Translations under genes and position numbers: made by a program | Shown: positions 1 through 64,000 of the stretch, piece after piece | Layout: every line of letters begins with the position of its first letter | How positions within the stretch are numbered: position 1 is the stretch's first letter | Notes under the pieces: generated by a model | What the model was told of the DNA's origin: nothing | Database searches by the model: none | The model's input: the letters and a program-made list of their open reading frames with translations, nothing else | DNA from: Roseimaritima multifibrata | Lineage (GTDB): Bacteria > Planctomycetota > Planctomycetia > Pirellulales > Pirellulaceae | DNA: 64,000 nt | Assembly (NCBI RefSeq): GCF_007741495.1 | Contig: NZ_CP036262.1 | Coordinates: 6,758,001-6,822,000 of the forward strand | Direction: 5' to 3'

Positions 1-493
1 ACTCTTCCAGCCAGAGGATCGATTCGATATCCAAATGGTTCGTCGGTTCGTCCAACAACAGTAGGTGCGGACGAGCGACCAGTGCCTTTGCCAACAGGAC
101 GCGACGTTTCATCCCACTGGAAAGGGTTTCAAACGCGATATCCGGATCCAGATTCATCTGAGAAAGGGTCTTTTCCAGGCGATGAGCCTGTTCCCAGGGC
201 TCGTCGCCGTCCGCCTCATCCATCCCCGCTTCGACGATTTCGTGGATCGTGCCGCTCAGATCGGCGGGCACATCCTGAATCAGTCGAGCGACCCGCGTAC
301 CGGCCTCCATCCCGACCCGCCCCCCATCCGGCTGAATCTCTCCAGCCAGCAGCTTCATCAAAGTAGTCTTTCCAGCTCCATTTCGTCCCAACAATCCAAT
401 GCGTTGCCCCGGTTCAATCTTCGCGGTCACCTCATCCAATAGAGCGGGTCCACGATAACCAATGGTCAATTCTTCAAGCGAAATCAGTGGCAT
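1..493 (-). CDS. uup: ABC-F family ATP-binding protein, Uup-like (partial, 3' end outside window)
   Basis: Reading from the ATG at 493, the first ~164 residues are present and the gene runs off the left edge. The Walker A motif GRNGAGKT lies near residue 37, an ABC signature written LSSGMKRR near 124, and Walker B LLLLDEPTNHLD near 145. No membrane segment is seen, which fits the soluble ABC-F class acting on ribosomes or DNA rather than in transport. The stretch VARLIQDVPADLSGTI resembles the matching part of Uup better than EttA, as I remember those proteins. The signature has Ser for the usual first Gly (LSGG). The assignment to ABC-F is firm; the Uup subtype is an inference from half of one domain. 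Confidence 0.85.
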   Translation of the reverse strand, partial: MPLISLEELTIGYRGPALLDEVTAKIEPGQRIGLLGRNGAGKTTLMKLLAGEIQPDGGRVGMEAGTRVARLIQDVPADLSGTIHEIVEAGMDEADGDEPWEQAHRLEKTLSQMNLDPDIAFETLSSGMKRRVLLAKALVARPHLLLLDEPTNHLDIESILWLEE

Positions 494-627
494 CAAATGA
501 CAGGGAGTATGAAGGAGAAAGAAAAACGCGAACTTCAAGGGAATCCAGCGATCCCTCTATTTTGTAGAACGATCCCGAGACTGGCTAGTGTCGCGTTTCG
601 GTTTAATTATTTAAGCCAGTCTTGAGG

Positions 628-736
628 CGGGAGCTGGGGAGACAAGGAGACAAGGAGACAAGGAGTTGGGAGTGAAGGAGTTGGGAGTGAAGGAGTGAAG
701 GAGTGAAGGAGTGAAGGAGTGAAGGAGTGAAGGAGT
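628..736. repeat. purine-rich octamer/heptamer tandem repeats (left arm)
   Basis: Tandem units GGAGACAA (from about 638), GGAGTTGG and GAGTGAAG follow each other with little else. The top strand is almost entirely G and A. The units are the reverse complement in style of those in the block at 823-995, so the two blocks form a loose inverted pair around a ~85 bp unique centre. Reading frames across it translate to short-period peptides and are not credible genes. Confidence 0.9.
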
Positions 737-822
737 TGCGCGGTCCATAATCATGGTGCTGTAGGCTCGGATTAGACCATGAGCATCGACAAAATGGTTC
801 CAGCAATACCTGATAGCAGCAA

Positions 823-995
823 TTTCCGTGTCTCCGTGTCTCCGTGTCTCCGTGTCTCCGTGTCTCCGTGTCTCCGTGTCTCCCACCTCCCACCTCCCAC
901 CTCCCACCTCCCAACTCCCAACTCCCAACTCCCAACTCCCAACTCCCAACTCCCAACTCCCAACTCCCAACTCCCAACTCCCAACTCCCAACTCC
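823..995. repeat. pyrimidine-rich octamer then heptamer tandem repeats (right arm)
   Basis: Six perfect copies of TCTCCGTG run from 831 to 878, preceded by one imperfect copy at 823. They pass into CTCCCAC units and then about twelve copies of AACTCCC from 912 to 995. Period and composition change sharply at each border, as in slippage-prone minisatellites. With the left arm, this fills most of the otherwise gene-free stretch 494-1087. Confidence 0.92.
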
Positions 996-1087
996 CAAAT
1001 ACGCTAAATTCCTGGGGGTGCTCATGGACGGCTTGATTCGTTCCGCTACCTCTTCCTCACGCCCCCTCTAACGTTGCCCGCTGAAAC

Positions 1088-2350
1088 TTGTACCTTTCTT
1101 CCCCCGACTTCCGCTGCACGTATTACCGTCTTCAAAATTGCTGGGTGATTGGCTGGCTGCTACTGCTGGCGGTGAGCTGGCGATTGTGGGTTCCCAGCGA
1201 CTTGTTTCCGTCGATTCCTCTGCTCGGCATCCCTTCGCTTCCCCCCGTGTTGGATGTTGTTTTATTGGGGGCCTGGGTTGCATTGCTGCTGGCGGTTATT
1301 GCTTTTGGTAAACGCCACAGAGAAGCCCTCTTTGTTGGCTTAGCCCTCTTGGGCGTTTGCCTGGTTCTGCTGAATCAGCATCGCTTGCAGCCTTGGTTCT
1401 ACCAGGCGATTTTGCTGTCCATTCTGTTTGCTGCACTGAAGCCAGAGCGAGGGTTGGCCGCGGTTCGCTGGTTGACCATTGGGATCTACCTGTTTTCATC
1501 GCTGGGAAAAATTGACTCTCAGTTCCTGCACACGGTGGGTCAACAGTTTTTGCAAACCATCGTTCAGCCGACCGGGATCGACATTTCCAGCTGGCCCGCC
1601 TCGTCCCGGTTGTGGATGGCGGGCCTGTTTCCGGCCGGCGAGTTCGTTATTGTGTTGGGGTTGATGGTTCGCCCCACTCGCAAGCTGGCGGCTTGGCTGG
1701 CAATCGGCATGCACACAACCATGATCCTGGTCCTCAGTCCTCTAGGACTGGGGCACCAACCGGGAGTGCTGCTATGGAACGTGATGATGATCGTGCAATT
1801 GATTGTGCTGTTCAGGCTGCTCGACCGCAGTCCAGCCGATGCAGCCCCAGCCAGTACAGAACCAGCCGCCCAAGCGGTGTCCCTGCCGCCCAAGCGGTTT
1901 GCAGCTCCCTTCGCTCTGGCGATTTTGGCGGCCGCGATGCTGCTGCCGCTGGGCGAACGATTTGGTTTCTGGGATCACTGGCCGTCCTGGGCACTCTATT
2001 CGCCACACAGCAGCCGTGTGGACCTGCAGATCCACGGTTCTGCAGCCAACAAACTACCTCCTCACATCAAGGCCCATCTGGCACCACCCGACGAGATGGG
2101 CTGGCAAACGCTCGCGCTTGACCGCTGGTCGATCGATACGCTGGGCGTGCCGATTTATCCGCAAGCACGTTTTCAGCTGGGCGTCGCCAACAGCGTGATC
2201 GATCGTTACGGACTGGAACGCGCCAGCCGAGGACGATTGCGCGGGGTCGCCGATCGCTGGACCGGGGAACGCGAAACGGTCTCTTTCCAAAACGCAACCG
2301 AACGAGAAAAACTAAGCGAGCGATACTGGCTTTCCAGCCAACCACGCTGA
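1088..2350 (+). CDS. polytopic membrane protein, DoxX/HTTM-like, function unknown
   Basis: A 420-residue protein from a TTG at 1088; no ATG lies nearby, so the start is uncertain and GTG at about 1145 is possible. The first ~265 residues carry seven or eight hydrophobic segments. Residues ~140-160 (GIYLFSSLGKIDSQFLHTVG) resemble the region found in DoxX, MauE and HTTM-type membrane proteins. A further membrane segment near 275 is followed by a ~110-residue soluble tail rich in charged residues. It could be a redox-associated or carboxylase-like membrane protein, but no catalytic motif is visible and I assign no reaction. It stands alone between the simple repeats and nagA. Confidence 0.75.
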   Translation: MYLSSPDFRCTYYRLQNCWVIGWLLLLAVSWRLWVPSDLFPSIPLLGIPSLPPVLDVVLLGAWVALLLAVIAFGKRHREALFVGLALLGVCLVLLNQHRLQPWFYQAILLSILFAALKPERGLAAVRWLTIGIYLFSSLGKIDSQFLHTVGQQFLQTIVQPTGIDISSWPASSRLWMAGLFPAGEFVIVLGLMVRPTRKLAAWLAIGMHTTMILVLSPLGLGHQPGVLLWNVMMIVQLIVLFRLLDRSPADAAPASTEPAAQAVSLPPKRFAAPFALAILAAAMLLPLGERFGFWDHWPSWALYSPHSSRVDLQIHGSAANKLPPHIKAHLAPPDEMGWQTLALDRWSIDTLGVPIYPQARFQLGVANSVIDRYGLERASRGRLRGVADRWTGERETVSFQNATEREKLSERYWLSSQPR

Positions 2351-2580
2351 AATTGCCTCGCCATTCGCTGGCAAACCAACTTCATGCTCTAAAGTGCTGC
2401 ACGCCCTAAAGTGATCGTGCGACAGATCGGGCACGGAAGTTCCCAAAGCCCGCTTCGGCGTCAGCAAGCGACGGTATTTTCCGCTTCAGCCCAGCAGCCG
2501 TTCGGGCGTCAGCCCACGGTTCTCTGGAATTACCAAAAGAACCGAGGCCAGCGTCCATACGGCTGGTTTGCGGACTGTCG

Positions 2581-3501
2581 CTAATTCGTTGCATCTAGCA
2601 AGCGACTTGCATTGCCACCGCAGTAGGCTTGGATCGTTTCGGAATCGATTCCTATCGATTTTAAATTCTCGATCATGCCAGGCATGGTCGCTGCAGAACC
2701 TGCCAGGTTCCCGCTTCCATCAAACCGCGGCGCGTCCCCTTCGGCGACTCGCACATCGCGTCCCGCCAAGCGGTAGACACCAGGGCCAAGTCCCGCTGCG
2801 GCAATCGCATCGGTCGTTATCCAGACGTTGTCTTTCGGAATCAGCTGCAGGTAATTCTGCAGTGCGAAAAGAGGGATATGATGCCCGTCGGCAATCAAGC
2901 CAATCTGCAATCGATCCGCCAACGACAAAACGCGTTGCACGATGTTGTCATGGCGATGCATTTGCATCGGACACCCGTTGCCCAGATGCGTAAACAGCTT
3001 CAACCCCGCATCGATCGACTCCTTCAGTTGATCCAAAGAAGGATCGCAGTGGCCGGCCGAAACAAGGACTCCCTGATCCGCCAAAAACGCAGTCGTTGCC
3101 GATTGCGGATCGCATTCAGGGGCCAGAGTCCAGATACGAACTTGGCCCTCAGCGGCTGCCAGCAACCGCTTTGCCACGTCCACACTAGCCAGCTGTGAAT
3201 GCTGAGGCGGATGCGCTCCGATAAAGCCTGGGCTTTGATTTAGGAACGGACCCTCCACGTGGAAACCGGCGACCATTTCGCGGGTCACGGGATTCTGACT
3301 AGCCAGTTCAGCCAGATTCTTGATGCGTTGTTCCATCAGCGGAACCGAGTCGGTAATGACCGTCGGCAAGAACCGCTGGACTCCATCCTGCCGCATCGCC
3401 TGGGACGCGTGCAGCAGGTCTTCGCCAGTGATATCCGCATCATTAAAATCGATACCTGCGTAGCCATTGACCTGCAGGTCTACAAAACCCTCCGAACTCA
3501 C
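2581..3501 (-). CDS. nagA: N-acetylglucosamine-6-phosphate deacetylase
   Basis: Removes acetate from GlcNAc-6-phosphate to give glucosamine-6-phosphate, the substrate of the NagB encoded just upstream. The amidohydrolase metal and catalytic residues are in order: HVEGPF with Glu83, SAGH with His151, THLGNG with His172, ADGHH near 204-208 and TTDAI with Asp231. At 306 residues it is shorter than the ~380 usual for NagA; the N-terminal beta-sandwich is mostly missing and the protein opens directly with GFVDLQVNGY of the barrel. The start is GTG, and the sequence GTGA makes it overlap the nagB stop, so the two are translationally coupled. Confidence 0.9.
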   Translation of the reverse strand: MSSEGFVDLQVNGYAGIDFNDADITGEDLLHASQAMRQDGVQRFLPTVITDSVPLMEQRIKNLAELASQNPVTREMVAGFHVEGPFLNQSPGFIGAHPPQHSQLASVDVAKRLLAAAEGQVRIWTLAPECDPQSATTAFLADQGVLVSAGHCDPSLDQLKESIDAGLKLFTHLGNGCPMQMHRHDNIVQRVLSLADRLQIGLIADGHHIPLFALQNYLQLIPKDNVWITTDAIAAAGLGPGVYRLAGRDVRVAEGDAPRFDGSGNLAGSAATMPGMIENLKSIGIDSETIQAYCGGNASRLLDATN

Positions 3502-4268
3502 GATACGCTCCCATCGGACGCACCGCTTTTGGTCGCTTCGCTAAGCAATTTTGCCGAAGCCGGATCCAACATCAAAGTGCAGGCGGCATGGTTTTGCAGG
3601 ATGGAGGCGGGAACATTTGGGGTAACCGCCCCTTCCACCGATCCACGCACTGCTTCGGCTTTCCGCTCATCCGGAACGCTACAGATAATCGTTCGCGTTT
3701 TCATGATCTGGTTGACCGACATACTGAGAGCCTGCTTGGGCACATCCGCTAGGCTTGCGAACCAACCTTCGCCAACCTGCTGCTGGCGGCAAGCTTCATC
3801 CAGGTCAACGATCAGATAAGGATCATTGGTTTCGAAGTTTGCTGGTGGGTCGTTAAACGCCAAGTGCCCGTTTTCACCAATTCCAACAAACGCGACATCG
3901 ACCGGCTGAGCCATAACCAATTGGCCAACCCGCGCGGCGACTTCCGCAGGCGAACCCTCTGCATCCAAAAACTGGAACGAGCCGATTGGAACCTGTTGGA
4001 CGAAGCGTTCATCCAAGTAGCGACAAAACGACGCAGGGTGCGAGCGATCGATTCCGATGTACTCGTCTAGATGAAATCCATCGACCATGGACCAGTCGAT
4101 GTCGGGCTGAGCAACCAGATGCTTCAATACCGTGAATTGAGACGCCCCTGTTGCGACAATGATCCGTGCTCGTCGGTTATCACTGATCGCATCACGTATG
4201 ACGGCGGCTCCTTTTTCAGCAGCCAGTTGACCCATTTTTTCAACATCGGAAGCAATGACGATGTCCAT
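3498..4268 (-). CDS. nagB: glucosamine-6-phosphate deaminase
   Basis: Converts glucosamine-6-phosphate to fructose-6-phosphate and ammonia, feeding amino sugars from chitin, peptidoglycan or marine glycans into glycolysis. GFHLDEYIG (catalytic Asp68 region) and VGIGENGHLAFNDP are typical of the NagB/6-phosphogluconolactonase fold; the residue at the E. coli Asp141 position is Asn, as in many short NagB proteins. I chose the ATG at 4268 (256 residues, opening MDIVIASD), where homology begins; an in-frame start upstream to 4334 exists but adds a non-conserved tail. It is first in a two-gene operon with nagA and divergent from the transporter at 4385. No regulator is adjacent. Confidence 0.9.
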   Translation of the reverse strand: MDIVIASDVEKMGQLAAEKGAAVIRDAISDNRRARIIVATGASQFTVLKHLVAQPDIDWSMVDGFHLDEYIGIDRSHPASFCRYLDERFVQQVPIGSFQFLDAEGSPAEVAARVGQLVMAQPVDVAFVGIGENGHLAFNDPPANFETNDPYLIVDLDEACRQQQVGEGWFASLADVPKQALSMSVNQIMKTRTIICSVPDERKAEAVRGSVEGAVTPNVPASILQNHAACTLMLDPASAKLLSEATKSGASDGSVS

Positions 4269-4384
4269 CGTGTACCCTATCTCGAAATCAGTATGAAACA
4301 TTGGGGATTCGTAACGCAGGCCGCACCGGCGCAATCTGCCGAACGCCCCACATTTGACTTAAAAAGAGAGTGTGGCATCCATCT

Positions 4385-5653
4385 ATGCAAAACGCAACGA
4401 CCGCATCGAATTCACGAAGAACCCCCATGGACTGGTTGCGTTCTGTCGGCCCTGCGGTGGTAGTCGCCGCGGTCGTCTTGGGGCCCGGCACGATCACGGT
4501 TGCCTCGCGCGTTGGCTGTGCCCTTGGGTACTCCGTTGGCTGGCTGGTTTTACTGGCATCCGGAATGATGGCAGTGATGACCATCGCTGCTTTGTATGCC
4601 GGAGTTTCCAGTTCGCAAACGCCTGGCAGTCGATTGCGGCAACGCTTTGGTCGTCCAGCGACGATTTCTATCGGCTTGGTCCTCTTCCTGATCGTGGCCC
4701 TGTTTCAATCTTCGAACAATCGAGCATTGCTTTTAGCGGCCGAGTACTTCATCCCTTCGATCAATGATTCCAAAGGACTGTCGATCGGTTTACTGTTCGC
4801 TTTTAACGCTTTTGTGATCCTCTTTTTCCTTCGCGCAAGAGACGTCTATAAAGTCATCGAATCGGCCATGCTTCTGATGGTCGGGACGATGATCGTTTGC
4901 TTTGCGATCAATGCCATCGCCGGAGGCGTCAGCCCCGGATCGGCCGCTGCCGGCTTGATCCCGACTCCCGATTCCGTTCGTGCAACCATGCAGTCCCTAA
5001 CCGGCGACATTCGCGCACTCCTGGCAACCACCTTTTCGGTTGCCGGAGCTTTCTACCAATGCTATTTGGTGCGAGAGCGCCGCTGGTCGGTCCAGGAAGT
5101 CAAATTCCGCTCGGTCGATAGCGCCATCGGCATCGGCACACTGGGCTTGCTAACGTTACTGGTAATGTGGACCGCCGCTGCGGCTCTTCATGGCAAGATG
5201 GAACCAAGCGAAGTCAAAGACATCGCATCGCTGGCAAACAGTTTGCGTCCAACCTTTGGTCCTGCGGCGACCATGGTGTTTGCGATGGGGATTATGGCCG
5301 GAGCCATTTCTTCATTCGTCGGAAATGCCTTGATCGGCGGAACCGTCTTTTCGGACTGCGTGGGAACGGGCAGCCGAGCCTCCCAGCCTTTCCCACGTCG
5401 TTTTACCGTCGCTGCACTGCTCGTCGGTTTGGTAATCGCTTCCCTATCGGTCCTCACGATCGAAAGCAATGTGAACTTCATTGTGATTGCCCAAGGCCTA
5501 ACAACGCTGGGACTGCCCGTGATGGCACTCGCCCTGCTATGGCTATTACTCGATTCCAAGATCGCCCCCAAGTGGTTGGTTGTGGGAACGCTGTTCGGGG
5601 TCCTTCTAACCTTCGTCGTCGCGATCGCAACGATCGTGAAACTGGTCTCCTAA
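4385..5653 (+). CDS. Nramp-related membrane transporter lacking canonical metal ligands
   Basis: About 422 residues with eleven or so membrane helices and the Nramp/APC fold layout. Helix 1 reads VLGPGTITVASRVG where true Nramp proteins have DPGN, so both helix-1 metal ligands (Asp and Asn) are absent. The helix-6 region reads SVAGAFYQCYLVRER, where Nramp proteins have a Met-Pro-His cluster. Family membership is supported by the whole pattern, but Mn/Fe transport should not be assumed. GTG at 4370 is an alternative start; ATG 4385 and ATG 4427 (MDWLRS) are also in frame. It diverges from nagB across ~115 bp, so a shared promoter region is likely. Confidence 0.8.
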   Translation: MQNATTASNSRRTPMDWLRSVGPAVVVAAVVLGPGTITVASRVGCALGYSVGWLVLLASGMMAVMTIAALYAGVSSSQTPGSRLRQRFGRPATISIGLVLFLIVALFQSSNNRALLLAAEYFIPSINDSKGLSIGLLFAFNAFVILFFLRARDVYKVIESAMLLMVGTMIVCFAINAIAGGVSPGSAAAGLIPTPDSVRATMQSLTGDIRALLATTFSVAGAFYQCYLVRERRWSVQEVKFRSVDSAIGIGTLGLLTLLVMWTAAAALHGKMEPSEVKDIASLANSLRPTFGPAATMVFAMGIMAGAISSFVGNALIGGTVFSDCVGTGSRASQPFPRRFTVAALLVGLVIASLSVLTIESNVNFIVIAQGLTTLGLPVMALALLWLLLDSKIAPKWLVVGTLFGVLLTFVVAIATIVKLVS

Positions 5654-5821
5654 CCCCGCTTGGGAAGCACCGACCAGGCCATAAGCGGCCTGGTCGGAAC
5701 CGGTCTAAAAACGTCCCAAGCCCCTCACCAGCCCTCCCTCTTTCCCGCCCTAACGGCGAACCAGACCCCGTAGCAGAAGAGCAACGGCTTTGCTAACCCC
5801 CAAAGTGGGAGTACAATAGGC

Positions 5822-5827
5822 TATACT
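5822..5827 (+). promoter_or_regulatory. possible -10 box (TATACT) upstream of the first DUF1559 gene
   Basis: TATACT lies 75 bp before the chosen start at 5902. The same hexamer precedes the second DUF1559 gene (7909-7914). No convincing -35 at normal spacing is visible, so this is suggestive only. Confidence 0.25.
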
Positions 5828-5901
5828 GAACCGTTAAGAAGGCCTCACTTAGCATGGCTTTTCTTTATTTTTCGTTCTTTATTCCTCTTGGGGCTTCAGC
5901 A

Positions 5902-6939
5902 ATGTCCAAACAGACTGAGATCAGACGCGGCTTTACGTTAGTTGAATTATTGGTCGTTATTGCGATCATCGGCGTGCTTGTGGGGCTGTTGCTCCCGGCG
6001 GTCCAAGCCGCACGCGAAGCAGCACGACGCATGCAATGCTCGAACAATTTCAAGCAGATGGGCTTGGCACTGCACAACTATCACGACACACATGGGAGCT
6101 TGGTTTACCGCAAGGGTGGCACTTCGCTAAACAGCGGGCGGCGAAGCGGATTCATTTCGTTGTTGCCCTTCATCGAAGCGGGCAACATGTGGGACCAGGT
6201 TCGCAACGGCACGCCTGCCGAAGGACCATCTGCTTGGTCGGGCTGGGCACCGTGGGACACATCACCGGAATTTGTCCGCTGCCCATCCGATTCTGGGATC
6301 CAGAGTGGCGGTAGAAGAAATTCAATCGGGTTTGTCATGGGAGACCAAATGAAGAACATCCGTGATGACACTTCCGCCCGCGGGATGTTCCAAGCCGGTA
6401 ACCAAGGCGTCAAGTTCCGCGACGTTACCGATGGGCTTTCCAACACGTTGATGATGAGCGAACGATTGTGCAACGAAGGGATGCCAAGCGGCCAGAACCC
6501 TGTTGCCGTTGGACTACGTCAAGTCGAATACAAGCGAGGCTTAGCAACGCCAATCGCGGGCGTCACCGATGCTCCTAACCTTTGCTACACCGTCGTCTCG
6601 GGGAATTATTTCGCCGACGGAACCACGGTTAACTGCCGCTGGGGCCGATACTGGCAAGATGGCCAACCGGCCTACATCGGGATCAACACCGTCCTTCCTC
6701 CGAACGGACCGGCCTGTGCCGAGAACGGATCATGGGGCGACCAAGACGAAATCATCGTTCCTCCATCCAGTCGCCACCCGGGTGGCGTCAACGGTGTGAT
6801 GGCTGACGGTTCGGTTCGCTTTGTGACCGAGACAATCGACACCGGAAATCTTGGCGTAGGCCAACCCGACCAAGGACCAAGTGTTTACGGAGCCTGGGGA
6901 GCGATGGGCTCCAAAGCAGGTGGCGATTCGCTTCAGTAA
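5902..6939 (+). CDS. DUF1559 pseudopilin-like protein (duplicate A)
   Basis: A 345-residue DUF1559 protein with a class III prepilin leader: basic [10 protein letters not shown], then Phe at +1 and [18 protein letters not shown] as the hydrophobic helix, so it should be cut and methylated by a prepilin peptidase. The family hallmark [17 protein letters not shown] follows the helix, and HPGG...ADGSVRF closes the domain. I chose ATG 5902 because the leader then has normal length; an upstream in-frame ATG at 5854 would put an extra hydrophobic stretch before it. It is nearly identical to the protein at 9756-10793 except for the leader. A hairpin terminator follows at 6984, then a lipoprotein gene. 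DUF1559 proteins are abundant in planctomycetes and their role is not settled. Confidence 0.93.
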
Positions 6940-6983
6940 TCGCCCTCTTATTAGCTGATCACATCCCGATTAGCGTGCAAATC

Positions 6984-7025
6984 GTCAGGCGAGATTACTT
7001 CCATAATCCCGCCTGACTTTATTTC
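6984..7025 (+). terminator. hairpin terminator after DUF1559 duplicate A
   Basis: A 14-bp stem with one mismatch (GTCAGGCGAGATTA pairing with TAATCCCGCCTGAC), six-base loop, followed by TTTATTT. It separates the pilin-like gene from the lipoprotein gene at 7084. Confidence 0.75.
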
Positions 7026-7083
7026 CCATCGGACCGCAATCAGCGACTCCGTTTCTTTTTGTCATTCATTCCACAGGCTCGAC

Positions 7084-7617
7084 ATGCGCTTATTCAATCG
7101 CCGCACACGACAACGATACTCGGCCACCCCCCTCTTGCTGACTGCGGCTATCGGACTAGCTGCTCTTACTCAGATCGGCTGTGGTGGCCCTAGCAGACCT
7201 ACAACTTATCCAGTGACCGGCACCATCACCCAGGACGGGAAACCGGTAGCCGATGCGACCGTCTCTTTCGTTTCTCTTGACTCCAATCAAAGTTCCGTCG
7301 GCAAAACCGATGCATCGGGCAACTACCAACTGACCACTTTCGAAGCGAACGACGGGGCCCTTCCTGGACAGTACAAGGTCCGAGTCTTCAAATTCGAACC
7401 AACCGAAGAACTTGCGAACGTGGAGACAGCAAGCGACGTTGGCGAAGATGTCATGGAAGAAATGCCAAGCAACTATGCCGATCCCGCGGCATCCAGCAAA
7501 TCCGCGGATCCAAAAAACTTGCTTCCTGCGATCTACAACAGTGCCACCCGAACTCCGCTGGAAACAACGGTCACCGAAGGGGAAAACAAAGCGGACTTCA
7601 CGATCGAGGGCAAATAG
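7084..7617 (+). CDS. lipoprotein with transthyretin/carboxypeptidase-regulatory-like domain (duplicate A)
   Basis: 177 residues. A basic N-terminus (MRLFNRRTRQR) and hydrophobic stretch end in LTQIGC, a lipobox with Cys33, so it is probably lipid-anchored. The mature part has a beta-sandwich pattern seen in carboxypeptidase-regulatory-like domains: YPVTGTITQDGKPVADATV, then GKTDASGNYQLTTF and ALPGQYKVRVFKFEP. Such small proteins commonly follow DUF1559 genes in planctomycetes. It is a close paralogue of the protein at 10928-11461; the acidic centre (DVGEDVMEEMPS) is kept in both. Binding partner unknown; placement suggests it works with the pseudopilin. Confidence 0.88.
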   Translation: MRLFNRRTRQRYSATPLLLTAAIGLAALTQIGCGGPSRPTTYPVTGTITQDGKPVADATVSFVSLDSNQSSVGKTDASGNYQLTTFEANDGALPGQYKVRVFKFEPTEELANVETASDVGEDVMEEMPSNYADPAASSKSADPKNLLPAIYNSATRTPLETTVTEGENKADFTIEGK

Positions 7618-7680
7618 AAGAACGCGATTGCATATCAGACTGCAAACTCCTCCACCGCGGGAACGTGCAATTTATCGATG

Positions 7681-7752
7681 ACGGATTTTGTAGCCTTTCG
7701 CCCCGCGAAAGCAGCTCCAAAAGCACGTTCTTTCGGGGACCGAAGGGCGACC
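7681..7752. repeat. palindromic CTTTCGC/GCGAAAG repeat
   Basis: CCTTTCGCCCCGCGAAAG, then AGCTCCAAAAGCACGTTC and TTTCGGGGACCGAAGGGCGAC. The same unit, with the spacer CTCCAAAAGGACGTTCTTTC, forms the ends of the elements near 24.3 and 29.8 kb. Stands alone here in the gene-free stretch 7618-8089, which otherwise holds only the promoter-like TATACT. Confidence 0.7.
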
Positions 7753-7908
7753 TCAACCGGAAAAGACCTATGGTCGGCCCGCCGGGGGATCGCGTTCAGG
7801 CGTCGCAAAATCCATTATTCCTGCAAAAATTCTCCTCGAGGCGCGCCTGCACTACGACCACGAACGCCCCACTAACACCCCCTAAAGTTAACACTCCGAC
7901 CCTTGTCG

Positions 7909-7914
7909 TATACT
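7909..7914 (+). promoter_or_regulatory. possible -10 box (TATACT) upstream of the second DUF1559 gene
   Basis: TATACT with a possible TTAACA 15 bp upstream at 7888. It lies 176 bp before the start codon at 8090, implying a long leader if real. Confidence 0.25.
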
Positions 7915-8089
7915 AGCCTGCTGAGCAAGCAAGCTACTTGCGGCCTTAAACTTTCCTTCGCGCAGTCTTCATAGAGTTCATTTACTGTTTCGCCCACTGG
8001 GAATCGAGTTGTCCGGCAGACCGCCGCTGAAGCACGATTTCCAGATTCGCAATCATGTAAATATCTCTCTCTTAGTTGAAGGAAAACAA

Positions 8090-9103
8090 ATGCGTCGCAA
8101 TTGTGACGGAAACGTTCAGCAGACGTCTCGCCCAGGCTTTACCTTGGTCGAACTGCTTGTTGTGATTGCCATCATCGGCGTCCTGGTTGGCTTGTTGTTG
8201 CCAGCCGTACAAGCTGCCCGCGAAGCAGCTCGACGAATGCAATGCCAGAACCAGCTCAAGCAGGCTGGCTTGGCAGCTCACAACTATCAAGACACATTGG
8301 GGAAACTACCTAATGGGGGTCGCGACGGAGACCATCGCGTTCCTGACCCACTCGACGATTGCTGCAATTCGCAGACTCGTTACGGCTGGAGCTGGTCCTA
8401 TTCGATCCTTCCATACATCGAACAAGACAACGTTTACGACCTCTCGAGCGAATCCGACGACCCCTTGGTGGGATCCGGCGGAAACAACACCAAAGAAAAC
8501 ATCGTGGCCCAGACCGCAGTGCCGGTCTACAACTGCCCTTCCCGACGCATTTCTACGCCTTACGGCAGTGGAATGTACCGCGTCGACTACGCTGGAAACG
8601 CCGGGACCCGCGGTCCTGGTAGCGTTCGTGCTGCGGAAAGTAGCGGCAAGGATGGAGTGATCATTCAGACCGACCGTGCACGAATCCGCATCGAACAGAT
8701 TCGTGACGGTTCGTCCAACACGATCATGTTTGGCGAAAAAGCCCTGCATCGCGATTCCTTCGGCACCGAAGGTGGCGACAACGAACGCTGGAACAACGCT
8801 GGCTGGGACGAGGATATCGTCCGCTTTGGTGCTGGCAAATTGGCTGACGGTACCGTTTACGGTATCCCCCCAATCACCGACAACCGAGCAACCCACCAAG
8901 AATCGGGTGCGTGGACCACGGTCACCGATGCCGGGGGTATTTCCTGGGGAGCATGGCACCCATTCTTCGGATCATCGCACCCTGGCGGAACCAATTTCTG
9001 CCTAGCTGATGGATCGGTCCGCTTGATCGCGGAAACGGTCAACGGTGACATCTTCCGACTGCTAAGCGTCAGCAATGACGGGCAGCCTTTCGAAATGCCG
9101 TAA
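8090..9103 (+). CDS. DUF1559 pseudopilin-like protein
   Basis: 337 residues from ATG 8090, which is preceded by GAAGGA at good spacing; an in-frame start at 8009 is less likely. The leader is MRRNCDGNVQQTSRPG followed by [21 protein letters not shown]1559 landmarks [30 protein letters not shown] and HPGGTNFCLADGSVRLI are present. It differs clearly from the two flanking DUF1559 paralogues and sits between them as a separate lineage. A terminator hairpin and a 52-residue lipoprotein gene follow. Confidence 0.93.
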   Translation: MRRNCDGNVQQTSRPGFTLVELLVVIAIIGVLVGLLLPAVQAAREAARRMQCQNQLKQAGLAAHNYQDTLGKLPNGGRDGDHRVPDPLDDCCNSQTRYGWSWSYSILPYIEQDNVYDLSSESDDPLVGSGGNNTKENIVAQTAVPVYNCPSRRISTPYGSGMYRVDYAGNAGTRGPGSVRAAESSGKDGVIIQTDRARIRIEQIRDGSSNTIMFGEKALHRDSFGTEGGDNERWNNAGWDEDIVRFGAGKLADGTVYGIPPITDNRATHQESGAWTTVTDAGGISWGAWHPFFGSSHPGGTNFCLADGSVRLIAETVNGDIFRLLSVSNDGQPFEMP

Positions 9104-9122
9104 GCAAAATTAGCTGCGACCC

Positions 9123-9156
9123 AAAAGCCACGTCCAGTTCGGACGTGGCTTTTCCC
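9123..9156 (+). terminator. hairpin terminator after DUF1559 gene
   Basis: Perfect stem AAAAGCCACGTCC / GGACGTGGCTTTT with a five-base AGTTC loop, ending in T-rich sequence. It lies between the DUF1559 stop and the small lipoprotein gene. Confidence 0.85.
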
Positions 9157-9188
9157 TTAGACACTCTCATTCATAGCAACACAAAAAC

Positions 9189-9347
9189 ATGAACCGCTTA
9201 AGCGCTATTTTTCTTTTGACCATTTCCGCTTTCCTAGTCGGCTGCGGAAGCAGTGAACCTCCTGCACCTCCCGTCATGGACGCGGCAATGCAAGAAGCGA
9301 TTTCACAAGAAGACCAAGCTGTTGCGGATGCTGAAAGAAACCAGTAA
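9189..9347 (+). CDS. small lipoprotein, 52 residues
   Basis: A short open frame from ATG 9189 to TAA 9347. The product starts MNRLSAIFLLTISAFLVGCG: Arg, a hydrophobic run, then a lipobox (FLVGC, Cys19). The mature 34 residues are proline-rich (SSEPPAPPV) and then acidic and alanine-rich. It follows the DUF1559 gene exactly as the larger lipoproteins follow the other two DUF1559 genes, which supports a real gene despite its size. A strong hairpin lies at 9412, after its stop. No fold can be assigned. Confidence 0.75.
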   Translation: MNRLSAIFLLTISAFLVGCGSSEPPAPPVMDAAMQEAISQEDQAVADAERNQ

Positions 9348-9411
9348 TTCGATCAACACCAGTCGAAAACCGTGATCGGTTCCCAGTCAAGCGACAGGGA
9401 ACCGATGCCCC

Positions 9412-9436
9412 TCGCGAGCATTGCTCGCGTTTTTTA
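9412..9436 (+). terminator. GC-rich hairpin with T-run after the small lipoprotein
   Basis: CGCGAG/CTCGCG stem followed by TTTTTTAT. The rest of the gene-free stretch 9348-9755 is A- and C-rich on the top strand from about 9545 to 9660, with nothing else I recognise. Confidence 0.8.
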
Positions 9437-9755
9437 TGCGCCAAGAGCTCTAACAAACGCAGCAAACGAAAACCAATTTCAAAATTGCGCGTTCCCGCAA
9501 GTTATCAAGACGCTCCCAATATCTCGCTCGGTAAGTGTTGGCTGAGGCGGAACTTAGCAATAACACACCCCCAGACAACAAACTCTCGCCCCCCGCACAA
9601 AACCATACGAAACAAAACCATATAACCAACAATCGCCTTGCCAGCACCCTAAAACCCTCTACAAAGGTGTCGCACAGACCATTGAGAGCGACAAACCTAC
9701 TCAGGCACTTCGCTCTCCTCTTTTCTTTTTCTTTTCTGATAGCGGGTTTCTTACC

Positions 9756-10793
9756 ATGCACAATAGATCTGAGCACAGACAGGGTTTTACGCTTGTTGAA
9801 TTACTGGTCGTCATTGCGATCATCGGCGTGCTTGTCGGATTGCTTCTTCCAGCGGTCCAAGCAGCACGTGAAGCAGCGCGACGAATGCAATGTTCGAACA
9901 ACTTCAAGCAGATGGGCTTGGCTCTGCATAACTACCACGACACTCACGGGTCGCTGGTTTACCGCAAAGGCGGAACCGCAGAAAACGCCGGTCGTCGAAG
10001 TGGTTTCATTTCGTTGCTACCCTTCATTGAAGCGGGCAACATGTGGGACCAAGTTCGCAACGGTTCCCCTTCCGAAGGCCCTCGCGCCTGGTCGGGCTGG
10101 GCACCGTGGAATACATCGCCTGAATTTGTCCGCTGCCCATCCGATTCTGGAATCCAGAGTGGCGGCCGAAGGAACTCGATTGGTTTTGTCATGGGTGACC
10201 AAATGAAGAACATCCGTGATGACACTTCCGCCCGTGGAATGTTCCAAGCCGGTAACCAGGGCGTCCGTTTCCGCGACGTAATCGATGGACTTTCCAATAC
10301 GCTGATGATGAGCGAACGATTGTGCAACGAAGGCATGCCAAGCGGCCAGAACCCTGTTGCCGTTGGACTACGTCAAGTTGAATACAAGCGAGGCCTAGCA
10401 ACACCGGTACCCGGTGTCACCGATGCACCAAACCTTTGCTACACCGTCGTTTCGGGGAACTACTACGCCGACGGCACCACGGTTAACTGCCGCTGGGGCC
10501 GATACTGGCAAGATGGCCAACCGGCCTACATCGGGATCAACACCGTCCTTCCACCGAACGGACCAGCCTGTGCCGAGAACGGATCATGGGGTGACCAAGA
10601 CGAAATCATCCTTCCTCCATCCAGTCGCCATCCAGGTGGCGTCAACGGTGTGATGGGTGACGGTTCGGTTCGCTTTGTGACCGAAACGATCGATTCGGGT
10701 AACTTGGGTGTCGGACAACCCGACCAAGGACCAAGTGTTTACGGAGTGTGGGGAGCCATGGGTTCCAAGGCGGGCGGCGAAGCGGCTCAGTAA
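9756..10793 (+). CDS. DUF1559 pseudopilin-like protein (duplicate B)
   Basis: 345 residues, almost the same sequence as the protein at 5902-6939 from the [18 protein letters not shown] helix to the C-terminus (for example [20 protein letters not shown] and [16 protein letters not shown]). Only the leader is unlike: [10 protein letters not shown] here against [10 protein letters not shown] there, and a few scattered substitutions such as K to R or T to I. DNA differences are mostly synonymous, so the copies are under constraint or recent. The Gly before Phe marks the predicted prepilin cleavage site. A terminator and a lipoprotein paralogue follow, as in copy A. Confidence 0.93.
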
Positions 10794-10828
10794 CCACGCT
10801 TGCCATATCCTGATCACTTTTCTCACTG

Positions 10829-10867
10829 CCAGACGCGGCCACCTCGTTAACCGCGTCTGGCTTTGCC
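10829..10867 (+). terminator. hairpin terminator after DUF1559 duplicate B
   Basis: Perfect 10-bp stem CCAGACGCGG / CCGCGTCTGG, 12-base loop, followed by CTTTGCC. A second short hairpin (CCACTGG / CCAGTGG) follows at about 10868-10888. Confidence 0.7.
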
Positions 10868-10927
10868 CACCACTGGCGGGCGGCCAGTGGCTGTGTCCTC
10901 ACTGCTCGAATACACCAGAGACCCAAT

Positions 10928-11461
10928 ATGCGCTTGCTACATTCGCTTCTCCTTCAACGTCGGTCATTTGCACCTTGGCTTGCGGCCTCCGCCGTCGGCT
11001 TGGCGGTTCTTACCCAAGTTGGCTGTGGTGGCTCCGGCAATCCGCCAACCTACCACGTGTCAGGCTCCGTCACTCAGGATGGAAACCCCGTCGCCGATGC
11101 AACGATCTCCTTCGTCTCCCTTGAATCAAACAAAAGTTCCGTTGGTAAAACCGACGCATCCGGCAACTACCAGCTGACCACCTTCGAAGCCAATGACGGA
11201 GCCCTTCCAGGTGAGTACAAGGTGCGAGTCTTCAAATTCGAACCGACTGAAGACATTCCCGCTGCGGAAGTTTCGGACTCGTCGGGTGAAGATGTGATGG
11301 AAGAAATGCCAAGTGACTATTCCGACCCCGGAGCGGAACGTGCACCGGCGGCCCCCAAAAACTTACTTCCTGCGATCTTCAATAGTGCGACGCGGACTCC
11401 GCTGAAAGCAACTGTCACCGAAGGCGAGAACAAAGTCGACTTGACGCTGGATGCAAAATAA
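10928..11461 (+). CDS. lipoprotein with transthyretin/carboxypeptidase-regulatory-like domain (duplicate B)
   Basis: 177 residues and paralogous to 7084-7617. Hydrophobic N-terminus with lipobox LTQVGC, then YHVSGSVTQDGNPVADATI, GKTDASGNYQLTTFEANDGA and the acidic GEDVMEEMPSDYSDP. The first ~30 residues differ from copy A while the mature domain is strongly conserved, the same pattern seen in the paired DUF1559 genes. Convergent with comEC, with about 83 bp between their stops. Confidence 0.88.
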   Translation: MRLLHSLLLQRRSFAPWLAASAVGLAVLTQVGCGGSGNPPTYHVSGSVTQDGNPVADATISFVSLESNKSSVGKTDASGNYQLTTFEANDGALPGEYKVRVFKFEPTEDIPAAEVSDSSGEDVMEEMPSDYSDPGAERAPAAPKNLLPAIFNSATRTPLKATVTEGENKVDLTLDAK

Positions 11462-11538
11462 GGGGGCAAGCTGGCTGTCACTTGCATTGCGTGTTCAGCC
11501 AAGAACGTCGGCGTTTAAAAACTCTGACAACTTTATAA

Positions 11539-11577
11539 GATGCGTTACGGGACCTTGCGAACGGTCCCGTCCGCATC
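11539..11577. terminator. possible bidirectional hairpin between lipoprotein B and comEC
   Basis: GATGCG-TT-ACGGGACC pairs with GGTCCCGT-CC-GCATC around an 8-base loop. It overlaps the last codons of comEC, and no long T-run is present, so termination is an inference from its place between convergent genes. Confidence 0.4.
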
Positions 11578-14079
11578 CAGGTGGAACACCACCGCTCCCT
11601 CCAGTGCCGTGACAAACACCTCGGATCCGTGCTGGCCCATCGCAGCCAGCACCTCGGGGCGTCCTGCTCGCTCGCCGCCGCTAACGACCACCGTCCGCGG
11701 ACGGCTCCAATCTAGCAGGGGACGCATATCCTCCTGCAGCGAACCATGATGCGGCGCCATCAGCAAACCTCCACCGGGCGGTCGCGGATATTGCAGCAAC
11801 AAATCGGTTCCTGGCAATTCAATGTCGCCGGGTAAGAAGAGGGTTGTCCCGCGATGCACAACCTGTAGGACCAAACTGTTCACGTTGTCGTTCCCCGGCA
11901 GACGCTCTTGCGGCGGATGCAGAACGGAAATTGCGGAAGTTTCTTTTCCGAATGTCAGGACCGTTCCTGAGGACCGCTCTTCAGACGGAATCTGGTGACG
12001 CTGGATCGCTTCTCGAATCGGCTCTAGCCCACGTTCCTCATCCTCCAACATGCCTGGAGGCGTGATGACTCTGCCGACGGAAAACCGAGCCAACAAGCCT
12101 GGCAACGCGTTGTAATGATCGGAATCGGCATGAGACAGCACGATCGTATCGAGATGTACGATTCCACATTCCCACAACACCGCTTCAATCGGACGACTGC
12201 TCTGAGCAGGCGCTCCCAGTCGTCCGCAATCGTACAACCAGACCGGCCCCCCTTCGCTGCGGATCAAAACGCTTGTGCCATGCCCGACATCGACAAACGT
12301 CACCTCCATCCCGCCGGGAGGAATCGCATGCAAGACACGACTGCGATAGACCGTCGCCAACGGCCAAGCGATCGCTCCCCAAAGAAACAGCCACCCGATC
12401 AACCATGCCGCTCGATGTTTGAACCAAGCAAGTCGCCATAACTGCGACGCCAACACTGCCAGTCCAAGCAACCCATAAAATGAAACGACCCACCACCCAG
12501 GTGGCGACGGCATCCAGAAATGCCCCCCTGGCACCTCCGCCAATCCACCGATCAAACGGCGAATCAACAGCAAACTGCTATCGCAGACCGCCGCGGGCAC
12601 GCTCGCCGCGGGCTGAAACAGCGCCCCCAGCAAGACCGTTGACAATCCCGACAGCAAAGCAACTAAAAGGGGGACTCCCAACAACACGTTTGCCAAAACC
12701 GAAATCGGCGAAACGATATGAAAGTAAAACCAGACCAGTGGCGCGGTCACTGCCCACACCCAGAAACTAAACTGAAAGGCAAGCCAACCCCGCCTGCGCG
12801 ATACCCGAAAGAAACGTTGCCCCCATCCGACGCGGGCGTCGATCAATCTTTCCAGTGGATCCTCCGACTGGCCCGCGGCCGCCAGCCCTGACACTTGGCG
12901 GGCGGCAACGATCAGCGTTCCGACCGCCAGGAACGACAACTGGACACCAACCCGCGTGAGGTTTGCGGGGTTCCAGACAAGCAGAATGGCAGCGGCAAGC
13001 GCCAATGCATTGAGCGGATGGATCGTCCGCCCCGACCACAAACCCAGCAGCATGGTTCCGACCAACAAAGCGGCTCGCATCACAGGCGGACGGCCGCCTG
13101 TCACCGCTGCGTAGGCAACGCAGGCTACTAGAATAATCAAGTATTGTTTTCCATGAGAGAGCGTGGTCAAAGCCAATAGCCATGAAACCGCCAACGCAAC
13201 CATCCCCAGGTGCAAGCCACTGACCGACAACAGATGTGCCGTCCCCGTGGCCAACAATTGCTCACGCTGCTGTCGTTCGACCGCTTCACGACGGCCCAAC
13301 ACCAACGCGGCGGCAAGCGGCGCCGATCCTGGACTAAGCCGCTGATCAAGCGTCTTATCACCGCGGATGCCGAAGCGAGCAAAGGGGCGCTGCAGACTGA
13401 AGTGCTGTCCAATTTTTTCAATCTGAGTCAAGCCGTCTACCCGGATCCTTGCCTGCTGCCCACGTGCAGCATAGATCGGCCGCATGTCGGGTTCCCCCGG
13501 GTTACGAGGCGGTGGGATGGACTGAATGCCGCCCAACAAAACCAAGACGTCACCAGGCAAACAGCTAGAGGCATCGGCGTCCACACTCACGCGAGCCCCT
13601 CCGAAGACCGGATGCCAATCTTGACCGATCCGAATCCGTTCCACCCGGACATCAAATACCGTCTGCCACTCCTCTTCGCGGCCTCGCATTTGCGCCAGTC
13701 GATTGGGTTTTCGTTCGACGCTGCCCGTTACAGCAACCTGCAAGATCGCGGGCTGCCAATCGACCGTCACGTAGCGGTTCAAACTTGCCAGACGGGTCTG
13801 TTGCTGACGTTCTCTAGCATGAACTGAAAAGACCACTGCGACACAACACAGCACGGCCAACCAGCCCAACCGTCGCTGCGACCAACGCCGCGATCCCCAA
13901 AAGAACAGCCCCGCCAGCAAGATCCCAGTGATCGCAAACCACCAGGACCACAGACTTCCCTGAATCCCTGCCGCCGCAGCCAACGAGAACGTAATCAGAG
14001 GATAGCGCCGAAGCAGATGCCGATCGACATACATCCCCAGCCGCGACGATTCGCTCGATAATCGCTCTTGCCCCGTCAT
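11545..14079 (-). CDS. comEC: ComEC/Rec2 family DNA-uptake channel protein
   Basis: Roughly 844 residues with the full ComEC layout: N-terminal membrane segments and an OB-like DUF4131 region, the Competence domain with the hallmark HLLSVSGLHLGMVALAV, further membrane helices, and a C-terminal metallo-beta-lactamase domain with VDVGHGTSVLI, SHADSDHYN (HxDxDH) and PHHGS. ComEC forms the inner-membrane channel for single-stranded DNA in natural transformation, and the lactamase-like domain is thought to act as a nuclease. The start is unclear: ATG 14079 (MTGQERL), ATG 14097 and GTG 14145 are all in frame and none has a clear ribosome site. Nearby pseudopilin-like genes are suggestive for a DNA-uptake machine, but that link is an inference. 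Confidence 0.9.
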   Translation of the reverse strand: MTGQERLSSESSRLGMYVDRHLLRRYPLITFSLAAAAGIQGSLWSWWFAITGILLAGLFFWGSRRWSQRRLGWLAVLCCVAVVFSVHARERQQQTRLASLNRYVTVDWQPAILQVAVTGSVERKPNRLAQMRGREEEWQTVFDVRVERIRIGQDWHPVFGGARVSVDADASSCLPGDVLVLLGGIQSIPPPRNPGEPDMRPIYAARGQQARIRVDGLTQIEKIGQHFSLQRPFARFGIRGDKTLDQRLSPGSAPLAAALVLGRREAVERQQREQLLATGTAHLLSVSGLHLGMVALAVSWLLALTTLSHGKQYLIILVACVAYAAVTGGRPPVMRAALLVGTMLLGLWSGRTIHPLNALALAAAILLVWNPANLTRVGVQLSFLAVGTLIVAARQVSGLAAAGQSEDPLERLIDARVGWGQRFFRVSRRRGWLAFQFSFWVWAVTAPLVWFYFHIVSPISVLANVLLGVPLLVALLSGLSTVLLGALFQPAASVPAAVCDSSLLLIRRLIGGLAEVPGGHFWMPSPPGWWVVSFYGLLGLAVLASQLWRLAWFKHRAAWLIGWLFLWGAIAWPLATVYRSRVLHAIPPGGMEVTFVDVGHGTSVLIRSEGGPVWLYDCGRLGAPAQSSRPIEAVLWECGIVHLDTIVLSHADSDHYNALPGLLARFSVGRVITPPGMLEDEERGLEPIREAIQRHQIPSEERSSGTVLTFGKETSAISVLHPPQERLPGNDNVNSLVLQVVHRGTTLFLPGDIELPGTDLLLQYPRPPGGGLLMAPHHGSLQEDMRPLLDWSRPRTVVVSGGERAGRPEVLAAMGQHGSEVFVTALEGAVVFHLDADGTVRKVP

Positions 14080-14165
14080 GATCTTATCGTACTGCATCCA
14101 CCGGTGAGATACACTATCAGAGGGGCAGTGATACAAACCATCCACTTATCCAATCGAGTCCTTCC

Positions 14166-14957
14166 ATGAGCAACATGCCACCATACCCTCAAGAAGGGGT
14201 CCAACCTCAGATGCAGCCTCAAGCGGCTTCTTCAAATAAGAATGGGCTCATCATCGGCTGCCTGATCGCTGCGGGTGTCGCGATTCCTGTCTTGCTGATC
14301 TGCGGCGGAGTCCTCGTTGCTCTGCTATTGCCCGCGGTTTCAGCGTCTCGCGAAGCAGCCCGCCGAATGCAATGCAGCAATAACATGAAACAGATTGGGC
14401 TGGCTTTCCACAACTACCATGATGTTTACAGGACGTTTCCCCCAGCCTACACCGTCGACGAGGATGGTAATCGCTTGCACAGCTGGCGAAGCCTGATCCT
14501 CCCGTTCATGGAACAACAAGCCCTTCATGCACAGATTGATTTCTCAAAACCGTGGGATGATCCAGCCAACCGAACGGTTGCACAGACCGCCATCCCGGCC
14601 TACCACTGCCCATCCTCTCCAGGGGATCCACTCTCTTCGTCGTATGTGGCGATCGTCGATCCTCAGGGCATTATGTCTGGTGAAAATGGCTCCCAGATGC
14701 AATCGGTTACGGATGGAATCTCCAACACCATCCTGTTAACCGAAGTGGATACGAGCCAGGCCGTCCCCTGGATGAGCCCCGAGGATATCGATCTTGCGAC
14801 TTACCTTGCGGTGACCGCAAGCTCACAGCACAACCATCCTGGAGGTTCAAACACATTGCTCGCCGATGGGTCGGTTCGATTCGTCGCGTCAGAGATAGAC
14901 GAAGAGACCTTAAAAGGGATGGTGACCAAGGACAATGGCGAACGGGCTGGCTTTTAG
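14166..14957 (+). CDS. DUF1559 protein without a prepilin leader
   Basis: 263 residues. The N-terminus is a 28-residue Pro/Gln-rich cytoplasmic stretch (MSNMPPYPQEGVQPQMQPQA) instead of the short basic leader, followed by a membrane helix (LIIGCLIAAGVAIPVLLICG) that runs into [18 protein letters not shown], the usual start of the DUF1559 domain. [17 protein letters not shown] closes the domain. With no Gly-Phe cleavage site it should stay as a signal-anchored protein. Starts within about 100 bp of comEC on the opposite strand. Confidence 0.9.
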   Translation: MSNMPPYPQEGVQPQMQPQAASSNKNGLIIGCLIAAGVAIPVLLICGGVLVALLLPAVSASREAARRMQCSNNMKQIGLAFHNYHDVYRTFPPAYTVDEDGNRLHSWRSLILPFMEQQALHAQIDFSKPWDDPANRTVAQTAIPAYHCPSSPGDPLSSSYVAIVDPQGIMSGENGSQMQSVTDGISNTILLTEVDTSQAVPWMSPEDIDLATYLAVTASSQHNHPGGSNTLLADGSVRFVASEIDEETLKGMVTKDNGERAGF

Positions 14958-14959
14958 GA

Positions 14960-15480
14960 AGCGTTCTTCTCCGGCGACTGACGCCGCCGACAAGTATTTG
15001 TCGCCCTCCGGGCTGCCTCCCTAGCAGAACGCCGCGAGCCGTCCGGGCTGTTTTCTTAGCGGAACGGCGCGAGCCGTCCGGGCTGCCTTCTTAGAGGAAC
15101 GGCGCGAGCCGTCCGGCCCGATTCGCTGAATTTTAACCTGCTGCAAAGCGGTTTGTGTTGATTTGGTTTTTAGCCCAGCGGGCGGCAGATATTTGCCGGC
15201 GGCGTCAGCCGCCGGGTCACTGCTCGAGCATCGCCTAGCCCAGCGGGCGGCAGAATTGGAGATGGAAAAATTCTGTCGCCCGCTGGGCTTTACTATCCGC
15301 TTGTTCTTCTCCGGCGGCTGACGCCGCCGGCAAGTATTTGTCGCCCTCCGGGCTGTCTTCCTAGCAGAACGCCGCGAGCCGTCTGGGCTGCCTTCTTAGC
15401 GGAACGGCGCGAGCCGTCCGGCATTCGCCTTGGAATTCTCACGTACTTGCCGGTCGGCTTGCGCCGATCCGCTAGGAAAA
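14960..15480. repeat. cluster of GCGCGAGCCGTCCGG and GCCCAGCGGGCGGCAG palindromic repeats
   Basis: This gene-free stretch is almost wholly made of two interleaved units. One is CTTAGCGGAACGGCGCGAG followed by CCGTCCGG, seen at about 15056, 15090, 15392 and in variant form at 15023 and 15361. The other is CAGCGGGCGGCAGAT with TTGCCGGCGGCGTCAGCC. A larger direct repeat of about 110 bp (14968-15080 against 15307-15420) is visible. The same units return near 37.1, 39.8, 61.3 and 61.9 kb. Confidence 0.85.
15237..15292 (-). terminator. long hairpin with repeated GCCCAGCGGGCG stem
   Basis: A 21-bp stem (AGCCCAGCGGGCGGCAGAATT against its complement, one G-T pair) around ~11 bases. A very similar hairpin lies at 39828-39875. 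It is probably both a repeat and a terminator; strand is not decided by the sequence. Confidence 0.5.
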
Positions 15481-15569
15481 TCTGCCCGCAGATAGCAAAG
15501 TGCGTCCACCGCCTGGCGACGGCAGCCGCAACAAGAACAACACTGGATGACGACAGCCTATGCCCCAAA

Positions 15570-16649
15570 CTACAACGCCCTAACATAGCGTTGCAAATCG
15601 ATCGTAAAACGTTCGATATCGCCACCCACCCAGGCTTGAAAATCCCTGATACGATGGCTCCGCGGATAGACGCGAAAGGGTGGCCCCGTACTGGTCTGCT
15701 GAACCGCCGCGCGGAAGGATTCAGGCCTTGCCTCGGACAAGTAAAAAACCATTGCCCAGCTGAGGCAATAGGCATCGGCGATCTGATCGGGATCCTTAAA
15801 AGCCGTGTCATCGGAGACCAGCTGGCGGATCGCTTGCAGCAGGCTTTCCGAATCTTGGTACCGCTTCTGGAACTGACGCGCGTAGTTCGCATGGACTCGA
15901 TCACGCGTCGAACGGTTTTCACGACTGGCTCCCATCTTTGCGGGTTCGAAGAGACTTCCGATCCCCTCAACCAACCACTGAGGGGTCACCGAAACACGAC
16001 TGTGAACTCCGGTGTTGTATGCCGCTTGATGAGCCGTTTCATGACGAATAGTTTCCGCGATGTATTCGGCATACCCATTCTCGTGCATCATCACTCGGTT
16101 CGAAGCCAAGTGGTAAACCCCGGCGACATTTGAAATCTGGATCCCCAGTTTCTGGAACTGATCTTGCATCGCTTGGCGATCGGGCAAGACCACGGCGACC
16201 AATGGGAAACGCCCGCTGCGAATCTGAATTCCCCGCAGCTCCATATGCCGAATGAACTGCCGGTAGAGTTCTTCAAAATGTTTCGGCCAACGCTGGCCAC
16301 GTCCCCGAGGCTGGACAACCAAGTAGTGAGTGGTTGCCACGACTTCGTAATCGCGACCGAACTCCGATAGCAGCTGACCACGGACCTCGGCAACGGACGC
16401 CGGAGTAAAGCCGGCATCGATTCGCCGGAGGTTTTCGGGCTTTGTTTTGTCCACCGTATCGTGCAACCAACCATCTTGGCCCAACACAACGGTCCGCTCA
16501 GGGACATTGATCAGCTGCAAACCTTGCATCGTCTGCCCTGCCCACTGGAACTCGACCATCGCCGGCCGCTCAGCAGCCACCGTGACTGACAGGGCGATCC
16601 ACAGCGCCAGCAGTGCAAAGAAAGGGAGAAACGGCGATCTCTTTAGCAT
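15570..16649 (-). CDS. secreted DUF1570 protein, putative zinc metallopeptidase-like
   Basis: 359 residues beginning with a clear signal peptide (MLKRSPFLPFFALLALWIAL, cut near AAERP). The key motif is ETIRHETAHQAAYNTG at about residue 200: an HExxH zinc-site signature, with the second half of the domain containing WLVEGIGSLFEP as gluzincin-like enzymes do. DUF1570 proteins are frequent in planctomycetes and their substrates are not known. The short C-terminal part ends in an alpha-helical stretch. It is flanked downstream by the repeat cluster and diverges from the gene at 16812. Confidence 0.85.
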   Translation of the reverse strand: MLKRSPFLPFFALLALWIALSVTVAAERPAMVEFQWAGQTMQGLQLINVPERTVVLGQDGWLHDTVDKTKPENLRRIDAGFTPASVAEVRGQLLSEFGRDYEVVATTHYLVVQPRGRGQRWPKHFEELYRQFIRHMELRGIQIRSGRFPLVAVVLPDRQAMQDQFQKLGIQISNVAGVYHLASNRVMMHENGYAEYIAETIRHETAHQAAYNTGVHSRVSVTPQWLVEGIGSLFEPAKMGASRENRSTRDRVHANYARQFQKRYQDSESLLQAIRQLVSDDTAFKDPDQIADAYCLSWAMVFYLSEARPESFRAAVQQTSTGPPFRVYPRSHRIRDFQAWVGGDIERFTIDLQRYVRAL

Positions 16650-16811
16650 GGAAATCGGATTCGTCCTCGAATTGGGTGATTAGCGACCGGGTCCTTCTGA
16701 AGATTAGGTTAGAATCGAAGAGGATGGGCGTTTTCTAATCCGTCCAGCGGAAGAAGTCGGGACATCGCGCCCATCTATGACGATTTCTCTTATCCTTTGC
16801 GAGCGGTACCT

Positions 16812-18194
16812 ATGTGGCGTCCTCTAACGCACGTTGTCCACACGCCCCCTCTTCGCTGGAAGTGCCTGCTTCCAACGCTCCTGCTGGCGGCGATATCACT
16901 GAACATCATAGCTCCCCCGCTACGAAGCCAGCCTCCCACAGACGACGCTCCCCCTACGACCGAAACGCCGGCGACCGAGACGCCCTCACCTGAAGTGGAT
17001 ATCGATTTCAAGGCGGACATTCTGGAACTGATCGACCAATTGGATGGGTCACGATTGGTCGGACGGCAAACGGCAGAACGGGAGCTGATTAAAAAGGGGC
17101 CCTCTGCCCTCCCCTTTTTTCCTGACGATCCGGGCAGCCTTTCCGCCGAAGCTCGCCTAAGACTCCGGCGCGTCCGTGCCGCTTTGGAAAAACTGCAAGC
17201 CCGCATTGAAACGAAAAATGTCGTTGTCCGCTTGAACGGTGCCAAAACGCTGGAGGAAGCCTTAGAAAAAATCAGTGCCGCCAGCGGGGTCGGTTTTGAA
17301 CATGGGCTGCCACCCAGCACACCGATCGAACTGGGAACCTCCGGGCCTTTATCTTTTTGGCAGGCCCTTGATACCGTCCTTGATGCTGCCAATCTGGACA
17401 TCGACTTTTACGGCGGAGGCGAAAGCAAACTAGCGTTGGTTCCCCGCCAAGAGAATCGTCCGCGACGAATCGATTCAGGAGCTTACACCGGCGTCTACCG
17501 ACTGGAACCGACTATGGTCACCGCTCGCCGAGTCCTAAACAACCCTCAACTAAGTGGGCTGCAGATTTCGATCCAGGTCGCCTGGGAACCACGGCTTACC
17601 CCGATCGGTTTGTCTTTGCCACTAAACCAAATTCAAGCGACCCTCGACGACGGAACGAAGCTGACCCCATTATCAACCGAGGGCGAAATTTTAATCGCCA
17701 CCAATTCCGAGCTTGCCTTTTCAGAGATCGGTTTACCTCTCCAATTACCTACAGGGCGACCTCGCAAAATCAGTGCCCTCAACGGGATGATCGAAGCGTT
17801 GCTACCAGGGCCTCAGCACGCATTTGAATTCCCTTTAGCAAAAGGGAAAGCGGACAGCACGGCAGGATCGGTCACGGTTGAAATCGATGCGATCCGCCCC
17901 AACGGAACTTTGCACGAAGTTCGCATGCTGATGAAATTAAGCGAAGCCAATCGTTCCCTTGAAAGCCATCAACAATGGGTGTTTGATAATCCAGCGTTCG
18001 TAACCGCAAGCGATGGAACGCGGCGGGAGCATTTGGGTTACCAGCTGTTCCGACAAACAGGCAACGAAATCGGAATCGGCTACTTATTCGACCTTGGCGA
18101 AAACGTGGACGATTTTACCTTTCACTACGAAACACCGACCGGCATCGTCCCCAGCAAAGTTCCCTTTGTCATTCCAGAAATCCTACTGCCCTAA
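16812..18194 (+). CDS. secreted protein of unknown function
   Basis: About 460 residues from ATG 16812 (a TTG at 16797 is in frame). A signal peptide (LLPTLLLAAISLNIIAPPL) precedes a Thr/Pro linker and a helical segment around 70-140 (LVGRQTAERELIKKGPSALP) that looks like the short HEAT-like unit common in planctomycete secreted proteins. The remainder is predicted mostly beta, with no catalytic motif that I recognise. It is followed after only 16 bp by the PpiC-type gene, so the two are probably cotranscribed and the product may be a client of that foldase. Confidence 0.75.
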   Translation: MWRPLTHVVHTPPLRWKCLLPTLLLAAISLNIIAPPLRSQPPTDDAPPTTETPATETPSPEVDIDFKADILELIDQLDGSRLVGRQTAERELIKKGPSALPFFPDDPGSLSAEARLRLRRVRAALEKLQARIETKNVVVRLNGAKTLEEALEKISAASGVGFEHGLPPSTPIELGTSGPLSFWQALDTVLDAANLDIDFYGGGESKLALVPRQENRPRRIDSGAYTGVYRLEPTMVTARRVLNNPQLSGLQISIQVAWEPRLTPIGLSLPLNQIQATLDDGTKLTPLSTEGEILIATNSELAFSEIGLPLQLPTGRPRKISALNGMIEALLPGPQHAFEFPLAKGKADSTAGSVTVEIDAIRPNGTLHEVRMLMKLSEANRSLESHQQWVFDNPAFVTASDGTRREHLGYQLFRQTGNEIGIGYLFDLGENVDDFTFHYETPTGIVPSKVPFVIPEILLP

Positions 18195-18210
18195 CCAACC
18201 CAAAATTCGT

Positions 18211-19206
18211 ATGGCACGAATCGCATTTCCTTGCAGTCGCCCCAAACGATTGCCCGCCTGCATCGTCGCGGGAACCGTGTTCGCATGGCTGGCCTGCGCC
18301 GGATCAGCCAACACGGCACCCCCTATCGTTCCAGCGGCAAGCGATCCGGCGACGATCTTGTGCAAGGTCGATGATGCCCCGATCACTCATGGCGACCTCA
18401 CGCTCCTACTGAAAGAGCAGAATCAAAAGGATCCTTCAGCCGCCGTCCGCATCGCCTCGGTGCAAGTTCTGATTCAAAGAGAACTGGCCCTTCGCAGCTT
18501 GAAAGAATTAGGGGGCGCAGCGCTCGCCCAGGTGATTCAGCAACGGACCGAAGAAGCCGAACGCACCGCCGCGAAACGAGGCCTATCCCTGGACGACCAA
18601 GCGGCTCAATTAGGATGCGACGGCCCTTCACTTCACCGCAAGTTAGCATGGCAGGCAGCCTGGGCATCGTTCCTACGAAGCCGCCTCAACGACACCAACC
18701 TACGGCGTTACTTTGCACGTCACCACTCGCGGTACGACGGGACCAAACTCAGACTTTCGCAGATATTCCTGACCCCCGATCCATCCACGACATCGCCCAA
18801 CACTCCGGCAGAAAAACTAGAGCGACTTGCCAAAGACTTGCGTGCCCTACAGCCCTCCGCCGAACCATTTGCAACGGCCGCAAAAGAACATTCGCAGTCT
18901 CCATCGCGTGACCGCGGAGGCGAAATCGGCTGGATCGAAGCTTACGGAGACGTCCCACCGGCGGTTTCCGAAGCAGTCTGGTCCGCCGAACCGGGATCGA
19001 TCATCGGCCCCGTCGAATCACCGCTGGGATTCCATTTACTGTACGTTCACGAACGGCAAGCGGGTGAGAAAACGATCGATGAAATAGCCGACCAAACGCT
19101 TCTCCGCAGCGACGCAGCAAGCGATCTCTTCCAAGCGCTGGTCCAGCGTCAACCGAAGCCAGAGATCGAATGGGTCGACACAACCCTGCAGCCACCAGAG
19201 CTTTAG
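18211..19206 (+). CDS. periplasmic PpiC-type (parvulin) peptidyl-prolyl isomerase
   Basis: 331 residues from ATG 18211; an open frame extends upstream inside the previous gene but homology starts here. A signal peptide ends near ANTAPP. The middle has the SurA/PrsA-like helical chaperone region, and residues ~185-290 form the parvulin domain: LRLSQIFLTPDPS, then RDRGGEIGWIEAYGDVPPAV and GSIIGPVESPLGFHLLYVHE. It should catalyse prolyl isomerisation of exported proteins in the periplasm. Lies 16 bp after the unknown secreted protein gene. Confidence 0.88.
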   Translation: MARIAFPCSRPKRLPACIVAGTVFAWLACAGSANTAPPIVPAASDPATILCKVDDAPITHGDLTLLLKEQNQKDPSAAVRIASVQVLIQRELALRSLKELGGAALAQVIQQRTEEAERTAAKRGLSLDDQAAQLGCDGPSLHRKLAWQAAWASFLRSRLNDTNLRRYFARHHSRYDGTKLRLSQIFLTPDPSTTSPNTPAEKLERLAKDLRALQPSAEPFATAAKEHSQSPSRDRGGEIGWIEAYGDVPPAVSEAVWSAEPGSIIGPVESPLGFHLLYVHERQAGEKTIDEIADQTLLRSDAASDLFQALVQRQPKPEIEWVDTTLQPPEL

Positions 19207-19244
19207 GATTGGTATGACGGGATCGTGCTTGGGCGGCGATCCCG

Positions 19245-19267
19245 CGCTGACGCGGCGGGTTGGGATT
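19245..19267 (+). repeat. half copy of the 23-bp inverted-repeat arm found at 42088
   Basis: CGCTGACGCGGCGGGTTGGG plus ATT differs from the right arm at 42141-42163 at two positions. A GCGAAAGGCGAC palindromic repeat follows at 19303-19350. Confidence 0.6.
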
Positions 19268-19302
19268 TTGGATGCAACCTGCTTGGAATGCGTGATTCCT
19301 GC

Positions 19303-19350
19303 GACACTTTCGCGGAGCGAAAGGCGACAACCAGCGAAAGGCGACAATGG
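19303..19350. repeat. palindromic CTTTCGC/GCGAAAG repeat
   Basis: CACTTTCGCGGAGCGAAAGG followed by a second GCGAAAGGCGACAA. Same family as at 7.7, 24.7, 28.1, 29.6, 40.0 and 61.3 kb. It sits between convergent ppiC and mcsB. Confidence 0.75.
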
Positions 19351-19356
19351 CTGCAG

Positions 19357-20418
19357 CTACTGCGTTAGGTGGTCGTGCAGGTAGCTGGCTCGCTGGACGT
19401 TGCGATCGGAAGAACTCAACAGACGGCCGTGCAGTTTCTGAAGATGGCCGGGCTGCGTGTGGATGAACAGCTCGTTGATTTTCTTGACAGGGACCGAATC
19501 GATCAGCCCCAAATTGACGCCCATCCGGACTTTCGACAGATAGTGCATCGTTTCGTCGCTGCTGATTTTTTTGGCGGTGCAGAGGATCCCAAGGGCTCGA
19601 CTGACATCGTCATGTAAATCCTGCTCGCTTTGGTCGATCAAAAACTGACGAGCTCGTCGTTCATAATCGATCAAGACGGGCACCACTTCGCCAACTTGTT
19701 CGACCAGTTCCTGCTCACTCTTACCGAGCGTGATCTGGTTGCTTACCTGGTAGAAATCGCCAGTGAACTGAGACCCTTCTCCGTACAAACCCCGAACGGT
19801 GACACTGATCTTCTGCAAGCTGCGGAAGACTTTATCGATTTGATGGGTGATCACCAGCGCCGGCAGGTGCATCATGACGCTGACTCGCAACCCGGTACCG
19901 ACGTTTGTCGGACAGGCCGTCAAGTACCCATACTTGGGGTGGACCGCGTAATTGATGACCCCTTCAAGAAGGTCATCCAGATGATTGATCTGGTCCCATG
20001 CCTTGGTCAGGTCCAGCCCGCTATGCATGACTTGCAAACGCAGATGATCTTCTTCGTTGATCATCACGCTGAACTGTTCGCTGGGATCGATAGCGACCGC
20101 GCGAGCACCTTCGGCATCGGCCAATTCTCGGCTGATCAGTTGGCGTTCAACCAGGAACTGGCGATCGAGTTCACTTACTTCGGCAACGTTGACGTAGCGA
20201 ACGTCTTCCCAGCCTTCTAGCTTTTCCATTCGGCTGGAGACCGTCCGTTCGATCGCTTGCCGGTCTTCCGGGGTGCAGCGTCGAATGAACGGAAAATCGC
20301 CAAGATTTCGCGCCAACCGAATTCGGCTACTGATGACGATATCGGATTCGGGACCGGTCCCTTTCAGCCATTCGCCGCAGCGGGCTGCCAGTTCGTCCAG
20401 TTTCTCGTTTTGAAGCAC
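19357..20418 (-). CDS. mcsB: protein arginine kinase McsB
   Basis: 353 residues of the ATP:guanido phosphotransferase family. DIVISSRIRLARNLGDFPF at the N-terminus and TACPTNVGTGLRVSVMMHLP near 205-225 are diagnostic; the Cys in CPTNVGT is the conserved active-site Cys. McsB phosphorylates arginines in proteins, marking them for ClpCP in Bacillus. It lies three bases after mcsA in the order rpsT-mcsA-mcsB. The usual partners ctsR and clpC are not in this neighbourhood. Confidence 0.95.
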   Translation of the reverse strand: MLQNEKLDELAARCGEWLKGTGPESDIVISSRIRLARNLGDFPFIRRCTPEDRQAIERTVSSRMEKLEGWEDVRYVNVAEVSELDRQFLVERQLISRELADAEGARAVAIDPSEQFSVMINEEDHLRLQVMHSGLDLTKAWDQINHLDDLLEGVINYAVHPKYGYLTACPTNVGTGLRVSVMMHLPALVITHQIDKVFRSLQKISVTVRGLYGEGSQFTGDFYQVSNQITLGKSEQELVEQVGEVVPVLIDYERRARQFLIDQSEQDLHDDVSRALGILCTAKKISSDETMHYLSKVRMGVNLGLIDSVPVKKINELFIHTQPGHLQKLHGRLLSSSDRNVQRASYLHDHLTQ

Positions 20419-20421
20419 GCC

Positions 20422-20958
20422 TTAACCTTCCTCGGTAGACGAAGAATCGGAAGGGTCGGCATCCCCAGTTTCCAGATCTCGTAGCAGATCGCGAACTTCC
20501 GAAGCCCGTTCGTAGTCCTCACGTTCGACAGCTTCATCCATTTCGCGCCGCAACTGAATCGCTTGAGCCTGACGATCGGCAGAAGGAGCGGCCCGCTTGG
20601 GGCGTTTACCTTGGTGCTCTAATGAGTCATGGATGTTGCTTAGCAAGGGCTCCAGATCCTTCTGAAAGTGGGTGTAATCGTAGGGACACCCTAAGCGTCC
20701 AGCATTGCGGAATTCGTAGAACGTGATCCCACAAACCGGGCAAGCTTTTCGATCCAGCTCGGCAAGCTCTTCTTTGGTCTGCCCAAGCTTCAGCTGTTTC
20801 GCCAGCGCACTGGCGACCGATGCCATTGGCGTCGGAGCTTCCTGCGAAAGAAATCCGCGCGCGTGCTCCTCACACAAATGGAGCACTTTAGGCCCATCTG
20901 GCTCGATCAGCTCGGTGATATGAAACGTCGCAGGCTTTTCGCAGTGTTGGCACTTCAT
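20422..20958 (-). CDS. mcsA: McsA, zinc-finger activator of McsB, with UVR motif
   Basis: 178 residues. Four CxxC-type pairs give zinc fingers: CQHC at the start, a CEEH pair near 29, CPVC near 94 and GCPYDYTHF near 110. The C-terminal helix EMDEAVEREDYERASEVRDL is a UVR motif, as in UvrB/UvrC and McsA. McsA binds and activates McsB. The linker between them is not unusual. Three bases separate its stop from mcsB, so coupled translation is likely. Confidence 0.92.
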   Translation of the reverse strand: MKCQHCEKPATFHITELIEPDGPKVLHLCEEHARGFLSQEAPTPMASVASALAKQLKLGQTKEELAELDRKACPVCGITFYEFRNAGRLGCPYDYTHFQKDLEPLLSNIHDSLEHQGKRPKRAAPSADRQAQAIQLRREMDEAVEREDYERASEVRDLLRDLETGDADPSDSSSTEEG

Positions 20959-21015
20959 CGGATGAGCCTTTTGAATGTTCCGTAAACCGTGCGAGCCGCT
21001 AATGGACGCAAACGA

Positions 21016-21294
21016 TTACGCAGCGGCTTCGGCTTTGGCTTTTTTGATCAGGTGCTGAATACGGCTTTTGGTACGAGCTGCGGTGTTCTTGTGAAGAACT
21101 CCACGAGCACATGCTTTGTCGATTTTTCGGCTCGCAACGCGGCCTTCTGCATCGGCGGTTTCCAGTTGTCCACCAGCGACAGCTTCGCGAACCTTGCGAA
21201 TCTGCGAACGCAGACCGGTACGGATGGCTCGGTTGGCTTGACGTAGTTTCTCGTTCTGGCGAAGCCGCTTTTTCGCACTGAGTGAATTAGGCAT
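21016..21294 (-). CDS. rpsT: 30S ribosomal protein S20
   Basis: 92 residues, the normal size. Opens MPNSLSAKKRLRQNEKLRQA and ends with KNTAARTKSRIQHLIKKAKA, both typical of S20, which binds 16S rRNA in the small subunit. Highly basic with no hydrophobic segments. 57 bp upstream of mcsA on the same strand, so cotranscription with mcsAB is plausible. Confidence 0.95.
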   Translation of the reverse strand: MPNSLSAKKRLRQNEKLRQANRAIRTGLRSQIRKVREAVAGGQLETADAEGRVASRKIDKACARGVLHKNTAARTKSRIQHLIKKAKAEAAA

Positions 21295-21615
21295 ACTGTT
21301 AGCTGAGTGTGGTCAGATGTAGGGTAAAGCTGAATTGGTTCGGGATGTCCAGCCATGGGCTGTCAAACGGAACCTCAAATTATGTCGGGGGCTCCCTTTT
21401 TTGTCTAGGGCCAGCGAATGCTTTGTCGGGGTTGCCTCCCAAGGGGGGACCGGATAACCGAAAACCTGGGCAAGCACCAACGGCCCCAAACACCCTTCGT
21501 CCATTTAATTTTGAGACTTGCCCCCGTTTTCCTCGCAATTCCTGAAATTACACTCTAACGAAGCCCTCACTTCCTATTCTAACCTTTCCTACACTCCTTC
21601 CGCGGACCGATTCAG
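21295..21615. other. gene-free stretch between divergent rpsT and cobA-hemD
   Basis: I see no credible gene, hairpin or repeat here. It must hold the promoters of both divergent transcription units, but no -10/-35 pair stands out. Confidence 0.5.
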
Positions 21616-23133
21616 TTGAAATGTGCCCAGGTTTACTTGATCGGTTCCGGCCCCGGTGACCCCGGCCTGCTGACGCTCCGCGGAGCCGCCTGTTTGGCCG
21701 CTTCGGACGTCGTGCTTTATGACGGGCTAAGCAACGTTGCGATGCTTTCCCACGCCCCCAATGCGCAGCATATCTGCGTTGGCAAGCACGGCCAGAGCCG
21801 GATCTGGAAACAGGAAGAAATCATTGCCGAAATGCTGCAGCACGTCTCCCACGGAAAGACCGTTGCCCGCCTAAAAGGAGGCGACCCCGCCGTCTTCGCC
21901 CGCACCGCCGAAGAGGTAGACGCTCTTAAAGCTGCTGAAATCCCTTTCGAAATCGTTCCCGGGATCACCGCCGCCCTCGCCGCAGGCAGCTACGCCGGAA
22001 TTCCCGTCACCCACCGCAAATGGGCCTCCGCGGTCGCTCTGGTCACCGGCCACGAAGAACCTGACAAACCGGAATCGGCACTCGACTGGGATGCTTTGGC
22101 AAAATTTCCCGGCACCTTAGTGATCTACATGGGGGTTACGACGGCCGAGACCTGGACCCGGGCCCTCCTGGACGCGGGCAAGCCAGCCGACACGCCGGCC
22201 GCGATCCTGCGACGTGTCAGCCTGCCCGACCAACAAAGCATCCACTGCCGCCTAGACGAAGTTACCGACCACCTCACGCCCGCCTCGAAATTCCGACCTC
22301 CCGCAATTGTGATCCTAGGAGCGGTAACCAAACTGGCAGAAACGATGAGCTGGTTCGAGCACCGCCCACTGTTTGGCACGCGGATCCTCGTCACAAGACC
22401 GGAAAACCAATCCGAAGAACTGGCCGCCGGACTCCGCGAACTTGGAGCCGAGGTCACCTCGCAACCGGCGATCACGATATCAGCTCCCGAATCATGGGAC
22501 GAAGTCGATCGCTGCCTGAATCAGATCACTGCTGGCGACACGCTGGTTTTCGCCAGCCGCAATGGCGTCCGCTTCCTCGCCAAACGCTGGACCGAAAACG
22601 GGCTCGATGCGAGACACTTCGCGGGCGTTCGGATCGCCGCGGTCGGAACCCGGACCGCCGAAGCCCTCCAAGAGCACGGGCTCCGGGCGGACATTGTCCC
22701 CGATGACTTTACGGCCGAAGGCTTGGCATCCACATTGTCGCCCGATGCCCAGGACCGCCGATTCTGGCTGATCCGAGCCAGCCGCGGACGAAACGTTTTG
22801 GCGGAAACGCTCCAAAACGCAGGCGGGAACGTTGACCAAATCGTTACCTACCGCAATGAAGACACCGCCGTCGCCGACCCGCACATCGCCGACCAACTTC
22901 AGCAAGGATCCTTCGACTGGGTCACGGTAACCAGCAGCGCGATCGCTCGCTCGCTGCACAACCTATACGGCGACGCGCTATTCCAAACCAAGCTTGCCAG
23001 CATCAGCCCGATCACCACTCAAACGCTCTCTGAAATCGACTCACTGAACGCATCCCCTGTCGCGGCCGAAGCAACCACATTCACCATGGCAGGCCTGATC
23101 GAAGCCATCCTGAAACACAAACAGGAATCATGA
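21616..23133 (+). CDS. cobA: fused uroporphyrinogen-III C-methyltransferase / uroporphyrinogen-III synthase
   Basis: 505 residues in two domains. Residues 1-~245 are SUMT: VYLIGSGPGDPGLLTLRGA, DVVLYDGL, ARLKGGDPAVFAR and VPGITAALAAGSYAGIPVTH, the SAM-binding signatures. Residues ~255-505 are HemD-like (LFGTRILVTRPENQSEELAA), which closes the tetrapyrrole ring. The protein would make uroporphyrinogen III and methylate it towards siroheme or cobalamin. The start is a TTG at 21616. The downstream flavoprotein overlaps its stop by 4 bp (ATGA), so the two are translationally coupled. Confidence 0.93.
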   Translation: MKCAQVYLIGSGPGDPGLLTLRGAACLAASDVVLYDGLSNVAMLSHAPNAQHICVGKHGQSRIWKQEEIIAEMLQHVSHGKTVARLKGGDPAVFARTAEEVDALKAAEIPFEIVPGITAALAAGSYAGIPVTHRKWASAVALVTGHEEPDKPESALDWDALAKFPGTLVIYMGVTTAETWTRALLDAGKPADTPAAILRRVSLPDQQSIHCRLDEVTDHLTPASKFRPPAIVILGAVTKLAETMSWFEHRPLFGTRILVTRPENQSEELAAGLRELGAEVTSQPAITISAPESWDEVDRCLNQITAGDTLVFASRNGVRFLAKRWTENGLDARHFAGVRIAAVGTRTAEALQEHGLRADIVPDDFTAEGLASTLSPDAQDRRFWLIRASRGRNVLAETLQNAGGNVDQIVTYRNEDTAVADPHIADQLQQGSFDWVTVTSSAIARSLHNLYGDALFQTKLASISPITTQTLSEIDSLNASPVAAEATTFTMAGLIEAILKHKQES

Positions 23134-24203
23134 ATCACGCTCCCCTACCCTCGTCCGAAAAAGCCCCTCGAGTCCTGATCGTTGGCGCGGGCCCGATCGG
23201 CCTAGAACTGGCTGTCGACCTGCAACGAAATCGCATTCCATTTGAAATCGTCGACGCGGGGCCGATCGGGCAAACCATGAACTGGTGGGCCCCGGAAACC
23301 CGCTGGTTCAGCAGCAACGAACGAATCTCGATCGCCGGGGTTCCGCTACTAACGAAAGACCAATCGAAGGCGACGCGTGAGGACTACCTGAACTACCTGC
23401 GAGGCATTGCGATTCAGTTCAACCTTCGTGTCCGCACCTACGAACCGGTCACCAAAATCCGCCGCAGCGAGCAAGGCTTCGACGTCGACACGATGCCGCA
23501 ACAGTCGCTCCGCAGCGACCATTACGACAAAATTGTCCTTGCCATCGGCGGAACCGACCGACCGCGACGCCTGAACGTTCCCGGCGAAGACCTACCGCAC
23601 GTCGACGGTTACCTGCGTGAACCTCACCGCTACTTCGGACGCCGCGTCTTGATCGTGGGCGGACGGAACAGCGCAGCCGAAGCCGCCCTCCGACTCCACC
23701 ACGCAGGCGCCCAGGTCAGCCTTAGCTACCGCGGACCCGCATTACCCGAAGAGGGAATCAAATACTGGCTTTTGCCGGAACTGAAAGGACTCTGCAGTGC
23801 GGGCAGAATCACCGCCCACTTCGGCAGCGAAGTCGTTCGCATCACCCCGCAAGAAACGGAACTGCGGTCGGCCCAATCGAACGAAACGTTTTCGGTAAAA
23901 GCAGACGACGTCCTAACCTTGATCGGATACGAGCAAAACAAATCGCTCTTTCAATCGGCCGGCGTGAACTTGCAAGAGAGCACCCAGCACCCCGAATTCG
24001 ACTTAGCGACAATGGAAACGAACGTCCCAGGAATCTACGTCGCCGGGACCGCCGTCGCGGGAACTCAAAACAGCCGATACAAAACGTTCTTGGAAAACTG
24101 CCACCAGCACGTCGACAAAATCGTCGCCCACCTCACAGGGCAAACCGCGACCGCCCAAGACGACCAATTCCAGAAACAGATCACCGCCCAGCCTGAAAGC
24201 TAG
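23130..24203 (+). CDS. YpdA-like FAD/NAD(P)-dependent disulfide reductase family protein
   Basis: 357 residues. Two Rossmann motifs are seen: VLIVGAGPIGLELAVDLQ near 18 (FAD) and VLIVGGRNSAAEAALRL near 172 (NADPH). The C-terminal VPGIYVAGTAVAGTQNSRYK and FLENCHQHVDKIV match the YpdA/Bdr type, and the first domain has the family's TMNWWAPETRWFSSNERISI in place of a CxxC active site. YpdA reduces bacillithiol disulfide in Firmicutes; whether this organism uses bacillithiol is unknown. Overlaps the preceding fusion gene by four bases, linking it in expression to siroheme/heme synthesis. Confidence 0.85.
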   Translation: MNHAPLPSSEKAPRVLIVGAGPIGLELAVDLQRNRIPFEIVDAGPIGQTMNWWAPETRWFSSNERISIAGVPLLTKDQSKATREDYLNYLRGIAIQFNLRVRTYEPVTKIRRSEQGFDVDTMPQQSLRSDHYDKIVLAIGGTDRPRRLNVPGEDLPHVDGYLREPHRYFGRRVLIVGGRNSAAEAALRLHHAGAQVSLSYRGPALPEEGIKYWLLPELKGLCSAGRITAHFGSEVVRITPQETELRSAQSNETFSVKADDVLTLIGYEQNKSLFQSAGVNLQESTQHPEFDLATMETNVPGIYVAGTAVAGTQNSRYKTFLENCHQHVDKIVAHLTGQTATAQDDQFQKQITAQPES

Positions 24204-24284
24204 AGGTCAGGCCACAACGCTTTTAAAAGGGCAGCACGGTGCCGCATTTCGCTCGGAATGTGAAACTTATAGGCGACGATTTTT

Positions 24285-24752
24285 TAGCCTTTAGCGCCCA
24301 CGAAAGTAGCTCCAAAAGGACGTTCTTTCGCGGGGGGCGTAAAAAGAATAAATGAAGAAAGTCTGGCTCCCCTCGCCCTCAAAACAAGCTCGCCTAAAAC
24401 AGGTTTGATACCGGATCAACGATTCGCCAGCTAATTCAATTAAGGTCAATTTAAAGGCTTGTTTTTGGGGAGAGGGGCTGGGGGAGAGGGGCCGACAGCG
24501 TTGGGCAAGGCGTGGCATAATCGGCTGAAATCCGAGGCTTTCACCGCGTCTTCGCTGCAAAATCGCCGCCTGAAAATCTCCCCCTCTCCCCCAGCCCCTC
24601 TCCCCCAAGCAAGCTCCACTAAATCAAACAAAGAGGCAGAGATTACGTAACGAGCTAGCAGAGATTTCTTCCGCAACAAAGAGCTCGCTTAGGGGCGAGG
24701 GGAGCCAGACTTTCTTCATTTATATATCGCACGTCCCGAGCGAAAGGCGACA
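24285..24752. mobile_element. MITE-like element, copy A (full)
   Basis: Inner core 24349-24722 has nearly perfect ~30-bp terminal inverted repeats (AAGAAAGTCTGGCTCCCC plus TCGCCC at the left, complement at the right). Inside, a 25-bp perfect inverted repeat (24467-24491 against 24581-24605, GGGGAGAGGGGCTGGGGGAG type) surrounds a ~90-bp GC-rich centre. The core lies between CTTTCGC/GCGAAAG palindromes (24285-24335 and 24739-24752). No transposase is encoded. Copies lie at 29597, 34330 and 61347; this one is in the reverse orientation to the last. It fills most of the gap between the ypdA-like and mtaB genes. Confidence 0.85.
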
Positions 24753-24786
24753 CTAAAAGAGTCACTGCTCAGAGGCGAAAGGCCCC

Positions 24787-26091
24787 CTACACGGGCAGAC
24801 CGACCAATTTTTCGGAAGTTGCATCGACAACCTTTAGGTTGACCAGCGTTCCTCTTTGGACTGGCTGCGAGGCGAAGAATTCGACGGGTGCAAAACGACA
24901 ACTGGTTCCTCGCATGACCCACTCGTTGTCTTCGACTTGGCCAATTCCGGTTAACCCGCGTGTCGATTCCACGATCGCCTGCACCGTCCGGCCATGCAGC
25001 GATTTGAAATAATCTTGGCGAAGGTCCGCCTCCAACGCCAACAACCGCTGGACACGTTCCGCTTGCACTTCCTTATCGACCTGATCTTCCATTTCGGCTG
25101 CGGGAGTCCCTCGCCGCTGGCTGTAAGGAAAGACGTGCACCTTGGAGAACCGAGCCTTGCGACATGTTTCCAACGTCTGCTCAAACTCCTCGTCCGTTTC
25201 CCCGGGGAAGCCGACGATCACATCGGTTGTCAGCGCGGGCTGATCCAGCGCGTCCTGCAACATCTGGCAACGATCCAAGAACATTCGCGTCCCCCAACGA
25301 CGACGCATGCGCCGCAGGACGGAATCACTCCCGCTTTGCAAACAGACGTGCATGTGGGGCGCGATCCGCTCGGGATAATCGGTCATGACTTCGATCAGTT
25401 CGCGAGTCACTTCCGTCGCTTCGATACTGCTTAGGCGAATCCGAAAATTGCCAGGCAGTTCGGCTAATTCGCGGACCAGATGCGCCAAGCGAACCCACTC
25501 TTCCTTGGGTTTGTCTCGATTCCAATCGACGCCGTAATGACCAAGGTGAATCCCCGTCAGAACGACTTCGTGATGCCCCGCCTGAACCAATCGCTGAACT
25601 TCTTCGACGATGTGCTGCTTGGGCCGACTGGTCAGTTCGGGGCGAACCATCGGGATAATGCAGTAACTGCAGCGAAGCAGGCAGCCATCCTGAACCTTCA
25701 CGTACGCTCGCTGGCGACCGGAAAAACCGTCCAGCCCCGTGGGAACGTCAACGACGCCAAAGCGAGTCATCAAATCTGGCAACTCGCGTTTATCGGTGAC
25801 CACGTCGACTACGTTAGGAAGGCTGGCGACCTCCTCAGGGGCCCGGGTTGCGTAGCAGCCCATGACGACGATGCGAGAATCCGGATTCCTTCTGGCCAAT
25901 CGGCGAATCATTTGCCGGCTTTTAGAATCCCCCTCGGACGTGACCGTGCAGGTATTCACGATACAGACATCCGCCTGTTCATCACCCTCCGCATCATCGA
26001 ATCCGATGCGGCTTAAGCCTTGACGAACAAGTTCGGTTTCGTACTGGTTGACCTTGCACCCCAAGGTCACGGTTCGCATCTTTGCCGACAT
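24787..26091 (-). CDS. mtaB: tRNA (t6A37) methylthiotransferase MtaB
   Basis: 434 residues of the MiaB/MtaB radical-SAM methylthiotransferase family. The N-terminal domain has LGCKVNQYETELVRQG and VNTCTVTSEGDSKSRQ with cluster cysteines; the radical-SAM motif is CLLRCSYC; a TRAM domain ends the protein (GRTVQAIVESTRG region). CKVNQ at the start and the NTCTVT sequence are typical of MtaB, which adds methylthio to t6A37 of tRNAs reading ANN codons. It lies 26 bp after clpS on the same strand. Confidence 0.93.
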   Translation of the reverse strand: MSAKMRTVTLGCKVNQYETELVRQGLSRIGFDDAEGDEQADVCIVNTCTVTSEGDSKSRQMIRRLARRNPDSRIVVMGCYATRAPEEVASLPNVVDVVTDKRELPDLMTRFGVVDVPTGLDGFSGRQRAYVKVQDGCLLRCSYCIIPMVRPELTSRPKQHIVEEVQRLVQAGHHEVVLTGIHLGHYGVDWNRDKPKEEWVRLAHLVRELAELPGNFRIRLSSIEATEVTRELIEVMTDYPERIAPHMHVCLQSGSDSVLRRMRRRWGTRMFLDRCQMLQDALDQPALTTDVIVGFPGETDEEFEQTLETCRKARFSKVHVFPYSQRRGTPAAEMEDQVDKEVQAERVQRLLALEADLRQDYFKSLHGRTVQAIVESTRGLTGIGQVEDNEWVMRGTSCRFAPVEFFASQPVQRGTLVNLKVVDATSEKLVGLPV

Positions 26092-26117
26092 AATTTACGG
26101 TCTACTTTGGTACCGGT

Positions 26118-26471
26118 TTATTCAGGAACCGGCTCGATGGATGCACTCATACTGCCTTTGCAGCGAGTCACACCACCGTCCGCTCCATAAGCGTGGATCT
26201 GGTCTCTCTTCAATTCGGCCAATTCCATCGTCGTGGTCATGCAAATCACACGCCCGGAGGAATCGACTTCTTTGGCCATTTGCATCCCTCGTTCGCGAGG
26301 GTGCCCAAACAGCTCACGTAACATCATGATTACGTAGTCATAGGAATGATCGGTATCATCCCACAGGATCACATTATACCGAGGTTGCCGTTTAGGAGCC
26401 GTACGCTGACGGCGAGACTGTTGTTCTCGCTCGGCGGGTGGTTCCAATACAGCGGCTTGAGATTCTTTCAT
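26118..26471 (-). CDS. clpS: ClpS adaptor for the Clp protease
   Basis: About 117 residues from ATG 26471, with GGAAGG ten bases upstream; a TTG two codons earlier is less well placed. The core is RYNVILWDDTDHSYDYVIMM, then ELFGHPRERGMQMAKEVDSS and VICMTTTMELAELKRDQI, the ClpS fold. ClpS delivers N-degron substrates to ClpA or ClpC. The N-terminal ~30 residues are a basic, Gln-rich extension (REQQSRRQRTAPKRQ). Its position directly before mtaB suggests an operon. Confidence 0.92.
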   Translation of the reverse strand: MKESQAAVLEPPAEREQQSRRQRTAPKRQPRYNVILWDDTDHSYDYVIMMLRELFGHPRERGMQMAKEVDSSGRVICMTTTMELAELKRDQIHAYGADGGVTRCKGSMSASIEPVPE

Positions 26472-26711
26472 GATCAAGCATCCTTCCTAAATTCCAAAAC
26501 AACCAACATCGACTAATACAGTTCAGTCTAGGCCCATCCTCCCGAGGGGAGCGACGTAGCCTCGATTCGTAACAAGGCTATATTGTAGCGCTAATACGAC
26601 TCAATAAACCAGCGTTCTTTTCATTTCCGGCATCACCGATTTGTGAAAAACAATCGCTGAAAGTGGCATTTCCACTACATTCCGCATTTTTCCCTCAACC
26701 GGCAGACTCAC

Positions 26712-28094
26712 GTGACCTCTAACACCATAGACACTCTGCTTGATTCGCACCAACAGGCTCATACGGAAGATTTGATCGAATGGCTGCGGATTCCCAGCGT
26801 TAGCAGTGACCCAAAGGCTAAAAAAGAGGTTCGCGAAGCCGGCCAGTGGGTGGCCGATCTGCTGCGAAATGCGGGACTTCAGACCGAATGGATCGAAACC
26901 CAAGGGCATCCTCTGGTCTACGCCACCACCCCGCCGGTCCCGGGAGCCCCCGTCGCACTCGTCTACGGTCACTACGATGTCCAGCCTCCAGAACCACTCG
27001 ATTTGTGGGATTCCCCCGCTTTCGAACCCGACATCCGGGACGGAAACATCTACGCTCGCGGAGCAACCGACGACAAGGGACAAGTCCTGACGCACGTCCA
27101 AGCGGTCCTTCGCCTGCTGGAAACGGGCCAGCCCCTGCCGCTGCAAATCAAATTCCTGATCGAGGGCGAAGAGGAAGTCGGCAGCGAGAACCTGGAACGC
27201 ATGCTTCCCGAATTGGCGGACAAACTTGCCTGCGACGTGGTCGTGATCAGCGACAGCAGCCAGTTTGCGCCGGGCCAGCCCGCCATCACCTATGGGCTGC
27301 GAGGCATCACCACGTTTGAACTGAAGGTCTTCGGCCCCAGCCAAGACCTGCACAGCGGCTCATTTGGTGGTGCGGTAATGAATCCGGGGATCGCCCTCAG
27401 CAAACTGATCGCTTCGATGATCAACGACGACGGCCAGATCCAGCTGCCCGGTTTCTACGACGACGTCCAACCACTGACCGACGAAGAACGGCAGCAGTTC
27501 GCCAGCCTTCCCTTCGAGGATGCCGAATTCGCAAGGTCCCTCGGAGTCGCCAAGCTAGCTGGCGAGAAGGGCTACACGACGCTGGAACGCAAATGGGCTC
27601 GACCAACCTTTGACGTCAACGGCCTGACATGTGGTCACCAAGGGCCTGGAGCCAAAACCATTATCCCGGCGACCGCATCGGCAAAACTGAGCTTCCGATT
27701 GGTCCCCAACCAAGACCCTCAAAAAATCGCCGAAGCACTCGAAGCCCACGTTGCCCAGCACACGCCCGTGGGAGTCACCACAAAAATCACGCCCGATCAC
27801 GGAGCCCCCGGGATGGTCGCGAACCTGAAAAGCCCCTTCATCGCAGCGGCCCAAACCGCCCTCGAAGCCGCCTTCGGTAAACCACCGGTCCTGATCCGCG
27901 AAGGGGGATCGATCCCCATCGTGCAAAAGTTCCAAGAGACCCTTGGTGCCGATTGTTTACTACTGGGATGGGGACTGAATGACGATAACGCGCATAGCCC
28001 CAACGAAAAGTTCTGCTTGGCAGACTACCATCGCGGGATCAAAGCGAGTGCCCACCTATGGCAGCAAATCGGATCACTGAACCAAAACCGTTAA
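26712..28094 (+). CDS. M20-family metallodipeptidase
   Basis: 460 residues from a GTG at 26712. Zinc ligands are in order: ALVYGHYDVQPP (His), YARGATDDKGQ (Asp), EGEEEVGSENL (Glu pair), VVISDSSQF (Asp) and the final DDNAHSPNEKF (His). The dimerisation or lid domain lies between ~205 and 345. The closest group is the CNDP/dipeptidase branch that releases amino acids from short peptides. It stands alone, divergent from clpS. Confidence 0.9.
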   Translation: MTSNTIDTLLDSHQQAHTEDLIEWLRIPSVSSDPKAKKEVREAGQWVADLLRNAGLQTEWIETQGHPLVYATTPPVPGAPVALVYGHYDVQPPEPLDLWDSPAFEPDIRDGNIYARGATDDKGQVLTHVQAVLRLLETGQPLPLQIKFLIEGEEEVGSENLERMLPELADKLACDVVVISDSSQFAPGQPAITYGLRGITTFELKVFGPSQDLHSGSFGGAVMNPGIALSKLIASMINDDGQIQLPGFYDDVQPLTDEERQQFASLPFEDAEFARSLGVAKLAGEKGYTTLERKWARPTFDVNGLTCGHQGPGAKTIIPATASAKLSFRLVPNQDPQKIAEALEAHVAQHTPVGVTTKITPDHGAPGMVANLKSPFIAAAQTALEAAFGKPPVLIREGGSIPIVQKFQETLGADCLLLGWGLNDDNAHSPNEKFCLADYHRGIKASAHLWQQIGSLNQNR

Positions 28095-28118
28095 CAGACC
28101 GGCAACCTTATTAAATGT

Positions 28119-28159
28119 CGCCTTTAAATGTCGCCTTTCGCGGAGCGAAAGGCGACAAA
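28119..28159. repeat. perfect CTTTCGC-GCGAAAG palindrome
   Basis: GTCGCCTTTCGCGGAGCGAA followed by AGGCGAC, a 12-bp stem with a three-base loop, preceded by a partial copy. Lies in the 216-bp gap between the M20 peptidase and serS. Confidence 0.85.
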
Positions 28160-28310
28160 CGATTAAAACGGCTGCCCGTCACGAAACCGACGACCTGCAG
28201 GCTTACCAGCTTGCACAAGAACCAATCACCCAAAACTCTCGTTGCAGTAAACAATCTAGCAACTCATCGATACGCCCTTCGGCCTTTCCCCTCTAGACGA
28301 TTTTTTTCCG

Positions 28311-29597
28311 ATGCTTGACCGTAAATACATTCTTGAAAACGCCGACGCCGTCACTGCCAACTGCACTCGACGAGGCGTGAAGTGCGACGTCCCGAAATTG
28401 GTCCAACTGGAAACGGAGCGACTGGAGAAACTTAAAGAAGCCCAAGAACTAAACCGTCAGGCCAACGAAGTCAGCAAGCAGATCGGCAAAGCCAAGGACA
28501 ACGACGAACGGCAGCAGTTCATCGACCGCGGTCGCGAACTACGCGAAGCCAAAGACACGGCTCAGAAACAGACCGATGCACTGGAAGAACAAATCCTGGA
28601 AATCCAGCGAGCCATCCCCAACCTGACGCATCCGGACGCACCGACCGGCGGCGAAGAGGATGCCACCGAACAAGGGTTCGGCAAAACTCCGAAACCGACA
28701 TTCGATTTCAAACCGCTCGATCACCTGGAACTGGCCGAACGTCACGACATGCTCGATTTCGAGGCGGGAGCTCGTGTTGCGGGCGCCGGCTTCTACTTCC
28801 TCAAAAACGACGCGGTCCGCCTAGACCTTGCGCTTCAGCAATTTGCGGTCGCCTTCCTCAGCGATCGAGGCTTCACGCCCGTTTCGACCCCCGACGTTGC
28901 CCTGACCGAAATCCTCAAAGGGACCGGATTCCAACCCCGCGGCCCCGAGACTCAGATTTATTCGATCGAAAACACCGAACTGAACTTGGTCGCGACCGCA
29001 GAAATCACCCTGGGAGGCATGTTATCAGGGCAAACGATGCAGGCCGACGAACTACCACTGAAACTTTGCGGGCTGAGCCACTGCTTCCGCACCGAAGCTG
29101 GCGCCGCGGGCCGCGCGTCAAAAGGGCTGTACCGAGTCCACCAGTTCAGCAAAGTCGAAATGTTCGCCTTCACGTCGCCCGAAGCAAGCGACCAAATGCA
29201 CGAAGAACTTCGCCAGATCGAATGCGAACTATACGACGCCCTGGAGATCCCCTTCCGAATCATCGACACCGCCAGCGGCGACCTGGGCGGACCAGCCTAC
29301 CGCAAGTACGACCTCGAGGCGTGGATGCCTGGACGTGGCGAAAACGGAGAGTGGGGAGAAATCACCAGCACCAGCAACTGCACCGATTACCAATCGCGTC
29401 GATTAAACATCCGGTTCAAAACGGCGGGTCAAAAAGGGACGCAGTTCGCCCACACGCTAAACGGAACCGCCGTCGCAACGGGCCGAACGATGATCGCCAT
29501 CATCGAAAACAACCAGCAAGCCGACGGCTCGATCAAAGTCCCCACGGCGCTCCAGCCCTGGGTCGGAAAAGCCGTCATCGGCGAAGCAGTGACCTAG
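28311..29597 (+). CDS. serS: serine--tRNA ligase
   Basis: 428 residues, normal length. Residues 1-~105 form the long antiparallel coiled coil that grips the tRNA-Ser variable arm. The class II core has SHCFRTEAGAAGRASKGLYR (motif 2) and GTAVATGRTMIAIIENNQQ (motif 3). It charges tRNA-Ser and tRNA-Sec. ATG 28311 gives the standard opening MLDRKYILENAD. The following gap is entirely the short element copy B. Confidence 0.97.
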   Translation: MLDRKYILENADAVTANCTRRGVKCDVPKLVQLETERLEKLKEAQELNRQANEVSKQIGKAKDNDERQQFIDRGRELREAKDTAQKQTDALEEQILEIQRAIPNLTHPDAPTGGEEDATEQGFGKTPKPTFDFKPLDHLELAERHDMLDFEAGARVAGAGFYFLKNDAVRLDLALQQFAVAFLSDRGFTPVSTPDVALTEILKGTGFQPRGPETQIYSIENTELNLVATAEITLGGMLSGQTMQADELPLKLCGLSHCFRTEAGAAGRASKGLYRVHQFSKVEMFAFTSPEASDQMHEELRQIECELYDALEIPFRIIDTASGDLGGPAYRKYDLEAWMPGRGENGEWGEITSTSNCTDYQSRRLNIRFKTAGQKGTQFAHTLNGTAVATGRTMIAIIENNQQADGSIKVPTALQPWVGKAVIGEAVT

Positions 29598-29837
29598 TGT
29601 CGCCTTTCGCTCCACGAAAGAATTAGCGGCGAAAATCTTGCCCCCCTCGCCCTCAAAACAAGCGCGTTTAAAACAGGTTTGATATTGAATCAACTGTTCG
29701 CTAGCTAGTTCAGTTGACCGCGACTCAAAGGCTTGTTTTGGGGGAGAGGGGAGCCGGACTTTCGTCAGTTAAAAATTCCACATCCCCCGCGAAAGCAGCT
29801 CCAAAAGGACGTTCTTTCGCGGAACCAAAGGCGCCAC
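29597..29837. mobile_element. MITE-like element, copy B (shortened)
   Basis: Carries only one arm of the full element: CCCTCGCCCTCAAAACAAGC at 29644, the AGGTTTGATATTGAATCAAC sector, then GGCTTGTTTTGGGGGAGAGG joined directly to GAGCCGGACTTTC. About 230 bp of the centre and second arm are gone. The CTTTCGC/GCGAAAG end palindromes are kept at 29598 and 29789-29830. It fills the whole gap between convergent serS and the SDR gene, touching both stop codons. Confidence 0.8.
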
Positions 29838-30640
29838 TACCCGATCTTGTGCTTGGTTTGCAGACCGTCGTCGGCGTAGATCGTGCGGCCTCCGTCGACG
29901 GGGATCGCCGCTCCGGTTACGAAATCGTTTTCGACCAGAAACTGCACCGCGTGTGCAACGTGCTCCGGCGTCCCGACTCGCTTCAGCAGTGTGCTACCCA
30001 TCACGGCAGCTTGCGTTGCCGTAGGCAAATCGTCCCCCAACAACACCGGCCCGGGATGAATGCAGTTTACTCGGACCGCACGGTTACGTTCGGCAAGCTC
30101 GACCGCCAGCGACCTCGTCATCCCTTCGATCGCCCCTTTGCTGGGAAAATAGGCCGCGTGGTCTAAGTAGGGACGGACCAAACCCCAGTCACCGATATTG
30201 ATGATGACTCCACCCTTCGGCTGAGTCACCATCTGCAGGCCCGCCGATCGAGCCGCTACAAAAGTCCCCAGCGTGTTCACTTCGAAGTATCGCCGCACGT
30301 CCTCCGGCGTTACGTCTTCGAGTCGCTTCGGTTCCCAGATCGCGGCACTGTTGACAAGAATGTCCAGCCGTCCAAACGTCTCCACCACCTCCTCGATCAT
30401 CCGCTCAACCTGCTCGGATTTTTCGATCGACGCTTGAACGACGATCGTTTCAACGCCCTCCGATCGCAATTCGCTGGCCGTCCGTTCTGCCGCTTCCATA
30501 CTGGAATTGGCATGGATCACGATGCGGCAACCCAGCGATGCTAAATGTCGAGCAATCACATTGCCAACGCGTGGAGCTCCGCTACCGGTAACCAGTGCGA
30601 CGGGATGGGGATCCGCAAACAGTTTTGCAATACGAGACAT
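29837..30640 (-). CDS. SDR oxidoreductase resembling pteridine reductases (PTR1/FolM type)
   Basis: 267 residues. The nucleotide motif is VALVTGSGAPRVGNVIARHL, more like PTR1 and FolM than the usual TGxxxGIG. The catalytic pair is Tyr164 and Lys168 (YFPSK). Where classical SDRs have Ser thirteen residues before the Tyr, this has Asp151 (GDWGLVRPYLDHAAY), the arrangement known for Leishmania PTR1. That supports a pterin-type substrate, but this is an inference from active-site residues. It follows the ubiD-like gene by 81 bp on the same strand. Confidence 0.85.
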   Translation of the reverse strand: MSRIAKLFADPHPVALVTGSGAPRVGNVIARHLASLGCRIVIHANSSMEAAERTASELRSEGVETIVVQASIEKSEQVERMIEEVVETFGRLDILVNSAAIWEPKRLEDVTPEDVRRYFEVNTLGTFVAARSAGLQMVTQPKGGVIINIGDWGLVRPYLDHAAYFPSKGAIEGMTRSLAVELAERNRAVRVNCIHPGPVLLGDDLPTATQAAVMGSTLLKRVGTPEHVAHAVQFLVENDFVTGAAIPVDGGRTIYADDGLQTKHKIG

Positions 30641-30721
30641 CTAACAATCCACCCAAAGATAACGGTTCAAAGCGATAACGATTCAAGGCTTAAGAACCTG
30701 ATCGGCCACATGCTACCGGCA

Positions 30722-32566
30722 TTACAAATACTTTGCCAATGCGTCCCCACGCGTCGCCCGCGCATCGACTTGGCGCGTCGTGTCGGGGTCCTCCATAAGC
30801 GGAGGCGCATGATGCGTCTTGGTCCTAGCATCCACCACCAGCGCTCCGCGGCAGCCCCAATGCTTGTCCCGAATCCCCTCTGCAACCCCATAGATATCGA
30901 CCGCCGGATTGCTTCGCGTAAAAGTAACCCACAACCAATTCTTCAAACCAGCTGCCGCAAACCGCGAATCGTCGCAAACCGTCACCCACGGAAAAGCATC
31001 CAGAGGCCCGCCCACCGTCTGTGAAGCGACAAACCCGACCATCGCATCTCGATACAACCGATCGCCAGCAACACACCGCGGGCCCTCGATCGCCAAAACC
31101 CCGGGAGCAACCACCTGCGGGTTGGAGAACCCATCGGGCAGCACCAGACCGCTCGGAACCTCAGTCGGTAATTCACGACGAACCGGTCCGGTTGCCGCCA
31201 GAATCACCTTCGACCCGCGATTCAAACCGTCTCCGCTGTAATCAAGCGTATCGATCGTCGTTCGCGTCTGGAAATGCAAATCCCGCCGCCAATCGATTCG
31301 CTGCAACAAGTGCTGCAGGACGGCACCGCAATCATCGACATCCAATTCCGGATCGTCCGCTTCATTGACGATCATCAAATACTTGGCCAGCGACAACTGA
31401 CCGTTCCCAAGAATCGCATTCGCTTGAATCAGCAATTCCTGCGGCTCTGCGGCCCGCGAGAACGGCATGTAGCGTTCGCTGCCGACCGCCATCAACAATG
31501 GATGGACCCCTGCCGCGTCGACTGCGTGAACCCCTTTCACTCCCGGCAATACCGTCGGGATAATCGGGCCGGTCAATTCGTGAATCAACTGCCCAAACGT
31601 TGTATCTTCCTGCGGCGGCCGCCCCACGACCGTGAAAGGCCAGATCGCATCCTTGCGATGATAAACGGAGCGAACTTTCATTACAGGAAAGGGATGCTGC
31701 AAGCTGTAATAGCCCAGATGGTCCCCAAAAGGCCCCTCCGGCTTGGTTGCTTGAGGATCGATTTCGCCCACGATCGAAAAATCGGCATCGGCATAAAAAG
31801 GAGCCGATTTTCCGTCTCGCAACATTCCGACGCGGCGTCCCGAAAGGGCTCCTGCAAACGTCAGTTCGCCTAAACCTTCAGGCAATGGCATCACTGCGGC
31901 CAACGTCATCGCCGGCGTCCCACCGACGTTGATCGATACGGGCAGAGCCTGATTCTTAGCAGCGGCGTGCTGATGATGGACTCCGATCCCACGCTGGATC
32001 TGGTAGTGCAGCCCGACCTCATGCTGGGGATCGTATTCATTCCCCGACAACTGGACTCGGTACATTCCCAGATTGCATTTCATCAACACATCGGGCGATA
32101 CCGGGTCGGCGGAAAGAACCTGCGGCAAGGTCACAAACGCTCCACCGTCATCGGGCCAACACTTCAGCTGCGGCAATTCAGATAGTTGGCACTGATTCGC
32201 CTTGACCGGCCCACTTCGCCGATAGCGAGGCAGCATACGAATCGCGGTCAACGGCGACCCCGCATATCGCCACGGGCGACGCGCGAGCGCAGGCGGATCG
32301 ATCTTCAATTCAATCAACCGCCGAACCGATTCCAGCGTATCGCGAAACAGATAGCGAGCCTGCTCCAGCGAACCAAAAAGATTGGAAACCATCGGAAACC
32401 GGCAGCCCTTCACGTTCGTGAACAGAACCGCGGGCCCACCCGACGCGTAGACGCGGCGTTGGATTTCGGCGATCTCCAAATTCGGATCGACCGAATCGGA
32501 ACACTCGATCAAATAACCGCCACGACGCAAATCTTCCACGGCGTCACGGGTACTACGATGTTTCAT
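30722..32566 (-). CDS. UbiD-family (prenylated-FMN-dependent) decarboxylase
   Basis: 614 residues. The UbiD core is clear: AVLFTNVKGCRFPMVSNLFG near 50, the EGPFGDHLGYYSLQHPFP motif near 275-292 and VVGRPPQEDTTFGQL near 310. The family catalyses reversible decarboxylation of aromatic or unsaturated acids with prenylated FMN made by UbiX; no ubiX lies in the window. At 614 residues it is longer than E. coli UbiD (~497), with the extra length at the C-terminus. Ubiquinone, menaquinone or another aromatic substrate is possible. Same strand as, and just upstream of, the pteridine-reductase-like SDR. Confidence 0.88.
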   Translation of the reverse strand: MKHRSTRDAVEDLRRGGYLIECSDSVDPNLEIAEIQRRVYASGGPAVLFTNVKGCRFPMVSNLFGSLEQARYLFRDTLESVRRLIELKIDPPALARRPWRYAGSPLTAIRMLPRYRRSGPVKANQCQLSELPQLKCWPDDGGAFVTLPQVLSADPVSPDVLMKCNLGMYRVQLSGNEYDPQHEVGLHYQIQRGIGVHHQHAAAKNQALPVSINVGGTPAMTLAAVMPLPEGLGELTFAGALSGRRVGMLRDGKSAPFYADADFSIVGEIDPQATKPEGPFGDHLGYYSLQHPFPVMKVRSVYHRKDAIWPFTVVGRPPQEDTTFGQLIHELTGPIIPTVLPGVKGVHAVDAAGVHPLLMAVGSERYMPFSRAAEPQELLIQANAILGNGQLSLAKYLMIVNEADDPELDVDDCGAVLQHLLQRIDWRRDLHFQTRTTIDTLDYSGDGLNRGSKVILAATGPVRRELPTEVPSGLVLPDGFSNPQVVAPGVLAIEGPRCVAGDRLYRDAMVGFVASQTVGGPLDAFPWVTVCDDSRFAAAGLKNWLWVTFTRSNPAVDIYGVAEGIRDKHWGCRGALVVDARTKTHHAPPLMEDPDTTRQVDARATRGDALAKYL

Positions 32567-32738
32567 AAAATGGCTTCATTAGTAACGAACAATATTGGCA
32601 ACGAACAATAATTGCCTCCATTCCACCCGCCGCACGATAGAACAAAGCGGGCAAGAGCGCTAGAATGGCGGTCAAACGGCCTCGGTCATGCCACCTAAGA
32701 TTTTTCTCATTTTGCTCGCACCTTCAAATCGATAGATC

Positions 32739-34181
32739 ATGGAATTCAAAACCAGCCCAAACGTTCTCCCCAGTGATTGTATCGTGCTGGGAATCGATGC
32801 CGATGGGCAGCTTTCAAAGTCTGCTCAAACCATCGATCAACAAGCTGGAAACGTTCTCAGCCGAGCCGTCAAAGCGGGCGACATCTCTTCAAAATCTGGC
32901 AAGACGACGCTGGTTCCGCTTCCCGAAACCTCCGACCACGCGGCCGCTCTGGTTATCGCTACTGGCAAAACCGAAGAACTTTCCGTCGAACAAGCGTACC
33001 GTCTGGGTGCGATCAGCCTGAAAACACTGTCCGATCGCCAACGGGACCAAATCGGTGTCACCTTAACCGCCGGCTGGGCACCCGAATTCGTGGAAGCCTT
33101 TGTCGCCGGAGCGTGTGCCGGATCGAACGGACAAGGGATCTACCTGGCCGAACCAAAACTGATGGCCCCAAAAACCGTCACCCTGGTAGGAGCCGACGAA
33201 GCCGCCGTTCGCAGCGGCCAAATCCTGGGCAATTCGGTCAACCTGACCCGCCGATTGGTCAACGAACCTGGAAACGTGATCTACCCCGAAACCTTTGCCC
33301 AGCGAGCCAAAACGGTCGCCGACGAATGCGGGCTGGCGATCGAAATCTGGGACGAAAAGAAACTTGAAGAAGAAAACTGCCAAGCGATCCTGGCCGTCGG
33401 CCGCGGCTCGGTCCATCCTCCTCGCTTGGTCAAAATCACCTACAACGGTGCCCCCGACAACAAAGACGCCCCTGTGGCACTGGTTGGAAAAGGGGTCACA
33501 TTTGACAGCGGCGGGCTGTCTCTCAAGCCCAGCCCCTCCATGCTGGACATGAAAATGGACATGGCAGGAGCGGCAACGGTCCTCGGAGTCCTACAGTGCA
33601 TCGCTCAACTGAAACTCCCCTGTAACGTTGTTGGATACATGGGATTGGCCGAAAACATGCTGGACGGCGACAACTATCGGCTGGGCGACGTGATTCGCTC
33701 CCGCAGCGGAAAAACGATCGAAATTCACAATACCGACGCCGAAGGACGAGTCGTTTTGGCGGACGTTTTGGATGTCGCCAACGAAGGCAACCCAGCCTCA
33801 ATCGTCGATTTGGCGACTCTCACCGGAGCCTGCCTGGTTGCCCTTGGCACGAAAATCGTCGGTCTGATGGGCAACAACGATGCCCTTCAAAGCGAAATCC
33901 AAACGGCCGCCAAAGAGGTCGGGGAACACGTCTGGCCGCTGCCGATGCACAGTTTCTTTGACGAGCAAGTTCGCAGCAAAGTCGCCGACCTGAAAAACGT
34001 CGGCGATGGACGTTGGGGCGGATCGATCACCGCCGCCAAGTTCCTGGAAGCCTTTGTGGGCGACACCCCTTGGCTGCACATGGATATCGCCGGCCCCGCC
34101 TTCGCGGACTCCGCCACCCCCGAACAGGACGCAGGCGGCACCGGAGCCATGGTGCGAACCCTAGTCCAGTGGCTGCGATAA
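32739..34181 (+). CDS. pepA: leucyl aminopeptidase, M17 family
   Basis: 480 residues. The C-terminal catalytic domain has VGKGVTFDSGGLSLKPS, MKMDMAGAATVLG and the diagnostic NTDAEGRVVLADVLD, which bind the two metals and bicarbonate. The N-terminal ~165 residues are the macro-like domain. It removes N-terminal residues from peptides in the cytoplasm; some PepA proteins also bind DNA. Start ATG 32739. Monocistronic by position, with repeats downstream. Confidence 0.95.
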   Translation: MEFKTSPNVLPSDCIVLGIDADGQLSKSAQTIDQQAGNVLSRAVKAGDISSKSGKTTLVPLPETSDHAAALVIATGKTEELSVEQAYRLGAISLKTLSDRQRDQIGVTLTAGWAPEFVEAFVAGACAGSNGQGIYLAEPKLMAPKTVTLVGADEAAVRSGQILGNSVNLTRRLVNEPGNVIYPETFAQRAKTVADECGLAIEIWDEKKLEEENCQAILAVGRGSVHPPRLVKITYNGAPDNKDAPVALVGKGVTFDSGGLSLKPSPSMLDMKMDMAGAATVLGVLQCIAQLKLPCNVVGYMGLAENMLDGDNYRLGDVIRSRSGKTIEIHNTDAEGRVVLADVLDVANEGNPASIVDLATLTGACLVALGTKIVGLMGNNDALQSEIQTAAKEVGEHVWPLPMHSFFDEQVRSKVADLKNVGDGRWGGSITAAKFLEAFVGDTPWLHMDIAGPAFADSATPEQDAGGTGAMVRTLVQWLR

Positions 34182-34196
34182 CCAAGCCTGTCAAGT

Positions 34197-34290
34197 AACG
34201 TAGCCGCGTCTCTCCGAGACGCGGAATTCCCGCCGTCTTGGAAAGAGGGAGCTACGGGCAAAGCGTAGCCGCGTCTCTCCGAGACGTGCG
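34197..34290. repeat. GTCTCTCCGAGAC palindromic repeat, two units
   Basis: GTAGCCGCGTCTCTCCGAGA plus CGCGG, then AATTCCCGCCGTCTTGGAAA and GAGGGAGCTACGGG; a second CGTAGCCGCGTCTCTCCGAG begins at 34265. Another copy lies at 34780-34832. CGTCTC-TCC-GAGACG is a short hairpin. Confidence 0.85.
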
Positions 34291-34329
34291 ATTTTATTAC
34301 TGCAAGATTTGAATCCTAGCGGAACCATC

Positions 34330-34729
34330 AATGTCGCTCGGTTCTCAAAGAAAAACTGGCTCCCCTCGCCCCTAAGCAAGCTCCTAGTTGCAGAAGAAAT
34401 CTTGGCTCGTTCATTACGTGATCTCTGCCTTTTTGTTTGATTTGGCGAAGCTTGCTTGGGGGGAGAGGGGCTGGGGGAGGGGGGGAGTTTTCGCGAGGCA
34501 ATTTTGCAGCGACGGCCCGTTAACGTCCCGCACTTCAAGCGGTTCTGCCACGCCTTGCCCTACCCCTGTCGGCCCCCTCTCCCCCAGCCCCTCTCCCCCA
34601 AAACAAGCCTTTGAATTGCCGTCGATTGGACCAGCTAACGAACCGTTGCTCCAATATCAAAACTGTTTTAAGAGAGCTTGTTTTGAGGGCGAGGGGAGCC
34701 AGTTTTTCTTTGAGAGCCGAGCGACAATC
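34330..34729. mobile_element. MITE-like element, copy C (full)
   Basis: Terminal inverted repeats begin TGTCGCTCGGTTCTCAAAG at the left and mirror GAGAGCCGAGCGACA at the right, then share AACTGGCTCCCCTCGCCC. The inner GGGGAGAGGGGCTGGGGGAG and CCCTCTCCCCCAGCCCCTCT pair is present. The orientation is that of copy D. The outermost palindromes differ from those of A and D, so this copy has another end type. It lies in the 839-bp gap before leuC, between GTCTCTCCGAGAC repeats. Confidence 0.82.
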
Positions 34730-34779
34730 CGAACGCCGCCACTTGTTTGTCCGACAATCCTATCCGGCAACTTATAGAT

Positions 34780-34832
34780 TTCCCGTCTCTCCGAGACGAG
34801 GAATTCCCGTCGTCTTGGAAAGAGGGAGCCAC
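34780..34832. repeat. GTCTCTCCGAGAC palindromic repeat
   Basis: CCGTCTCTCCGAGACGAGGA, ATTCCCGTCGTCTTGGAAAG and AGGGAGCCACGGG. A direct repeat of the unit at 34208-34258 with few changes. Confidence 0.8.
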
Positions 34833-35020
34833 GGGAGCATCACAGGGCCGGAAAAACTCACGCTCAGCCGAAGCCAAATTGCTAGACCTTTGGTTAATAG
34901 GCAATGGCGGTTAAACTAAGCTTCTGCGAACCGGCCGGGATCTTAAAATCCCTTTGCTGTTTTTGCAGAGATTCCCTTTCCTCCCCCTCAAACTGACGCG
35001 TTTTCCGACGCTGACTTGCA

Positions 35021-36457
35021 ATGAGTGACTCGACAGCCCCTGCGGGCTCTCCGCAGACGATGTTCGAAAAGATCTGGAACAACCACGTTGTTCATTCCGA
35101 ACCCGGAAAACAGGCGATCCTGTACATCGACCTCCATTTAGTCCACGAAGTCACCAGCCCTCAGGCGTTTGAAGGACTGCGGATCAACAACCGCACCGTC
35201 CGCCGCCCCGAACGCACCATCGCGACTCCGGACCATAACGTCCCGACCTCCGATCGCTCGCTCCCCATCGCCGACCCGATCGCCAAGATCCAAATCGAAA
35301 CCCTGCGGAAAAACTGCTCGGAATTTGACGTTCAGCTCTTCGACATCGACGACGTCCGCCAGGGAATCGTCCACGTCATCGGCCCCGAAAACGGCTACAC
35401 CCAGCCAGGCATGACGATCGTCTGCGGCGACAGCCACACCGCCACGCACGGTGCCTTTGGTTCCCTTGCCTTCGGAATCGGCACCAGTGAAGTCGAACAC
35501 GTTTTGGCAACCCAGACGCTGCTTCAGTACAAACCCAAAACGTTCGAACTGCGCGTCGACGGGGAACTTGCTCCGGGCGTGACCGCCAAGGACATGATCC
35601 TCTATCTGATCGGCCAGATCGGAACCGCTGGCGGCACCGGATACGTGCTGGAATTCACCGGCGACTGCATGACCGCACTGTCGATGGAAGAACGGATGAC
35701 CGTTTGCAACATGTCGATCGAAGCGGGAGCTCGAGCCGGCATGATCGCCCCCGACCAAACGACTTTTGATTATCTGAAAGGTCGCCCGCAAGCCCCGCAA
35801 GGCGCTGCCTTTGATGCGGCGGTTGCCAAATGGAAACAGCTTCCCAGCGATGCCGGAGCTCAATACGATCTTTCCAGAACCTTCCAGGGAAGTGACATCC
35901 AGCCGCAAGTGACCTGGGGAACCAACCCCGGTCAAGTTCGCAGCGTCACCGACTCGACGCCCAACCCCTCGGACTTCAGCGATCCAACCGAACAGAAAAC
36001 GACCGCAAACGCGCTTGAATACATGGGACTAGAGGCCGGCACTCGGCTGACCGATGTTTCCATCAACCGAGTCTTCATCGGATCGTGCACCAACGCCCGC
36101 ATCGAAGACCTGCGAGCCGCCGCAGCGGTCGCCAAAGGGCATCATGTCAGCGATTCGGTAAACGCAATGGTTGTCCCCGGCAGCGGACAGGTTAAGCGTC
36201 AAGCCGAGAAAGAGGGCCTGGACCAGATCTTCAAAGAGGCCGGATTCGACTGGCGAGAAGCCGGTTGCAGCATGTGCTTGGCGATGAACCCGGACAAACT
36301 GGAACCGGGCGAACGCTGTGCTAGTACCAGCAACCGCAACTTCGAAGGTCGCCAAGGCAAAGGCGGACGGACTCACCTGGTCAGTCCCGCCATGGCCGCA
36401 GCCGCCGCCGTCAGCGGGCACTTCGTCGACATCCGCGACTGGAAATACCAGTCCTAA
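35021..36457 (+). CDS. leuC: 3-isopropylmalate dehydratase large subunit
   Basis: 478 residues. The [4Fe-4S] cluster cysteines lie in [15 protein letters not shown] and in [13 protein letters not shown], the CxxC pair typical of Leu[21 protein letters not shown] is the aconitase-family signature. With LeuD it isomerises 2-isopropylmalate to 3-isopropylmalate in leucine synthesis. leuD starts 53 bp downstream on the same strand. The long upstream region contains the MITE-like copy C, and I saw no leader peptide rich in Leu codons. Confidence 0.96.
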
Positions 36458-36510
36458 TCGTCCGCGACAGTCCCAGCCTTCCCACACATCACCAGCACTC
36501 AAGCAAACCC

Positions 36511-37101
36511 ATGCAAAATTTCACCATTCACACCGGTGTGGTCGCCACCATGGACCGCGCCAACGTCGACACCGACCAGATCATTCCCAAGCAGTTCCTG
36601 AAGCGAATTGAACGGACCGGCTTTGGAGAATTCCTCTTTTTCGATTGGCGTTACGAAGAGGACGGCAAGACTCCGAACCCAACCTTCGAACTGAATCAAG
36701 TCGACGTCAAAGGGGCATCCGTCCTGGTGACTCGCCGCAACTTCGGCAACGGCAGCAGCCGCGAGCACGCGGTATGGGCGTTGGACGATTTCGGAATTCG
36801 CTGCGTCATCGCCCCATCGTTTGCGGACATTTTCTTCAACAACTGTTTCAAGAACGGGCTGTTGCCGATCACGCTTTCCGAAGCCGACATCGACATCCTT
36901 TTTGAAAAAACGAAGGCGCAGTCGCCTTATCAAATCACCGTCGACCTAGAAACGCAAACCATCACCGACAACCAGGGATTCGAACGCAAATTCGAAGTCG
37001 AACCCTACCGTCGCCACTGCCTGATGAACGGTCTAGACGACATCGCGCTGACACTAGAGCACGAAGCCAAGATCACCGAATTCGAAAACGCAAACGCCTA
37101 G
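36511..37101 (+). CDS. leuD: 3-isopropylmalate dehydratase small subunit
   Basis: 196 residues. [21 protein letters not shown] at the N-terminus and [19 protein letters not shown] are the LeuD signatures of the swivelling domain. It pairs with LeuC encoded just upstream. Length normal. Confidence 0.95.
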
Positions 37102-37275
37102 GCCACAGGCTTTGAGCAGCAGCGGGCGAATTTCTTAGCGGAGCGGCGCAAGCCGCCCGGCAAATACGCGGGGCATCCAAGGCAATGGCCGGACGGCTCG
37201 CGCCGTACCGCTACGAAACCAACTGGCACTGGGCTAACGCCCAAGGCCACAGGCTTTGGCACCAGCGGGCGAATT
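37100..37275. repeat. repeat-rich tail of the leu operon
   Basis: GGCCACAGGCTTTG with AGCGGGCGAATTT occurs at 37100-37134 and again at 37243-37276. Between them lie CTTAGCGGAGCGGCGCAAGC and GCCGGACGGCTCGCGCCGTA, members of the repeat family of the 15-kb cluster. Confidence 0.75.
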
Positions 37276-37392
37276 TACAAACCAAAGGCGATACGCCTTC
37301 CCCTAAAAGGCCCACAAAAACGCAAGTTTTTCAGGCAAACAGAGGGGGCTTGTCAAACGCAAGAAACCTAGGGATACTCTGGACCAAATTAA

Positions 37393-37476
37393 GCCGGAGT
37401 GGCGGAATTGGCAGACGCGCTGGATTCAAAATCCAGTTGGTGCAAACCAGTGTGGGTTCAAGTCCCACCTCCGGTA
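37393..37476 (+). tRNA. tRNA-Leu, anticodon CAA
   Basis: Acceptor stem GCCGGAG pairs with CTCCGGT (G-T at the last pair), followed by discriminator A. The D-arm sequence is TGGCGGAATTGGCAGACGCG. The anticodon arm is CTGGA-TTCAAAA-TCCAG, giving CAA for leucine codon UUG. A long variable arm and a TGGGTTCAAGTCCCA T-arm complete the class II fold. The CCA end is not encoded. Confidence 0.95.
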
Positions 37477-37490
37477 CTTAATACAGAAAA

Positions 37491-37524
37491 AGGACTTAGG
37501 TCGATTGACCTGAGTCCTTTTTTT
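37491..37524 (+). terminator. intrinsic terminator of tRNA-Leu
   Basis: AGGACTTAGGTC pairs with GACCTGAGTCCT (one mismatch) around a GATT loop, followed by seven T. It starts 15 bp after the tRNA. Confidence 0.92.
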
Positions 37525-37939
37525 GTGCATTGCCTTGCCCAGCGAGCGGCCCCTGCGACTTACATTGAATGCAGCAAGGAGATGACATCGTTGCTTGCCC
37601 GAACCTGACTGGAACCTGAGAACATCCGATCAGGGCGCTAATGCCCTTAGCTTTGCAAGCACGGCCCGGGTGCTGGTGCATTTCATTCGAAAACATCACC
37701 CCGCTCCCTTCGTTTCCAGCTAGGGCAACCTGGCGCATCCATTCGCGAAATTCGTGTTATTAGCGGGCAATGTCTCACACCTTGCTTTGCCCGCGAACGG
37801 CGCTAACTTTTGCGTTCGTGATACTCGGTCGCCCCCCCGCAAATGCGCGACCTGCGCCCGCGAAGCTTACCAAGCTACCGACGACACTTGTCGCGGTCGC
37901 CAAACACCTCCTGCAAATTAAAACGACGCTCTTAACACT
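37525..37939. other. gene-free stretch after tRNA-Leu
   Basis: I looked for an integration scar (a repeated tRNA 3' end, integrase remnants) and saw none. No repeat family member or credible gene is visible. Confidence 0.5.
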
Positions 37940-38509
37940 TTATGATGGCAGCAAGCCATCGCGTTCGTGTTGCTGCACGATTTCCAGGTGCATCTCGCGC
38001 ATGGTTATCCAGAAATCGTTTTTGAGGGCTGGATCGTTCGAGCGCACGATGTTCAGACTGACCTGCAAGTTCTTAAGCGCCGTATCGAATTGACTCTTTG
38101 TACACGCCAGACTGGCGATGGCTCGCTTGCGCAGTGGTCCGGTAAACGATGCTTCCAAGCGGATGAAATCGTACACTTCTTGCGTAAGAGAATTCAGTTC
38201 ACCTACCGGCTGATAAGCCTCTTTGTAGTGAACATCGCGGAAGTACTGCATTTCCATCAGCACAGCATCGCCCCCTGGGATTTTTCCGTAGAACACCTCG
38301 TCGGGGTAGGTCTGAGGAATCCGCGTCTTCCAATCCCAAACCGCTTTCACCTTCGGACTCCAGCCCCCCGCTTTCGGTTTCTCTTCGGACAAATCTGTAC
38401 TGCCCCACAAGGAAGGATGCGGGGATCCTCGGCTGCCGAAAACTGTACAGACCTTGTTCTTCAAAACAAATTGGTAGGCTTCATCAAATGTGTGAATCAT
38501 GTTTGCCAT
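37940..38509 (-). CDS. uncharacterised protein, possibly AlkZ-related
   Basis: 189 residues from ATG 38509; no signal peptide or membrane segment. The conserved-looking parts are KVKAVWDWKTRIPQTYPDEV, FYGKIPGGDAVLMEMQYFRD and LRKRAIASLACTKSQFDTAL, suggesting a soluble winged-helix or helical fold. I have a weak memory of similar sequences labelled AlkZ-related, after the DNA-glycosylase family, but I see no catalytic QxQ motif and do not assign that function. It is isolated, with gene-free DNA on both sides. Confidence 0.65.
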   Translation of the reverse strand: MANMIHTFDEAYQFVLKNKVCTVFGSRGSPHPSLWGSTDLSEEKPKAGGWSPKVKAVWDWKTRIPQTYPDEVFYGKIPGGDAVLMEMQYFRDVHYKEAYQPVGELNSLTQEVYDFIRLEASFTGPLRKRAIASLACTKSQFDTALKNLQVSLNIVRSNDPALKNDFWITMREMHLEIVQQHERDGLLPS

Positions 38510-38885
38510 ACAAGAACCTCTAACGGATTCGGTCTCGGCTGAAGAGAGAATCGTTCCAGCGGAACAGGGAACGCTACTTTTTCGCTATTTTCCCTTTCGG
38601 GACCTCCATCGGTACTGGAACAAGTTTGGCGATGGTCCCGCCTTCAAATCCAGCTCCATCCTACGTTTGAGGTTTCCATTGTGAAGGGGCGAGCGAACAC
38701 GATGGGGCCGACGAACGACCACGATCGATCCGCCCCGAAAAGGCGAACCACCACCATGCTTTGGGTTTGGTCTGCAAGCCGCGACATGATTCCAATTTGA
38801 CTCTCGGGCCTGATGACGTAGGTTTGCATAGCGAGTATCTGTCTGGGTGCCTCCACCCCTCCATCCTGCGCGGTCAAGAACTTCT
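38510..38885. other. gene-free stretch before the membrane protein gene
   Basis: A weak hairpin (CGTTCCAGCGG...GGAACG) lies near 38554-38572. Short open frames on both strands here lack ribosome sites and recognisable sequence. Confidence 0.4.
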
Positions 38886-39737
38886 ATGAACCATCCAATG
38901 CCTCCGGAAACTCAACCCGTTTCGTCCCCCGCTAAGCCTCGACGAAACTGGATCATCATCGCCTTATTGGTCCTCTTTATTAGCCCGATTGTCCTGACCG
39001 TTGGCGTCGTCTGCTTGCTGGCATTTGTTGCGGTGCTGGGCGGATCGGCCGCTATCGAACAGGCGAAACTGCAAACCGAGGCAAAATTGCAAACCGAAGC
39101 GACCGTCGTGTCGACCCAAGCCTTCAGCGATGCCCCCAGCCCCGGCGACCCCCTGATCGCCGAAGTCGAAAGCCCTCAGGAAAGCCCCATCGTCGAGTCA
39201 CCGTTTGTCGAGGTCGATGAGACTCCACGAACGCCTGAACCGACTTCGCTGCGATTTAACGACCTGACTTTCTCACTCCGTTTTGTCGACAAGAATGATT
39301 CGACGGGAACCCTTAACGAATACATCCCCGATGGCGAAACGCTAGAACGCTGGACCCAAATGATCGCCGTTCGCGACCAGCCAATTAACGTCGATCCTGC
39401 CACCGTCGCTCAAGGAGCCGCAGAAGCTTTACAAAAAATCAATCCACAGGCCCCTTATAAACTTTGGCAAAGCGACGACGGACTCAGCCACGGTATCGAT
39501 TTTGCAACATGGCAAGGCGACATCGCTGAGTACAACATTTTTGTTTACACGCGATCAGCGGACAAGAAAAGCATTGCCAGCTACCAGTACGCTGAACGAG
39601 CTTACGGCGATGAAAGACAAGCCTTTTTGGACGACCTAAAAAACCGCCGCAAAGATCTGATCGGCGAAGTGACGGAGTTTCGTTTTCCCGTCCTGACCGA
39701 GCAAGCCCCGCCGTACCAACTGATCTCGCAGCCGTAA
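38886..39737 (+). CDS. membrane-anchored protein of unknown function
   Basis: About 283 residues from ATG 38886. A proline-rich cytoplasmic start (MNHPMPPETQPVSSPAKP) and one strong membrane helix (IIIALLVLFISPIVLTVGVV) are followed by an acidic, Pro/Ser-rich linker and a ~150-residue extracytoplasmic domain. This ends in a region like a stress- or lipoprotein-type beta domain but no known family is visible. The architecture matches the many single-helix anchored proteins of planctomycetes. Confidence 0.7.
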   Translation: MNHPMPPETQPVSSPAKPRRNWIIIALLVLFISPIVLTVGVVCLLAFVAVLGGSAAIEQAKLQTEAKLQTEATVVSTQAFSDAPSPGDPLIAEVESPQESPIVESPFVEVDETPRTPEPTSLRFNDLTFSLRFVDKNDSTGTLNEYIPDGETLERWTQMIAVRDQPINVDPATVAQGAAEALQKINPQAPYKLWQSDDGLSHGIDFATWQGDIAEYNIFVYTRSADKKSIASYQYAERAYGDERQAFLDDLKNRRKDLIGEVTEFRFPVLTEQAPPYQLISQP

Positions 39738-39754
39738 GGCTGTCCGGAAAGGGC

Positions 39755-39935
39755 GGAACATGTAGCCCGGAGGGCGGCAGATACTTGCCGGCGGTGCAAG
39801 CCGCCGGAGTGGGTATCGCGAAAAGGAAAGCCCAGCGGGCGACAGAACCACCCTTGTCTGTCGCCCGCTGGGCTTTTGTGCGCACGCTCGCTAGGTTTCC
39901 GTTGGCTTACACCAACGGCAAGTATCTGTCGCCCG
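39755..39935. repeat. AGCCCAGCGGGCGACAG repeat cluster
   Basis: Units GGAGGGCGGCAGATACTTGC, CGGCGGTGCAAGCCGCCGG and CAGCGGGCGACAGAACC, with the last repeated in inverted and direct form to 39932. Same families as the 15-kb cluster. Holds the hairpin at 39828. Confidence 0.8.
39828..39877 (+). terminator. long hairpin in the AGCCCAGCGGGCG repeat
   Basis: 19-bp perfect stem (AAGCCCAGCGGGCGACAGA and complement) around ten bases, followed by TTTG. Very like 15237-15289. Confidence 0.6.
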
Positions 39936-39998
39936 CTGGGCTAAAATCGCTGCACTCAGACTCGGATGAGCAGGCCTGAAACCGTCACCTACAAGTTT

Positions 39999-40024
39999 CA
40001 CTTCGCGGAGCGAAAGGCGACACT
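39999..40024. repeat. palindromic CTTCGC-GCGAAAG repeat
   Basis: CTTCGCGGAGCGAAAGGCGA plus CAC, a member of the family at 7.7, 19.3, 28.1 and 61.3 kb. Confidence 0.7.
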
Positions 40025-40205
40025 ACGAGACTCACGGCCTTGCGTTGCGACTCTTTCTTTGCTTGGGCGGACGCTCCCACTCATTTATTGGGGAGATAGC
40101 CTGGGGAGGGTATCGTGGCAAAAAGAGACTTTTAGGGTATCTTATTGTCCTCTACCGATTCCTCTCCGCTAGCTCGTCTCCCCTCGTTTCAAAAGCTCTC
40201 CGCCG

Positions 40206-41909
40206 ATGCTTACCATTGTTTCGTTCGTCTTCTTTACTGCTTTGGTCGGCGTCCTGACTTGGCTGATCACTCGTCACAAAGAAACGGATTCGGCCGACGG
40301 CTACTTCCTGGCCGGGCGCAGCCTTGGGGCGGGGGTGATTGCGGGATCGCTGCTGTTGACCAACCTTTCGACCGAGCAGTTGGTGGGCTTGAATGGCGAC
40401 GCTTACACCAACGGTTTGTCGGTGATGGCCTGGGAAGTTGTCGCAGGGGTTTCGCTGGTCCTGATGGCGGTCTTCTTTTTGCCTCGCTACCTGCGGCGCG
40501 GGATCACGACCATCCCTGAATTCCTGGCCGGTCGCTACAACGATACGACTCAGCTGATTACCAACTTTATCTTTATCCTCGCCTATATGATGATCCTGCT
40601 GCCGATCATCCTTTACACCGGCGCGATGGGGCTGAAAGAGATCTTGGCGATCTCCGATCTGACGGGGATCGAATCGGAGACCGCGACGCTTTGGCTTACC
40701 GTGTGGACGATCGGGATCATTGGTTCGATCTACGCCATTTTTGGCGGACTTCGCTCGGTTGCCGTTTCGGATACGCTGAATGGTTTTGGGCTGCTGGTCG
40801 GTGGCGGCTTGATCGCTTACTTCGGGTTGAGCGCCGTTGGGGACGGCAGTGCACTCGAAGGCCTGTCGACGCTCCGTGAAACCCATCCCGAGAAATTCAA
40901 TTCACTCGGCTCCGCCGATAGTTCGGTCCCCTGGCCGACCCTGTTCTCCGGCGTGCTCCTGCTAAACCTGTTTTACTGGACGACCAATCAACAAATCATC
41001 CAGCGGACGTTCGCTGCCAGCACTCTAGCCGAAGGCCAAAAGGGAGTCCTCCTCGCGGCCACGTTCAAAATCCTGGCGCCGTTAATCCTGGTCCTGCCCG
41101 GGATCATCGCGTTCCATCTTTACGGACAAGGAGACTCCCCGATCCCTCAAGACCAAGCTTATGGGACGCTGGTCCGCAATGTACTACCAACCAGCCTGAC
41201 CGGCTTTTTTGCCGCGGCGTTGGTGGGAGCCATCCTCAGCTCGTTTAACTCAGCTCTGAATGCGACCGCCACCCTGTTCAGTCTTGGGTTTTACCGCAAA
41301 CTGATCCGTCCAACGGCAAGCGATCACGAGACCGTTCGGATGGGCCGTATTTTCGGGACCATCATCGCCCTTGCCGCGATGACGATGGCTCCAATGCTGG
41401 CCGGCCAAGACAGTATCTTTGGCTACCTACAAAAGATGAACGGACTCTACTTCATTCCGATCTTTGCAGTCGTGTTGGTCGGTATGTTGTCTAAGAAAAC
41501 ACCTGCCATCGCTGCAAACATTGCGTTGGTTGTCGGCGTCGTCGTGATCTTCTGCGGCTATTTTGCTCCCGGTTTCAGCAGTGTTGTCGGCCAAATCCAC
41601 GAATTCCACTTCCTGGGAATTGTCTTCGTTAGCCTTGTCGCAATGATGTTGGGTTTTGCAGCGATTGCACCTCGACCATCGCATCAGCATTCATCGGCCG
41701 GCCAAGGATCCGCAGCGAAATCGGACCTTGCCGCGGACCAACCGTACGCCCCTCTGCAAACGGGCAGCGAAGGACTTCAAACGGACGATTCAAGCGACGA
41801 CGAATTCCCACCCAGCCCAATCGATATGACTCCCTGGCCTTTGGCACTCCCCGCCGGAATCACCTTGGCGATCATTGTCGTTGGGATCTACGCCTGGTTT
41901 GCGATCTAG
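40206..41909 (+). CDS. sodium:solute symporter (SSS/SLC5 family)
   Basis: 567 residues with about thirteen membrane helices. The first helices include DGYFLAGRSLGAGVIAGSLL and NLSTEQLVGLNGDAYTNGLS, and GAILSSFNSALNATATLFSL near 340 is the SSS signature region. It should couple Na+ entry to uptake of a small solute. The inserted loop near 490-545 is Ser/Gln/Asp-rich and cytoplasmic. Substrate cannot be read from the sequence; sugar transporters of this family are common in planctomycetes. Confidence 0.9.
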   Translation: MLTIVSFVFFTALVGVLTWLITRHKETDSADGYFLAGRSLGAGVIAGSLLLTNLSTEQLVGLNGDAYTNGLSVMAWEVVAGVSLVLMAVFFLPRYLRRGITTIPEFLAGRYNDTTQLITNFIFILAYMMILLPIILYTGAMGLKEILAISDLTGIESETATLWLTVWTIGIIGSIYAIFGGLRSVAVSDTLNGFGLLVGGGLIAYFGLSAVGDGSALEGLSTLRETHPEKFNSLGSADSSVPWPTLFSGVLLLNLFYWTTNQQIIQRTFAASTLAEGQKGVLLAATFKILAPLILVLPGIIAFHLYGQGDSPIPQDQAYGTLVRNVLPTSLTGFFAAALVGAILSSFNSALNATATLFSLGFYRKLIRPTASDHETVRMGRIFGTIIALAAMTMAPMLAGQDSIFGYLQKMNGLYFIPIFAVVLVGMLSKKTPAIAANIALVVGVVVIFCGYFAPGFSSVVGQIHEFHFLGIVFVSLVAMMLGFAAIAPRPSHQHSSAGQGSAAKSDLAADQPYAPLQTGSEGLQTDDSSDDEFPPSPIDMTPWPLALPAGITLAIIVVGIYAWFAI

Positions 41910-42087
41910 TCCCAGGCCGTTTATCCAGGCGAAAAGCCTCCAGACGATCGATTCTTGCCCCATTCGGGAACTTTTGTAGTTCGGATGCCGTCAACCATTG
42001 AGCGGCAACGTGCGATATCAGACGATTCGGCGGTACGTGCGTCGGTTAATTTAGTGACGAATTTGAAGGTCGCCGGGCATAGGGAGG

Positions 42088-42163
42088 AATCCTAACCCGC
42101 CGCGTGAGCGAACGACAACGGTCGACACGGTACAGTCCCTCGCTCACGCGGCGGGTTAGGATT
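42088..42163. repeat. 23-bp perfect inverted repeat, 30-base loop
   Basis: AATCCTAACCCGCCGCGTGA plus GCG at 42088-42110 is mirrored exactly at 42141-42163. Too long for an ordinary terminator and no T-run follows. A half copy lies at 19245. The rest of the gene-free stretch 41910-42344 shows nothing else. Confidence 0.9.
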
Positions 42164-42344
42164 TCATATGCCGCCTAGATAACAAAAACCCTTTGTTTCT
42201 CGTGCGGACGCATTTTGGAGATGAAATAGACACCCCATTCAGGGGTACGATCCGCTAAGCTACAGACTCGGTAGTACCTGCGCAGCTGAGAAATAGAGTG
42301 CTCACTCGTCAATGCATTTCCGCGAATTGGAATCGATATACACC

Positions 42345-43385
42345 ATGTCCGATGCGATCTCTTCGTCTGGTTCCAAGCCTGACACCGAACCCACATTGAG
42401 CGATAACGATGTGCAGGCGATCGACGACCTGCGCGTTGCTCACAGCAAACTGAAAACGGAACTTGCTCGCGTTATTGTTGGGCAACAGGCCGTTATCGAT
42501 CAGTTGGTCATCTGCTTGTTTGCTCGTCGGCATGCGTTGCTGATGGGAGTCCCGGGACTTGCCAAGACCTTACTGGTCAGCAAACTGGCAGAAACCCTTT
42601 CTTTGCATTTTAGCCGTATCCAGTTCACTCCCGACCTGATGCCGATGGACATCACCGGGACCGACATCCTGCAAGACAATGCAGAGGGCCGCCGCGAATT
42701 CCACTTCGTCAAAGGCCCCGTCTTCGCCAACATCGTCTTGGCGGACGAGATCAACCGAGCCCCACCCAAAACGCAAGCTGCCATGCTGGAAGCGATGCAA
42801 GAGCAGCGGGTGACGGTGGTTGGCAAAACGTACGAACTGCCTTCTCCGTTTATGGTCTTGGCGACGCAGAACCCGGTCGAGCAGGAAGGAACCTACCCGC
42901 TTCCCGAAGCTCAACTGGACCGTTTCATGTCGCTGATCGAACTGGATTACCCAAACGAAGCCGAAGAGATCCAGATCGCCAAAAGCACGACCGGTGGCGA
43001 TCTGCCGGAACTGGCACATCTGCTGACCGGCGAAAAAATCCTCGAGCATCAGGCTTTGGTACGGCGAGTCCCAGTGCCCGATCATATCTACACCTACGCG
43101 GCTCGACTGGTCCGTAAAACGCGACCACAGGGTGAGTCCGCTCCGTCTTGGTTGCCTCCGTTGGTGTCATGGGGAGCAGGTCCAAGAGCCGTCCAAAACC
43201 TGATCCTGGGTGCCAAGTCTCGAGCCGCCCTGCTGGGCAGTTACATGGTTCGCTTAGAGGACGTTCAAGAAGTCGCCGCAGCGGTGCTGACCCATCGAAT
43301 CATCACCACGTTCGCGGCCCAAGCCGAAGGGATTGCGGCCAAGGACATCGTCAAACGACTGATTGAGGAATCGAACGAGAGTTAA
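42345..43385 (+). CDS. MoxR-family AAA+ ATPase
   Basis: 346 residues from ATG 42345; an in-frame ATG at 42312 is possible. Walker A is GVPGLAKT near residue 68, Walker B IVLADEINRAPP near 133, followed by KTQAAMLEAMQEQRVTV, and sensor VLATQNPVEQEGTYPLPEAQ. MoxR ATPases act as chaperones or activators for vWA-domain proteins encoded next to them, as in the DUF58 and BatA genes that follow. First gene of the 42.3-58.9 kb run; the DUF58 start overlaps its stop (TAATG). Confidence 0.94.
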   Translation: MSDAISSSGSKPDTEPTLSDNDVQAIDDLRVAHSKLKTELARVIVGQQAVIDQLVICLFARRHALLMGVPGLAKTLLVSKLAETLSLHFSRIQFTPDLMPMDITGTDILQDNAEGRREFHFVKGPVFANIVLADEINRAPPKTQAAMLEAMQEQRVTVVGKTYELPSPFMVLATQNPVEQEGTYPLPEAQLDRFMSLIELDYPNEAEEIQIAKSTTGGDLPELAHLLTGEKILEHQALVRRVPVPDHIYTYAARLVRKTRPQGESAPSWLPPLVSWGAGPRAVQNLILGAKSRAALLGSYMVRLEDVQEVAAAVLTHRIITTFAAQAEGIAAKDIVKRLIEESNES

Positions 43386-44296
43386 TGTTTACCGGACGAC
43401 AACCTCGCGAATTCCTTGACACCAAAATCCTTGCTCGCCTAGCCGGGATGCCTTTGTTTGCGCGCCGTGCGATGCAGGGGAACGTTTCAGGAAAGCATAC
43501 CAGCCCGCACCGCGGGGCCAGCGTTGAATTCGCTGAATACCGCAAGTACGTTCCCGGCGATGACCTGCGCCGTTTGGACTGGCGAGCCTACGGGCGATCG
43601 GATCGGTTCTATATCAAAGAATTCGAAGCCGACACAAACCTCCGCTGCTGCGTCGTCCTGGACACCAGCGGGTCGATGGATTTTGGCACCACCGGAACAA
43701 CCAAAATCCAGTACGCCCGCCAGATCGCCGCCTCGCTTGGTTACTTGGCGGTCCAGCAAGGGGATGCGATTGGCCTGCACTGCTTCGCCGACGGGATCGT
43801 AAAAAACGTTCCGGCAAAACGGAACGCTGCCCACCTGTCCCTTATCTTTGACACCCTGGAACAGGCGATCCCCGAAGGGCCCACGCAACTGATCTCTGTG
43901 CTGCACGAACTGGCCGAAACCATTCGCCAGCGAGCCTTGATCGTTGTCATCTCCGATTTCTTTGTCGATCCGGCAGAACTGCGTGGGTGCTTTGAACATC
44001 TCCGCTTCCGCAAGCATGACCTGGCCGCTTTTCAGTTATTAGACCCTGCCGAGCTTGAATTTACTTTCCAGCGTCCAACACGATTCTTGGACATGGAAGG
44101 AGGTCCGGCGATCTTTGCCGAACCGAACGTGATTGCCGATCGATACCAAACGGCGCTCAACGAATACCTCAAACAACTGCAACAAATCGTCTTGGAAACC
44201 GGGGTCGATTACCATCGGACTCGGATCGACGAACCGTTCGAGCAAGCGTTGATGCGATTCCTGGTCGGGAGAACTCGAGGGCGAGGCGTACGATGA
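43385..44296 (+). CDS. DUF58 protein with a von Willebrand factor A-like domain
   Basis: 303 residues. FAEYRKYVPGDDLRRLDWRA is the DUF58 signature; CCVVLDTSGSMDFG carries an intact MIDAS motif (DTSGS) near residue 95. No membrane helix. DUF58 proteins normally form a pair with MoxR. It overlaps the BatA gene by four bases (ATGA). Confidence 0.93.
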   Translation: MFTGRQPREFLDTKILARLAGMPLFARRAMQGNVSGKHTSPHRGASVEFAEYRKYVPGDDLRRLDWRAYGRSDRFYIKEFEADTNLRCCVVLDTSGSMDFGTTGTTKIQYARQIAASLGYLAVQQGDAIGLHCFADGIVKNVPAKRNAAHLSLIFDTLEQAIPEGPTQLISVLHELAETIRQRALIVVISDFFVDPAELRGCFEHLRFRKHDLAAFQLLDPAELEFTFQRPTRFLDMEGGPAIFAEPNVIADRYQTALNEYLKQLQQIVLETGVDYHRTRIDEPFEQALMRFLVGRTRGRGVR

Positions 44297-46317
44297 GTTT
44301 TCTACAACCTTGGATGCTGCTCGCTTTACCGCTGGTCGCTTTGCCGGTCATCATCCATCTGATCAACCAGCGTCGTTTCCAGACGATGCCCTGGGCGGCG
44401 ATGATGTTTCTGCTGGCCGCCAACCGGATGTCGCGAGGCTATGCAAGGTTGCGGCAGTGGCTGATTCTTCTGTTTCGGATGCTGGCGATTGCAGGCCTGT
44501 TGTTTGTGATCAGCCGTCCCCTGGCAAGTGGCTGGCTGGGAGCAACCGCCGGTGGCGGAGCCGATGCGACGATCGTGATCCTGGACCGTTCGCCTAGCAT
44601 GCAACAGATCGGCACCGGGTCCAACAGCAGCAAACTAGATACCGCTAGGCGGCAACTTAGCGACGCACTGGCCACGCTGGGAACTTCGCGGTTGGTCTTA
44701 ATCGACAGTGGCGATTCGTCGGCGCGAGAACTCGAATCGATCGAAGCAATCTCGGACGCGACCGACACCGGCCCGGCAGGCAACACGGCCGACCTGGCGG
44801 GGATGCTGAAAACCGCGTACGACTATGTCAAAGCAAACCGTGTCGGACGCGCCGATGTCTGGATCGTTTCCGACCTGCGAGAAAGCGACTGGGAATCGGG
44901 AAGCGGACGCTGGGATGCGCTTCGAGACAACTTTGCATCATTGCCACAGACGACCAAATTTCATCTGCTGGCGTACAGTGAACCGACAGCTCAGAACCGA
45001 TCGATTCGAGTCACCAACGTGCGTCGTCAACAACAAGGGGACACCACAAATCTGTTGGTCTCGCTAAGCCTAAGCGGCGACGAAAACAACACGGCGGAAG
45101 GCGAATTCCCGCTGCAGTTTGAAATCGAAGGCGCCCGCTCGGAAACGACGATCGCGCTCACCGGCGGCAGTGCCGAAATCAAAGACCACCCAATTCCAAT
45201 CGATAGCCAATTGGTTCGTGGTTGGGGTCGTGTTTCGATCCCTGCCGACACCAACCCCGCCGATAACGATGCCTACTTTGTGTTTGCGGAACCCGCACCC
45301 CGCAAAACCATTCTGGTCAGCGATGATCCAGAAACCTCGCGACCGCTGTTGCTGGCAGCCCAAATTTCTCCCGATCCAAATGTCGCGGCAACCGCCGAAA
45401 CGGTCAACCGCGATCAGCTGGCGACGATCCCCTGGGAAGAAGTTGCCCTCCTGGTCTGGCAAGGGGACCTACCAAGTGCCGCCGAACAAAAACCGATCGA
45501 TGCTTTTGTCCAAGCGGGCGGACAGGTACTGTTTTTCCCTCCCAAAATCATTGGTTCCCAGCAAGCCTACGGTTTGAGTTGGCAGCCCTGGATTTCCGAC
45601 GACAAAGGGGCCGAAGTTTCCAACTGGCGAGGCGACGAGGACCTGCTTGCCAACACGATCAGTGGAGCCTCTCTGCCAGTTGGCAAACTTAAAATTCACA
45701 AGTACGCGGGACTGAAGGGCGAGTACACGCCGCTGGCAAGTTTGGATGAACAGCATCCTCTGCTAGTCCGCGCCAATCGATTTACAAATGACCCCGCTGG
45801 CAACCGAGATACCACGTCTCTTTCCGGACCGCCGGGCATCTACTTTTGCACCACCACTCCCAACCCCGGCGATTCCACGTTGGCACGCGACGGTGTGGTG
45901 CTGTACGTCGCGATCCAGCGAGCCATCCTGCGAGGCAGCGAAGCCTTGGGCGACACGCGTTCCCTGGACGCGGGAGCCAGCGAAGCGGTCGACTGGCGAG
46001 CGGTCAGCGTTAACGAAGACGCCATTTCCTCCCAGTACGGAATCCAGCCGGGAATCTACGAAACCAGCCAAAAGCTGCTGGCAATCAATCGCAGCAAAGC
46101 CGAAGACAGCGCCACCCTGGTAAGCGATCAAAAACTGGAATCCTTATTTCAAGGACTCGATTTTTCCCGCGTCGATGACCAGGCGGGCAGCCTCCGATCC
46201 TTGGTAAACGAAATATGGCGTCTGTTCCTGATCATCATGATCGTCGCCATGATTGTTGAAGCGGCGTTATGCCTTCCGCAGAAACGAACTGCGAACGAAG
46301 GAGCCGCAACGCCATGA
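44293..46317 (+). CDS. BatA-type membrane protein with vWA domain
   Basis: 674 residues. The N-terminus is the BatA_N region: FLQPWMLLALPLVALPVIIH then LINQRRFQTMPWAAMMFLL with two membrane helices. A vWA domain follows with MIDAS-like IVILDRSPSMQQ near 95. A long periplasmic beta-rich part precedes a C-terminal membrane helix (LFLIIMIVAMIVEAALCLP). Likely works with the DUF58 and MoxR proteins at the membrane. The next gene overlaps by four bases. Confidence 0.9.
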   Translation: MSFLQPWMLLALPLVALPVIIHLINQRRFQTMPWAAMMFLLAANRMSRGYARLRQWLILLFRMLAIAGLLFVISRPLASGWLGATAGGGADATIVILDRSPSMQQIGTGSNSSKLDTARRQLSDALATLGTSRLVLIDSGDSSARELESIEAISDATDTGPAGNTADLAGMLKTAYDYVKANRVGRADVWIVSDLRESDWESGSGRWDALRDNFASLPQTTKFHLLAYSEPTAQNRSIRVTNVRRQQQGDTTNLLVSLSLSGDENNTAEGEFPLQFEIEGARSETTIALTGGSAEIKDHPIPIDSQLVRGWGRVSIPADTNPADNDAYFVFAEPAPRKTILVSDDPETSRPLLLAAQISPDPNVAATAETVNRDQLATIPWEEVALLVWQGDLPSAAEQKPIDAFVQAGGQVLFFPPKIIGSQQAYGLSWQPWISDDKGAEVSNWRGDEDLLANTISGASLPVGKLKIHKYAGLKGEYTPLASLDEQHPLLVRANRFTNDPAGNRDTTSLSGPPGIYFCTTTPNPGDSTLARDGVVLYVAIQRAILRGSEALGDTRSLDAGASEAVDWRAVSVNEDAISSQYGIQPGIYETSQKLLAINRSKAEDSATLVSDQKLESLFQGLDFSRVDDQAGSLRSLVNEIWRLFLIIMIVAMIVEAALCLPQKRTANEGAATP

Positions 46318-48506
46318 ATCGAACCCAAGCCCTTACATTTGAATGGTCCCCTTGGACGCTTGCACTTTCCGTCGTTCTGATCGTCGCAGGAGCGATCTTT
46401 TGTTGGCTCGCTTGGCGGCGTAGCGGATACCGCCGCGTGATTGGCTGGCTGGAACTGCTCCGCTTCTGCTTGATCGCCGCCGGCGTTGTCCTACTGAACC
46501 AACCGGAATGGGTCCAGGAATATCGTCCCAAGGAAAAACCGACGGTTGCGGTCTTATACGACGCCTCCGACAGCATGACGACGATGGACGCGGTTCGCAG
46601 CACCGGCGGCCCCGCGGTCACACGGCACGAACAAGTTGCTCCCCTTTCCGAAGCAGAAACGTGGAGCGGCCTGCAAGACCGATTTAACGTCGTGATCGAA
46701 CCCTTCGCTTCTCCCGAAAGCGAAGACGGATCGAATTTGACCGCTCCCCTAAGTGGCGTGATCGACCAACATCCGAACTTGCTAGGAGTCGTCTTAGCAT
46801 CCGACGGCGACTGGAATCTCGGATCCCCCCCCGTCGAAGCGGCCGCTCGCTTACGTGGCAAAGGGGTCCCGGTTTTTAGCGTTCCGGTGGGACGTTCCAG
46901 CCAATTACCCGACCTGGAACTGCTCAGCTTTGACGTCCCCACTTTTGGGATTCAAGGCAAAGCCGTACGCATTCCGTTTACCATCGAAAGTGCCCTGCCC
47001 CGCGAATACTCAACCACCGTGGTTCTCCGCTCAAGCGAGGGCGACGAAATCAGCAAAGACGTTCTTGTCGCTGCGATGGGACGAACCAACGATTCCCTGA
47101 TCTGGCAACCGCCAGCCAATGGCGATTTCACCCTGACTTTGGAAGTCCCCCCGCACAGCAGCGAAACGCTTACCGAGAACAATCAACGAACGGCCCCGAT
47201 TCAAATCCGCGAAGAACGACTTCGTGTGCTGGTGATCGAATCGGTACCACGCTGGGAATATCGCTATCTACGCAACGCCCTCTCTCGAGACCCTGGCATC
47301 GAAGTTTCCTGCTTGCTATTCCATCCTCAACTGGACAAAGTGGGCGGCGGGAATGCGGACTACATCAGTGAATTCCCCGCAGGCCTAGACCAACTGTCGC
47401 CGTACGATGTCGTTTTTCTGGGCGACGTTGGAATCGATGATGGTCAATTGACCGTCGAACAATGCGACCAACTGAAAGGGCTGGTCGAGCAGCAAGCTAG
47501 CGGCTTGGTTTTCATCCCGGGCTGGCAAGGGCGGCAGTCCGGTCTGCTGGAAACCAGCTTGAAAGAACTCTACCCCGTCGTGATGGATCCGCTGCAGCCC
47601 GACGGGTGGGGATCGCGCACGGCAAGCCATTTCGAATTGACCGAAATCGGCCAGCGAAGCCTCTTAACCAAACTGGCCGACACGCGTGAAGAGAACGCAG
47701 AAATCTGGGAATCACTACCCGGTTTCCAGTGGTATGCCCCGGTCATCAAAGCCCGCCCCGGCAGCGAAGTCCTTGCGGTCCACAAAGACATTTCGAACGA
47801 GTACGGGCGACTGCCCCTATTGGCGACGCGAACCTACGGCACCGGCAAAGTCCTGTTCATGGGGACCGACGGAGCCTGGCGTTGGCGAAAAGGGGTCGAA
47901 GACCTTTACCACTATCGATTCTGGGGCCAAGTCGTTCGCTGGATGGCCTACCAACGCAACATGGCCAAAGGCGAAACCATGCGGCTGTACTATTCACCTG
48001 AACAGCCTCAAGTCCGTCAAACCGTCACGCTGACCGCCAACGTGATGGAAGAGAACGGTGAACCCTTGGTCAGCGGAAATGTCTCCGCCCGGATCGTCGG
48101 ACCATCGGGGCGTGGGCAAACCGTTCAATTCACGTCCCAAGGGGATCAATGGGGCGCCTTCAGCGGTCGCTTTCGTTCCACCGAGTCGGGCGAGCACAGC
48201 GTAACCCTTTCCTGCCAACAAACGGGTGCTACCCTTGAAACGACCGTGTACGTCCAAGGGGCTGCACTTGAGCGAATTGGGAAACCTGCACGCCCCGAGG
48301 TTTTGGAAGAAATCTCGCGTATTTCGCGTGGACAGGTCATTCCAATCGATAAACTAGAATCGATTCGCAATGCACTGCAGACGCTGCCTGACCCTCCACC
48401 TGCAATCCGGCGGCTGCAATTATGGAGCCATCCACTGATTGCGGGAACCATGGTTTTTCTTCTCGGTCTATTCTGGATCGGTCGAAAAGCTGTGGGATTA
48501 ATCTGA
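46314..48506 (+). CDS. membrane protein with vWA and glutamine-amidotransferase-like domains
   Basis: 730 residues from ATG 46314, preceded by AAGGAG. Two N-terminal membrane helices (LALSVVLIVAGAIFCWLAWR and the next) are followed by a vWA domain with a MIDAS-like VLYDASDSM. Residues ~300-560 contain LRVLVIESVPRWEYRYLRN and YDVVFLGDVGI, the start of a class I amidotransferase-like fold of the kind seen in similar planctomycete proteins. A final membrane helix ends the protein. I saw no catalytic Cys triad, so this domain is probably structural. Confidence 0.85.
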   Translation: MNRTQALTFEWSPWTLALSVVLIVAGAIFCWLAWRRSGYRRVIGWLELLRFCLIAAGVVLLNQPEWVQEYRPKEKPTVAVLYDASDSMTTMDAVRSTGGPAVTRHEQVAPLSEAETWSGLQDRFNVVIEPFASPESEDGSNLTAPLSGVIDQHPNLLGVVLASDGDWNLGSPPVEAAARLRGKGVPVFSVPVGRSSQLPDLELLSFDVPTFGIQGKAVRIPFTIESALPREYSTTVVLRSSEGDEISKDVLVAAMGRTNDSLIWQPPANGDFTLTLEVPPHSSETLTENNQRTAPIQIREERLRVLVIESVPRWEYRYLRNALSRDPGIEVSCLLFHPQLDKVGGGNADYISEFPAGLDQLSPYDVVFLGDVGIDDGQLTVEQCDQLKGLVEQQASGLVFIPGWQGRQSGLLETSLKELYPVVMDPLQPDGWGSRTASHFELTEIGQRSLLTKLADTREENAEIWESLPGFQWYAPVIKARPGSEVLAVHKDISNEYGRLPLLATRTYGTGKVLFMGTDGAWRWRKGVEDLYHYRFWGQVVRWMAYQRNMAKGETMRLYYSPEQPQVRQTVTLTANVMEENGEPLVSGNVSARIVGPSGRGQTVQFTSQGDQWGAFSGRFRSTESGEHSVTLSCQQTGATLETTVYVQGAALERIGKPARPEVLEEISRISRGQVIPIDKLESIRNALQTLPDPPPAIRRLQLWSHPLIAGTMVFLLGLFWIGRKAVGLI

Positions 48507-48527
48507 GCCGGATGTAAGGAATTTCTG

Positions 48528-51500
48528 ATGAACAAGCCGTCGACCAGACAACACCAGAAATTGGTGATTCCCCAGTCGCTAGAAAATCAGTTAGATCAGT
48601 ACCGGCGACAGGTATGGAAAATCAAAACGATCGAAGCGATCGCATTAGCCCTCTGCGGGTTACTGATCGGTTTCCTGATCGTTTTTGCACTCGATCGCTT
48701 GTTCGACACGCCGGCCGTTATCCGTCTGCTAGTTTTTGCGGCAGCGGCAATCGTTTGTGGCGTCATTCCATTGTTCTTCCATCGTTGGATCTGGCAGCAC
48801 CGCCGCACCGAGCAGCTGGCACGTTTGCTTAGCCGCCGCATGCCGCAACTGGGCGACCAATTGCTGGGCGTGATCGAACTGACGCATAACGAATCGGAAC
48901 AACACCGCTCGCCGGCGCTGTGCGAAGCGGCCATGCAACAGGTCGCCGAAGTTTCCAGCAAACGGGACCTCCGCAAAGCGACGCCTCCCTCACGCTATCG
49001 CAGCTGGAGCGGAATCGCAGTCCTAACCGGATGCGGCGCAGCTGCGCTGATGCTGTTGTTCCCTGCAGCAACAAGCAATGCATGGGCTCGTTTTCTGGCT
49101 CCATGGAAACAGACCGAACGCTACACGTTTACACACTTGGACGAGATCCCCAACCAGATCATCGTCGCCCATGGCGAATCCTTTCCCCTGGATGTTCGCT
49201 TGACCGAATCGACCGAATGGCACCCCGATACCGCCCAGGTTTCGATTGGATCACGTCCACCGATCGAAACATCGATCGAACAAGAAGGTTACCAGTTTGA
49301 ACTGCCCCCGTTGATCGAAGATGCAGCGTTGGCGTTGCGAGTCGGCGATGCCCGCCGCGAGATTGCGGTCGTCCCCAAACTGCGCCCCGAACTACGTGAA
49401 CTGACCGCGGAAGTGACTCTGCCAGAATACCTGCAGCGAACCAAAGGGATCGAAAAAGACCTCCGCAGCGGAATGGCGGCCATTGTCAAAGGAAGCCAAG
49501 CGGTTGTCCGCGCCAAAATCAGTCGACCTCTGACCGCCGCCCATGTCAACGGCGAAGCGGTCAACGTGCAATCCGATCAGTTTGTTTCGACCACGGTCCC
49601 GGTCGAACAAATGGCCGACTGGAAACTGGACTGGCAAGACGAATTTGGTTTGGCGGGACGCGAACCGTTTTCGCTTTCGATCGAAGCCCACGAGGACGAA
49701 GCGCCCACGGTCGCCTGCGAAAATCTTCAACGGACCAGCGTTGTCCTTGACTCCGAACTTCTCAATTTCCGCATCAAAGCCAACGACGACTTCGGGATCC
49801 GCCGAGTTGGAATTCAGTGGAGCAGTCTAAACGATCAGTTCGTCGACGAACCGATTGAAGGCAGCCGAGCGCTCGCAGGCGGAAGTCCTGAATCGGAATC
49901 GATGGACATTCAGGGAACGTTCTCAGCGAACTCGTTGGGGATTCCCGCACAAGCCCTCCATCTGCGGATGTGGGCGGAAGATTACCTTCCCGATCGTCCA
50001 CCGATTTATTCCGCCCCCTACACCGTATTTGTTTTAACGCCAGACCAACATGCGATCTGGATGGCCGAACAGTTAAACAAATGGCACCGCCAGGCACTTG
50101 AAGTCCGTGACCGAGAACGCCAACTATTTGAAGCCAACAAAGAACTCCGCAGCATGACCGCGGACGAACTGGATCGTCCCGAAGCACGTCGCCGATTGGA
50201 AAGACAAGCCCAAGCCGAACGGACCAATGGACGACGACTAAGCAAACTGACCGGCGCCGGTGAAGAACTGGTCCGACAGGCAGCCCGCAATCCCGAAATC
50301 GGCGTTGGACACCTCGACCGCTGGGCCGAAATGCTGCAGGTCCTACAGGATATTTCGGACAACCGAATGCCCAACGTTGCCGACCTGCTGCAGGAGGCGT
50401 CCGAACAATCCAAACTGGCGAAACTTGGCAACACGCCTCCTAAGCCACAAGGGCCGCAAGCTGGCAAGGTCCGCGCCACCGGCTCCGGCGGGACGCCCCG
50501 CGAAGAGGAACCCGATCCTGAAAACAAAACACCGCCAGCTCCAACCATCGCCGACGTTGAATCGAATCAACAACCCGCTAACGAACCGGCGCCGTCCGAA
50601 GAAGACGCCCCTCCCAAGAAACCTTCCTCCCCTTCACTGGGGCTGGCAAAAACGACGCTGATTGGTCCGGGCGGAGAACCCAAAGAACCACCTCCCCCAG
50701 CAAACGACACCGTCGACAAAGCGGTCCATGAACAAGAGAACCTGCTGGCCGAATTTGAGAAAATCTCCGACGAACTGAATCAGATCCTCGGCAACCTGGA
50801 AGGAAGCACGTTAGTTAAACGCCTGAAGGCAGCCGCACGGAAGCAATACGCGATCGGCGGGGACCTAACCGAAGATATCGATTCGACGTTTGGCCGCACA
50901 AAGTTTGGCGACAAAAAAGTGGCCGACGAGAAAACCGTCCAGGAAAAACTGGCTCACCTGCAGACCAGCGAAGAAGAAAGTTCGCAAGATGTATCGCGAA
51001 TCATGGACGACATGCACGCCTACTTTGAGCGACGCCGTCTGACCAATTTCAAAACCATTCTCGAAGACATGAAGAAAGAAGATGTCGTCGGGGGGCTGCG
51101 GCAATTAGGTTCGGACTTGGTCTCCCATCAAGCCACCTCGGTCGCCCAATGCGACTACTGGTCCGATACGCTGGACCGCTGGGCGGAGGACCTTGTCGAT
51201 CCCGCCTCCAACGGTAGTTGCCCGGGCGGCAAATCGCCTGGCAGCCTACCCCCTTCCTTGGTTCTGGAGGTTCTTCACGTCTTGGAAGCAGAAGTCAAAC
51301 TGCGTGAAGAAACCCGAGTCGCTGAACAGGCTCGCGAGGTGACCGAAGAGGAGCAATTTCAGACCGAAGCCAAACGCCTGTCCCGCGATCAAAATGGATT
51401 GAGCAAACGAATCCTCAAAGTCGTTGAAGCGATCGAAGCCCTGCCTGAGGGAGCGGCACGATTTGCCAAGGACATCAAACTACTGGAAGGGGTTATCCCG

Positions 51501-51830
51501 GTCATGAACGACGCGACCGAGATCCTCCGCAGCCCTGACACCGGACAGCAGGCAATCGCAGCGGAAACCGAAGCGATCGAACGCCTTTTGGAAAGCAAGC
51601 GAATCAATCCAAGCGGCGGCGGTGGCGGAGGCGGATCGACGCCGGGCGGCGGCGGTGGGGGAACCACAACCGACACCGCGATCGTCCTGATGGGAAAAGG
51701 CATCAACAAAAATGAAGTCCGTGAAGATCGTGCGATCTCCCAATCGACGGGCGAAACCGGCCCGGCACTTCCCGCCGAATTCCGAGCGGGTTTGGACCGC
51801 TACTTCAATGAACTGGAACAGGTTCAATAA
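48528..51830 (+). CDS. very large membrane protein with coiled coils, DUF4175-like
   Basis: 1100 residues. Three membrane helices lie within the first ~180 residues (for example LCGLLIGFLIVFALDRLFDT). A beta-rich extracytoplasmic part (to ~530) is followed by long heptad-like helical regions rich in Glu, Lys and Arg, and Pro-rich linkers between ~640 and 740. A glycine run (SGGGGGGGSTPGGGGGG) is near residue 1030. DUF4175-type proteins have a similar membrane start and long helical tail, but I rate that link as weak. The next gene starts 3 bp after its stop, giving tight coupling. Confidence 0.8.
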   Translation: MNKPSTRQHQKLVIPQSLENQLDQYRRQVWKIKTIEAIALALCGLLIGFLIVFALDRLFDTPAVIRLLVFAAAAIVCGVIPLFFHRWIWQHRRTEQLARLLSRRMPQLGDQLLGVIELTHNESEQHRSPALCEAAMQQVAEVSSKRDLRKATPPSRYRSWSGIAVLTGCGAAALMLLFPAATSNAWARFLAPWKQTERYTFTHLDEIPNQIIVAHGESFPLDVRLTESTEWHPDTAQVSIGSRPPIETSIEQEGYQFELPPLIEDAALALRVGDARREIAVVPKLRPELRELTAEVTLPEYLQRTKGIEKDLRSGMAAIVKGSQAVVRAKISRPLTAAHVNGEAVNVQSDQFVSTTVPVEQMADWKLDWQDEFGLAGREPFSLSIEAHEDEAPTVACENLQRTSVVLDSELLNFRIKANDDFGIRRVGIQWSSLNDQFVDEPIEGSRALAGGSPESESMDIQGTFSANSLGIPAQALHLRMWAEDYLPDRPPIYSAPYTVFVLTPDQHAIWMAEQLNKWHRQALEVRDRERQLFEANKELRSMTADELDRPEARRRLERQAQAERTNGRRLSKLTGAGEELVRQAARNPEIGVGHLDRWAEMLQVLQDISDNRMPNVADLLQEASEQSKLAKLGNTPPKPQGPQAGKVRATGSGGTPREEEPDPENKTPPAPTIADVESNQQPANEPAPSEEDAPPKKPSSPSLGLAKTTLIGPGGEPKEPPPPANDTVDKAVHEQENLLAEFEKISDELNQILGNLEGSTLVKRLKAAARKQYAIGGDLTEDIDSTFGRTKFGDKKVADEKTVQEKLAHLQTSEEESSQDVSRIMDDMHAYFERRRLTNFKTILEDMKKEDVVGGLRQLGSDLVSHQATSVAQCDYWSDTLDRWAEDLVDPASNGSCPGGKSPGSLPPSLVLEVLHVLEAEVKLREETRVAEQAREVTEEEQFQTEAKRLSRDQNGLSKRILKVVEAIEALPEGAARFAKDIKLLEGVIPVMNDATEILRSPDTGQQAIAAETEAIERLLESKRINPSGGGGGGGSTPGGGGGGTTTDTAIVLMGKGINKNEVREDRAISQSTGETGPALPAEFRAGLDRYFNELEQVQ

Positions 51831-51833
51831 ACC

Positions 51834-52883
51834 ATGATCGATCGAATCCTGACATCCTGCTTGGCCGTCTGTCTAACCATGGCGACCGCGTATCCAAAGG
51901 GACCACCACTCCAACAACCGCGTGCAAGCGTTGTGGCTGCCGACGTCCTGGTTTCGGCAAAAGCGAATCCGAATCCTCAAGCCAAGGATCAAGCCGCTCC
52001 AGCCGTCCAGAAAAAGGATGCCCCAAAAGAAAAGGATATCGCAAATGAGAAAGACAAAAAAACAGCAGAGGAGGACGCCAAGAGAATCAAGGCTTGGGTT
52101 GACGCAAAACTAAAGGTTGCCGAAGCCGCGAAACAGGCAAAAGCGGATGCAAAAAACAATGCCATCCAAGCAAACCGAAACAAGGCACAACGAAATCAGA
52201 TCATCAGCCGATTGCGACCAGCGACAGATCTTGAACTAGCGTTCCTACGCCGCTGCTCTCAGCCGACCGACGAGCAACGGATGGTGATCGCCATCGACGT
52301 CACCGACATGTTGGAAAAACTGGCCGATGAAGGGAACAGTGCCATCAGCCAGCGAGGTGCATTTGTGCAGATCAATGGCAAGGTCGTCGAGAACCAAGAT
52401 TCCCAACTTGGGCCGCAAGTACGACTGCGGAACAAAATTCGGGCGATCGCTAAAAAGCAGCTAACTGAAGAACAGTTTGCAGCCTACACGAAGGAATTTG
52501 ACCTGCGTTCTGAAGCGGACAAACAGCGTTTGGTCGATCAAATCCTAATGCGCATTGATCAGTTCATTCTTTTGGAAGAAGAACAATACGACGTCATTGA
52601 GAAAGTCCTCACCAACAAAATCGAAAACGTCTCTTCGATGCGGTTCAATTTCCAGCCGTATGTCCTCCCCTCCATACCCGATGACTGGATTGTGCCTCAC
52701 CTGTCGGAATCCCAGAAGAAAATCTGGACGCTGGCAAATAAACAGACCAGCTACTCCAGCCTGCAGTCCTCCAACACCTTCTTCAAAGAGAAATTTTGGG
52801 AACCGCCAGCCGAAGCGGTCGACGACGAAGCGAAACAAGCAGCGGGCGACATTGTCGACGGCCAGCCACAGGAGAAGAAATGA
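51834..52883 (+). CDS. secreted lysine-rich protein, paralogue of the next gene
   Basis: 349 residues with a signal peptide (ILTSCLAVCLTMATAYP). Residues ~40-120 are Lys/Ala/Asp-rich low complexity (for example KKDAPKEKDIANEKDKKTA). The rest is helical, with LTEEQFAAYTKEFDLRSEAD and ILLEEEQYDVIEKVLTNKIE, units of the type Leu-Thr/Ser-x-x-Gln. The protein at 52880 has the same layout (LSDDQEKKIKLAGRGDMRHF, LLDHQRKALLTVLTE). The pattern recalls CpxP/Spy or LTXXQ proteins, without their exact motif. The four-base overlap with the next gene indicates coupled translation. Confidence 0.75.
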   Translation: MIDRILTSCLAVCLTMATAYPKGPPLQQPRASVVAADVLVSAKANPNPQAKDQAAPAVQKKDAPKEKDIANEKDKKTAEEDAKRIKAWVDAKLKVAEAAKQAKADAKNNAIQANRNKAQRNQIISRLRPATDLELAFLRRCSQPTDEQRMVIAIDVTDMLEKLADEGNSAISQRGAFVQINGKVVENQDSQLGPQVRLRNKIRAIAKKQLTEEQFAAYTKEFDLRSEADKQRLVDQILMRIDQFILLEEEQYDVIEKVLTNKIENVSSMRFNFQPYVLPSIPDDWIVPHLSESQKKIWTLANKQTSYSSLQSSNTFFKEKFWEPPAEAVDDEAKQAAGDIVDGQPQEKK

Positions 52884-53734
52884 GTTGTCTATCGAAACGC
52901 TTTCAGGAAAAGCGGACGCCAGCGTGGATCATCGCAAAAGTGCTTTCACCAACATCTCTCGCCTGCGTCGTCATCATCGTCGCCAGCCTGATCGCTCAAT
53001 CTTCACACGCTCAATTCCAAGCGATCGCAGCGGCGGGACAACCGATGATCCCCGACCGTCAATTCGATTCCTGGGTCTTTCAAAACTTAAAAAATGAAAC
53101 GGTCTGCAAGGAAGTTTTAGAAGGGCAACTGGACAATCAAATTGAATTGATCGAAACCTACCTAAGCCTATCCGATGATCAAGAAAAAAAGATAAAGCTG
53201 GCGGGCCGCGGAGACATGCGTCACTTCTTCGATCAAGTCGAAATCCATCGAGCCCAATTCCGCGAGTTGCAGAGCGATCGCAAAAACGCCAATGTCATCT
53301 TCCAAAAAATTCAGCCGCTGCAATTACGAATGCAGAAAGGATTGTTCACCGAAGATTCGTTGTTTCAAAAGGTGCTGCTGAACACTCTTGATGAAGGGCA
53401 ACGCAAGAAACATGAAGCCTGGCGGAAAAAGCGTGAAGCACGGCTAAGGCTGATCGTCATCCGCACCGCCTTAGCCGAAATCGAACAGCTGATTCCCTTA
53501 CTGGATCATCAACGTAAGGCGTTGTTAACCGTCCTCACCGAGAACACCAACCTCGAACTCCAGCCGTCTGCGTACCTTAACTATTACATGCGTTACCAAA
53601 TTGGGTTGCTGGACACGGACGCGATGAAATCGGTACTGGATGCAAACCAGCTGAAAGCCTTTAAAGCGTATGCCGCTCAAGGGCACGCCTACAAGCGATT
53701 CCTTCAACAACAAGGACTGCTTGCCGATGACTAA
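52880..53734 (+). CDS. secreted helical protein, paralogue of the preceding gene
   Basis: 284 residues from ATG 52880; the upstream frame is not used. A signal peptide (SLACVVIIVASLIAQSSHA) is followed by a helical region with two blocks like the preceding protein: LSDDQEKKIKLAGRGDMRHF and IRTALAEIEQLIPLLDHQRK. The C-terminus (LDANQLKAFKAYAAQG) also has a Gln-centred helix. The preceding gene differs mainly by its low-complexity linker. The next gene overlaps the stop by eight bases. Confidence 0.8.
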   Translation: MSCLSKRFQEKRTPAWIIAKVLSPTSLACVVIIVASLIAQSSHAQFQAIAAAGQPMIPDRQFDSWVFQNLKNETVCKEVLEGQLDNQIELIETYLSLSDDQEKKIKLAGRGDMRHFFDQVEIHRAQFRELQSDRKNANVIFQKIQPLQLRMQKGLFTEDSLFQKVLLNTLDEGQRKKHEAWRKKREARLRLIVIRTALAEIEQLIPLLDHQRKALLTVLTENTNLELQPSAYLNYYMRYQIGLLDTDAMKSVLDANQLKAFKAYAAQGHAYKRFLQQQGLLADD

Positions 53735-54815
53735 TGTGACAAACATGCTTCTTCACCGTCGTTCGACGCTTCACCCACCGGTAGTGCGGTTGGCCATTTT
53801 TTTGTCCGTTCTGACAGTATCGTTTTGTGGAATCGATCAATCCGCTTGGGCTCAACTACCTGGTCAGCGTTACGGGGAAGTGGTTCCGCGTGATGTCCGC
53901 GAGATGTACGAGCGCGGCTTGATTTTTCTGGCGAAGTCCCAGGGAAACGAAGGGGAATGGCAGAACACTTCCCACCAGGGCCCAGGGGTTACTGGCATGG
54001 CGATCATGGCCTTCCTGGCATCGGGCGAGGACCCTAACTTCGGCCAGTACGCTGGCAACATTCGCTCGGGCTTGCAAGCGATCATTCGTGGGCAAGACGC
54101 CGACACGGGCTACTATGGCAACAGCATGTACCACCACGGTTTTGCCACGCTTGCCGTCGCCGAAGCCTACGGAACGGTCGACGATCGCGATTGGTCAGGC
54201 GATAAAATGCGTTCGCTTGGCAAGTCATTGGAACTAGCCGTGCGATCCTCACTGACCGCTCAAAAGAACAGTGAATTTAATGCCTGGCGATACTCTCCAA
54301 CGTCGACCGATGCGGACACGTCCGTCAGTGGCGCGATCCTGGTTAGTTTGCTGGCGGCGAGGAATGCTGGGATCGAAGTTCCCGACAAGAACATCGATCA
54401 AGCGATTGGGTACTTCACCAGCATGACGTCCGACGGTGGGCAGGTCGGCTATTCCGGCGGCATGGGAGGCATGGGCGATTCGCTGGCACGCAGCTCGATC
54501 GCTTGCCTTGTCTATGCCGTCGCCCGCCGCAAGGATCTGCCGAAATTCAAAGCGACGGTCGCCCACCTGACCAGCAACCTCGAACAGCAAGCCCGCAGCT
54601 GGCCGGAATACACCCGTTACTACCAAGCTCAAGCCCTTTTCCAAGGGGATGTCGAAGCCTGGGAGAAATGGAATGTCGGTTTGGTGCGGCAACTGAAACC
54701 GATGCAGCAGACCGACGGCAGCTTCAAAGGCCAACTTGGACCGATCGCCGATACCTCACTATCCCTGTTGGCGATGGCCTTGAACTTTCGCTTCCTTCCG
54801 ATCTACGAGCGATAA
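53727..54815 (+). CDS. secreted prenyltransferase/squalene-oxidase-repeat (alpha/alpha toroid) protein
   Basis: 362 residues from ATG 53727, overlapping the previous stop by eight bases; ATG 53745 is also possible. A signal peptide leads to AQLPGQRYGEVVP. Repeats of the toroid type are visible: KSQGNEGEWQNTSHQGPGVT, MYHHGFATLAVAEAYGTVDD and SLARSSIACLVYAVARRKDL, each near a Gly/Trp-rich turn. No DxDD-type catalytic motif for a cyclase is present, so binding or scaffolding is more likely than terpene chemistry. It is common beside MoxR/BatA clusters in planctomycetes, as I recall. Confidence 0.85.
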   Translation: MTNVTNMLLHRRSTLHPPVVRLAIFLSVLTVSFCGIDQSAWAQLPGQRYGEVVPRDVREMYERGLIFLAKSQGNEGEWQNTSHQGPGVTGMAIMAFLASGEDPNFGQYAGNIRSGLQAIIRGQDADTGYYGNSMYHHGFATLAVAEAYGTVDDRDWSGDKMRSLGKSLELAVRSSLTAQKNSEFNAWRYSPTSTDADTSVSGAILVSLLAARNAGIEVPDKNIDQAIGYFTSMTSDGGQVGYSGGMGGMGDSLARSSIACLVYAVARRKDLPKFKATVAHLTSNLEQQARSWPEYTRYYQAQALFQGDVEAWEKWNVGLVRQLKPMQQTDGSFKGQLGPIADTSLSLLAMALNFRFLPIYER

Positions 54816-55072
54816 CCGCCCCGCGATAAACCCTGAGCGACCAATCCATGTGCTGCTTTCTTTTCTCTCCGCAGGAATCGTCCTCCCGTACGCTTCCGGA
54901 AGCCGATGCCGCGACCGTGCGCAAAGGCAATGCCACCTGCTTTGGTACCCTGCGGACAGTTCCCATAGCGGCAACCGGCAAAGCAAAGAAGGCGTCAACG
55001 CAAATGCCCAAAGACTTGCGTCGTTCCGCACCAAAGGCAATTGGCGTGCGGCACGATTTTGCTCTGTTTGCG

Positions 55073-58000
55073 ATGCCCAAAGCTTGGTCAGCGATCCTTC
55101 TCTCGTTAGTGGTCGGATTCACGTCCTTTTCGTCCGGCCCTCTTTCCGCCGATTCCCCAAGTGAAATCCGCCTACTGAAAAAGCAGTTTGCAAGTGGCGA
55201 ATTGATCGGCGTTACCGAGCAGGATGAACTCTCCTGGAAACACCCGAATTTCACAGCTCCCTTTGCGTTCCCTCTGGAATCGGTGACCTCTGTTACCTTT
55301 GCAGCTCCGGCCGAAGCGATCACTGCGGAGGGGCAGTTTGGGCTTTATCTGCAAGACGGCAGCCTTCTCTATGGCGACCTAACCGCGTTGAACGAAGATC
55401 TCATTGGCCTGCGAACCACGGCCTTCGGCGAATTGCAGCTGAAACGACAACAGGTCCAACGCATCTTTCGTTGGCGCAGCGGCGAAGATTGCCTGTACGT
55501 CGGCCCAGGATCGGCTAGCCAATGGAAACAAACGGCCGACAGTGTTTGGCAACAGTCTGGGAATGGGCTGATTACCGAAATCCCCGGTTCGCAGTTATCA
55601 AAAGATATTTCGCTACCCGACCGAGCGATCATCGAAATCAAAATCGGTTGGCAGCAAGCGGCAAATTTTCGGCTTCTACTGGGAAGCGACCCGACAGCCG
55701 ACGCGGAAGATAAGGAAGGAATCCAGAACCAGCAAGCACAGCTGCAGCGGGCACAGGGTATCAACACACGCCAACAACTGCCCAAACCTTCCCAGGCGTT
55801 TGCAATCGAAGCATGGGACGGAGACCTTGTCCTGCTCCGCGAACTCGACAAGACAGCCGACATCATGCAACTCGATACGATGGCGCAAAAAAACGGATAT
55901 CTTCAGCTTTCAATCCTGCTTGATCAAACCAGCGGACGGATCATGGTCCAGAACATGGATGGCAAAGTGCTTGGCGACATGACATTGACGGGAAAGGATG
56001 TCAAACCGCAGACCGGGCTACTGTTCAAAGTCATGCGCGGCACCACTCGGCTGGATTCGCTTGTCATCCGCGAGGGAAAGGAGGGAATGTTCACGTCCGC
56101 CAATCGAAAATCGGCAACCGTCTGGACCGAAAACCAAGAAGCGTTCGAAGGAACCCTTCAATCGTTAACGGATGAAGGCAAATCGCTTGTCTTCGACGTC
56201 GCAGGAGAAAGCAAAACCATTGCTGCCGCAGACGTGCTTCAGGTGATTTTGAACCGCCCGCAGACAACCGTTCCGAACGCAGATGCGACACAACATCGCA
56301 TCGCTCTCTCCACGCACTCGGGAATGCGAATTCTGGGCAAGGTGCAATCGGTCGAAAAAGGCCAACTGACTCTCCTGTCCGAAAACGCCGCCACGCCAGT
56401 CCAAGTCGACTTCGACAGCATTCGAGACTTCACACCCGTTAGCACGGGCGAACAAGCGGCGAACTGGATTGATAAAGTCGATACGACAGACCTTCTTTCG
56501 GACATATTGTCATCGAAACCGGCCTCCCTAAGCAGCCGAAAGCCGACCGACAAACCAGAGAACGCGAATCAACCTGCCGGTAAATCGAAGCCTGGACGCA
56601 TCGGTGCATTCCGATCTGCCGGCACCGAACTGCGGGGACGACTAGAAGACGGACAAGCGAGCGAACAAGAATCTTGCTTCGTATTCGCGCCGGTTTTGGC
56701 GAATAACGCCGTAGCATTTAAGCCGAAAGCGGACGGGCAAATCGTTTACCGTGAATCCCCCCCTTCCAGCCCACCGACTACGACTTCAAATCGAAATGCT
56801 GCCATCCAAATGCGGGTGGCCATGCAAAGGGTTGTCGTTAATGGCGTCGTGCAAATGCAACGCGTCAACGCAAACGCAAACGCACAAAAGCCTCGTTCCT
56901 TCTCCAGTCCAACGCTGCATCTAAGGTCCGGAGATACCGTCGAATGCGAAATCCTATCGATCAATGAAGACGAGACATCCATTCGATACAAAGGGGACCT
57001 AAAGGCGATTCTCCCCAACGATCAGATCCGAGCCATTGAACTGATGGCCGTGCAAACCAACACGATCGAACCGGAAAAGCAGGAGCGACTGTTAACGGTC
57101 CCCAGAATGCGCCGCGACAACCCTCCGACTCATCTGCTTGTTTCGACCGACGGTGATTATCTGCGAGGCCGTTTGACCTACATGGACGATCGCATGGTCC
57201 GGATTGAAACCCGCTTGGAAGAACGCGAAATCGATCGCAAATACATCGCTCAGATCATCTGGTTGCACGCCGACGAGATCCGCGATTTCTCAGCCGACGA
57301 AAAGGAAGATGAAGAGAGCGATCAGGAAGCCGATGATTCCGAAAAGGAAACCTCTCCTGAAGCGATCGTCGAAATCCCCAAATACGCAGATCTAGCAGGC
57401 CAAGTCCAAGCGATCCGGGCCGACAATTCCCGGCTCTCCTTTGCTGCGACAAGTGTTAAGAACGGCGTCATTGCGGGAATCAACCCGTACCTTGGCGAAT
57501 GCACTCAAGAAATAAAAAGCGTCGATCGCTTGCTGTTTGGAAAAAGCATCCAGCAGGACGATGCTTCCCTTCCGTTTGCCGAATGGCGTCTGCAGCACGC
57601 TCCCGACCCACTGGTCTTTCGCGCCGGTGCCGGTGGTGGGATGGACGGCCAGGGGTCACCCCTGGTCGGGCAACCCGCCCCCGATTTTGAACTCAAGCTA
57701 TTAGGTGGCGAGAATTATCGATTAAGCGAACATAAAGGCCAGGTCATTGTTCTCGATTTTTGGGCTAGCTGGTGCGGCCCCTGCATGCAGGCCATGCCCG
57801 GACTGGATGCCATGGTCGAAGAATTCAATCACCCGAACTTGCAATTGATAGCCGTCAATTTACAGGAGTCCGAGGAACGGATTCGCCAAGCCCTTGAACG
57901 CCTGAAAATCGATCCCATTGTGGCGATGGACGAAACGGGCGACATTGCCCAGCGTTACGAAGCCACAGCGATCCCTCAGACGGTTGTCATCACCCCCGAC

Positions 58001-58084
58001 GGAAAGGTCTCGCACTTGTTTGTCGGCGGCGGGGCCCGTACTCTGGAACAGCTCCGCAGTGCAATTTCCGAAGCTCTTAACTAG
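55073..58084 (+). CDS. exported multi-domain protein: LSm-like beta-barrel repeats, concanavalin-like domain and C-terminal thioredoxin (TlpA type)
   Basis: About 1003 residues from ATG 55073 (the upstream frame to 54848 looks unrelated). A signal peptide (MPKAWSAILLSLVVGFTS) is followed by up to seven short beta-barrel-like units of the pattern x-G-x-x-L-x-G-x-L...V-x-x-I, near residues 30, 85, 340, 405, 615, 685 and 780 (for example GQFGLYLQDGSLLYGDLTAL). A concanavalin-like segment (145-335) lies between the second and third. A Ser/Lys-rich linker is followed by redoxin: VGQPAPDFELKLLGGENYRL and DFWASWCGPCMQAMPG with CGPC near 900. TlpA-type domains reduce disulfides or receive electrons in the periplasm. 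The mixture is unusual. Confidence 0.8.
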   Translation: MPKAWSAILLSLVVGFTSFSSGPLSADSPSEIRLLKKQFASGELIGVTEQDELSWKHPNFTAPFAFPLESVTSVTFAAPAEAITAEGQFGLYLQDGSLLYGDLTALNEDLIGLRTTAFGELQLKRQQVQRIFRWRSGEDCLYVGPGSASQWKQTADSVWQQSGNGLITEIPGSQLSKDISLPDRAIIEIKIGWQQAANFRLLLGSDPTADAEDKEGIQNQQAQLQRAQGINTRQQLPKPSQAFAIEAWDGDLVLLRELDKTADIMQLDTMAQKNGYLQLSILLDQTSGRIMVQNMDGKVLGDMTLTGKDVKPQTGLLFKVMRGTTRLDSLVIREGKEGMFTSANRKSATVWTENQEAFEGTLQSLTDEGKSLVFDVAGESKTIAAADVLQVILNRPQTTVPNADATQHRIALSTHSGMRILGKVQSVEKGQLTLLSENAATPVQVDFDSIRDFTPVSTGEQAANWIDKVDTTDLLSDILSSKPASLSSRKPTDKPENANQPAGKSKPGRIGAFRSAGTELRGRLEDGQASEQESCFVFAPVLANNAVAFKPKADGQIVYRESPPSSPPTTTSNRNAAIQMRVAMQRVVVNGVVQMQRVNANANAQKPRSFSSPTLHLRSGDTVECEILSINEDETSIRYKGDLKAILPNDQIRAIELMAVQTNTIEPEKQERLLTVPRMRRDNPPTHLLVSTDGDYLRGRLTYMDDRMVRIETRLEEREIDRKYIAQIIWLHADEIRDFSADEKEDEESDQEADDSEKETSPEAIVEIPKYADLAGQVQAIRADNSRLSFAATSVKNGVIAGINPYLGECTQEIKSVDRLLFGKSIQQDDASLPFAEWRLQHAPDPLVFRAGAGGGMDGQGSPLVGQPAPDFELKLLGGENYRLSEHKGQVIVLDFWASWCGPCMQAMPGLDAMVEEFNHPNLQLIAVNLQESEERIRQALERLKIDPIVAMDETGDIAQRYEATAIPQTVVITPDGKVSHLFVGGGARTLEQLRSAISEALN

Positions 58085-58094
58085 TAGTACAACG

Positions 58095-58949
58095 ATGCGT
58101 TTTTGCCGTTATCAACTTGCTGATGGTTCGACAGGCCTAGGTGCCGCTTTTGAAGATGGAATCGTCTCTTTATCCGCACTCGATCCATCGCTGGTCGACA
58201 ATATGGAAGCCCTAATGGGCGACCAAGTTGGACTGTCCGCACTTTGGCAACAAGCCCAACAGACGCCTCGACTAGAAGGATCTCCACGATTTCTAGCGCC
58301 GATTTTAAAACCGGAAAAGGTTATCTGTGTCGGATTGAACTATCGCGACCACGCCATCGAAACCAACAGTCCGATTCCATCCGAACCGGTCATCTTTAAC
58401 AAGTTTCCTTCCACGCTGATCGGCCCCGAAGATACGATCGTCCTACCGCCGGAAAGCGAGCGGGTCGACTACGAAGCCGAACTGGTTGTGGTGATCGGAA
58501 AAACGTGCCATCGAGTGTCGACGGATAACGCCCTCGATTACGTATTTGGATATTCCTGCGGCCACGATGTATCGGCTCGCGACTGGCAAAAAGGCAAACC
58601 AGGTGGCCAATGGCTGCTGGGAAAAACCTTCGACACGTTTGCACCGCTGGGGCCCTTCGTGGCTCACAAATCGAGCATTGCGGATCCAGGGAAACTATCG
58701 ATTCAGTTTCGACTAAACGGCGAAACGCTGCAGGATTCCAATACCGAACAATTAATCTTTTCGATCCCCGAAGTCATCTCCTACCTGTCCCAGGTCGTCA
58801 CCCTAAAGCCGGGCGACTTGATCTATACCGGAACTCCCTCCGGCGTCGGCGACGCAAGAACCCCACCCCGTTACCTGAATGACGGAGACGTCTGCGAAGT
58901 CGAAATCGAAGGCCTGGGAGTATTGAGTAATCCCTGCAAACGCGAGTAG
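58095..58949 (+). CDS. fumarylacetoacetate hydrolase (FAH) family protein
   Basis: 284 residues from ATG 58095. The N-terminal part ICVGLNYRDHAIE and the metal-binding VDYEAELVVVIGK (Glu-x-Glu), CGHDVSARDWQ (Asp) and VGDARTPPRYLNDGD are typical of the FAH family, which cleaves or decarboxylates beta-diketo acids in aromatic or sugar-acid breakdown. The start is 10 bp after the thioredoxin-fusion stop, so it is probably at the end of the operon. The substrate cannot be read off. Confidence 0.9.
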   Translation: MRFCRYQLADGSTGLGAAFEDGIVSLSALDPSLVDNMEALMGDQVGLSALWQQAQQTPRLEGSPRFLAPILKPEKVICVGLNYRDHAIETNSPIPSEPVIFNKFPSTLIGPEDTIVLPPESERVDYEAELVVVIGKTCHRVSTDNALDYVFGYSCGHDVSARDWQKGKPGGQWLLGKTFDTFAPLGPFVAHKSSIADPGKLSIQFRLNGETLQDSNTEQLIFSIPEVISYLSQVVTLKPGDLIYTGTPSGVGDARTPPRYLNDGDVCEVEIEGLGVLSNPCKRE

Positions 58950-59307
58950 TCGTTGCAGCGGAACGTTTTCGCGTCAAGTCACCTCGCCTCGCTTATTGCA
59001 AAACAGTTGTCCTGACACAGCGTCCCCTCGTCGGTTTAACCGACAGGAACAAAAGATTTGGAATTAGAAGTGGTCACCCTCAGCGTGCTGCCGTCCGGTT
59101 CGGTATTAGGATATGTGATCTAACTTCAAATCTTTGATTCATGCCAGGCAAGCTGGCATGGGGCCTTTTCTCCCTGCCACACTTGCGACTTATTTATTGC
59201 ACGCCTCAGGGAGGCGGAGCAACGAGGCGTGCAGGCCGGATTAAGTGTCCGCCGGAACGGCATCGCTATCGCTCTTTGGTCCGGCCTACTTAAAATTGAC
59301 GATTGTT
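58950..59307. other. gene-free stretch with small hairpins
   Basis: CATGCCA...TGGCATG (59140-59160) and GCACGCCTC...GAGGCGTGC (59199-59232) are short inverted repeats. No gene is credible here. Confidence 0.5.
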
Positions 59308-60036
59308 CTACGTTGCTTTTTCCCAGGCCTGCATCAGGGGACCAAACTTTTTGTTCCAGTCGACTGGCGGTTCTGCGGAAAATTGAAGCGGTACGGCTGT
59401 CTTGGGATGACGAAATCCCAGCTCCCAAGCGTGTAACGCGTGCCCTTGTCGCGAACCGCGATCCGACTCGCTGACTTCTGCCGGGACGTTTTTGCAGTAG
59501 GTTACATCTCCGGCGACGGGCAGCCCGCGTCTGGATGCCTGGACGCGAATCTGATGCATCCGCCCAGTGAACAATTCGATTCTCGCGAGCGTCAATCCAT
59601 TTTCGACCGCCAAACGCCGAATCTCCAGTTTGGCCAATTGCCCCTCATCGGAATCGAAGGGGACGACTTCGCTACGGGGCTGCCCTTCCACTTTTCTCAA
59701 GCGGTCTTCCCAAACGTGGGTCCCTTCTGCCAACGTTCCCGACAGCAGGGCTAAATAGGTTTTCGTCACTTTGCGGCTTTGAAATTGGCCGCCAAATTGC
59801 CGCAGTGCCAGTTTGGATTTTGCGACCAGCAGCAGGCCGCTAGTCCATTGATCCAGTCGGTGGGGCAGTCCCAAAAACGGATCTTTGGCCAAGCTATCTC
59901 GGTTTCGAAGCTGCTGCTTTAGCAGCGGTTCGACCGCTAGAATTCCCTTAGCCGCTTGGCTGAACAGTCCGGCCGGCTTGTTAATCACCAGAAAATGCGG
60001 ATCTTCATGCAAAATCGGTAGCGGACTGTCGGTCAT
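59308..60036 (-). CDS. RluA-family RNA pseudouridine synthase
   Basis: 242 residues from ATG 60036 (an upstream TTG is possible). VINKPAGLFSQAAKG and PHRLDQWTSGLLLVAKS are the RluA family motifs; the catalytic Asp is the Asp in HRLDQ. No S4 domain is visible, so this is a short RluA/TruC-like enzyme. It isomerises uridines in rRNA or tRNA; exact site unknown. Divergent from the lipoprotein gene. Confidence 0.9.
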   Translation of the reverse strand: MTDSPLPILHEDPHFLVINKPAGLFSQAAKGILAVEPLLKQQLRNRDSLAKDPFLGLPHRLDQWTSGLLLVAKSKLALRQFGGQFQSRKVTKTYLALLSGTLAEGTHVWEDRLRKVEGQPRSEVVPFDSDEGQLAKLEIRRLAVENGLTLARIELFTGRMHQIRVQASRRGLPVAGDVTYCKNVPAEVSESDRGSRQGHALHAWELGFRHPKTAVPLQFSAEPPVDWNKKFGPLMQAWEKAT

Positions 60037-60115
60037 CTTTGCGTTGTCTTTCGCGGGAACGATCTTGACACCCAATCAGAATTATCGGTATCCAGCCATC
60101 TGTCTTCGTCGATGA

Positions 60116-61180
60116 TTGCCACCCGACAGGTCTAGCCGCTTGCTAGTTTATCGTTTTCGCTTCCACGCATTAGTGGGGTTACTGTTAGTAACCGCTACGG
60201 GGTGCCGCTTGGCATCCCCGATAGCTGTCTGGGCACCTGCGCAAATTCAGACGACCGTCGGTCAAAAACTGGTCCTGGCTCCAGTCAGTGGTCCGCCAGC
60301 CGTATCGGGTCAGCTCCATGCTTCGATCCTCGCGGCACAGCCGAAAGACCCGGGCCGACAGTTGACGCTGCGAACTCCAAAGCAGATCCAATCCGATGGC
60401 AGTGGCGCTATCCTTTTGGCATCGGCGACCGAGCTGGCTCACCCCGATCCGATGAGCGACCTGACGCTCCTTGCGTTGTCCAAACAAGCCAATGCGGACT
60501 GGCTTTTGATGGGAGAGATCATCCAGGACGGAGCCTCCCGCCGAAGATCCCAATCCGAGGCAGCAACCGGGCAAGCTGCCGACCCGCACGCCGCTATCGC
60601 AAATGGGCGGCTGTCGGTCGTCTGGCGTTTATACGACGTCAAAGCTGGCAAACCGGTCATCGATCACACGATGGTGATCGATACCGACTCCAGCATTCAA
60701 AAGCATCCCGACCTAGCGGGTTTAGCCGGCAGCGAACCGACGCTCCTGACGACCGCAGCCGGGCGAGAGGTCTGGTCGCTGTTAGCGCCGAATATTCGGC
60801 GAACGGAAATCGAAATTGCCCAGCCCTGGGGATTACCGGGAAGCCGTCAAACGCGTCAGGCCAACGAACTGGCAGCGGTAGGTCGCTGGCCGGAAGCGAC
60901 GTCCCGTTGGGAGCAAGTTCTTAGCGACCATCCGCGGCAGCATGCGGCACAGCACAATCTAGCGATCGCCGCCGTCGCCGCTCAAGATTTCTCATTGGCA
61001 AGAGAACGCATTCACAAGGCACTTCGGCAACGCAACAGCCAGCACTATCGCCACACCGCGACCTGGATCGAAACCAGGCAGCGCGAGTACTACACCGCGT
61101 TTGGACTCCCCACGCCATCCGAAGGCTGGGCGGTCACAAACCCATGGGCGAGCGAATTCAGTGCTCCCCGCGAGCAGTAG
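60116..61180 (+). CDS. lipoprotein with C-terminal TPR-like helices
   Basis: 354 residues from a TTG at 60116. A hydrophobic stretch (HALVGLLLVTATGC) ends with a lipobox-like ATGC (Cys30). The middle is a mixed alpha/beta domain (TELAHPDPMSDLTLLALSKQ to LMGEIIQDG). Residues ~260-320 form two TPR-like units (VGRWPEATSRWEQVLSDHPR, AAQDFSLARERIHKALRQRN). No known family is recognised. Short C-terminal tail of no clear feature. Confidence 0.75.
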   Translation: MPPDRSSRLLVYRFRFHALVGLLLVTATGCRLASPIAVWAPAQIQTTVGQKLVLAPVSGPPAVSGQLHASILAAQPKDPGRQLTLRTPKQIQSDGSGAILLASATELAHPDPMSDLTLLALSKQANADWLLMGEIIQDGASRRRSQSEAATGQAADPHAAIANGRLSVVWRLYDVKAGKPVIDHTMVIDTDSSIQKHPDLAGLAGSEPTLLTTAAGREVWSLLAPNIRRTEIEIAQPWGLPGSRQTRQANELAAVGRWPEATSRWEQVLSDHPRQHAAQHNLAIAAVAAQDFSLARERIHKALRQRNSQHYRHTATWIETRQREYYTAFGLPTPSEGWAVTNPWASEFSAPREQ

Positions 61181-61346
61181 CGAATCACCGAAGAAGAGTT
61201 CCATTGCGAACTTATGCCGAATGTCAGCGAACCTGGCATCTTGCGAGCGGTATTTCTAACGGATCGGCGCAAGCCGACCGGCAAATGTGCGCGGTTTATA
61301 GAGCGACAGCTGGCGGCTTGTTGATTTAATCGAAAACGGAAAAAGA
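61181..61346. repeat. single GGATCGGCGCAAGCCGACCGG repeat
   Basis: CTAACGGATCGGCGCAAGCC followed by GACCGGCAAATG, a variant of the 15-kb repeat family. Otherwise empty. Confidence 0.55.
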
Positions 61347-61816
61347 TTGTCGCCTTTCGCCCGGGAAAGTAACTTTGAGGGAGCGTTCTTTCGCGGGAGA
61401 CGTACGTTTCATAAATAAAGAAAGTCTGGCTCCCCTCGCCCCTAAGCGAGCTCTTTGTTGCGGAAGAAATCTCTGCTAGCTCATTGCATGATCTCTGCCT
61501 CTTTGTTTGATTTAGTGGAGCTTGCTTGGGGGAGAGGCGCTGGGGGAGAGGGGGAGATTTCCAGGCGGCGATTTTGCAGCGAAGACGCGGTGAACGCCTG
61601 GGATTTGAAGCGATTATGCCACGCCTTGCCCATCGCTGTCGGCCCCTCTCCCCCAGCCCCTCTCCCCCAAAACAAGCCTTTGAATCGTACATAATTGCAT
61701 TAGCTAACAAACCGTTGATCCAGTATCAAACCTGTGTTAAGCGAGCTTGTTTTGAGGGCGAGGGGAGCCAGACTTTCTTCATTTATAAATCGCACGTCCC
61801 AAGCGAAAGGCGACAA
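61347..61816. mobile_element. MITE-like element, copy D (full)
   Basis: Outer ends are TTGTCGCCTTTCGC (61347) and GCGAAAGGCGACAA (61803-61816). The core 61411-61787 has ~30-bp inverted ends with ATAAATAAAGAAAGTCTGGC against a close complement. Inner 24-26-bp GGGGGAGAGG inverted repeat as in copy A (left near 61528, right near 61642). The orientation is reversed relative to A and the same as C. A 60-codon frame inside is a by-product of DNA conservation. Confidence 0.85.
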
Positions 61817-61829
61817 TCACTAAATCAAC

Positions 61830-61965
61830 AAGCGGCTTGCGCCGTTCCGCTAAGAAAATGCGCGAGCACGGATCCGAAAGACTACCGGAGCGGCGCGAGC
61901 CGACCGGCAAATGTGCGCGGCTTACAGCGCGACGGCCGGACGGCTTGCTGCGTTCCGCTACGAAA
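61830..61965. repeat. GGCTTGCGCCGTTCCGCTAAG repeat units
   Basis: GGCTTGCGCCGTTCCGCTAA (61840), then GAGCGGCGCGAGCCGACCGG and GACGGCTTGCTGCGTTCCGC (61940). Same family as the 15-kb and 37-kb clusters. Together with copy D this fills 61181-62132. Confidence 0.7.
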
Positions 61966-62120
61966 GTCGATGGCAGACAGAGTTCCATTCGACGACCTGC
62001 AAGTTGGAAACGGAACCCATGTAGGCGAGAGCTACCATGCCAGTCCAAATCGTTTTTTTGTGTTCACGGACCTCATGATCTATGATGGGGCACACCTCTC
62101 CCGTCTATTGACGTCCCGCC

Positions 62121-62125
62121 AGGAG
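62121..62125 (+). promoter_or_regulatory. ribosome-binding site AGGAG that decides a CTG start
   Basis: AGGAG lies seven bases before CTG at 62133. A TGA at 62109 closes the frame upstream and no ATG or GTG occurs in the frame before the signal peptide, so this site supports CTG initiation. Confidence 0.65.
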
Positions 62126-62132
62126 CACTCCC

Positions 62133-64000
62133 CTGAACACTCTCTTCCCCGCCTTCAGTGGTGCGGTCTATCGCACTGCAGCTTTGCTTGTCGTTGCTGG
62201 AAGCTTCTTGCTTCTCGTCCCTTCGCTTGCGATCGCTGACGATTCCAATGCCAAACAGATTGAATTTTTCGAAAAACGGATCCGCCCTGTTCTGGTAGAG
62301 CACTGCTATGCCTGCCACAACTCGAACGATGCCGCCGATGGTGGCTTGATATTGGACCATGCGGAAGCGATGCGTGACGGGGGCGACGGGGGACCGATCA
62401 TTGTCCCGCTGAAGCCTGAAGAGAGTCGCTTGCTGCCGATCCTGAAGCATGAAGTGGACGGCCTGGCGATGCCAGCGGAAGCTCCGAAACTGGACGATGA
62501 CGTGATCGCCGATTTCGCCCGCTGGATCAAAGCGGGAGCCGTCGACCCGCGTGATGAAGCGCCCTCGTCCGAACAAGTCGAAGCGACGCTCTCCTGGGAC
62601 GCCACCATGAAACGGCGTCAGCAATGGTGGAGCCTACAGCCGATAACCAATCCAGAACCACCCTCACTGGCCTCGTTGCAAACGCAGGCCCCGAAGGATT
62701 TCACTCAAGCCTTAAGCGATCAGCCAATCGATCGTTTTGTGCTGGAGAAAACCTTTGCGGCCGGACTTCAACCGGTCGCTCCTGCTGACGCCCATGTGTT
62801 GGTGCGACGCTTGTATTTCAGCCTGACCGGTCTGCCCCCTGATCCAGAAACATTGTCGATGTGGGCCGAACGCCTGCAAACATCCGACGGAGATTTGGAT
62901 CCGCAAGCGATCGACGAACTGATCGATCATCTGCTGGAAAGCCCGCACTACGGCGAACGCTGGGCGCGTCACTGGATGGACTGGTTGCGGTACGCGGAAT
63001 CACACGGCAGTGAAGGCGACCCATTGATTGATCAAGCATGGCGGTGGCGTGATTACATGGTGAGGGGACTGAACCAAGACGTCCCCGTGGATCAATTGAT
63101 CCGGGAACATATCGCGGGGGATTTACTTGCTTCGCCACGCACCAGCGCCAACGGTGAAATCAACGAATCGGCGATCGGCCCGGCCCACTGGCGAATGGTC
63201 TTCCATGGCTTTACTCCCACAGACGCCTACGACGAACGGGTCCGGTTCACCGACGACCAAATCAACACGGTCAGCAAAGCGTACCTCGGACTGACGGTCT
63301 CATGTGCCCGCTGCCACAATCACAAATTTGATGCCATCAGCCAACAGGACTATCACGCATTCTTTAGCATCTTGGCGTCCTGCCGACCGGGCCGGACCGC
63401 CATCGAAACCGAGACCCATCTGAATGCAAAATCGAACGAACTGAGCGAACTGAAAACGCAAATCCGAGAAGCGATTGCCGCCGACTGGCTAAAAGATTTA
63501 AGCGTCACTCCCGCACAGCTAAAAACCCTTCCATGGCACACCGCTTTCGCACAACAAACTGCGGCGGCAGCCCCGGATACCGAACCGGCCATTGCCGAAC
63601 ATCTGCAGCAACTGCAAAACGATTTGCGATCACAACAAGAACAATGGACAGCCTTCACCGCGGCCGCGGGCGACAGCTTCATGGACACCGCAGCCTGTGC
63701 GACCTGGACTGCAACCGGCAACGGTTTATCCGCTGGGCTGGATTCAACCGATGCCATCCTTGGTCCCGCCGGCCAATTCAGCCTGACGACCGAAGGGGAG
63801 CAAGGAATTCGCTTAATTTCGCCAGCAGCGATTCTGTCCGATCGTCTATCGGACAAACATGCCGCTCGCCTCTCCTCAGCAGATTTCCTTGCCGAACCGA
63901 ACAGCGAGCTCTGGGTTTTGGCACAGGGAACCGGCGGGGCGGCAGTCCGCTTTGTGGTCCGCGATTACCCGCGCATCGGAACCGTCTACCCGATCCAAAA
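62133..64000 (+). CDS. PSCyt1/DUF1549 planctomycete cytochrome (partial, 3' end outside window)
   Basis: At least 622 residues; runs off the right edge. After the CTG start, a signal peptide (TAALLVVAGSFLLLVPSLAI) precedes the PSCyt1 heme motif CYACH (residue 59), then a DUF1549 region with LPPDPETLSMWAERL and WARHWMDWLRYAESHG. A second CxxCH, CARCHNHKFDAISQQDYH, occurs near 391. From ~520 on the sequence resembles a concanavalin-like domain. These large secreted c-type cytochromes are found almost only in planctomycetes and relatives, usually beside DUF1501 genes; none is visible here because the window ends. A TTG at about 62205 is a less likely alternative start. Confidence 0.9.
   Translation, partial: MNTLFPAFSGAVYRTAALLVVAGSFLLLVPSLAIADDSNAKQIEFFEKRIRPVLVEHCYACHNSNDAADGGLILDHAEAMRDGGDGGPIIVPLKPEESRLLPILKHEVDGLAMPAEAPKLDDDVIADFARWIKAGAVDPRDEAPSSEQVEATLSWDATMKRRQQWWSLQPITNPEPPSLASLQTQAPKDFTQALSDQPIDRFVLEKTFAAGLQPVAPADAHVLVRRLYFSLTGLPPDPETLSMWAERLQTSDGDLDPQAIDELIDHLLESPHYGERWARHWMDWLRYAESHGSEGDPLIDQAWRWRDYMVRGLNQDVPVDQLIREHIAGDLLASPRTSANGEINESAIGPAHWRMVFHGFTPTDAYDERVRFTDDQINTVSKAYLGLTVSCARCHNHKFDAISQQDYHAFFSILASCRPGRTAIETETHLNAKSNELSELKTQIREAIAADWLKDLSVTPAQLKTLPWHTAFAQQTAAAAPDTEPAIAEHLQQLQNDLRSQQEQWTAFTAAAGDSFMDTAACATWTATGNGLSAGLDSTDAILGPAGQFSLTTEGEQGIRLISPAAILSDRLSDKHAARLSSADFLAEPNSELWVLAQGTGGAAVRFVVRDYPRIGTVYPIQ

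Follow-up and report, generated by a model that had tools for sequence, protein, structure and literature searches.

A high-copy, long-looped palindromic element of Roseimaritima multifibrata with the arm order of the intrastrand triplex motif

What is the 344-bp nested palindrome that recurs, in three full copies and one shortened copy, in a 64-kb window of the Roseimaritima multifibrata genome, and by what means has it multiplied? (The window is the whole stretch of DNA analysed, 6758001-6822000 of the single 7,216,590-bp contig of that genome, here G000.) The original prediction was of a nested inverted repeat, present four times and lacking a transposase, that would prove to be at high copy number. 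All four copies are present, three with full cores and one a half copy; the nesting is borne out by the anatomy of the core and its inverted arms, and the element has no transposase gene of its own. What needed revision was where the copies begin, as the starts first given to them fall in neighbouring repeats outside the element, a GTCGCCTTTCGC palindrome being that neighbour at both 29597 and 61347. Palindromes of this GTCGCCTTTCGC type, with differing interiors, also occur at window 28128 and at many other loci (64 matches with up to 2 mismatches in the 338 kb of G000 fetched). A 14-nt end of the element, with up to 2 mismatches allowed, is matched 8 times in the window; in 20 two-base-block shuffles the matches averaged 1.25 and never exceeded 3. 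The features, in window coordinates, are:

24334..24740, plus strand: copy 1, the entire unit of about 407 bp including its outer inverted arms, with approximate outer boundaries (from the flanks of 55 copies)
24325-24378 / 24693-24746: copy 1 inverted arms (from inverted-repeat comparison)
24365..24708, plus strand: copy 1 core, 344 bp, made up of hairpin 1, spacer and hairpin 2
24369..24378, plus strand: hairpin 1 C-rich stem arm, CCCCTCGCCC
24467..24477, plus strand: hairpin 1 G-rich stem arm, GGGGAGAGGGG
24480..24491, plus strand: hairpin 1 putative triplex third strand, GGGGGAGAGGGG (role inferred from PMC4666352)
24492..24580, plus strand: spacer of 89 nt between the two tails, conserved in length and not in sequence
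24581..24592, minus-strand reading: hairpin 2 putative third strand
24595..24605, minus-strand reading: hairpin 2 G-rich stem arm
24692..24702, plus strand: outer G-rich arm, which pairs with 24369-24378 and closes the dimer
29640..29751, plus strand: copy 2, a remnant consisting of hairpin 1 only
34356..34700, minus strand: copy 3, a full divergent core within a different palindrome (TCGCTCGGTTCTC / GAGAGCCGAGCGA)
61395..61801, minus strand: copy 4, whole unit, with its core at 61426-61769

Relative to the core of copy 1, that of copy 4 is 92% identical and that of copy 3 is 84% identical. To judge from its letters, the 112-bp half copy (82% identical) looks like the outcome of a deletion between the like inner and outer G-rich arms that took out the middle and hairpin 2.

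Read 5' to 3', the core consists of a C-rich arm, an 88-nt loop, a G-rich arm, CT and a second G-rich run, then the 89-nt spacer and the mirror image of the foregoing; by analogy with known motifs considered below, a putative triplex would take its third strand from the second G-rich run. Folding of the 376-nt unit gives z = -11.9 as RNA and -10.9 as DNA. Among 55 G000 cores, the G-rich arm with its tail is exact in 42 for hairpin 1 and in 29 for hairpin 2, rising to 48 and 39 when one mismatch is allowed. The consensus fold of 30 sequences contains 54 pairs, and in six of these both sides are changed. The alignment combined 15 of the 55 G000 cores with 15 from a congener (G003), the latter chosen from 19 candidates after setting aside two spurious ones (L199, L204), one with an insertion (L197) and L196, which is close to L193 and L194. 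Compensatory changes that are clean between species involve columns 11-359 (15 GC, 14 UA, one broken pair) and 138-249 (15 UA, 12 AU, three others), the counts being of sequences, so that each may represent a single change per lineage; the covariation term is small (-1.56 of -84.33). Between the two species, identity is 0.92 and 0.90 for the inner arms with third strands and 0.90 and 0.84 for the outer arms, as against 0.68 and 0.54 for the loops and 0.46 for the spacer. Additional outer arms, TAAATGAAGAAAGTCT among them, occur in this genus. Comparison to Rfam families yielded 26 matches, all under the gathering scores and 25 of them to microRNA models, which were rejected as a consequence of the long hairpin.

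Beyond the window, where a search had been proposed, further copies substantiate the high copy number: G000 has at least 55 uninterrupted cores with a length of 300 bp or above, and another three that are interrupted by insertions (L039, L040, L041), as counted from 36 sources (L031-L065 and the window, with loci L115-L125 and L210-L219 outside the count). Mean pairwise identity among the 55 is 0.918. With up to 3 mismatches, a 21-nt end occurs 207 times in the 7.2 Mb (100 forward, 107 reverse), and a reversed-pattern control 0 times. These ends correspond to approximately one two-ended element per 70 kb, the one per 16 kb extrapolated earlier being local to the window. Many cores are in head-to-tail arrays of 2-5, one of which is interrupted by an IS3-like element with an rve domain, and cores at the same locus are more alike (0.959, 32 pairs) than others (0.917, 1453 pairs).

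With short forms included, 29 of 58 element sites are between convergent frames, 22 between tandem and 7 between divergent ones (one of 59 being unclassified), when the flanking frames are picked by length rather than annotation. The window provides a comparison, with 10 convergent, 29 tandem and 11 divergent of 50. The convergent excess is significant (p = 0.0014), the divergent deficit not (p = 0.20), and a bias toward convergent ends also fits mere tolerance.

The motif itself extends well beyond the genus. It is present in 15 of a sample of 118 genomes of the class, G000 included, with control matches in none. Viral contigs contain it in 38 stretches, and a similarity search of 72,556 plasmid records found it in 42. 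A 17-nt end was found solely in G000 among 392 genomes of the phylum, a sample that does not include G003, which carries that end (L073). In other planctomycetes, 10 of 27 motif loci are within long open frames, and when six such in-frame loci were compared to Pfam a domain match spanned the motif in L140, L141 and L144, with no spanning match in L152 and L154; in the sixth (L142 655-1776, of G435) a single open frame contains ThiS and ThiG joined by a compact motif. These compact motifs inside coding frames are suggestive only, as signs of movement. In a Planctomycetaceae MAG (L127 1-245) a compact dimer is within a perfect inverted repeat of about 47 bp. No published account of the element in planctomycetes was found in the open-licence papers searched.

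Counting only hairpins with a C-rich arm within 130 nt, loop length falls into a series: 3-10 nt in 33 of 34 hairpins of other planctomycetes (the remaining one being 95), 3-13 nt in 46 of 48 from viral contigs, 36-38 nt in 8 of 8 from G001, of the same genus, and 86-90 nt in 38 of 38 from G003. For the 107 G000 hairpins whose C-rich arm was located, the loop is 87-90 nt in 102 and 12-13 nt in five. The tail-to-tail spacer is 88-90 nt in 33 of 33 G000 pairs and 88-93 nt in 16 of 16 G003 pairs. In G001, 32 of 40 pairs among the matches listed are at 88-94 nt, a further five at 96-98 nt, and the last three at 35, 135 and 136 nt (the pairs come from 100 listed of 229 places, and 19 without a near partner are excluded). 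In the distant genome G364, of which 800 kb was sampled, 6 of 11 pairs are at 88-91 nt and the rest at 79, 80, 82, 149 and 149; a strand bias of the motif there was considered and rejected as an effect of list order, forward and reverse matches pairing up. Four pairs from other planctomycetes are at 45, 87, 88 and 91 nt, and no tail-to-tail pair was found in the viral contigs. Since G001 and G364 pairs also cluster near it, a spacing near 89 nt, though not strict, predates the growth of the loops. A preferred 88-90 nt between arms, kept despite sequence drift, gives a tangible pointer to whatever machinery copies or processes the element.

Has the element moved? When 26 G003 element loci are set against 60 from G000, no shared neighbour is found at 22 to 24 of the 26, to which gene loss and rearrangement could contribute. 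An orthologous gene is directly beside the element in both species at two (L178 and window copy 1; L189 and L043). Weaker same-side matches, perhaps also shared sites, are L198 with L059 (52% identity) and L207 with L063 (56%, more than 1 kb away), and for L185 and window copy 4 there is a 77% gene match on the wrong side. At the first of the shared sites, cross-species core identity is 0.634, compared to 0.643 and 0.634 for other pairs, so the core there, being no closer than others, was replaced or arrived twice; G001 has no such repeat within 1.5 kb of the gene orthologous to that at 24787-26091. Copies at identical sites in every relative, the outcome that would have told against insertion, were thus not seen in the relatives compared. 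Synteny with G003 breaks at window 24204-24786, the matches of genes 15570-24203 being inverted and about 36 kb away, so that an inversion breakpoint coincides with the intergenic region of the element.

Another sign of spread is a core repeated almost unchanged in other surroundings. Window copy 1 shares 343 of 344 core bases with an IS-split copy 3.6 Mb away, at 3.19 Mb, the match stopping about 16 bp outside the core on both sides, though this pair may reflect conversion of a copy already in place. For L043 and L047 the match runs 48 bp left and 78 bp right of the core, into neighbouring repeats, and copy tracts of such varying length suit conversion as well as transposition. Copies 3 and 4, L037 and L056 are likely insertions into palindromes. 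The target-site duplications that had been anticipated did not materialize: at 27 isolated copies there is no duplication of constant length, the duplication score averages 4.8 for a copy's own flanks versus 3.9 for those of others, and the one direct match of at least 8 (L060) arises from a neighbouring repeat. The idea, suggested by eye, that flanks more than about 32 bp from the core form outer, concentric palindrome shells was rejected, own flanks being no more inverted than shuffled ones (in three settings with 39 copies, the observed value was equalled or exceeded by 265, 511 and 1371 of 2000 permutations). A stricter version had 27 copies and 18 settings, three of them inside the unit and inverted as expected; for the 20 bp from 32 bp outwards there was a weak excess of both inverted (p 0.007-0.019) and direct (p 0-0.004) matches, the direct excess extending to two neighbouring settings (p 0.005-0.11).

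Genes for Y1_Tnp tyrosine transposases are present in three of four genomes from the genus, at 28 loci of which G000 has 8, and in five of six motif-holding genomes (37 matches, 30 loci fetched), G277 having the motif and no Y1_Tnp match. Allowing up to 4 mismatches, the whole motif including its tail is in none of these 58 loci from 8 genomes, and 34 of 35 element loci are positive by the same measure. Even at up to 6 mismatches, only two Y1_Tnp loci give matches, both poor, and 10-12 nt pieces with one mismatch yield stray matches in 8 of the 28 loci, two of them inside the gene. In L225 there is a short CCCTCTCCC/GGGAGAGGG hairpin. A tyrosine transposase link was accordingly rejected and, with respect to Y1 transposases in these genomes, the motif is an orphan. 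Other inverted repeats surround the gene in 48 of the 55 sufficiently long loci (0 of 55 when shuffled), and the G000 locus L082 has a different REP family on both sides. A second G000 family (L106-L112), with similar outer ends (GACGTGAAATCTATAAATGAAG) and another interior, contains the REP that flanks the L082 transposase gene. No transposase whose ends match those of the element, as had been suggested for checking, nor any other autonomous element with such ends, was met among the fetched loci, 100 of the 207 end matches having been listed.

Attention is drawn to an insertion sequence of 1702 bp that has ends of the TGGACYGTCAAAAA type and duplications of 9 bp (L041 1379-3080, equivalent to G000 3186878-3188579, and L250). 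Pfam gives no match at E 0.001 for the protein of 538 aa that it encodes, and relatives with 37-41% identity keep D189, D258 and E460. G000 has two copies, identical in protein, and one 50-aa remnant, with one of the copies located within the CCCCCAGCC tail of the element. A 181-bp insert with similar ends occupies the same CCCCCAGCC position in two G000 copies (L039 2618-2798, L040 2902-3082), and a similar-looking insert is in the same place in L197 of G003. Mobile DNA of the 181-bp type may prefer the triplex tail.

On balance, the element is probably a non-autonomous palindrome of REPIN/BIME-like character, two TM/PIT hairpins tail to tail with a spacer of about 89 nt, loops of about 88 nt and short outer inverted arms, that has been moved in trans, amplified and homogenized. 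The observations behind this are the anatomy, the copy number and the conservation of arms and third strands relative to drifting loops, together with the series of loop lengths, the mostly different sites in the congener, the tandem arrays and the preference for the 3' ends of genes. Exposure of a strand, on the lagging strand or through supercoiling, would let the dimer fold into a long or branched hairpin that some enzyme could copy or move in trans. Unequal recombination would then amplify it locally, gene conversion would homogenize the copies, and these would persist mainly at the 3' ends of genes because they do least harm there. Against this reading, the 88-nt loops exceed the limits that define intrastrand triplexes, and neither an enzyme nor a constant target duplication nor a sequenced empty allele was found. 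The first two of these absences fit as well with there having been no transposition at all, the triplex-prone dimers stalling replication and spreading via template switching, unequal recombination and gene conversion in concerted evolution. This is a serious rival, if a somewhat unlikely one: head-to-tail arrays share spacers, same-locus copies are the more alike, copy tracts vary in length, the G003 copy L202 is chimeric-looking by eye, and TM loci are unstable in E. coli according to PMC4666352. Conversion, however, needs a resident copy, yet the great majority of G003 sites have no shared neighbour (which loss or rearrangement could also explain), and compact relatives are found within the open frames of conserved genes.

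A role selected in cis, as a bidirectional terminator or a 3' RNA stabilizer, would account for the convergent bias, the compensatory changes and the strong fold. It is nevertheless improbable, given that most sites are not common to G003, that tolerance would give the same bias and that PIT motifs lacked promoter or terminator activity in earlier work cited in PMC4666352. Less probable still is a classical transposon or MITE, its inverted ends recognized by a DDE transposase encoded elsewhere. The long inverted ends, the abundance of the end sequence in G000 and the weak excess of direct matches just outside the ends are what such an origin would have in its favor, but duplications of constant length are missing at the isolated copies, no matching-end transposase was met among the fetched loci, the IS inside one copy has unrelated ends, and the inverted ends include the triplex arms, which are present in compact repeats also. 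Returning to the mobile dimer, a wider proposal is put forward as a rather doubtful one, namely that TM/PIT dimers are an orphan mobile palindrome family of many bacteria, moved by a non-Y1 enzyme and with an arm spacing near 89 nt preferred in planctomycetes, of which the long-loop form of this genus would be a recently active, traceable version.

Comparison with known systems places the element outside several classes to which it has resemblances. With REPINs (Bertels and Rainey 2011) it shares, according to PMC3116915, the inverted doublet of REPs, ordered tandem clusters, a non-autonomous nature and a spacer in which length and pairing count for more than sequence, and the spacing of its G000 pairs is that of a fixed-spacer doublet. 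It differs in its size of about 344 bp, its third-strand tails and the lack of a linked RAYT; none of the 58 Y1_Tnp loci has a RAYT flanked by the same REP, and neither a GTAG nor a CGTC tag is at the hairpin feet of copy 1, so it is not classed as a REPIN. Its GGGGAGAG and GGGGTGAG fit the GGGGWSAS motif of the TIR repeats that flank TIRYT genes (PMC3733652), a lead rather than a sign of membership; the element's repeat is in none of the 58 tyrosine-transposase loci. The CGTC repeats described in the same paper are likewise REP families without a linked transposase, and differ in the tag that the element lacks. The constant-length target-site duplication of MITEs is absent from the 27 isolated copies.

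The closest resemblance is to the G/C-rich intrastrand triplex motif, TM or PIT (also Hoyne et al., as cited in PMC4666352), reported in more than 260 genomes. As described by Holder et al. 2015 (PMC4666352), E. coli TM_ECO is CCCTCGCCCCTTTGGGGAGAGGGTTAGGGTGAGGGG, with inverted pairs in five cases; no transposases were near TM sites, there was no support for a stable triplex in vivo, and the main text makes no mention of a planctomycete. In both systems a C-rich arm is followed by a G-rich arm and then by a second G-rich run with nearly the same letters, two variants form inverted pairs and no transposase has been seen nearby. Published triplex searches have loop limits of 0-10 or 1-6 nt (PMC4666352), and loops in TM_ECO are of a few nt rather than 87-90; the E. 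coli third strand is GGGGTGAGGGG rather than GGGGGAGAGGGG, and four of the five E. coli pairs have spacers of 16-27 nt, reckoned from Table 1 coordinates, rather than about 89. The element also adds outer inverted arms. By the purine-motif rule, a change from GGGGTGAGGGG to GGGGAGAGGGG leaves a triplex possible. The arm order is that of TM/PIT, and the short loops of that motif are found in the compact planctomycete relatives and not in the element, which is therefore a long-looped variant of the known motif. The compact motif of hundreds of genomes is too short to trace copy by copy; each copy of the long-looped form holds about 260 nt of drifting loop and spacer, so that copy events, conversion tracts and chimeras are traceable, and with loops long enough to tell copies apart it may help show how the triplex motif spreads.
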